A stretch of 64,000 bases of DNA. It comes from Allacma fusca. Lineage: Eukaryota > Arthropoda > Collembola > Symphypleona > Sminthuridae. The stretch is from positions 32,970,250 through 33,034,249 of the forward strand of contig OX359249.1 of the NCBI GenBank assembly GCA_947179485.1. The letters run 5' to 3'. Positions within the stretch are counted from its first letter, which is position 1. Each line of letters opens with the position of its first letter. The notes beneath the pieces are model-generated. The model searched no databases. It saw only the letters and a list, made by a program, of their open reading frames with translations, and was not told the DNA's origin. Positions 1 to 64,000 of the stretch are shown here, in pieces. A program made the translations under genes and the position numbers.

Positions 1-3000
1 ACCCTTCAATGAGACTCCAGCTGAATGGTATCTTCTCAAGGACAAGGTTATACCGTAATCCACATCACTTACCTTACCTATCCCTGTCCCTTGTAAACTT
101 GTTGATGGCATCATACAGCCGTATCATTCAGTCCTCATCATGGAGTCCTTAGGTAAGGCAGGTATTTCGTCCCTGATCCTGACCACTCTTTTTAAACCTT
201 CTCTCAAAAAGTACACCTCACTGAAGGCCTCCAGTTCATTTGCCCAGGGTTTGGTATTCCGTACTTAACAAGGTAACTCCGTCTGGTTATCTCCTCTCCT
301 TCAGTGAGAATTAAGACTTACTATATATGCTTGGCTCTCTCATCATGCGTGCAGTAGAAAGGATACCTTTGATGAGAGCGAGAGAGAGAGAAGGTGCTTA
401 AAATAGAAAGGTTTTAGTATGCGTCATTGTGTTCACCACTACTCGAAATATCTATCTTTGCCTCAAGGAATCATGATCAGGAAAGCTATGTGAGGGAAAG
501 CATACAGCATGTCCACTTGTCACCTTCACCTTCTCTCTTGAATTGATATAGTACTTTGTATAGACATTTCACGCAAATTATACTCAAACCCTGTGACTTG
601 CTATTTCGGGAGTCTGAGGAGCTTTTCATGGTGTCAATTCGTTTCATCAATTATATTTGTTATGGAGACACTTCCCTCTTGAAAACATGCATACAGGGAT
701 GAAATCCCTATTGTATTACTTCAACATGATTTAGGCGGAGACAATAGGAAAAGCAACTTAGTTTTTCTCAGTATATTATTATTACCCCCATTTATCGAAA
801 GCCAGTAGTGTTAGCTGACATAATTCCAAGTTTTAGGAAGATAATTTTTGCTGTCTTTGCAGTCTAGGTCAAAGCCATCATGAGCGAAGAAAATATTCAT
901 GTCTATTTCCTTTTAAAAAGCTGTCAGGAGAGAGATAGGGAAACTTTGCTCGGCTCTGAGACTCCCTCCATTTATGTTTCAACGAGCACAAAAAGTTAGT
1001 ACATACAATTAAGTGATTTTGCCTCAAGTTTCCCGAGGATTGATTTATGAGAATAAAAGTTTTATTTCTCTCGAACTCTCATGCTCTTGTGATGTAAAAT
1101 GGTCTGGTTGATGTAAAGTAAAACGAATCTTTGTGAGGGATTATGTAGGAATATAGGTGCTTCAGAAGGCACTTGTAGATCAAAGCGGAAATGGCTGGTA
1201 AAGCTCGAGGGGCTTGATGGCAATGTACTTACTCGTTTATGCTCAGATTATGGAAAACTATGAGTATGACCCACATAAGTCTGTGTGCATGTCCTTCCTG
1301 CATCCATACCCCGATTCTCTGACACTCAATACACGAATCTGGGAGAATTCATTGCATTATTTTACTACTCTCTCATCACTAAAATTCTTGACTATAAGTA
1401 GGTACCTCAACATCGTCTTGAGCACATACCCCGTCCCCGGTGTTCACATATCATAAACAACATTCTCACATTACGTTAACCGTGTAAGAAGAAGATGATG
1501 GCATAACTTTTGTCAGATCCCTATCATTTTTTTTCTTCTGAAGACATGTTTTTCTGCACTTAGATGCTTCAAGATTTTACCTGAAATTCACGGGCAAACA
1601 ACTGCATTCTTGAGGCCTTAAGGTGTAGCTCTTTGAGGCAGTGAGTTCATGCACATGTACGGTTGTGCACTCAAGTAATACCTCTATGCGCATAACTGAG
1701 CACATGTAGGATGATGAGCATATTCACGCATTAGAGTGAGACCAGGTATAGTCTTAATAAAGTCCTATTACATCAGGTAGACCCGACAGAAAAAAAAAAA
1801 CTTGAAAAAAACAAGGGCTATTGAGATGACCAAACGTAGAGCTATGTAGCTTGTCCGGAAAAAAATCCTATATTGAAGAGATTTTTTTTTTTAACAGAGA
1901 AATAATAATAACAAAAATTCCAGAGATGAACTGGAAGAAGGGGAAATAAATAGTGTCATAAAAATATTTCCGAGGAAAATATATAATTTTATTACATTGT
2001 GCGTAGTGATAAAAAAAATAAAGGAATACAATTCTACTGTTCAGGCCATAAAAGAATAATTTTAGGTGTACTATCTCAGAATTCCTTGGGATGCCATTAA
2101 TGGAAAGAATAGCTATAGGGCAGATCCACATAACAGAGTAGTTTTGGGTATATATTTTTTGTTGGACCGTGTTAAGTAGGTGAAAGAGGAGGGTGTAGAT
2201 GCAGGATGTGGTGGTGAAGTGTGGAGTTCAGCGTCCCGGACGGTCAATGTAGCAGGTCAGTGTGAAGGCCGAAGAACCGTTACAGGAATATTATCCCTAC
2301 CTGTCTGACGACTCTCCTACACGTATAAACCATACCTGCTCAAGATCTACCCTGTCTCTCTCTCTCTCTCTCTCTCTCCCTCTCATGATGTATGTAGATG
2401 CTGTGAGATGGAACCAACCACCAAAAGAATATCATTATATTTGAGATATCAGTTATACTTACAGGCGAGGAGAGGATAAGGAGAGGCGAGGAGCATAACA
2501 TGCCCCTCTTCACACTAACTTGTTGTGGCTGTCACCCATCTCGTTCAAAACCTTTGGACCAAACCTGCTTCACCTGAATTACCAGTTCAAAAACTTCATA
2601 CTTTGTCGACGGGCTCGTAGTCTCACTCCCATGTTTTCCTCCATGGTTATCGTAGGAAGATGTAGCGTCTCAACTCCTTTAAATCATTGATTCATTCCTT
2701 AATTTTCCTCCCCCCCCCTCTCTTCATCTTCCTGTTTGCATTTAAAGTATCAGGACATTGTTCATTGATGAGAACAAATGTGGGTCATGCTCATGCTACC
2801 CCGAGATTATTACTATGCAAGAGGAAAATTACCCCTACCGTAAACTTTATGGGTATGAATTATAAGGGATAAAAGATTCATCTCAATCCGTTATGTACAA
2901 AACATTATACTCGCTCGATTGTTTTTTAAAAGCCGATAATTGTAACATGTCAATAGATTATCATATCAGTCCCATCCTCTACGGTCTAGACGGCTCTTCG

Positions 3001-3331
3001 AAACGTGTTTATTACCTAAGGTCTTAGTCATCTTTTCTGTAAGGTCCGTGTAAATTTAAATGTAGAGCATTAAAATCTGCATGATTTCCAAATTTACCGG
3101 CGAAAGTTTGTCTATTTATGATAATCCATGTGCAACAGTACCCTATACGACTGATGAACCGTTTACCTTAACACCTTCATTGTTTCCGTGTGATCTGGAA
3201 TCCATGCTATACATATGCCTTGGAATAGTCAAGTTATCTAATGAATTTTAGAGTCTTTTTTTTTAGTGTCATCACCTATTTCCCCGTTTCGTACATAAAT
3301 TTGACGATCCATTTTTGTTTTTTTTTTGTAG
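1..3331. other. Gene-free stretch upstream of the Gln/Tyr-rich protein gene
   Basis: No open frame here shows family resemblance, and the frames present are short and of low complexity. The stretch holds a (CT)n tract near 2355-2384 and a short (GA)n tract near 375-391. Its right end (about 3311-3331) is a T-rich tract ending in AG, which looks like the 3' splice site of an intron in the 5' UTR of the next gene. An untranslated first exon and promoter may therefore lie somewhere in this stretch, but I cannot place them. Confidence 0.5.
2354..2384. repeat. (CT)n microsatellite
   Basis: A run of CT dinucleotides ending in CCCTCTC. It is a simple repeat that creates a spurious Ser-Leu open frame. 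Confidence 0.9.
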
Positions 3332-3344
3332 AGACTAACCCAAG

Positions 3345-4526
3345 ATGCAGTGGCAAAAATTAACATTGTTGACCATCTCCATGGCGCTGGCCGTCATGGG
3401 AGCTCCTCAAGCTCAACAATTACAGACTCAACAACAACAGCAGCAGGTGCGCTTATATAATTTTGATGAGCAGTGTCTGTGAAAGAAAAATAAGCATGAA
3501 ATCATTACTTTCCTCTATAGTTTGAGATTGAGATAATTATATAAAAATACATGTCTTCATTTCCAAAATGAAATATATAGCAAGCTGCCTCCTCACAAAC
3601 TGTGGCACAGAGCAGAGATGCCCCTGTTTACTCGGATGCTCAATACTCCCAAGGAGGTTATGCGGCTGGTGCTAGTGCTGCGGGAAGTTACCCTGCTGCT
3701 GCTGCTAGTACATCCTATGGTGCTCCAGCCTCCGGATATGGAGCTCCAGCCACTGGAGGAAACTATGCTCAACCTGGAGGAAACCAAGGATACTACTACT
3801 ATTATTATCCAGTACAGGTACAATAGTGCAATCGTACACTTTACTGGGCTGGAGAGATGGGTGAGACGAACGGAAATTGTATGAGGAACATGATTATTGT
3901 CTTGAATAGGAACAAAAAGAGTCTGCTTCATACCACGCACCAAAGGAAACCTACACCGCCACTGATTCATATGGAATTGACCCCTTGGGAATTATCGCTG
4001 TTTTGGCTGTTGCTGGTTTGGTCATTGCTGGGCTGGCTCTTCTATTCCCTGGCTGGGCTTATGTTCGCAGTGATGAAAATGTTTACTACAGAAGTTTGGA
4101 TGGTTAGAGGCCCTTTTTTTTATCGCCTTGTCTCGCATGTTGTCTCAATAGGCATGCTTGAGTTGGAACAGTATTGGTAAATTAGGATAAAAATCTATAT
4201 TGGCAAACATTTTCAGGAGGATCTCCAAGCTTTTTGGGTCTCACTAAGGAAGATTATCATACTCTAACCAGCCTTGTCCTCACTGCCATTGAAGGAGAAG
4301 ATTGTATCGAGAAAATGATGTGCGATGCTGGGAAATTAGTGAAAAAAGTGAAGAAAGCTGATGCTTTTCTCAGGTAATTGACTCCACGTTTTTGTGCAGT
4401 ATCTCACGTTTCCTATTAGAAATCGCCTTCTAGACAGTGCCATGACATTTCATCAGCATACACACGTACATGGATTCATTCCTTTGATATCTTTCATTAT
4501 TTATCTTCCACGATGGAGAGAGAGAT

Positions 4527-4562
<36 letters not shown>

Positions 4563-4948
4563 GAAGAAAAGGGGCTCATGTACATTTTTTGTATGTATGT
4601 CCCTTTGAATGAGATGAAAGTGGATTCACGATTAGCGTCTGCTCCAAATCATATGATCGTGATGTTATTGAGCAGATTGTAATAATTTATTCATGTGGAT
4701 AAAGAGAGAACAGGATCAATAGTAATAATAAGGGATGTGAAGGAGGTTATGCCATCCCAGGGAAGGTGAAAGTGACATGAGATGTTGTTCGTGGCAAATG
4801 AACTATGATGGATTGATTGTTTGCTTTCAGAGTTATGGAAGACTTAGCACCCACCACAGTGGCAGGCACAATTAAGAAGTTGAGGACTGCCATGAAGAAG
4901 GGAGAGGAGTGCAAGAATATGGGATGTGCGAAAAAAAAGGCAGCGTAG
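3345..4948 (+). CDS. Secreted or type-I membrane protein with Gln- and Gly/Tyr-rich region (unrecognised, 5 exons)
   Basis: Coding exons are 3345-3446, 3581-3817, 3910-4102, 4217-4373 and 4831-4948, which join in frame to 268 residues. The first ATG opens a hydrophobic signal peptide (about residues 1-20). A short Gln run follows, then a low-complexity Ala/Ser/Gly/Tyr region with YGAP-type repeats ending in five tyrosines (residues 35-113). A hydrophobic segment, probably a membrane helix, covers about residues 139-161. The C-terminal part is Lys-rich and mostly helical, with four cysteines in two pairs (CIEKMMC and CKNMGC). The ATG lies 13 nt after a T-rich AG, so the 5' UTR is probably spliced. 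I do not recognise the family. The Tyr/Gly/Ala repeats recall cuticle or extracellular-matrix proteins, but that is only a resemblance in composition. Confidence 0.82.
4514..4570. repeat. (GA)n microsatellite in intron 4
   Basis: A purine-rich GAGAGA tract with a few A and T interruptions, in the intron between exons 4 and 5 of the Gln/Tyr-rich protein gene. Confidence 0.85.
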
Positions 4949-6405
4949 GTACTCGAAGAAGCCTTCATAATTAATTAATTTAAAAGACTTGTGAGTGTAC
5001 CAGGACAAAAAAATCTTTCAAAGTGACTTTTATCGACTGTCTTTGTATTCAGGAAAAATATAATTAACCAAGATGCACAACATTAAATTTAAATAATTTT
5101 ATGCTACATGCAGAGCGTAGGGTATTTTAGAATGAATCGCGTAACAATATAAATGGGGAAGAGGAAAAAATTTAATTGCACTGTGGACAAAAGTCTCGTC
5201 AATCTTCATTCGGACTTAATGGCTTACTTGAGGACATCGCACAAAAATACATGGTTTCGTCATTTGCATCGTTCCGTATGAAAATCAATATATCCACACA
5301 CCGCTGCCTGTTTAGCTTTTCTATGTACAAGCCAGTATACACTTAAGACAACTAAGCACAACCTTTAACATCGACGTCATGGAGAACCTCATCGGGAAAT
5401 CTCAGTGGAAGATTAACACAAAAAGCACTTACGTATACAACAGTACTCCCACATGTACCAAGTTTAAGACCAGTGATCGGAATTACTATATAGTTCAAGT
5501 GAGAACCTCATAAGAGCAACGTGAAGAACTTCCGAAGGAAATTTTATATATAAGTGGTATATAGTACCCTATTGTTGAGAGTGAATACTATTATTACTGC
5601 AACCCATAATACCTGAATCTGAAACCTTTTCCAGAAAATTATGTACCTTTCATTACAAAAACGTCGTATTTTTACAATGACCCTCCACGGATGCAACTCA
5701 TCTTTAAAGTGTTCCCCGTGGTTGATTTACGAGTGGTGACTTTTAACTGGACTCACGTTGACTGAGACATTTTTAAACTAAAAACTCCTGCTACTACGAG
5801 GCATGTTTTTTTTACAAAATATGTATATCCTATACAAATGAACGTACTAACACAAGGGAAGAATTACTTTTCAATTACTAAACTACCTTAAATACATACA
5901 TATATATACAATGAATGCATACACATTACAAGATTACGACAAACAAACAAAAAATCTGTGAAGATATATGTATACATACATATAGAACCTACTATTACGT
6001 TTGGTCTCCAAACCTCCACAAGAACCTACACCAAAAATAGTTTTCTAACCTCTAATCTCACAAAGCTTTAACAAAATGACTCCGCAATTGATGCTATTCC
6101 CCCAAAAGGAAAAGTTGTAATTTAATGCATGTTTATCCACACACTCTGTTGGGACGTTTTTTGAAACAATGTAATTGTTTATATATATGTATATGTAATT
6201 ATATGGTGTTATAAAGTTGTTTTTGTTTTTATCTGCATGTTACTTTATCTCAATTTGTTTTGTAGCTGAAGCTATGCCTTTAATGTTATTGAAATTCAAT
6301 ATATAAATATATATACAAGCAGTAACAAAATGGCTATGGACTTTTTGTTAGGAATTTGTGTTACGTACGTGTACTCATCCGAGATAAAATGCTGTTATTA
6401 TTTGT

Positions 6406-6411
6406 AATAAA
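6406..6411 (+). terminator. Candidate polyadenylation signal AATAAA
   Basis: A canonical AATAAA about 1.46 kb after the stop of the Gln/Tyr-rich protein gene. It could mark the end of a long 3' UTR. Nearer signals may be used instead, so the assignment is tentative. Confidence 0.3.
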
Positions 6412-9400
6412 AACCAAAACTTGAAACAAACTCATGCTCAATGCCCTTTATTCCCTAGCAATATCAACGTATAATTTTGCGTAGTATACCGTAAATAACG
6501 CACAAACAAGAATAACAGCTCAAACTTTTCCACCCTGAAAACCAATTACTACAAGGCGTCCAGCAAGTATAACTTGCTCCCTGCCTCAGATGACGCTAAA
6601 GAGGTCTAAAGAGCACATCTGAGAAAGAAAGCCTCCTGTAGCCTAGAGGCTTCTATACATAGACCATAGACCCAACAGTCATCCCAAACACTTGTTCGCA
6701 GAAATTAGGAAATAATATTTTTCCAACTTCTAGACAGATAATTACGCCTAGTATACTTATCTCATTAAAACTTTACAAATTATATGCACCTATGTCATCC
6801 CAATTCCAGATAATTTACTATTCCTTGCAAAACAACAACTTTTTTTTCGAGACGGCTCATACATACATATATAGCACGTCAACGCACAAAACGGGCTAGG
6901 GTTCATAGTGTAGGAATAAGTAATGGCGAAGCTAATTATCCTCGAATAGTTCCCCTCATGGGATTTTATATGTATGCATAGTTTTCATAAAACTTTGGAT
7001 GAACTTCAGTTGGATCTTTCATTTGACTAATAAAAACGGATTTACATAAGTTTACCCAACTCAGTCTCCCATTGAATGAGCATTACAGGGTTGAAAGTGC
7101 GTGTAAAAATTATACGCCTGCCCCCATGAGATTTGATTGGGCTGGCAAAGGAAAAGTAATATAATATACCTATAAAAATTGAGAAACTATGCATGCTCTG
7201 TACATAATTTACCGTGGAAAATGGAGCCGAGATAATGCTGATAAATGCAGCAATTTCAGAATCATTACAAGTGTTTGACATTTAATGTGAAGATTGAAGA
7301 TCCTCATTACGAGTTGTGAGAGAAATCGTTGAGAGTAAATTATTTTGGGCTGGGATTCCTGAAGTCTTTTTTTTTAGAGAGAAAGGAAACATGGGATGTT
7401 TATTATTAAAAACTGAGGAGCGGCAGATAGCTTACATTTTTGGAATAACACATACATCTTCTGTATGAACTTGACTGTGTGAGCAAAAGCAGAGGGTACC
7501 TTTGGGTGTAGAGATAGACAGATACATGGACTCATACATAAGGTTCACGTAGTACTTACGAGTCAGTGAAGTGCAGAAACGAGTTTAAAAGAAGATTAGT
7601 TAAATTTGTTTGTCTCAACACCTTGTGGCATTATTCACGTTGTACATTATGTAGAACGAGACGACGGTAAAGTTTCTTGAGCTTTTGCTTGCTCTTGATA
7701 AGAAGGAGTACTACAATTTGATGCAATTAACCCAGATATTAATGAATTCCGGCCTTATTAGCTTGTTCCTCGACGGATGTTCCTCCTTGAGTGTGTCCAC
7801 GTTACATACTCCAACAACAGTGGCGAGGTAGGGAGTTTGTGCAAATGCGTGATGATATTTTTCAGGAGGATTGCAGATATATATATATATAAACAGTATA
7901 GAGATGTACGTACAACACAGAGTGGTTATACTTGGAGAATAAAAATGAAAAGTTACGGGGAAGAGTAAATAATAATATAAAGTAACCATCATATAGTAGT
8001 CACAGTTCAACCACCTAATTCATCCACCTGCTCCTTACGTTTGTGCTTGATGTTACTTTCGCAAGGATTTTATTATGGTCACGGTCTGGCAGGACAAAGG
8101 AGTGGAAGTGGAAGTCGCTCTCATGTCGTATATTGAGTCCAACTTCATTGTTTTTCCTCACAATTTCCCTTATGAGTGGTCGTGATAGTGATACCTTTGG
8201 AATTTCTGTGTGTAAAGTACTCGAGAACATTTCATTTCACGTCCACACATGTCGACTGTGCATACCCGGACGAATAGTATTTGTACTCCCTTGCATGCAC
8301 TTTTATGTCAGCGGTAATCAGTTATGCTCCTGCAATTATTAGAATGGTTGGCAAGACTGAGACAATACAAAATCATGAGAATAAATTAGATTTGGGAGAG
8401 CTTCCTTCTCAGTCCTGCTCTGCTCTCCTTGGTTGTCGTAAATCTCGTGAAATGAGGGATGGAAGTAACGCAGTCCTGTCAATAGACTTATTTATTGGTC
8501 ATTTATTGCTCAGCCTGATTTAAAAAAGGCAAAAGTGTTTGGCTCATTCGACAAATTAGGAGCTCTGAAACAATCATGAGCATCATTCTGGCGTGGCACA
8601 TGGTAATTAATTTAGACTGGAAACAAATTATTTATTTGATCTCTTTCTCAAATCTTTCGTCCTGGTTAAGATTTTTAACAGGGAATAAAACCATTGTTCA
8701 ATTATGTAGTCATCAGGCTTCAGGGGAGTCTTCGGATATTTTTTTTGTGACTGAAGATGCAGATATGTGTCACAGAAAATCTATATGAAGTATATACATA
8801 TTTATTTAAGGGGGTTATTTGTACACCTGTTATCATTATTACCTTGATTGATAGGGATTTCGAACCGTATTAGGTGGGAATTGATCCTCTCTCTGAGAAC
8901 TTTTGCCAAGAATAACGTTTCTAAATAATGAGTGAAACTGGTAAAAGCGATTTAGTTTACGTAAGGAAGTGACCATGCAACAATCAAGGTAACACATGCA
9001 TGGCTTGTACTATTGCAGAATCATGAGCAAAGTTTTAGGACCGCAGTTCATTCATTCCAAACACACAATCTGTGTATGCAGATGATGGTTGTGATCTTGC
9101 CAGTAGTTTTTTTTTCATGTGCTGCGAGTCGTTACGTTACTCACTTTAAGTAAAGCAAGGCTTTTGAGAGATGAACCAAGCATTTTTCAAAGAAGATATT
9201 AGCAGTACATCCTATGTACGCAACGAGTAATAATTACGGAGGGATCCGTCGTCTCACTAACCAGCCTACTTTACAGAATCTGACAAGTTTACCTGTTCAG
9301 TGCACGCTGTTGCAAGGAAAACTTGAAACTTCTGTGAGTTACACAACCTGTGATGACTTTCTGACCTTTCAGTCATTGGAATGATCCGAGTATATGGTCC

Positions 9401-12400
9401 TTACAAATAATATCATCGCCTCGCCTAATCGGCAGTCGAATATCAGTGATTAGACCATAAGGTTAAGGACAGTTGATGACCGCACGAACAATAACAACAT
9501 TCTTACTGTAGTACCGATCTAGACTGTGCCACTCCATTATTCCCTGTCTCAATTATGAGATGGCTAATTTCAATCTTCCTCCCTGTTCCTTATTTATTTT
9601 TTGCTAACTCCGTCATTCAATATGGTGTACGTGCCATGGGATAAACCCACTGGGATTAAATCATTAAACTGGCATGGCTGGGATTCCCTCCTTCTCAACT
9701 TGACCAGCATCAGAAGATGAGTATATGAATTTGCATATGTACATATGTTTCTTCTCAGAGAAAAATTACTGCGGGAGGGACTTTTTCCTATTCACAATCT
9801 TATTTACTGTCCAAATGGTACTAATGCACGAGTACTTCTGCCTTATCTGATTAGGTGATATCCGTAAAAACTTAAAATCATTTATGTACACTCCTGCTCA
9901 ATTTATACAGGGCTGATCAAGTTCCCGATAATTTGAAAAAAAGGGCTGTGATGTGAGTAACGATGTTAAATTACAGCGGCATTTATAATTTGTTGACACA
10001 CGTAAGGGAAATGTACTAATTTGATTACCGAAGTTGAAAGAAAATAAGGCACAAAGGTAGGTACTCATGTAGTAACCAGCCGTCTGTCGTAAAATATTTA
10101 GGCCAGTGTATATACGGACGGTTCAGGCGCTGTTCGACTTAAGAATTAAGTCTGGTATAGGCTACTGAAATTATTATCTTTTTTACCTTTACAGTCTTAG
10201 TAAATGTAAAGTAAGGAAAGATTAAAAATTATGGCTGAATGTCGCGGATGCTTTCAAGAACAAGAGCTGTTGTTCTCGGCAATAAATATGCATGCGGAAT
10301 GAGCAGCCTAAAATCTTCGGATTTGCTGTGTAAAAATGACGTACTATGTATCCAAAACTAAAGCTAAATAAATAAAGAAGGCAATGAGTACACACTGACA
10401 AGACTGTTTTTCTACTAAAGTGTAAAGAAAGCCATACTAGATACTCAGGACGACGGGAACAACTCCCACCTTGAAAGATGCTGTGACTTAATTTTTTTTC
10501 CCTTCAGATGCGGTAAGTGCAAACGTGCACGTGCATACAAATACTTCAACCTGAGCAAAGCTCATCGTTGGCACCTATTTAGGCTGCTCAACTGTGTCTT
10601 GTAAAGGCAATGTTCCCTTGCGAAAAACAAACTCCTAGGGTACAGCTTATGAATTCAGAACGGTGTAAATAATGCCCCCTTGTTATTATTTATGTGAGAC
10701 TCAGCGGCGAGAAATAACAAAAAATAAATACTGAAATTACGGTATAACTTCTAAACGCCAAGTAAGTGTAGATATGGTAATAATTGAAGAATTGTACAAT
10801 AATTACTGCAGTTCCATCCTAGGAACTCTCCATCCAAAAATTAGCACGTTTGAGTAAAAAAAACATGAGTTAATTGGAAATTAATTCCAATACCTATAAG
10901 TTCAATAGAATCCAACAGTGCGTTACACTCACTCGTTGAATTTTTCATAAATCCTGCCTCTGCCCATAAAGTCCTTTATTATTGCCCACTGTTTCCAATG
11001 TCAAACGAGAAGATAAAAATTTTATTCAAATTATCCTGCAGCTGCAGACTTCATCTCAAGTCGAGATGCAGTAAAGTATCTCGGAAAGCATACTCATAAT
11101 TGTACAGTAATCTCAGATCTGGAGGCAAACAAAGACAATCTGATCAATGTCAATATCCAAATGCTCTAGAAATACAATATTATTGTTATTATGGCTCAAT
11201 AAAAAGTAATGAAAAGGAATAACTGTCCAAGATTGAGTTGAGGATCAATTTACATGAAGGAAAAAAAGATAATATTTAAGTGCATACATTTACTCATAAG
11301 ATAATTTGATTTAAATTTTTTTATTGACATAAAAGAAAACTTTAAAACAGATCCATCAATTTCAGGATGAGAGATGGTGAGGATAAGGGGACATTGTTCG
11401 ACGAGCTTGTCATAATTTTTTTTCAAGCAGTAGTCCACATGAGTTTATCTATATTGATAGATACTCATGACTTGGAATTCCTTATGGGAATATAAAATAG
11501 CAATTAAAATGATACAATGTTATTGAAAATCTTTTGCCAGGCGTGCTTCTCTATAGACCACGTTTTTAATCTCAACAGGGATGTGCAGTGATGGGACAGC
11601 AATATTGAAAAGTTCCAACTGATAATTTAACATTGTTCATGTGCACTATAGTTTTGATTGTGCCAGCATTGATTTTTGTGGGAAATGATGATATGGCTTT
11701 TGATTCATCTTGGACTTGTTCCAAAAAACCATCAAATAGAAATATTCTTCCTATGTACGGTTGGGTAGGTCTTAAATCACACTGTGCCATAGTGCAATCT
11801 ACCGACTCTTCTGAGGTTACAGTCTAATCTTCTCTTGAGGATTGATGTATGTAGATAAATGTTTTGCTATGGTAACTCCTCTGATGAGAATCAAAACAGC
11901 ACTGGGACTGGGAGTACAAATTGTAATGCTCCTTCAACCGCCTGCCATGATAGCAAAATGGCCAACATTTCATTCAAGAAATATTATTGAATACTGCTTT
12001 CACAGTGATACTAAATGACAACCAAAAACAATCTATTGTGTCTGAAATAAAATGTAGGATGTTTAAAGTACATGTACAAGTTCAATATTATAGTATGGCT
12101 TTGCACACCGGAAGCGTTAGCGGTGGGAGTAGGGGCCTATTAAATTGTAACAATTTACGTAATAAAGCAGCATCTTTAACGGTGGATACACTCTTAATCT
12201 GATACCTACGATAAGTATTGATTTTATCTGTCGATCTCTACCCATTTTCTTGAAACTCAGTACCGTATGTACATTTGCACGTAAAGTCTGGGGTAAGAAC
12301 CAGACTAACACTGATGTTTTGCTTTGGTAACAAAATTATGTAATTTATCAACTTGTTCCTGCCTACACACGTTACTTATATAATATTTATACAAGTTTCG

Positions 12401-15400
12401 CTTATTACCACCTCACGCGTTCCCTGTCAATTCTTTAATTCCAAGCAGTGCTAGGGGTGGGAACTAAAATGTTTAGCCTGCACCCGAATAACGGGTGTAC
12501 CGCAATATTACACCTTCACCTACTTACACATTATAGCGGATAGCTCTACACTGAATTGAAATTCGTAGGCTTCCTTTGAAAACAGTCATTATTGCACTCA
12601 CCAATTTGACATTCCATACGCAAACACTCCTATTTTTCCTGCTAACCTGCTCAATAACTTGAAACGACAATGTGATGTACCTATAGGTGTGGATACTTTT
12701 CCATTTAAGCAAAAAATATACAAAAAATCACTCATTTAAAAAAATTTGAGACTATCTGCATAAATACGGAGTGTTTAGTAACATTTGCCTCCCCTCACAA
12801 AATAATTAATTCCCTTTAATGTTATAGTACATTTTATTTCAGTTATTCTAAAATTTTGTTTATTGGTCTAGGTAAAAATTTGGGGTCACAAGGGTCATTA
12901 GAGGGAAGCAAGGTGGGTATATTTTGAGATATCTTAATTAGCATTTCATTCTCACACAAAGTCCCTCTTTTCCACAACGGTCACATCTGACAAGAAAAAA
13001 AGTATGTTTAGAAATTCCTGCTTTTTTGCATTCTGTTTATTTTTACCGGTTATGCCGAGAATTCTAAACTTAGGGACCTTTCAGATAATTCTACTAGAAT
13101 AGGTAATATAGTATAGGATAGTTCTAAATAGAAAACAATTTCCTGCAAATTGGTGTCAAAACATATTCTTAAAAATTGTGTGTGAATTTTAAAAAATATC
13201 ATTTCAAATATCCTTAAAAATTCCAACTTTTCTTAATGTTCCTGGCCCCTGTGACCCCAAAAGGGACCTATATCAGTGAAGTAAATTTTATAAGATCTGG
13301 AACAAAATTTTCTACAAAATCAGGGTTTGAAATATTTTGTGAGTCCCTCAATAGTGTGGGCTGGCTAGAAAGGGCAAATGATCGGGGTTCATATAATCGT
13401 CGGAACTTATAAACATACATACGTGCATTTAACAATAAATCAGTTGTAAATTTGACCTTATGCACCTATGTAGGTGCTTCACTTAGATATTACTCAGGGA
13501 ATTTTAATTTAGTCGCCTTTAAACAATAACAGCAGTGAAATATGTACCTTCACAAATAATATTATTATATTAATTATTAAAAGGTACATGTAAATAGATT
13601 TCCCTTAGGGTACAATATATCATAAAGCACCAAAAATACCTTCATACAACAGACAACCGGTATCGGTCACGTACTCCATTTAGGTGGGCCCTACCCTGTG
13701 TTTATAATTGCACTCTACATGTCTGCAAACATTTAGACGAACAAACGCAAATAAGGTCACCCATAGATTATTTTGCTAAAGGGTGTACATGCCTGTAAAG
13801 CTGAATATTGAAAATAATGAAATTGTCCGAACCAGTCACCCGGGTAGTACCTGCACCTGTACTGAGCTCTGATTGATCTAGCGTGAGAATACTCAAGAAA
13901 CAAATTGAAGTAGAAGAGAACATTGTTTTGTTACAGATTACAGATGATATTTTAATTAACCATGACACTCGATCTGTGTATCTACTATTTCAATGTATTC
14001 ATTCCATTGATTGCGAATAGGTATTCCAAGCCTTCAATTATTATTTAAACCGTAATCAAGACAGTGGAAAAATTATTTGAAATTGCATATGCACTACAGA
14101 TGATTCTAAAATTGTTTGATGAAGATGCATTAAAATTTGTGAATGCAAACAGGCTCCTAAATAAAATATAGAACTATGTTGCTGACAGGAAAGCATAATT
14201 TTTGTATCTTCAACTTGCAGGTCTCATATTAAATTCATAATCGGTTTATTTGTGCTTTGTTGAGCCTCTCAAGAAATCAAAACAATTCCCAATCAGTAGA
14301 GAAGTTTCTAATGGGTTTGAACTTTCTGCAGAGTTCTTGGCAGAAGTAAATTGTGCTCCACCTTTATTGTAGCGTTGACATAAACGGAAACAAAAAGTAC
14401 ATACTGAGACGGATAATAATGTGATCCGCTTATTCTACTTTCAGTGGAGGTAGCCAGCAGAAATGAAACAGGAAAACCTGTTGTGTTCAATCCTATTTTT
14501 ATTATGTTGATTTTTATTATGCTGTTATAAGCGTCAGATATTTAATTAACTTAAATATACTTGTGATATCAAAATAGTTTCAGGCGATTCATGGCGACTA
14601 TCTGGATTAACTAGCTATTTTTTTCTGTCCAATCTACATAAAAAAAATTTATTCCAGTTTCTATTCGATTTCTTTTACTACAGATACACAGAATTTACTG
14701 CAGTAAGTAGTAAGTAAGTAGGAGTACTTACACATGTGATAACAAGGTATAAATATTGTTGTATTATTGATTGTATTATTATTGTTAACATCCTGCAGGT
14801 ATACTTAGAGTATTGGGAACAATAAAAATAAGTTTACAGTTTGATCGATTTACATTTAAATTAGAATCTACATATATACGTATAGTTGTTTTGAAATAAG
14901 TAATTTATTCACGGGAGCTATGTTTCTGTTTGCGTAAACAAGTATCTTTGGATGGCTTTCCAACTTTTTTTTAGTGACATTACAGTTTCTACTCTTCAAC
15001 TTTTCCTCCGTACGTTTACGCCATCTCGTCACAGAGATGCTAAGTTTTTCATGTGAGCAAAATCTTTGTCGGTGTGAGAGACGCCAGAGGACTGAGGAGA
15101 GATGCCATGTGGTAATTCTTCCGGAGTGTCTGGTGTTCGGGAAATTCAAATTGCTACTATGATAAGAGAAAAAAATAATAGCACGATGCTAATAATGCCT
15201 GCCAGTTATGGACTGAGTGGAACACCATACCTCGACAGGAAATGACTTGGTCAATGAGAGGAACGAATTTTCATGGATGCTTGCGTCTCAGATATTAAAA
15301 TTTATGAATATGGGGCTACTAGTTATTCGTAGTTAAACGCAGTTTCTACTTTGGACTATCTAAGGAAGCTTTGCGCTTCCCTGAAACATATTGCAAGATA

Positions 15401-15641
15401 TTTATGCACATGAAATTTTCCAACGCTGCATTGTGATTTTGTAATGTCAGGGACACAGGTATTTGAATTGTATGCATTGACCTTTTGTCAGTTTTACTGC
15501 TTTTCAAAAATATTATGGAATTCGCACGGCAAAGGTGAATGAGGTACAATAAAAAGTGCGTAATAGCTAACACTCGAACCGGAATAAAATGGAGATAAAA
15601 TAACAACTGAAGTTGTAAACAAGAATTCCAAAACCATAGGT
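6412..15641. other. Gene-poor intergenic stretch
   Basis: About 9 kb with no open frame that looks like a protein family and no spliced gene I can assemble. It contains an (AT)n run near 7879-7892, scattered A/T homopolymers and an imperfect inverted repeat at about 12879-13262 (listed separately). The short frames on both strands near 11.57-11.83 kb overlap each other and look fortuitous. Confidence 0.5.
12879..13262. repeat. Imperfect inverted repeat, possible small non-autonomous DNA transposon
   Basis: The left arm near 12879-12900 reads TTTGGGGTCACAAGGGTCAT. The reverse complement of 13232-13262 begins TTTTGGGGTCACAGGGGCCA, so the two ends share a GGGGTCACA core in inverted orientation about 380 bp apart. 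The interior is AT-rich and non-coding. I see no clear target-site duplication. Confidence 0.4.
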
Positions 15642-15647
15642 TTTATT
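15642..15647 (-). terminator. Polyadenylation signal of RpL15
   Basis: AATAAA on the minus strand, 26 nt beyond the RpL15 stop codon. This implies a very short 3' UTR, as is usual for ribosomal-protein mRNAs. Confidence 0.8.
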
Positions 15648-15673
15648 CCTCAATCATAGAGCTTAAAAGATAA

Positions 15674-17289
15674 TTAACGCTTTCGTCGAAGTCCCAATCT
15701 GCTACGGCGTAACCAAGCAGCGCGACGGCTTCCTCCGATGGTCTGAGTGTAACGGTGACCTTTGCCCAAACCACGGGATTTCCTATTGGCTGAGGTCTTT
15801 CCACGAAGTTCACGGTGTTTGTGAACAGCATTACAAATCCAGTTCACCTTAGCATCTCGTCGGATAGCCTATGAATATGCAAGTATAATTTTTATTGGTT
15901 TTTGTTATAATGACTGTTCCAGAACCCACAGATTCTATTCTGTACAGAAATTGAACTTCTCAGCTAGACTTAGGGTAAAAGTGTTCATTCATCCACATCA
16001 GAGTGGTGCATGCCCAATCATCATAGAAATTCATAAATCTGTTCAAACAGTAAAAGAATAGGGACACGAAATTGTTACATAATCTCACCTTGTGGAAGGT
16101 ATCAACAAGAATAACTTCATAGTATTTGAATGACGCGTCTTGGGCGACCCAGTAAGAATTCAATACACGAAGTCCTCCCAACCTCTTTCCCAGACGACCC
16201 TGTAATTTCAGATAATCATTAGTACTACTCCTCCGGCTTGACATTTCAGAAAGCATCGTTAATCTATTGTCTCACTCAGACATCCAAGGAAGAAAAATAA
16301 TCATGGTTTTTCATTGAAGTTTATAAATGCTATCATCATTATGAGAATGTATACTACATCAAATATTATTCAGCACTTGAAACTTACTTCAGCAATAGCT
16401 TGGAGATTTCGCACGGGCTTAAGTTGGTTTACTCCATGGCTCTTAGGTTTACCATAAGTGCAACCTTTAGCGACAGGGCGCTTGCGACCACCACGGCGAA
16501 TTCGTACGCGGAAGATAACAAAACCTAAAACAAAATCAAAAAGCAACTCAATAAATGCACACTAAACACTCACCATATCCCTTAAAATATTCACAGAACG
16601 CTTTCATTGAAGTCAATCGTCGACAGCCTACAACAAAAATCCTCCTTCCCGATTTCCACTACTTCAAAAACCGAACCTCAGAGCTTATTCTGATTTACAA
16701 AGCTCGAACTTCTCAGCTTAGACTTAAGGTAAGTGTTCATTCATCCACATCAGAGTGGTGCATGCCCAATCATCATAGAAGTTCAACAGTAAGTAACAAC
16801 AGAAGCGTGTTCCCTACAATCAAGTCTTATCCCACGAGCTACTATACAAATCAAAAGCCATGTGGCAATTCCATACTGTTCATCAATCTGATCAAATCCA
16901 TAAATCACCCACCCCGGCCTCAATTAACATCTCACCCTTTCCTTTTTGAAATCAGCTACAAAACTCTTGACAACCAATCCTCCAAAAAGTCTCAACTCTA
17001 CCTCCCATGGTTTTTAACTACCGCAAATACCCGAATCCAAGTAACACTGGTAACTCCAAGGCCTCCCTCCCCTAATGACTCCATTCCATTCTAACCTTTC
17101 AAAACAATTCCAATTACCTTGCTTTGCTCTATATCCCAGACGACGGGCTTTGTCAGGTCTGGATGGATGAGGCACCCGGACAACTTTATTCAATTGTCGG
17201 TATTGCCAGCAGCGGATACGAAGCAAAAATCGCATAACATCGCTCTGCTTTTTGCGGTACAACTCTTGCATATACTTGTACGCCCCCAT
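15674..17289 (-). CDS. RpL15: 60S ribosomal protein L15 (eL15)
   Basis: Structural protein of the cytosolic large ribosomal subunit. Four coding exons on the minus strand, 17289-17118, 16524-16388, 16199-16089 and 15868-15674, join to 204 residues, the same length as I recall for the human protein. The N-terminus [20 protein letters not shown] and the motifs [44 protein letters not shown] and IGGSRRAAW are diagnostic. An AG acceptor sits one base before the ATG, and a donor at 17588-17589 closes an untranslated first exon ending at 17590. Three introns carry snoRNA-like sequences (listed separately). On the mature strand, a pyrimidine tract at 17672-17663 (TCTCTCCTCC) near the likely transcription start is consistent with a TCT/TOP-type ribosomal-protein promoter. 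The gene is head to head with mRpL32. Confidence 0.98.
15953..16032 (-). ncRNA. Box C/D snoRNA candidate, copy 1 (RpL15 intron 3)
   Basis: On the minus strand, a terminal stem GAATTTC/GAAGTTC encloses box C (ATGATGA, 16024-16018), an internal D'-like CTGA, a C'-like ATGAATGA and box D (CTGA, 15963-15960). The total is 80 nt. The 14 nt before D' (GGGCATGCACCACT) pair with the universally conserved 18S rRNA segment GGUGGUGCAUGGCC: ten contiguous Watson-Crick pairs, one flanking U-G pair and two more pairs after one mismatch. By the box D+5 rule the target is the G just 5' of UGCAUGG. Box C/D snoRNAs in ribosomal-protein introns are common. A near-identical copy lies in the first coding intron. 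Confidence 0.8.
16270..16346 (-). ncRNA. U14-like box C/D snoRNA (RpL15 intron 2)
   Basis: On the minus strand, a stem TCTCAT/GTGAGA closes box C (ATGATGA, 16339-16333) and box D (CTGA, 16279-16276), spanning about 77 nt. Directly upstream of box D is CTTCCTTGGATGT, exactly complementary over 13 nt to the conserved 18S rRNA sequence ACATCCAAGGAAG. This is the guide and 3' end known from U14 (SNORD14), which directs 2'-O-methylation of the C in ACAUC (Cm462 in human numbering, from memory). The upstream region that should match U14 domain A is only weakly complementary to the 5' part of 18S rRNA. It could therefore be a divergent U14 or a snoRNA sharing only its methylation guide. Confidence 0.78.
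16706..16784 (-). ncRNA. Box C/D snoRNA candidate, copy 2 (first coding intron of RpL15)
   Basis: This is a 79-nt paralogue of the element at 15953-16032. Box C is at 16776-16770 and box D at 16716-16713, and the D' guide against 18S rRNA is identical. The terminal stem GAACTTC/GAAGTTC is perfectly paired. In copy 1 the only change in this stem turns a C-G pair into a U-G pair, so pairing is kept. The region before box D differs by small insertions, so only the D' guide seems conserved. The two copies sit in different introns of one gene, as expected from intragenic snoRNA duplication. Confidence 0.82.
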
Positions 17290-17360
17290 TCTGCAATTCA
17301 AAATAAAATTTGAAAGTTAAAATTATTATTTCCAATCGAATTCACTAAAATTCTAAAAAC

Positions 17361-17454
17361 GTGGTCAGGCTCCTGATCGAGCTGTAGGACAGCATGAGAT
17401 AGTGTCCGCAGGCATGCTTCCATTCCTGCAGTCACTTTCACACGCCAACACCAC
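17361..17454 (-). ncRNA. Structured GC-richer element in RpL15 5'-UTR intron
   Basis: On the minus strand GTGGT (17454-17450) pairs with ACCAC (17365-17361). This encloses three possible hairpins: GCAGG/CCTGC, GGACA/TGTCC and CAGG/CCTG. The segment is clearly richer in G and C than the surrounding intron. It lacks a box C, and I cannot place an H box with confidence, so it is only a candidate structured RNA, possibly H/ACA. Confidence 0.3.
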
Positions 17455-17690
17455 CTCAAAATTAAATGTAATTCAAAACAGAATTTAAATAAACTTCAAA
17501 TCTGTTCAAATCCAACTGTTTAAAAACTAATTGTTGGTTAAGTTTAAGTTTCTTTCGGAAATTCTGGAATTCAGAGAGAGCGAACTTACCTGGTGGATTC
17601 TCAATGTGTAGACACTGCCACTCTGACCGTGCGAGAATATGCGGCTGAATGAGGCTCAATATGGAGGAGAGACCCAGCACGCCGGGATTT

Positions 17691-18084
17691 GAGTCTTAAA
17701 TCTTTATATGTAACTGGAGTGTATTCGTGCAATGCAATTAGTTCCCTCTCCACCGTCCACAGCAGCACTTATCAATGCCTCACTTGAGCAATGTACAGAG
17801 CCATATAGTGCTCTCCCGAAAGCACGTGCTTAGGATACTGAAAGTTTAAACAAACCCCGGGGAAGGAAGTGCTCCGAATCCGAATACAGTGTGTGTTGTT
17901 TGTACTGTTCGTATGTACATACATGTACTTTAACCCGTAAGCTGGAGGTAGTTTTGTCTTCAACAGAAGTTGAATGGATTAAATGTGCAATGAAGAGTTT
18001 AACCAATTGTGTTCATAATTATTGAAGTGATTTGTGTTTTTTTGGAATTAGACGTTCTTCAAATTTCATAAGCAAATAACGACA
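17691..18084. promoter_or_regulatory. Shared divergent promoter region of RpL15 and mRpL32
   Basis: Fewer than 500 bp separate the RpL15 untranslated first exon (ending at 17590, probably starting near 17.67-17.70 kb) from the mRpL32 start codon at 18085. The interval contains the palindrome AGCACGTGCT at 17821-17830, with a CACGTG E-box core, the preferred Myc/Max site. No TATA box is evident. A bidirectional promoter is inferred from the spacing. Confidence 0.55.
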
Positions 18085-19774
18085 ATGGAGCTGATTGCTC
18101 GCCTGGTCAGATCTTCGGAACTGACTTTAAGAAATTTCCTTAAATGGCCTCCGGGATCATTGTTTCCGATTAGAGGTAATTTTTTAAATTTAGATTTGCA
18201 GTGGTAATTTTAGACTTGAATGTAGTGTGGATTATGCGGTCAGGATTATTGTTTTTTTTTAACCACGTAAACCAAAGATATGGATACGATTATTGTTTTT
18301 TGTTTATGATAGCTTCTGGCACCTTGATTCCCGGCGTGGCCTCATTTTGTGTGTGGGAATACAAATTTTTAGTTTTGATTTCTTGAAGGTTTGAAAAGAG
18401 AAATAATTGTAATTGTGGGTTGGAAACTGGTGGAATTATACACATTGTGAGGCTATTTTGTGGGAATTATGAAGTAGGGCTTAGAATGTTTTTGTGGATA
18501 GTAATATAATTGGGTTAAATTAAATGGGAATGCATTTGTTGGCTGCTGAAATGTCGGGGTTGTAAACCTGTAGTATTTTTATAAGCGAAGCCGTATTTTA
18601 AAATCACGGGTTTCGAAACCATGGATAAAAATTTTGAACGGTTCAATTTAAAATTTTGAAACAAGCGTAGATAGTCTGCATATAAGCCCTAGTTGTGCAA
18701 CTTGAGGTTACATTTTCAATTTTTCACAATTTCGAAAAATTCGAATTCGGTAAATTTTTGAAAAATTGGAACATTTAAGACTACCACTCATGTATTAGAT
18801 GCCATACAGCTACAGCCACATTTTTTAGAAATTTCCAGAAAATTAGAAAGTATTTTAAAAATTTCAGTAACGTCATATGACCACCACAATGGTTGTCTTA
18901 GATGTAATATAGGCATGACATTCAATATTTTTTATACTCGCTTCGCTCTCCATGTGACCGCCCCGCGGTTACAAGATTCAGATTTTTATTATTAAAGTTG
19001 TTGTAACTAGGAGTTCCGTTGTGATGGAAGAGTACTGGAATTTTGAAGCTTGACATTTAGTTTCAATGAGGAGACTAAAAATAAGTTGTTCATTTATGCA
19101 ATTGGATCGTTTTAATGGGATTGTGGAAGTACGGTAGTATCTTTGGTGAAGTCGTATTTTGGGATATATTGACCTTTGATTGTGGATAGGCTTGGAGCCG
19201 TCGTTTGCTGGGATGATACCGGAACATGCTATTGAACCAATGGATGAGGATCCAAAATCTGAGGGATTCGTGTGGGGCGTTCCGAAGAGACGAAGAACAG
19301 CAGAGAGACGCTGGTCTCGAAAAATTGGGGCGGAAGGGTGGCATATGAAAATTCTCCAGCCAAAAACCAACCTCATCATATGTGACTCTTGTGGACACCA
19401 CCATGAAGCCAAGCATTTATGTAGTAAGTTGAAATAGAAGTCCTTGTAAGAATTTGAAAAATGGAATGGATTTTACAATTTAGCCTTACTGTTTTTTTAC
19501 AGGAAATTGCTATGACCGAGTCAAAGCCGAGACAGAAGCTATTCGCACGAAAATTGAAAGTCAGTTCGGGGACAATCCGGAAGATCGAAACGTGGTGGTA
19601 CTGTATGAAAATGAAACAGTGGGCGATTCTGCAACTCAGAATAAGCTCCTAGTCGAATTATCCAAACCCAGACCAGCGTGGTTTAGCAAAAATCTCTTAC
19701 AGAAGTCGACGGCAGGGGTGGATAATAAAACTACAACAGTTACTACAAAGCCTCCTAACCTAGGTGGATCATAA
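18085..19774 (+). CDS. mRpL32: Mitochondrial large-subunit ribosomal protein bL32m
   Basis: Component of the mitochondrial large ribosomal subunit. Exons 18085-18175, 19190-19423 and 19503-19774 join to 198 residues. Residues 1 to about 30 are basic and hydrophobic, as in a mitochondrial presequence. The core has the L32 signature VWGVPKRRRTAERRWSRK and a zinc ribbon, CDSC-x9-CRNC. In yeast and mammals the L32 precursor is matured by the m-AAA protease. The C-terminus is extended and Thr/Lys-rich, as in other animal MRPL32. The gene is divergent from RpL15 and convergent with the UBZ1 gene. Its AATAAA at 19908-19913 lies beyond the oppositely oriented signal of that neighbour. Confidence 0.95.
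18560..18975. repeat. Possible transposon remnant in mRpL32 intron 1
   Basis: GCGAAGC near 18585 and GCTTCGC near 18945 are in inverted orientation with similar AT-rich flanks. A GC-rich CCGCCCCGCGGTTAC block sits at the right edge. Intron 1 (1014 bp) is much longer than intron 2 (79 bp), and this segment accounts for much of the difference. There is no coding content. Confidence 0.25.
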
Positions 19775-19849
19775 GTGAAAGAGTTTCTAGGGTATGAAGA
19801 AATGATTTAAAACTTTTGTTAATACTTTTCTTGTACAATATAGTAATCA

Positions 19850-19855
19850 TTTATT
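19850..19855 (-). terminator. Candidate polyadenylation signal of the UBZ1 gene
   Basis: AATAAA on the minus strand, 128 nt beyond the stop of the small zinc-finger gene. It lies inside the mRpL32 3' UTR, so the two 3' ends would overlap. Confidence 0.55.
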
Positions 19856-19907
19856 AATGTCAAAATACTTTGAAAACACAAGCGTGAGTGTAAAAACTGA
19901 CGTGACG

Positions 19908-19913
19908 AATAAA
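19908..19913 (+). terminator. Polyadenylation signal of mRpL32
   Basis: AATAAA, 134 nt after the mRpL32 stop and close to the stop codon of the opposite gene at 19983. Confidence 0.65.
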
Positions 19914-19982
19914 GAAAATACGAAGAATCAATATGGAATTTTTATACCACCCTTTCTTTTACATTAACCTTCAACTTGATGG

Positions 19983-20566
19983 CTATTGAGATTCAGAGGA
20001 ACACCAATGGCCAGCAACATGCTCCTCCAATGCTTCCGGATTTTCTGGCTCGTCGAATTCAGCGGCACATATTGGGCAAATTTGAATACCATCCCCTAGA
20101 AGTAAAAACAGATGCAACTATTTCACTCATTGAATTTTCTTTTCCATCCACACAGTCAAATACGTATCAAAAAATGTGCAATACAAGATAAGGACTGATT
20201 TAAGAAAAAATCGATTTGCTCCTGCAGGAAAAACTTACTACTTTTACTGGAAGCATTGCTCCATTGACGGCATTCATTATCTTCTAATCTTTCAGACTCA
20301 TTATCAACTGCAGGTTTGATATCACTTCCCCTTTTAATGTTTTTGTCCTCGGAGCCCCTTGAAGTACTTTTATCCCCAAGTCCGGTTTTAGCTTTCATAG
20401 TTTTTGCTTGAAGAAACTGCAAGTTTTGCTTCAATGAAAGCTGCTGGGATTTTAACAGCTCTCTCATCTGTTCAAAAACTTGACTTTGAGTCTTCACCGT
20501 TTGACTCTCCATTTCATCGTCTTCTTCGTCAGAATTTACACTAGAGTTTCTCTCATGAACCTCCAT
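19983..20566 (-). CDS. Small coiled-coil protein with C-terminal UBZ1-like zinc finger
   Basis: Two minus-strand exons, 20566-20239 and 20095-19983, join to 146 residues with consensus splice sites (GTAAGT donor, TTCTAG acceptor). The N-terminus is acidic (SDEEDDE). A Gln/Leu/Lys-rich helical stretch at about residues 25-60 (EQMRELLKSQQLSLKQNLQF) is probably a coiled coil. A charged linker leads to a single C-terminal finger, CPIC...HVAGH, with C-x2-C...H-x3-H spacing close to the ubiquitin-binding UBZ1 fingers of TAX1BP1 and CALCOCO2. Ubiquitin binding is inferred from that resemblance. I do not recognise an orthologue. The ATG at 20566 is preceded by an out-of-frame ATG (20576) whose frame stops after seven codons. 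The gene begins 158 bp after the ADAT2 stop on the same strand. Confidence 0.8.
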
Positions 20567-20724
20567 CACGTATCATTGAGTCAACACATAACCTTGTTAA
20601 GTTTACACTTAAACTATTCAAGTTTTAGTCTCAATCTACATACAAGCAGCAATCTCAAAATAACCATACGAACAGTTTTACTTTTTCTCTACAAAAAATG
20701 TCAATACACGACACAGCTCAATTC

Positions 20725-36246
<15,522 letters not shown>

Positions 36247-36458
36247 GTATAGCAACATTTCCTTGACGGTGAAAATCTTTGGATACCTTGAAATTTGTTC
36301 TATTGATAACTGAAATACTCTGGAAGTAATTTCGGTTCGCTGTTGGCATTCAGAATAAGAAGATATTGGGACATGTCTGTTCCTGGAAATCTCAGGATAC
36401 TGCAATAAAGACTGGAGTATTTAATTATTAGACTTGAAATCCCTCAATATCAGCAAAA

Positions 36459-43316
<6,858 letters not shown>

Positions 43317-46300
43317 TTCAAGATTGTGTCATTTTTGTTTGACATAACAACACCAAACGAAGAACATCGAAGCTGACAAAATTGGAAGTATATCAAGACA
43401 TTTGTAACTGAATAGCTAAAATGGCCACTACAGAAGCCGCTAAATGATTAATAGTGTGGAGATTAGTTGTATACGTTTTTAAGAAAGTGGTATACTTATT
43501 AGTAGTAGTGCAGTGCAACGGACACAGATTATTTGTTTACAGAGTGTTTATTGAGAAACATGTCATGCAAGCAGATATACATAATGATGTATAGTGTAAA
43601 TGTAATACACTCCCTTCCTCCCCAATCTACTACTAACGCAATCCCAGGAATGAACGCTGAATCCGAAAATGACTATCATGTAATATAGTAAATTGGAACT
43701 ACATTATGTTTTAGATTTTAAAGTGAACAACTGAAAAGTTGCATTCGTTGTTGAGTTCAGATATTTTTCACGTTAACCCAAATAATTGCTGTACAACATT
43801 GAAATAACATTTTACTTTATAATTAGTGAGGCTGAAACTTTCACTGTTATTATTGCAAGTGTGAGTTTGGTTGTACAGATAATAGATATATAATGATTGT
43901 GCTCGAATAGATTTTAGATTTTCTTTTTAACTCTAGTAATAATTATTATTGTTTACATGAACTGATCGTGAAATAGCATTCTAGATTATTAATGCACGTT
44001 TTGTTTACGGTAGCATTTAACAAAACATTCGGCATAAATACATAGCAAGCGTACATATATATCTGTACAAAATGCATACGTACACATTTGCCCATTCAGT
44101 GTGCGAATTGGAAGCAGATAATGTTCTACTTATGCTGAACCTTTTCTCAATTTTTATATGTAATATTTAGTATTATAAATTGTGTATTGAGTTGTCACAA
44201 AGTCATTTTTGTACATGCATACTAAATCGAAATACCATGTTTCATGATAGCAATCATGTAAAATGCTATTCCAAGTGTTCCTCAGAGTGTCGATGTTAGA
44301 CTTATCAAATTTGAGGTGTATGGAAGTCGGTTTTGGAAAGCATTACTACATCTTTAGTTTGTAAGGAAAGTTCATGTGAACGTCTCTTTCGGAAGTTTCA
44401 TGATGTTAATCTAATAGATCAAGTTTTTTTTTTGCAGAGAGGGATTTTATTTATTTATTGCTTTGGCGATACAAATGTAATTAAATTAATGACTTCTTTA
44501 GCGTGGAATATAACTAATTTACTTACAGCTAATAGCCTTATAGTATTAAGAAAAAATATGGTTGCAAACTTTTAAAAATGTATTATAGACTACTACAAGA
44601 GGCAGAGTGAGCCTAATTGTTATTTCCTACTGAATTGTAAAAAACATATCCTATTGAACTGATGATAGGGCAATGTCAAAACCTGCCATGTGTAATAGGA
44701 TTCTGGAGTATTTTATACAAATGCCGTACGCATGAAACGCTCTTCATTCGCACGGCTATATCGAGTTTTTATGAAAAACATCAGCAAATTTGCAATTCTG
44801 AAAGACGTATTATCTTCAAAAGGTAAATGTAACTTTATAATGACATTTTTTGATTCAAAGTTAGTGTGACTAGTATTACCGGAATGATGAAGCAACTGTT
44901 TTGAAAAGACCAACAGAGAAAGTACAACTGCTAATGTGTTAAGTGTCACTGTACTTTATCTCCTTGTACCATCATAAGAAATCGTCACTGCAAGAACGCA
45001 GTGGTTGTTTGCCCGACTGTGGGCACACATTTTCACACTTTGATTTTAACATGTAATATATTTATATCTTGTTTTGCATTTGCTCTACATTTTGTAATTT
45101 CACGTTTGTATCATTCATTCCTGAGCTTCCCTAATTGTGATAGTCATGTGAGTATAATAAATCAAACACAAAGTGTCTTCAGATCTTGTTTTCGGAGTAA
45201 TTTAATAATTATGGAATTCACATCTTATTCTATGGTTACTGAATTGGAACTTTTCGTAGCATTTAAGTAAAACCTTGTGAGGGTGTCCTTAAACACCTGT
45301 TTGATTCTGTTTCCTTTAAAATTGACTTTAAATTGAGACTTGGGTACAGTTCCTAAGATACACGGCATATTTCGTTTTCTCAACAATTAGCTCTAATAAC
45401 ACCCATAAAGTAGTTGGTAGTACCAAGGAATACATTACTGTTTGCAAGACACATGTATGTATGTACTATCAAGAATTTTTTTACTATTTACTATTACTCA
45501 ACCTCCTTCGCACTGGCAATCAACAGCCAGCATATCAACTGTTTATACTCCTAATTCGTTGTCAATAATAAATATTGTTCAATGTGACTACACCAATCAT
45601 TTCGTCCGAACAATTTCTCATGCAATATCTGAGACTTTCATTTTTCACTCCTAAACTGGTTTGACACAATAGACACATTAAATTTTTATAGTCCATAGCT
45701 ACATCTCGAGTTGGGAGCTATTTATTGAGACGCTAAAATAGTTTTTGCAGTAATTAAAGCATAAGTGATGGAAAACTCCGTGTAAGGACATAACTTAAAT
45801 GTACATGGAATGGAAGACGCTTACACTTAGCTGAGATGTGCCGTTTTTCATTGTTGCTCTCAATCTTACAAGATGGAAAGTAGACAATGTGACTCAACTA
45901 AGCAACCCGCAACCCGGTTGCTCTACATTATCCGTCACCACCTTCAAAATTAATTCTACAATATTTGTCCCTAACCACTCTGTCAATTTGGGGTTAAACT
46001 GGATCTACAAAATCTTTATGCATAACCTAGGTCAGGCTAGTTTAGGTTAGATTAGGTTAGGTTTGATCAGGTCATAGCCCTCGAAGGGTCAAACGACACT
46101 GAAGGTGACGGGGAGTGCAGAAAATGAGTTTGAATGTGAGAGCTTGGGACGGAAAAGTAAAGATGACCCAGTAACCTTACATTTGTGCTGAAACACAAGG
46201 AGTATTAATTGCATCTGCCTATCACGTCAAGGTACGCAGACAAATTGTCCTTTGTGTTCTGCGTTACTCATTCTCAAACAGAATATATACATAGTATGGA

Positions 46301-47799
46301 TACAAATAATTCAGGATTGGAAACGAATAAAATCACTGACGATTAGGGACAGGTTTAGCGCTGTTACTTTAGTTCGTACATGGTAGAACGTCGATACACT
46401 TTATTGTAGCAAATGACACGAGAAACTGATTGTGAGTGAAGGAAAGAAGCTTGTTTCTTTCAAGAAATCTAGACTCACTGTCAGAAATTCATATAAATAG
46501 CTAAAATATATGACGTGCGTCTGACCGAACCTGAATGACTGAAAGTTAAGTAAATAAAAATGTATTCAATTTACGTATGTATATATGCACAATGGGTTTG
46601 TTTATCATTCAAGTATTTCAAAACAAATTAGGTGCAGCTGGTGCAAGCATCATTTTCAGAAGTAGCTCAGCAGTAATAGCTTTTAAATCGTAGAATTCAA
46701 TCAGTACAATTTAGTACTAGCATAAGGTGACTACTAATAGAATAATGCCGAATTGTATGTACAGTAATTCATATGACTGATAAAATGGTTACAAAAAATG
46801 TAAAAAATTATTTACACGCATATCTTCTGCATTCTCATGAATAACTGAAACCAGTACTATCTAAACAAATTAGGACATTCAGTAATGTGTGCCATGCATA
46901 AAAAACAAGCTCATCTTAATCTGAATAAAACTCTTGGACTTATTTGCAGACTCCTAATATATGTTTTGCAATTAAAAGTTGTCATTAATTTTTTATCCAT
47001 AATGCAGACGCTAAAATGTCATTATTAACATTACTTTAAGGATACATTAATATTATAATTAATGCGTTTTATATTATATCTTATAGTTAAATAAACAATG
47101 TTGCATTTGCAATCTAAAATCGTGCTTTAAAAATTAACTATTGCATCCAACCTCTATGCTCTTAACTTATTGTGTATGTAAAGAAACATAAACGAAAAAA
47201 CATTTCACGTACAATTTTTCTTCAAATGAAGCTTGAAATAGCTAATGAGGAATGCAACTTTTGAAGTTGTTTGAATAAGAAGGAATCTAGTACTCTAAAC
47301 TGTTTCAAGTTCAAGGAACTAATAATTTCTTTGTATTCTTCAAATTGTTGTGAACAAACAGGTGCCCCTGTATGTAAATAGTCATATAATTACATATATA
47401 GTGCATTGCATCTCTCGTTGAAGGACTTGGAAATCCTGGAACTGTAAAACTTATATCTCAACCATACCTGCGCGTTTAAAAAGAACGTTGACTTTATATT
47501 TAATAATACGGTTTTTTCCCTTGAGCAGGAAAGGACGAGATAAGAAAAAACATGTAAGTGGATTTGCGTAGAAATAAAATGGTGATGTTTGCACAAATGA
47601 AGCTTTACTAGTTGAATAGTGACCTCTCATTTATCTGGACGTCGTATCAGATGTAAATCAGAATAGTGTCCTGTTACGTCCTTTACAGTTTTGGTTCTAA
47701 AGTACCCAGAAGTATAATTCATTTCTATTTAGAACTACAATATTGAAGGAAAGTAACATTCACATTACGACCAAAATTATTATTGTTAGTTCAAACAGG
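43317..47799. other. Receptor 3' UTR and intergenic region
   Basis: No protein gene is seen. The proximal part is likely to be the 3' UTR of the Draper-type gene. AATAAA occurs at 45156-45161 and 45567-45572, but I cannot tell which, if either, is used. A TTAGG-like array is at 46041-46062. The remainder is AT-rich with only short open frames. Confidence 0.5.
46041..46062 (+). repeat. Interstitial TTAGG telomere-like array
   Basis: Four tandem pentamers read TTAGG TTAGA TTAGG TTAGG, with a looser GGTCAGGCTAG lead-in and a GTTTGATCAGG tail. TTAGG is the ancestral arthropod telomere unit, which supports the taxonomic assignment. Confidence 0.7.
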
Positions 47800-50700
47800 A
47801 TGGGCACAAACTTGAAAGTTCCTATAAATTTACAATTAATAATACTTACAGTTACTATTTTAGTAAGTACTTTTGCATCAAATGGAAGTTCATACGATGG
47901 AGTGTCACCTATTGCGGATCGAACCCTTGAAGATCTCCTCGAGAAATACGCAAACATTGATCAACAAAATTTCTGGCATCCAAATTCATTTAACACTGGA
48001 CTTCAGAGCCGTGAAGGTAAAGAAAAGTGTTAAGACAGTATAGATTTACATCTGTAACATTTGCCAATACTTTTCTGCTCCTTGGCATGCGAATGTCACC
48101 CTGTCACAATGTGTGAAGGCCAAGATTCCCATATTAATGCAATGCAATATGTCACTGTCAATTTTGATTATAGTAAGGTAAGAGAGAAGTAAAACCTATT
48201 TCCTCAGAAAGTAATTGCAAAAGCACGTATTCATTCAGTAGTCGAATCAGATGAAACAGAAGATAAGGAAATATAGCACCAGAGTGGCCATATTTGCATT
48301 TTATTTCTCCCTTATCCGGCTGTTCTGTACTGTGTCAAGTCTGATAAATTACGAATATGACTACAATGAAGTCACTGCACATTTGTGACAGTATTGACTA
48401 CTAATGAATAACATGGCATGATATTGAAATCTAAATTCTATCTATTTGACAGTAATCAAGATTTCAAGTGTAACAAAGCAATCCATACCAGGAGTATACA
48501 AACAATGGAAAACTGCACATCTGGGACCTAGCACAGTATTTGCTGGGTTAATAACAAATGGAATAGTTTTGCTGGATGAATATTTCAATGAAATTGCATT
48601 TATAAGTGAGTACTTTGGTTTTCGTGTCTTGGTATTAATGGAGTTATGATTTCCAATATAGCCCACACAGGAACTTGTTAACTACGTATGTATTTCTGAC
48701 ATGCTCCAAGCTATTGACGAATAATACGAGCTCCATGAGAACTATGATTTTGACTTTGTAGACGCGTCTGAGGAGTTGGTGGCGCTAACTGTGTTTTCAG
48801 TTTGGGATGATTACCGTAGCATGTCTGAATTAGTAATCATCGTTGCAACTGTCAAGGCATCTTTGCACTCATACAGTTTTGCGAATAGTACGGTCACGCA
48901 CCTTGGGTCATGGCCCCTGCACCATCCTGTCAAGTCTCTTGAACTATGCACAGTTGACCTGATGAAGAAAATTATTGTTGTACCTCAAGATCCCCGTGGG
49001 TCAGTTGACATCTACAACTTTAAGGTCGATGGGAACTCTTCCCAGTTGTGGTAATGCCTCCAGTCAATAAAACATGATTGATTAAAACGTGACCTGTATT
49101 TATCGCTGTATTCATGACCCTCTCCAGGTTTTTCCAAAGTCTCAAACTAGACAGAAGAACTTGCCTAGTGGTACATGATGCGGATTCGACATGCTCAATT
49201 GCTTACGCAGCGGAAAAAAGTATTGGATTGATTACATATGACCCCTACGCAAGAATATTTCACGAGCAATCCTTCCAAAATGTGTCTAGTCCTTGCAAGC
49301 AGTTGACTTCATTTAGCTTGGCATACAGCCAGTACTTAGCATACGTTCCAAACGGGTCTAACCATACTGTCCAATTTTTTACTGACACTGGGAAAGGTCA
49401 ACTATACCAAAATTCATTGCCGATTCAAGCTCTGGAAGTCATTCCACTCCCGGGGAGTGACAACCGTGAAGACATTTTGCTAGTAAAAACCCCCGATAAC
49501 TTCACAAAACTGTATTCATACGATGGATACGGGAAATTATTTAAGGAGACATTTTCCTGTACAGAAGGTAGCATGTTTTTTGCTGATTTAAATCCTTATT
49601 AATGACTTTAACTTTGTACGTATCCAGCAGTCATAATGCAGGGGTAATGAGTTAAGAGTACATATTGTATCAATTCATTTCAGCTATTTGTTCACTTGGA
49701 GAGAATCTATCAAATGGAGCAAGCACTTTGGTGAATGGAACCACAACCGTTTTTTTAGCACCAACTCAGAAGAATAAAACTGAGGCAATAGTTTTACTTA
49801 TTCAAAGCATCATCGAAGATTATCCCTCTCCTCTGTTTGAGCGAGCTCGTCAGCAGTACAACGAATTCCAAAGCCTGACAGACCTGTTCAAGAGGTAATT
49901 AGCTAAGAACATTAAACAGGAAGAAATTACCAATATATATGACATGGTTTTAGGAACGTAATTCATAATATACTTGATTCAGATTTCAGCAGACAGTTAT
50001 GGCCACAAGAACAGCTCTTGATGATGCTCTGGATCGCTATGGCTCTAACATCATTACTGGAAATTGGTCTATCAGGGAATTAAGCAGCTATAATGTCATG
50101 ATGAGTGACGATCATACTTCATCAAACAATCCACAACATCAAAAGGAGGTCTTTGAAGCAAATTTTGGCACCATTGAGTTCAATGAGACTCCACTCAGAT
50201 ACGAAGATTTTTTCCTTCCGGACGTGGCGACACAAACTGAATTAGATCGCTTCAATAAACTCGTTTACCAGGCAAAACTGGACGCACATCAAACTATCCC
50301 ACTGGAATCATCAGAAGTTATTGAAGTTACTGAACCTCAACATATTGAGGCAAATGTTCAATCCTCAGTAATTGATTCTCAAAATCTTCATATACGCAGC
50401 ATTAATGATGTGGACAGACCTCAAGAATTTTTCAATGGACTAGCCCAATCTGGATCTCCTTCGGGTATCCACACCAATAGGAGTATTAATTTCCAAGGGA
50501 ATGTCCGGGTGAATAATATTAATACCAACTTCATCAACGGCATCCCTGTACAACTAATGGCTTTCTCCTCAGCTAATAATGAATTCAATACGTCAATTGT
50601 TGTCCAAAATGAAACTTATGCAGATAGCAATGTCACGGCGTATACGGTCTCAGGTCTCCGGATTCCGGAAGACATACTTTTGGCATCTAATCTAAAAGGT

Positions 50701-53700
50701 AACCAAGTGTAATGTCAAATCTGTTCGTATTTCCGAAATAATTTCTTAATTAATGTTATCTTCTAGGAGTAAATTTCACCGGTACATTAACTGCTAAAAT
50801 CGGAGCTTTTATTGAATCTCTCGTTGGAGGAATCAGAATCGATAAAAGATTAGAGGAAGGCATTCTTTTGGTTGATGCTGACCAGACTATTTCTTCGTCA
50901 ATTGAATTCGATACAGTAGTTTTGCGCAACCTTAGTAACATAAAATATTTGAACGGCCGAAAATTGAGCGAAGTTATCGAGTCCATAGTTTTGAGAAACC
51001 ACGAAGGACTAATACGAGGATCGAAGACAATTTTGTACCCAAATGTTACTGCCAACAGCCTTACTATCCGGGATGCATTAAACTTCATTCCTTTTCCAGA
51101 TGGATATGTTTTTAAGGGAGAAACTGACATCATTACATACGGCACAAAGTCTTTTGCGGATATTACAGCAGATAAGGTGATCTTAAATCGTATTTGTTTA
51201 ATTTCCGCTTCAAAAGTGCTGTTTCTAATGTTACATCTCTATTTAAGGTTACTGTTGATGGTTACATTGATGGAATTAAAACGGATCAAATCGTCAGATT
51301 AGACTCTTCAAGCCGTCCAAACAAGCATGCAAATTGGACTTTATACGGGCCTTGCACGTTCGAAGGTGACATTCACGTAACGGGTAGTGTGGGAGGGATA
51401 CCCGTTTCTCAGTGGGAAAGGGAAGATCTGTCGAATTTCACCAGCAATAATTATTTGTACCAGCCGAACCGCCAAATAGTCATTGAAAATCCCGTCATTG
51501 TAGAAGAACTGAACGTAGAGCACAAAGTCAACGGCGAAACATACAATGAAACGTTTGGCGACATTCTGACCTGTGTAAGTACAAAATTCTCATGTAGTGT
51601 CAACAGTTTCTGAGATTTTATTTAATCAAGTGGTAAGGAAGTTAAGATTCTTAAAATTGGTTCATGGTCATTAATTGTTTCTATAGATTCAGAACCAACC
51701 TATGGTTGTAAAAGGATTGACAACGTTCCAAAATGGCGTCAAGCTTGGCGAAACAGAAGTTCGTACAAATGCAGTGAATGGGCAGCATTTACAAAACTTC
51801 CTCAGCCGACATAAAGAACAGAACATCACCAAAAACTTTGTGTTCAATCAACCAGTTGACTTTTCTGAACTGGTAGCATTAGGTCCAATTGATGGAATTT
51901 GGCTGAACGAGGCCTTGAAAGATATCATCTTTCTAAATCATATTAATGAGTCCTCACAGTTGACGTTTGATTCTCTCCGTACTGAGTCGGATGTTACTAT
52001 TTTTGGCCCAATCAACGACTTTAAATATTTCGGCTCCGACGTTGCAGTCACGCGCGGACGAGTTAATCAAACATTTGAGAATGCGTTATTCGTGAACCAT
52101 TTGAAAGCGAAGAATTTATGTGAGCCTTTTGATTTATTTGATTTCAAATAATGATAAATATTAATATCGGATAAAATGAAAATATTCACCTAAACTGCAA
52201 TTTTTGTCATGAACAATTTATTACAGATGCTGACAAATTCTACACAGCTGGAACCATCAACGGGTTGAACATTAACAAATGGTATCAAGATAGAGTCACC
52301 TTGTCACAAGATAGGACTTGGACCCACCCTGTAGAAATTACCGGAGAAGCAATTTTTGAACGAAACATTCATTCAAAAACAATTAATGGAGAATCACTTC
52401 TATTCCTGGAGAAAGGAGTACTCCGAACGAATGGAGAACTTCAAACTTTCTCCAGCCCAGTTGTAATAAATGGACTCGTTCTTGCGAGAGGCCCAGTAAG
52501 AATCCAAGAATTACTCAGTGGATATTCGCTCACAGAAATTATTCGAGATTCCATTCCTACCGACAGCAATTTCCTGGAAAGCATTACTACCGCTTGGAAA
52601 TTAGAGGTAACGAAAGAATACCAAAAACTGAAGTATTGAACTAAATATATGGTTATTACTACTAAATAATCATTTCATTCATAAATCATCTTTTCTTTTT
52701 GAGGCATAAAATGCTGCAAGGAATGGGCGACAATTATTATAATTTCCTACTTTCTTTTTAGAACACCGTCTTCAACAAACTTACCGTCAAGGGTAAAACT
52801 TGCGGGGTTGATTTAGTACAATTAGACTTGGACAGCGTCCGGAAGAACTCTTCTAATGTACACTTTCAGGGTAGCACGACTTTCACTCAAGATGTCCAGG
52901 TTCTAGGGAAATTAAGAACAGATCTAGTGAATACAGGAAACATGAACGACAGCTTTTTTACTTTGAATACGGCTCAAGAGATACAAGGGAATTTTAATTG
53001 GAAGAATGATGTACAAGTGGACGGCATACTGAATGTTGGTGGCACAATCAACAACATATCTCTCGAAGATTTTCAACACTTGTATTCGTTTTACAATGGC
53101 ATCCATCATATTAATTCTAGCGTCGAATTCGATGACACCTTTGAAGCTAAACATTTGGAAATCGAAGGTTTCATACAATCACGAAACTTAGATAGGTTCT
53201 TGTCTTCCATCGTGTGGCTCGACTCTCCAACAAAGCAGAACGTCCATGGAGATCTGAAATTCACGCAGCCTTTTATTTCTGAAAGTAACATTGAGTGTGA
53301 CACTCTAAATGGAATTGATGTTTCCGAGCTAGCCAGACAGCTTGTGCTCAAAAATAGAGGGTTCGTTTTTAATGAACAAGTTTGTTTCACTAAGCCTCTT
53401 CAAACCGGTACTTTGTTTGTGGAATCGGGGAATGTGGAAACAACCACTGGCATAGTCGGTGGCGTAAACATAGAAGACTTGAAAACCAATTCAATTCCAG
53501 TGAATTCAGTAAGCCCTTTGTCAATAGATGAAATGTTCTTTGAAGACGTATCTATCAACGGTGGACTCGAAGGTGTAAGCTACGTAAATGGAATTCCCAT
53601 TCAAGACCTGTTGACAAGAAACACGCCCCAAAATATGACATCGTTGAAAGTTACTCATTTGAGGGTCCTTCAGAAAAACATTGATATCAAAGGTCTCTTT

Positions 53701-56686
53701 GGGGGTGTCAACATTAATGACGTTTACGAAGACACCGTTTTGGTAAGTTGCTTATACGGCTTTGATTTCTCAACAAATTTGGTAAAAATAAGTGTAATTC
53801 GAGCATGTATTCATGTGTGGAGTTGCAATCATCTTTCAGGATTTTTTCGTGACAATGACAGTTGAATGCTGATGATGTAAGCAATTTGCGTGCTCACATT
53901 TCTTTTAGTAATATTTTTTTGTCCTGGAAGGTAACAAACCAAGCCGGCTTTATTAGTGGCGCTAAATCTTTCACTGGGACCGTGAACATTCTTGGCAACC
54001 TGAAAACAGATGGAAAGATAACTAGCTCATTAGTTATGATGAACGGCACGAATGTCATAAAATCTCCAACAGTATTTGAGGATGATGTTATAGTTACGGG
54101 CAATATGATTCTATTGGGGAAATGGAACAACTACACTTTGAGTGATATGCAACAGCATGGCGTGTCAAAATATGGCGATGAAGTAATTAAAACTAGGTGG
54201 AATTTCCCAAGAGGACTGATACTCAAAAATGAAACCGCTTCGTATGGTCTCATTGATGGGATAAACATGACAAGCGTAGAGCAGGAAAGTCGTAAGAAAG
54301 TTTATGATATGGAGCATTCCTTGAGTAGTGAATACACGGAATTTAATCAAGTTTGCCATACTTATCAACGGTTGTATAACCAAACTGAACGCAGCCCTTT
54401 GAAACTTCAATCATTTGATGAACAGCAAGTAATATTCACTAAACAGAAGGTTCGCTAGAAAAATTCAAGGAGCTTATGATATGTCATACAAATTATTATT
54501 TATTCTATCACTCTGCGGCTATTTGGTGTACAGGGAGGTACAATACTTTTTTCTCTCTCCCCTAGCCCATAGGAGGGACAGTCGTAAAAATATTCAATTC
54601 CCACCCCCCCCCCTCATTTTGTAGGAAATTTTCTTCCAGAAGTAAGAAATATTGTTTACTCCTAGCCCAAAAAATTCCCAGTTTATCAAAGAAGCAAGAC
54701 CTGAAGCCCTTGCGTTGAATGCTTTTTAGGTGTAGTAGACAAACGTTTGAAGGTAGGTGTAGACACTGAATCAACTTCAGAAAGCAACAAATAAAAAACT
54801 AAAGAAATAGATTTTAATCGTGTCAAGTATTCAACGTTTGTTTACATGTCCAATTTCGACCTCATTTCTTCAATAGTTGTTACCTTTTGAAATATTTGGT
54901 CAACTTTTGACCTCATTTCTTCAATGTTTGTTTACATATTGGCCTCAATGGGGTCAACTGGAAACCAGCTTTAAAAAAAATGACGTCAAAAGTCAATGGC
55001 CTCAAAATATGATCAAATATTTTAAAAGGAAGTATTCAAGAACTGACACGCCTGAATTTTTTTTCCTTAGTTTTTTATTTTTCTATTTATGAAGCTGTTT
55101 CAGCGGCTACACCTACCATAAAACTTTTGTCTACTGCGCCTAAAGCAATCATCACAGGGGCTTGAGGTACTGATTGTTTGAAAGCCCTTTAAATTGGCTA
55201 CACATAAACAGAAAATTGCGTTTTTTAAATTTGAAATCTAGGTAAAGATTCGAGAATTTTCAAAAATTTTCCTTGTTTCAAAAAATATTCTAACTTTGCT
55301 CCACTACCTTGACCGATATATTGAGTTTTTTCTAGAACTGGAAGAAAAAATGCTAACAAATGGGGGACTGTAATAATTATTTTTTCCAACTGTCCCTTCT
55401 ATGGGTTAGGGGAGAGAGGAAAAGTTATTACTGCATCCTGTAGGAGACTTGTTACAAATAAAGTGCACGTTTCATGTAATTTCTGACGGTTGTTGTTGCA
55501 GGTAACTAACATGCTGACAGTGGAAGTGGGAGCAAGTTTATTTCTTTTAGTGACCTCGGATACCTGTAGAGTTTATGTTTACAAATGGTCTACTCAGAAG
55601 GAAGAATTTCATGAGTTTGGCCTTGCATTGGTCGGTGAATCCATAGACAAATGGGTACGATCTTCATCAAACAAAACCGTCATCATTGTTTTCTCTACCG
55701 CATCTTCGAAGTGCGGAGAAGACGCCGAAGTCGGATTGTATTTCACTATACCAAATGCCGGAGGAAATTTCACTGCAAAGAAATTAATTAGTTCAGGATC
55801 AGTTGTGGACTTCAAGCTCGTCAGTGACAAAATGCAAGGGATCCTTCTATTCGTAGTTTACAGTGAAACTCCTGAAGCTGTTGTTGTCTACTCTTGGAAT
55901 AATAGCAATTACAATTTTGTTCTGGAATCGTCCCTAAACATCTCAACTTTTATTAGAACTTTGGATGTAACCAAGCTTCGGAATGGAGACGTTGAAATCC
56001 TTCTTCAGACAGTGTTTCGGGTTTCTATTGCTGTTTACTCTTCGAGTCAGAAAAGCTTGAAGGAGATTGGTCATGCTGACTTTTATGGGTCTTCCAAATC
56101 AATGGCATTATTTCGAGCGGATACATCTCTCTACGCCTTGGTCTCTACTAGAGAGACGAGCAAAAAAGCTATTAAACCGGATTGTAATTTACAGGTAATT
56201 AAGACACGAGTCCCTTTAATGGCCTGTGTGCCATAAGGAATGCACGCTGACTTTTAAGAACTTGTTACAGTTCAAAATATGCCAAGTACTAATTTGTCAT
56301 TACTCTCTTGTTTCAAGTTATTCCTGGCCACTCGGGGGGAGTTACAATTTCTACAGAAATTAACGATCTATGATTTAGTTTCAATGGAAGTCGTTCGCGT
56401 GGGCAACCAAGTTTACGTATTAGTCCTCACCAAGCCTGTAGGACTGTACATTTATAAATTTATGGGGTTAAGTGGACTCCAAACCGTGAGCGTTCACCCA
56501 CTCAAATTCCATCACGGGGAACATCTAACTTCTTTTCAAGTCACTCCTTGGCATTATGACACACCACTTCCATTTGTTCTTATTTCTAACGGTAAGATGA
56601 TAAAATTATTCCATAGTAACATTATTGGAAATGCTGTCATTAAATCAGAGAAGAATTCAACACATATATGTCAAACTAGTCATTGA
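47800..56686 (+). CDS. Giant secreted beta-repeat protein, about 2045 residues (14 exons)
   Basis: Exons: 47800-48016, 48453-48605, 48762-49050, 49128-49567, 49684-49894, 49983-50698, 50767-51176, 51248-51574, 51687-52119, 52227-52606, 52762-53742, 53931-54449 (or donor after 54428), 55502-56194, 56318-56686. A signal peptide lies at about residues 8-30. Residues 73-440 have propeller-like hydrophobic strands. Residues about 600-1690 are a degenerate beta-rich array in which VNGI/INGL-type turns plus a following L recur, interleaved with segments like F-x-G-x-V-x-V-x-G. Residues 1693-2045 have EAR/propeller-like units such as VGLYIYKF. Sequons are numerous, and there is no membrane helix beyond the signal peptide. 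Size and layout weakly suggest the insect eggshell/Torso-pathway proteins Nasrat, Polehole and Closca. I could not test this and assign no name. Confidence 0.85.
54531..55440. mobile_element. 910-bp foldback MITE (Tc1/mariner-like TA target) in an intron
   Basis: The left end CAGGGAGGTACAATAC... and the reverse complement of the right end CAGGATGCAGTAATAAC... match for about 70 bp, including an almost identical CTCTCTCCCCTAxCCCATAG block. The pairing continues inwards: the segment near 54715-54765, with GGTGTAGTAGACAAACG, pairs with 55095-55140, and AATAAAAAACTAAAGAAA pairs with the segment near 55062-55080. TA flanks both ends (54529-54530 and 55441-55442), as expected for a Tc1/mariner-type target-site duplication. 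There is no transposase frame. The element fills most of the 1052-bp intron 12 of the giant secreted-protein gene. Confidence 0.82.
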
Positions 56687-59091
56687 TTTTGGTGATGTTA
56701 AACGTAAGGAGACACTATTTTTAGCTTTTTAAATTCATTGGTTAAAGTTTTGAATACTAGTCCTGTTAAATGTGTCAAAATGCACTAAAATGTATGTACA
56801 TATATGTCAGTGTTTTTTAAAGCTGTTATTTTTTAGTTCCCGTATTTTTGCGTAGTGTCGTTATTTTAAATATTAGTTTTTGTTAACCTATAACTAAATT
56901 GCTTATACCTATAACATAATATAATGAATTGAGGCAGGAATGTCACTACTGCTCCATCATTTAATTACCGGGGCATACATGAGTCGCAAAATTGAAGAAT
57001 AAAGTTATTATGGAATCGTCCCCATTATTCAACGTGGTCATGTTCCGTTTTCTGATTTTGCACATCCTCAATGTATTGTAAAGCACATCCGTTCAAGGGT
57101 AAAGTGGGACAATTCATTATAGCTAAGCATTCTAGAGATTCGTCATTTCCAAGCCACATTTAAATACATACAGTTCACAGATTTCAATGGAATTGACAGA
57201 GTCGCTATAGTAGTAGGATTTATAATAATTATTTGCAATTCCATGTGAACATAAATTACATATTTCGCAAAAAAAAACCTTAATACAATTACTCAGCTAG
57301 TCCCTGAGTTCTCAAACAGTGTCCGTGAGAATGACGTTCAAGTGTCATTGTCAGACACTTCAACCATTCCAATTATGCACACTTAATGAGGATGGAGATC
57401 CTCATGTTTTGCAGGAGAGATGTCAATTTTTATGCAATTATTTCAACTGCTAGATACATTCATATATTCATAATATCTGCGGAAGATATTACACATTTCT
57501 AAAATTGTCCACTTAATGTAATTATTATGCTTAGATTACAGGAGTACGTGTGCCTTAGGAGAGAGATCTGTGTGTACAAATAAGCGTTCTGTTGGTATTT
57601 GTACATATTTGTATTTGAATGCATGTGCTTACATAGCAGGATTATTTTTTGGGTCTGTTTAACTCATCGAAACTGAAAATGATATTTATCGGGAATGTAT
57701 AAAAATTTTGAGCACGTGTTTATACATTTATGAAAGTAAACTGTGAAGGACTAGTTTAACTCAGTACCCTACTAACATAGTAACTAGTAGGCCTTGAGAC
57801 CGGTTCTGTAGTTTATTTTTCCCCCTATGAAATTATATACTGTATACACAAGAGATGCTTCCTGGGTACTATAGCCAAAAATTCGATTTTTTTCGAATGT
57901 AGTATTCTTCCACTATATCGAGGAACGAAAGGGAACGTCAGACGGAAATTATGTAATATTACAGTATTAACTCGGACGGGAAAAATTGCGAAGGTTATTA
58001 TTTGGTCCGTTGTCTCCACATGCACATGTTTACTCCATTTCACAGAATTTTTGTCTCTATTATTACTTTTCATACACTACAGGCGGAATGTACACAACGA
58101 GAGGTGTCTGCATATCACTTTGCTTATCTTCGCAATTACAGAGTGAAGCTGGTAAAAAGTAATCCATGTGTCAAGCAACTATCAGAGCATTGTGTAAAGA
58201 TCTTTAATATTAAAATAAATGTTTATCCTAAATTATTTCCCAAATGGAGAACTTCATCCAAGGACGAACGTCATTCATTATGTTTGAAATGGTTGCTCCC
58301 AGGATACCAGGCTTTTACTTCAGGCTTCGATAGTGAAATTTCAAAGAAGTCCCGACCCGATGGACCTACTAATGAAAATATATATTGCATTAGAGTAGAT
58401 AGGAGATGCAAAAATAGCAGAAAAAATTGATGCACCCATCCTGGTTATCTGGGAAATACTAACTTCTAGATAATTTCTGTTTCCTTTTAAGTCGCAAATG
58501 GATTGATAATAGTTTCTCCGAGATAAAATTTACATCAGCTTTGGAGTAAAAATTCAATTCATTTTTCGCATATAACCTTAAAATCAATTAGGCATTTGGT
58601 GGGATTATATGTGGGAGAAGAATTGCCAAAATACTAGAAGGAAAAATAGACTTTGAACAAGTAGGATTGCAGATTATGTATTAAAAGTGTCATGTAGACA
58701 ATGAGCGTATTGGCACTGTCCAAATTCTTGCTCCTGCATCTGCTTTATATACCTCAGTTCCTTTAGACTTCAATCCTTGACGTAACCTGTGTTGTATGAG
58801 AGTAGAGGCAGAAGAAAACGCAACTAACGTAGGAATTGGATATTATATATGAATAAAAATCAACCTTGTTCTTAAAATCAGTTTCTTTCGTGTTCTCGCA
58901 CTGAGTAGTTCTCTCCAACGTATCTACTGCTTCTCATTCATTAGGCATGCTGTTAGTGCCCTTAAACTTGAAAAGTGGTGAAGTAGTTATACATTCAAAC
59001 GTGAAGAGTTTTGTGCTCCTGAAACCTGAAACCTTTGAAAATCTTACTGTGCTTCGAGCAATCTTCTCATCTTAATTAACTCTCCTCCAAA
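56687..59091. other. Intergenic region between the giant secreted protein and the SLC17 gene
   Basis: It begins with the 3' UTR of the giant secreted-protein gene, ending near AATAAA at 56998-57003. The rest contains no gene I can support. A 142-codon open frame at 58002-58430 has no recognisable features (see rejected items). The promoter of the SLC17 gene is presumably in the right-hand part. Confidence 0.5.
56998..57003 (+). terminator. Polyadenylation signal of the giant secreted-protein gene
   Basis: AATAAA, 311 nt after the stop codon at 56686, in AT-rich sequence. Confidence 0.6.
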
Positions 59092-62000
59092 ATGACTACT
59101 AAAGATATTGAAAAGGACACCGGGAAAAGTAGTAAGCCAGGTATGTAACTCACATGTGTCTTGACACCCGTTCACATTGAAGTTTAAGCTTTAAATACAA
59201 TGCTGAAATATGCAGGAGAAATAGTACTGCCAAGATTTGGGGGAAACATGATATTTTTGTGCTAGTATGTATTCACATGTGAGTATTTAGGTGAAAAATA
59301 AATTTAAAAAACATGTTGAGGTTTACTGACAATTATTTATTTATTTTACTGCGTGTCCACCCAAATTTAATCTGCAAAAAGGATCGAAAATCTGTAGCCG
59401 TGTTTACTTGAGATTGCTTATGTATCCAGAATTTAATGCTGAACAGAAATTCTTAAAAAATTGTTACTCACATAAATGTACATTTGATTAGGAAATGCAG
59501 TTTTTTACTGATTGTGAAGCCGTACACGCTCCCACGTGCCATATCAAATACATAAATATATCCCAGTAGATGTAACATGTCCTCTTTCCCTTATGAGTGA
59601 AAATATTACATCACTGACCAGCATCTACTTACAAAATCTTGACAAATATTAATGTGTGGAAACACAGGGCGCGTGCAATTGGAAGGCCAGTCTTGACCTT
59701 TACTATGCACTACAAATAATGATAGATTTACAAGCTTGTGAGCCATTCTGAGCATTGAACTTGGCCGTGGTTTTATCAACATCTTTTCTATGCTGAACTT
59801 GAATAACTACGAAAATGGCAGGAAAACTTTTAATGAGCCCGGTTATGGCGAGTGTATTTCTATTTATTTATTACCAAATAATGTCCCTGCCCATTATGCG
59901 TTATGAGGATGGATAACGTTTATGAAAGCAGTCCTTTAGCGTAATGGGAAACCAGTGGGAACTAACAATAAGTAGATATTGATAATTATATGAGGCAGTA
60001 CTGTTTTTAAAATAATGAGTCACACAATACTTAAGTTATTTGCATTTATACAATTTTTAAGTACTTTCTTGAGTAAGTGCGTGTGTCAAAATAAGTTAAT
60101 AGGTTTTAATCTGTGACTAACCAAAGTAATAATTATCTATTGTGCTTTTACAGCCCCTCTCCTATTTTCAAGCCGACTGGCAATATTTTTACTGTTTCTG
60201 ACTGGGACAACACAATTCCTCCTTCAACGTTTTAATATAAACTTTGCATTAGTATGCATGGTTAAAAATCCAACTACGTTGGGCCAACTAGGAACGAATG
60301 AAACCAATATAACCGGATCTCTTGACGTTCTCAACATTGCTGAAGTTGAGATTATTCCAAGTGTGTTGAACCTCTCGTTACCTTTTGAAGCTGAAGATAA
60401 TCCAGATTATTATGAATGCAAAAAATCTATTCGCGTATCTGCGAATGGCTCGTTAACTCGTGAGGTGAGCTTACTTTTCCTGTTGTAATTTCTTATTAGG
60501 TATTAAAATTGAAACGTTTACGTTTTCTGAAGGTCACTGTTGAGGCTGCATGAAATTATTTAGATTTGTATGTAATCAACGGTTACTCTAGTGCTTTCAA
60601 TTTTAAAAACAAAGCAATGAGCATTACATTAAGTCAACCATTTTCACACATGGTTGTGAGTGTATTATTCATTTAATTGAAAAGAAAAGTTAGTAAAGGC
60701 TACTTTTCGACCACCTCTCTCATAACACTGGAGTAGATTGTGCCTATAATTATTGCAATTTTTAGATCATGATATGAGTAATGGTTTCTTATTGATATTT
60801 TTGCCATACTTTTGTAGAAGAAATAGCAGAAGGGTTTCCCAGTGTTTTCATATCATCACAAAAAATCTTATATAACACTTTTGGAAGAATTGTAACTTTG
60901 CTCGGAGCAATTGAGACAGAATAAATGGTTGCCTGGAGATGCAAAGACATTTTTTTCTTTTGTATTAAAGTTATGCAATTTATTACTTGACGACTAGTCT
61001 TGAAACGCCTCTTTAGACAAAAAACATTAAAGATTTTATCTCCAGATCATGCTCACGTCATTGTGATTGTTAATAGTATGTAAGTAATCACAGTAAAGCT
61101 AATGTCAAGATCTAATGTTTCTTGGTCAACTGTTCATATTTTATTGAAAAGATACAAGTATGCAATTTTCAGGTACGTTCAAAAATAGAAACAACGAAAA
61201 AAAACTGAGTACAATAATTTTACGTATGTTCATATTGTAACAGCTATTTTTTTATTCAAACAGAAATCTATTGTGAATGAAACAAAAATAGGGTTTGACA
61301 ATGGGTGGTCTGTGGTCTAGAGTCTAGTCTGGATCTTGTGTAACTAATTGACGATGAGTCATTATAAGTTGGACGAAAGATGCTTTAAGCTTTTGTTGTT
61401 CGGACCCATCAAAATGACTTGGGTAACAAATGATAAATTCTGGGTGCAAAAACATACCATGCGTTTAACAATTCCAAGTTGAACTTCATGCAAAGATTAA
61501 ATAAGTTAGTTGCTAGTGGGTGTAACTCTTATTTCCAAAATTGTAGAGCTTATACAATACAGTCATTACACTAAATACACATTAATTCTCTTTTAATGAA
61601 ATGCCCTTAGGGGGAATTCGAATGGTCCAAGGACGTCCAAGGTGCAATTCTGGGATCGTTTTTCTATGGATTCGTCTTCACTCAGGTGTTAATACAAGAA
61701 AAACTTTGTGTTCATGGTTTAATGTCATGCAATGCACGATATGTATAGTCTACAGATTTATACATATATTTTCACGCTTATTAATATTTATAATTTGACA
61801 TGACTTTCAAGATGCAATTTAAATGGTTTGTTCTTACATTTCTTTTTCACTCAAACGTTACTACATCGAACTACAACTACGGACGCTGTTTATAATCCCT
61901 CTCGTACACATTTTTATTTCATCCTGTGCAGACGCCAGATGTACATTTATAGTCCAGACAAGTACAAACCATATGCAACTACACGAAAAAATTGGATGCT

Positions 62001-64000
62001 AAATGATACACTTTACAAACACTTTTAACTCACTGCTCATTTGAAATACAACTCTCACCTGCAAAGCCGGTTTCCACCTGATTTAATATTACCTAAAAAC
62101 CCTTACTGTTCCATTCACCTCAATGATCAAACCAAACGTTTGATGTTTTCCTTTCATTAGTGCAATTTGCCCCGAAATTATTAAAATTTGACCTGATTGT
62201 TGTGAGCTACACATATGCATGCAATATTGCTTTCACAAGCTTCTAATTTCTAATGGGACAAATACTTATGGACCCTGTTATATCTTTACAGTTTATTAAT
62301 TTAACTGGCATTTATATTAATCAATCGGTAGATACCCGGAGGATGGATCAGCGATCGTTTTGGAGGAAAAATCGCTTTACTAGTGACAAGCATAATATTT
62401 TCCGTAATTACTATGCTTCATCCACTTTTTGCCCGGTTCGGACCCGAGTACTTGTTTGGACTTCGAGTAATTCAGGGGTTATCTCACGTAAGTTGTACGC
62501 ACATAATGCATAAAATTTAGAAATCTGTCATTAATAGTTTGAAATAATTATTAGGATAGTATTCCCACCTGAACTATGCACTCATGAACATAAAGTGTAA
62601 TTTGTTACTTCCAGGGTTTGACACTACCTTGCATTAATGTGATCTCAGTTCGATGGTGAGAAAGACACTATAAAATGCCCAATTGATAAAATTAAGTTCA
62701 TTATGACTTATTCAAGACGCTATCACTGTTTTATAGGTCTGGACCAACGGAACGCGGATTTCTAATGGGTATTGCATATGGGGGTTTTTCTGTTGGTGCT
62801 GTCTTAACTTTCCCCCTTTGTGCATTGATTTGTGAGAAGCTAGGATGGCCGTTTATCTTCTACATTACTGGTTAGCTGATAGTTAACTCTCACTGGGTTG
62901 GTAATAATCTTCCTAAATTAGATATGGAATTAATGATATTTTGTGTTGTGATCTAGGTGGAATAGGTGTGATTTGGTGCGTAGCAGTTTACTTCTTTCTA
63001 TTCGACACACCTGAAGATCACCCTCGTATTTCGGCCGAAGAATTGGAATTTCTTCAGAAGAATCGCGCCGTTGATCAATCAAGTTCGAAACAGGTGCTTA
63101 AAATTCCTACTATTATTATGCACTTAAAAATAACAAATACATTATTATATCATTGTGTATATTTTCAATCCTTAGAAGCTGAAAGTTCCATGGATGAAAA
63201 TATTTTTATCTGTCCCTGTTAATGCATTGCACGCAGCTCACTTCTGTACATTGTGGGGATTTCAAACACTTTCCATGTACCTGCCGTCGTTTATGAAGGA
63301 AGTGCTGTTCATGGATGTCAGCACCGTAAGTGACTATTTATATTAGCGCCCTCTAGTTTCTAAGGACTCTTAGTGCTGGAGTAACTTTTAGTAATAAAAT
63401 TTTTACAGTAACTAGTATTACTCTAAGGTAATATATTTACTCAAATATATGATCCTCAACAATGACACGTCCTGTATGAATAATGTGCTTGATCCTCGGT
63501 TGTGGAACAGAATGGTTTGGTTTCATCCCTTCCTTACGTGGGTATGCTGGTACTTCACGTGGGTGTTGGACGCTTCTTTGATACTGTGAGAGCGAAGAAT
63601 TTGTGTTCGATTACAACGCTAAGAAAAATATTCAACACTTTTGGTAATTTTTCCCACCTATTCAATCTGAAGTTGTCTCTAGTCAATGGGAAATAACCAG
63701 TTGTAATTATTTTAATCTCTCTATAACAGGAACATTCCTACCGGGGATATCCCTCCTGTCGGTGTATTTCCTCACATGTAGGCAGTATTTGGGGGGAATC
63801 TTCGCTATAGCCATCGGGCAGGCATTTATTGAGTTCGCTATGATGGGTGGATATCTGTTCAGTGTCTTTGAGCTTGCCCCAAGATTCGCTGGAATTCTCA
63901 CAGGAATTATGAACACGTATGGAGTTTTAACTGGGTTGCTATGCCCAATAGCAGTTTCGTACTTAACCCCGAACGGAACAAGAGAAGAATGGCTGGTAGT
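59092..64000 (+). CDS. SLC17-family (sialin/phosphate-type) major facilitator, 3' end beyond the window
   Basis: Twelve-helix organic-anion transporter of the plasma membrane or vesicles. Exons: 59092-59140, 60154-60464, 61611-61685, 62332-62487, 62615-62655, 62737-62870, 62957-63093, 63176-63325, 63511-63643 and 63730 to the window end, giving 485 residues. Family landmarks: a first helix ending QRFNINFALVCMV; a large glycosylated luminal loop with NET, NIT and NLS sequons; FFYGFVFTQIPGGWISDRFG; the R/W-SGPTERGFLMGIAYGG segment; LGWPFIFYITGGIGVIW; TPEDHPRIS; and MNTYGVLTGLLCPIAVSYL in the next-to-last helix region. Proteins of this family are about 480-550 residues, so only the final helix and tail are missing. 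Substrate cannot be read from the sequence: arthropod members include sialin-like, phosphate/urate-like and vesicular glutamate types. The ATG gives a short polar N-terminus, normal for the family. Confidence 0.93.

Follow-up and report, generated by a model that had tools for sequence, protein, structure and literature searches.

The repeats of a probable Nasrat/Polehole/Closca-type eggshell protein in Allacma fusca may build a rod

Within a window of 64,000 nucleotides from the collembolan Allacma fusca, a chain of exons at 47800..56686 had been read in a preliminary description as a giant secreted protein whose repeat array matched no family that could be named with confidence, and which could be either a divergent Nasrat/Polehole/Closca-type eggshell protein or an undescribed extracellular scaffold. 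The locus raises the question of whether this is a single gene, to which family it belongs, and what its repeats build. We identified one gene with 14 predicted exons, coding for a protein of 2,025 residues; the start codon at 47800 and the stop codon at 56684-56686 bound a single phase-consistent open frame with predicted GT-AG borders. The exons and the parts of the protein are as follows.

47800-48016, + strand: exon 1, predicted; hydrophobic N-terminus, by eye like a signal peptide, followed by SSYDG
48453-48605, + strand: exon 2, predicted
48762-49050, + strand: exon 3, predicted
49128-49567, + strand: exon 4, predicted
49684-49894, + strand: exon 5, predicted
49983-50698, + strand: exon 6, predicted
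50767-51176, + strand: exon 7, predicted
51248-51574, + strand: exon 8, predicted
51687 (or 51693)-52119, + strand: exon 9, predicted, alternative start
52227-52606, + strand: exon 10, predicted
52762-53742, + strand: exon 11, 327 residues in a single open frame, about 7-8 consecutive repeat units
53931 (or 53862)-54428, + strand: exon 12, predicted, alternative start
55502-56194, + strand: exon 13, predicted
56357-56686, + strand: exon 14, predicted
48453..49832, + strand: end domain at the N-terminus (exons 2-5), possibly a propeller of EAR/EPTP type
49833..50004, + strand: heptad (coiled-coil-like) segment LFERARQQYNEFQSLTDLFKRFQQTVMA, preceding the array and divided by intron 5
50476..54299, + strand: repeat array, residues about 602-1643, roughly 25 units, each some 42 residues long
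54291..54374, + strand: heptad segment RKKVYDMEHSLSSEYTEFNQVCHTYQRL at the array end
55502..56686, + strand: C-terminal end domain, EPTP/EAR-like (exons 13-14)

The protein is probably secreted, with 41 N-glycosylation sequons and an N-terminus judged by eye to be hydrophobic. Its model supersedes an earlier one of 2,069 residues, from which junctions 2/3 and 13/14 were re-drawn, and the Pfam scan of this protein, the whole-protein phmmer search, and the held-out unit test were done on that earlier model. A small custom gene finder, which is not independent because it was trained on the first hand model, matched the final model exactly in 10 of its 14 exons; for exons 9, 12, and 13 it chose other starts, it added two tiny exons within intron 12, and it let the gene run on to 57386 via an additional exon, and at these points the hand choices were retained. 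Intron 12 is longer than 1 kb and contains a palindromic element. Two adjacent genes falsely joined, or a gravely wrong gene model, would fit this intron and the gene finder's different treatment of it and of the 3' end, but the frame continues in phase across intron 12 and an end domain, an array, and an end domain occur in that order at both sister loci described below, and we consider such an error highly improbable. The identical order of parts at the sister loci bears out the original reading of one gene.

The sisters, B and C (the gene at 47800..56686 being A), are diverged genes elsewhere in the genome that were located by EPTP and repeat matches on contig C10 (B) and on the minus strand of contig C5 near 3.8 Mb (C) and modelled at 2,105 and 2,137 residues, respectively. 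All three have a hydrophobic start, an end domain, a heptad segment, about 25-26 units, and an end domain in the same order, with arrays of 1,041, 1,096, and 1,095 residues within hand-drawn limits. BLASTP gave E values of 6e-11 for A-B, 2e-7 for B-C, and only 0.014 for A-C, the matched pieces having about 20-24% identity. With phmmer, A-B and B-C were matched both ways (4 of the 6 directed comparisons) at E 3e-7 or better; A as query found C at 0.029, above shuffled copies among the matches listed, and with C as query A was absent among the matches listed. A genome search with B residues 25-1690 returned B itself, A at 8e-4, C at no better than 0.10, and one 53-residue fragment; the 10 candidates scored included no full gene beyond these three. 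On these comparisons of sequence, A, B, and C are read as three sister genes of one plan that arose by ancient duplication. For a given unit, the nearest one in another sister is not that of the same number, and a unit register common to the sisters, sought over offsets from -15 to 15, was not convincing (best z 1.8).

The array follows the degenerate pattern Q-x-I-x-G-x-x-x-F ... I-N-G-I-x-h-x-D-h, its unit boundaries having been set partly by spacing, and exon 11 is its longest piece without interruption. In leave-one-out scoring on the earlier gene model, 16 of the 25 candidate units scored above all 200 shuffles of themselves, 3 were beaten by one shuffle of the 200 each, and the remaining 6 by 2, 4, 5, 8, 15, and 133 shuffles. 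On the same model, 40 of 41 windows outside the array were scored, the best reaching 7.1 bits, and 16 of the 25 held-out units were higher. The degenerate repeat over more than 1000 residues that had been noticed initially is thereby confirmed. Its supposed origin from duplicated phase-0 exon modules is not supported. Exons with phase 0 at both borders show no clear excess: 4 of the 12 internal exons here are of this kind, against 2.6 expected given the intron phases of this gene, as are 2 of 18 in B and 0 of 22 in C. The introns ignore the repeat units, the 22 introns inside the three arrays having no preferred place within the unit (Rayleigh R 0.13, p 0.69).

For 28 pooled units, CBM_20 alone was matched in Pfam, by one member (E 0.006), and 13 families by one member each in PHROGs (best E 0.013); the first 921 residues had no match in NCBIfam, and phmmer found no solved relative of the entire protein up to E 10 (earlier gene model). 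A search for viral relatives of exon 11 gave 7 pattern matches with 0 confirmed, and phage tblastn with a 118-residue stretch of B gave 33 records with a best E of 4, the 15 listed of the 33 having genes of capsid protease type or hypothetical ones, so that tblastn with these two queries, one B stretch and one window exon, found no phage or viral relative. Bactofilin and BppL_N were rejected as the identity of the repeat, both being below their Pfam cut-offs.

Regions resembling propellers or EAR repeats had been proposed on both sides of the array, and this holds better for one side than for the other. The C-terminal end matches EPTP (PF03736) at 16.4 bits on the earlier gene model, under the cut-off of 21, and it is alike to the C-terminal ends of both sisters (z 3.3 for B, 3.5 for C), such similarity extending to the third sister pair (z 4.9). 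The N-terminal end had no Pfam match, was weakly alike to the N-terminal end of C (z 2.5, a value equalled or passed by 6 of 200 shuffles), and showed no similarity to that of B (z -0.1). Sister C is over the EPTP cut-off in one of its end domains, the N-terminal one (33.1 vs 21 bits, E 5.7e-8, best stretch 302-345), and B, like A, has 16.4 bits. Through its resemblance to sister C, the N-terminal end domain is possibly also of EAR type. EPTP/EAR domains consist of seven repeats forming a closed propeller, and it is in EPTP that the three sisters, at these scores, resemble the LGI proteins and TSPEAR. We know of no EPTP/EAR protein with an INGI array of about 1,000 residues between two such ends.

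Judged from its sequence and that of its sisters, the gene probably belongs to the Nasrat (fs(1)N), Polehole (fs(1)M3/fs(1)ph), and Closca eggshell proteins. The early guess at this family gains indirectly from the three large, diverged sisters of one plan and becomes likely because Nasonia is reported, in the part of the source covered, to have one orthologue of each, a set of three, with RNA in oocyte and nurse cells (PMC6777369). We name the family by copy number, size, and plan; the EAR-array-EAR plan is that of the genes described here, and neither it nor the repeat is described in the part of the Nasrat/Polehole/Closca literature covered. The alternative label of an undescribed extracellular scaffold gives way to that of a family that has probably been described already. 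In the portions of the sources covered, the three proteins are oocyte-secreted and mutually required (PMC6303783) and described as a heterotrimeric complex (PMC10576393), Nasrat and Polehole are termed related genes and are apparently absent in the pea aphid (PMC3639227), and divergence is fast, with 22% identity between mosquito and fly Polehole (PMC10576393), as among the BLASTP pieces of the sisters. Nasonia eggshells stayed dye-impermeable after the knock-downs (PMC6777369), so that a role in the eggshell may be absent in some orders. An EAR-repeat extracellular family without eggshell function, for example of the cuticle, gut-lining, or nervous-system matrix, that has three genes by coincidence would accord with the presence of EPTP/EAR in proteins such as LGI1 and LGI2 (PMC2949613), which are secreted but are no eggshell proteins. 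We regard it as unlikely, in that three large fast-diverging sisters suit Nasrat/Polehole/Closca and that the covered part of a shrimp table has a "Polehole-like protein" and an "EAR repeat-containing protein" within one row block labelled OB, taken to mean ovary-biased (PMC4659196).

We analyzed the segments flanking the array and the spacing of residues inside it. Heptad stretches chosen by eye were compared with random segments from the three sister proteins: the score before the array was matched by 2.2% of random segments here, 7.0% in B, and 0.4% in C, and the score at the array end by 1.0% here, 4.2% in C, and 21% in B. Heptads before the array are evident in A and C and less clear in B. 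New here is that hydrophobic residues of the arrays shun spacings of 1-4 and prefer 5 (6 mainly in A). In the pooled arrays, excesses occurred at lag 5 (z +5.8) and lag 6 (+2.8), with deficits at lags 1-4 (z -5.5, -6.6, -3.8, and -4.7) and at lag 7 (-6.7); lag 5 was in excess in every array (A 2.2, B 3.4, C 4.8), and A alone had an excess at lag 6 (3.1, compared with 0.6 in B and 0.8 in C). The end domains show neither a deficit at lags 1-3 nor an excess at lags 5-6, but they do have the lag 4 deficit (-4.3, -5.2), the C-terminal ends a lag 7 deficit as well (-3.2). Glycine had a z of 1.4 at lag 6, and strict hexad counts (A 10, B 16, C 12) were within the shuffle range (means 7.9, 8.5, and 8.1; sd 2.8-2.9).

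Among solved structures, the pooled repeat profile best matched, if weakly, BPP of lactococcal phage TP901-1 (PDB 4hem, 3u6x, 2f0c; sequence E 0.0046, stretch E 0.026), and the nine solved chains matched were all phage baseplate or receptor-binding proteins. The match covers BPP residues 36-69, spanning the neck (residues 40-63), which is described in the part of the source covered as a trimeric interlaced beta-prism with a six-residue motif, following a helix bundle (PMC3893620). BPP has one short neck, whereas the array has about 25 units, and the motif is of six residues, whereas lag 6 is clear here in A only. The match was weaker with A units or B+C units apart (E 0.26-0.46), A units alone reached an unrelated dockerin at E 0.0032, and the reversed-unit control had a best E of 0.27, with acyltransferases, which we take to be left-handed solenoids, at E 0.28. 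The likeness between array and BPP appears to be a weak one of pattern; kinship would go beyond what the matches show.

We propose a coiled-coil-bracketed shaft, perhaps a heterotrimer, the fold being deduced from these patterns, and we rate an interlaced trimer with one chain per sister about equally with a single-chain solenoid. The latter, a beta-solenoid with faces of 5-6 residues in place of a multi-chain fibre, would be compatible with the same family and the eggshell identity, and is a real possibility that falls short of being likely. Pentapeptide and hexapeptide solenoids have residue spacings of 5 and 6, which the spacing of 5 in all three arrays and of 6 in A would suit, and Bactofilin, matched weakly at residues 1243-1301 of the earlier gene model (15 of 27.9 bits), points the same way; the heptad segments ahead of the array, plainer in A and C than in B, argue against it, as do the nine phage chains with a trimeric neck as the best match among them, and the solenoid acyltransferases were hit by the reversed units, yet only at the E value given above. 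The fullest multi-chain form, in which Nasrat, Polehole, and Closca would together form a single heterotrimeric fibre with three arrays of about 1,000 residues, one from each sister, interlaced in a BPP-like beta shaft, coiled coils at each end, and EAR propeller tips, is a tentative analogy that we hold to be rather doubtful.

The reading we favor, and consider fairly likely, is that A, B, and C make up the Nasrat/Polehole/Closca set of this arthropod, scaffold proteins that the oocyte makes for the vitelline membrane. In such proteins, the heptad segments would draw chains together, the arrays would build a long stiff beta shaft, and the propeller-like ends at both tips would dock further eggshell proteins, with the outcome that the chains would depend on one another for entry into the eggshell and could hold partners such as Nudel and Torso-like in it. 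Against this best explanation stand the sub-cut-off EPTP score here and the missing Pfam match of the N-terminal end, an N-terminal end unlike that of B, an A-C similarity that is weak alone, the mismatch of equally numbered units between sisters, and the impermeable Nasonia eggshells, as well as B heptad scores that are common among random segments (7% before the array, 21% after).

The array-with-propellers plan, together with a definite fibre hypothesis, makes it testable in what way the three eggshell proteins of the germ line come together and keep Torso-like and Nudel in place for later use by the embryo. If the heterotrimeric fibre were true, the vitelline membrane of insects would owe its organisation to a fibre on the virus-fibre principle, which would explain why each protein needs the others for eggshell entry and why the array lengths are nearly equal despite about 20% identity. 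Further, INGI repeats between EAR-like ends provide a search pattern for fast-evolving genes where plain BLAST may fail, and the pattern could be applied to the pea aphid, with its reported apparent absence of Nasrat and Polehole in the part of the source covered (PMC3639227). Sister C also has SSYNG near its start, which may be compared with SSYDG in exon 1 here.

Gene A, the gene under study, was modeled as a single gene of 14 exons encoding 2,025 residues with 0 internal stops, its protein carrying a repeat array between an N-terminal and a C-terminal domain (N-end and C-end).

47800-56686, + strand: gene A, ATG at 47800, stop at 56684-56686 (hand splicing, then gene finder)
54529-54590/55381-55442: outer inverted-repeat arms in intron 12 of A (79%)
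54725-54834/55035-55144: inner inverted-repeat arms in intron 12 of A (77%)
36617-43316: EGF-repeat receptor gene, with open frame 37004-37324 matching Pfam EGF_PEAR1L
20725-21258: deaminase gene
17014-17316: ribosomal protein L15 gene

A was spliced by hand first, and a small purpose-written gene finder was applied afterwards, from which two junctions were taken (exon 2 end 48605/exon 3 start 48762 and exon 13 end 56194/exon 14 start 56357). Of the 14 final exons, 10 came out of the finder unchanged, but its training on the hand model means that this agreement is not independent. It gave different starts for exons 9, 12, and 13 and, unlike the final model, placed two tiny exons inside intron 12, ended exon 14 at 56591, and added an exon reaching 57386; in all these places, the model was settled by hand. 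Intron 12 contains a palindromic, MITE-like element (54529-55442) with nested inverted repeats. Among the neighboring genes, the EGF-repeat receptor resembles Draper/MEGF10 and the deaminase resembles ADAT2.

The protein of A has 41 N-glycosylation sequons, 16 cysteines, and a putative N-terminal signal peptide, read by eye. No furin-like site was found in A by the pattern that finds such sites near the N-termini of its 2 sister genes (RKKR at 76 in B; RQKR at 93 and RRRR at 109 in C).

A profile built from seed units with the INGI motif matched over the middle of the A protein roughly every 42 residues. As this profile included the units that it scored, a separate hold-out test was run with each unit left out, in which 16 of 25 candidate units scored above all 200 of their own shuffles, 3 were surpassed by one shuffle each, and six by 2, 4, 5, 8, 15, and 133 shuffles; 40 of 41 control windows outside the array were scored, with a top score of 7.1 bits. 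The more than 1000 residues of degenerate repeat reported in the preliminary description are thus borne out by an array at residues ~602-1642.

The Allacma fusca genome (392.7 Mb, 91 contigs) was searched with EPTP (PF03736), the EAR-repeat propeller type, giving 32 matches at E <= 10, with only 2 above cut-off (25.5 and 22.3 bits), both in loci carrying the repeat of A. The sister models are unrefined finder output from 23 and 25 kb of DNA.

Contig C10: sister gene B, 20 exons, 2,105 residues (gene-finder prediction)
Contig C5, minus strand: sister gene C, 24 exons, 2,137 residues (gene-finder prediction)

BLASTP E values were 6e-11 (A-B), 2e-7 (B-C), and 0.014 (A-C). By phmmer, A and B as well as B and C found each other in both directions at E 3e-7 or better; the A query returned C at E 0.029, ahead of shuffled copies among the matches listed, and A was absent among the matches listed for the C query. 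When the genome was searched with residues 25-1690 of B, the matches were B itself, A (8e-4), C (best E 0.10), and a 53-residue fragment with 64% identity to B, which looks like a partial dead copy (contig C1, 56203617-56203775; L042 1501-1659). Searches with the array (E <= 0.001) and the C-end (E <= 10) of A returned A alone. Sixteen of the 32 EPTP matches share a score of 16.8 bits; they lie in open frames 494-1,354 residues long, dispersed over contigs C1, C5, C8, C10, and C12, and probably reflect a repeated mobile element with chance likeness.

In the arrays of the 3 genes, INGI-like motif spacings peak at 40-50 and 80-90 residues, and the units number 25 (A), 26 (B), and 26 (C) when gaps are filled by spacing. 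Profile matches back 23/25, 24/26, and 19/26 of these, respectively, 2 of those in C scoring negative; this profile was iterated on A, B, and C themselves, and two A matches and one C match beyond the array limits were discarded. Array lengths, with limits taken from the unit parse, are 1,041, 1,096, and 1,095 residues.

EPTP scored 33.1 bits in the N-end of C, above cut-off, and 16.4 bits in the C-ends of both A (under the cut-off of 21) and B; the N-end of A had no match in Pfam. The six end domains were compared pairwise (15 pairs, 200 shuffles each). C-end pairs gave z 3.3 (A-B), 3.5 (A-C), and 4.9 (B-C), N-end pairs 5.5 (B-C), 2.5 (A-C), and -0.1 (A-B), and the two ends of B 3.8, with the other eight pairs between -0.1 and 2.1. 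Judged by these sequence scores, the C-ends are kin in all 3 genes; for the N-ends, kinship holds between B and C and is uncertain for A. The EAR-like flanks proposed earlier for A hold in part: its C-end gives EPTP below cut-off, and its N-end is negative by Pfam and uncertain by kinship.

A fibre that the arrays of three chains would form together is suggested by three findings, none of them decisive. In the pooled arrays, hydrophobic residues show a deficit at spacings 1-4 (z -5.5, -6.6, -3.8, and -4.7), an excess at 5 (+5.8) and 6 (+2.8), and a deficit at 7 (-6.7). The spacing-5 excess is common to A, B, and C and the spacing-6 excess is found in A only; in the end domains, neither the 1-3 deficit nor the 5-6 excess is seen, but the deficit at 4 is present, as is, in the C-ends, that at 7. 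A monomeric solenoid would match this spacing too. The second finding is a heptad segment directly before the array, whose score was matched by 2.2% (A), 7.0% (B), and 0.4% (C) of random segments, and one after it (A 1.0%, C 4.2%; B, at 21%, not clear), the stretches having been chosen by eye.

The third is a weak match of a pooled 28-unit profile to residues 36-69 of the TP901-1 phage receptor-binding protein, the best among solved chains (whole-sequence E 0.0046, stretch E 0.026). Each of the 9 solved chains among the matches listed, 5e7t/5e7f included, belongs to a phage baseplate or receptor-binding protein. The matched residues cover a beta-prism neck that follows a helix bundle and has a six-residue motif; three chains are interlaced in this neck (PMC3893620). 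With A units alone, the TP901-1 protein reached E 0.26 at best and a dockerin ranked higher (0.0032); with B and C units, it reached 0.37, and a serine protease entry scored better (0.11). Reversed units gave a best E of 0.27, to other proteins. No clear six-residue glycine excess was seen in the arrays, and strict hexad counts lay inside the shuffle range in A, B, and C. Near-equal array lengths fit the three-chain fibre, but plain common descent too.

Phase-0 exons had been read as duplicated modules, a view that the counts do not favor: 0-0 internal exons number 4/12 in A (2.6 expected), 2/18 in B (3.2), and 0/22 in C (1.5), and 22 introns across the 3 arrays have no preferred place within the unit (p 0.69). 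The arrays therefore bear no visible mark of exon shuffling, and a single exon of 2,175 bases contains much of the one in C.

Judging by protein plan and gene number, A probably belongs to a known family of the Nasrat/Polehole/Closca type, as had been guessed; the three large, fast-diverging sisters fit that set. Nasrat and Polehole are termed related genes (PMC3639227). In Nasonia, fs(1)N, fs(1)M3, and clos are each represented by a single orthologue, whose RNA occurs in the oocyte and the nurse cells (PMC6777369). The Drosophila trio is described as oocyte-secreted, each needing the others for eggshell entry (passages of PMC6303783), and as a heterotrimeric complex interacting with Nudel (passages of PMC10576393). 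A shrimp table places a "Polehole-like protein" and an "EAR repeat-containing protein" in one block of OB rows (PMC4659196, in part). Two observations speak against this reading: in Nasonia, eggshells stayed impermeable to dye after the knock-downs (PMC6777369), and a butterfly study reports no transcription of fs(1)N in females (PMC3654919). No description of the domain plan or repeat of the family was found in the literature passages covered, though one may exist in print. What merits further attention is the protein plan of A, together with the fibre hypothesis.

Four MACPF matches above cut-off (L045-L048) were also identified, a closely spaced pair on contig C12 and another two on C1. MACPF is the domain of Torso-like (passages of PMC6303783), so the genome may hold more than one Torso-like-type gene.
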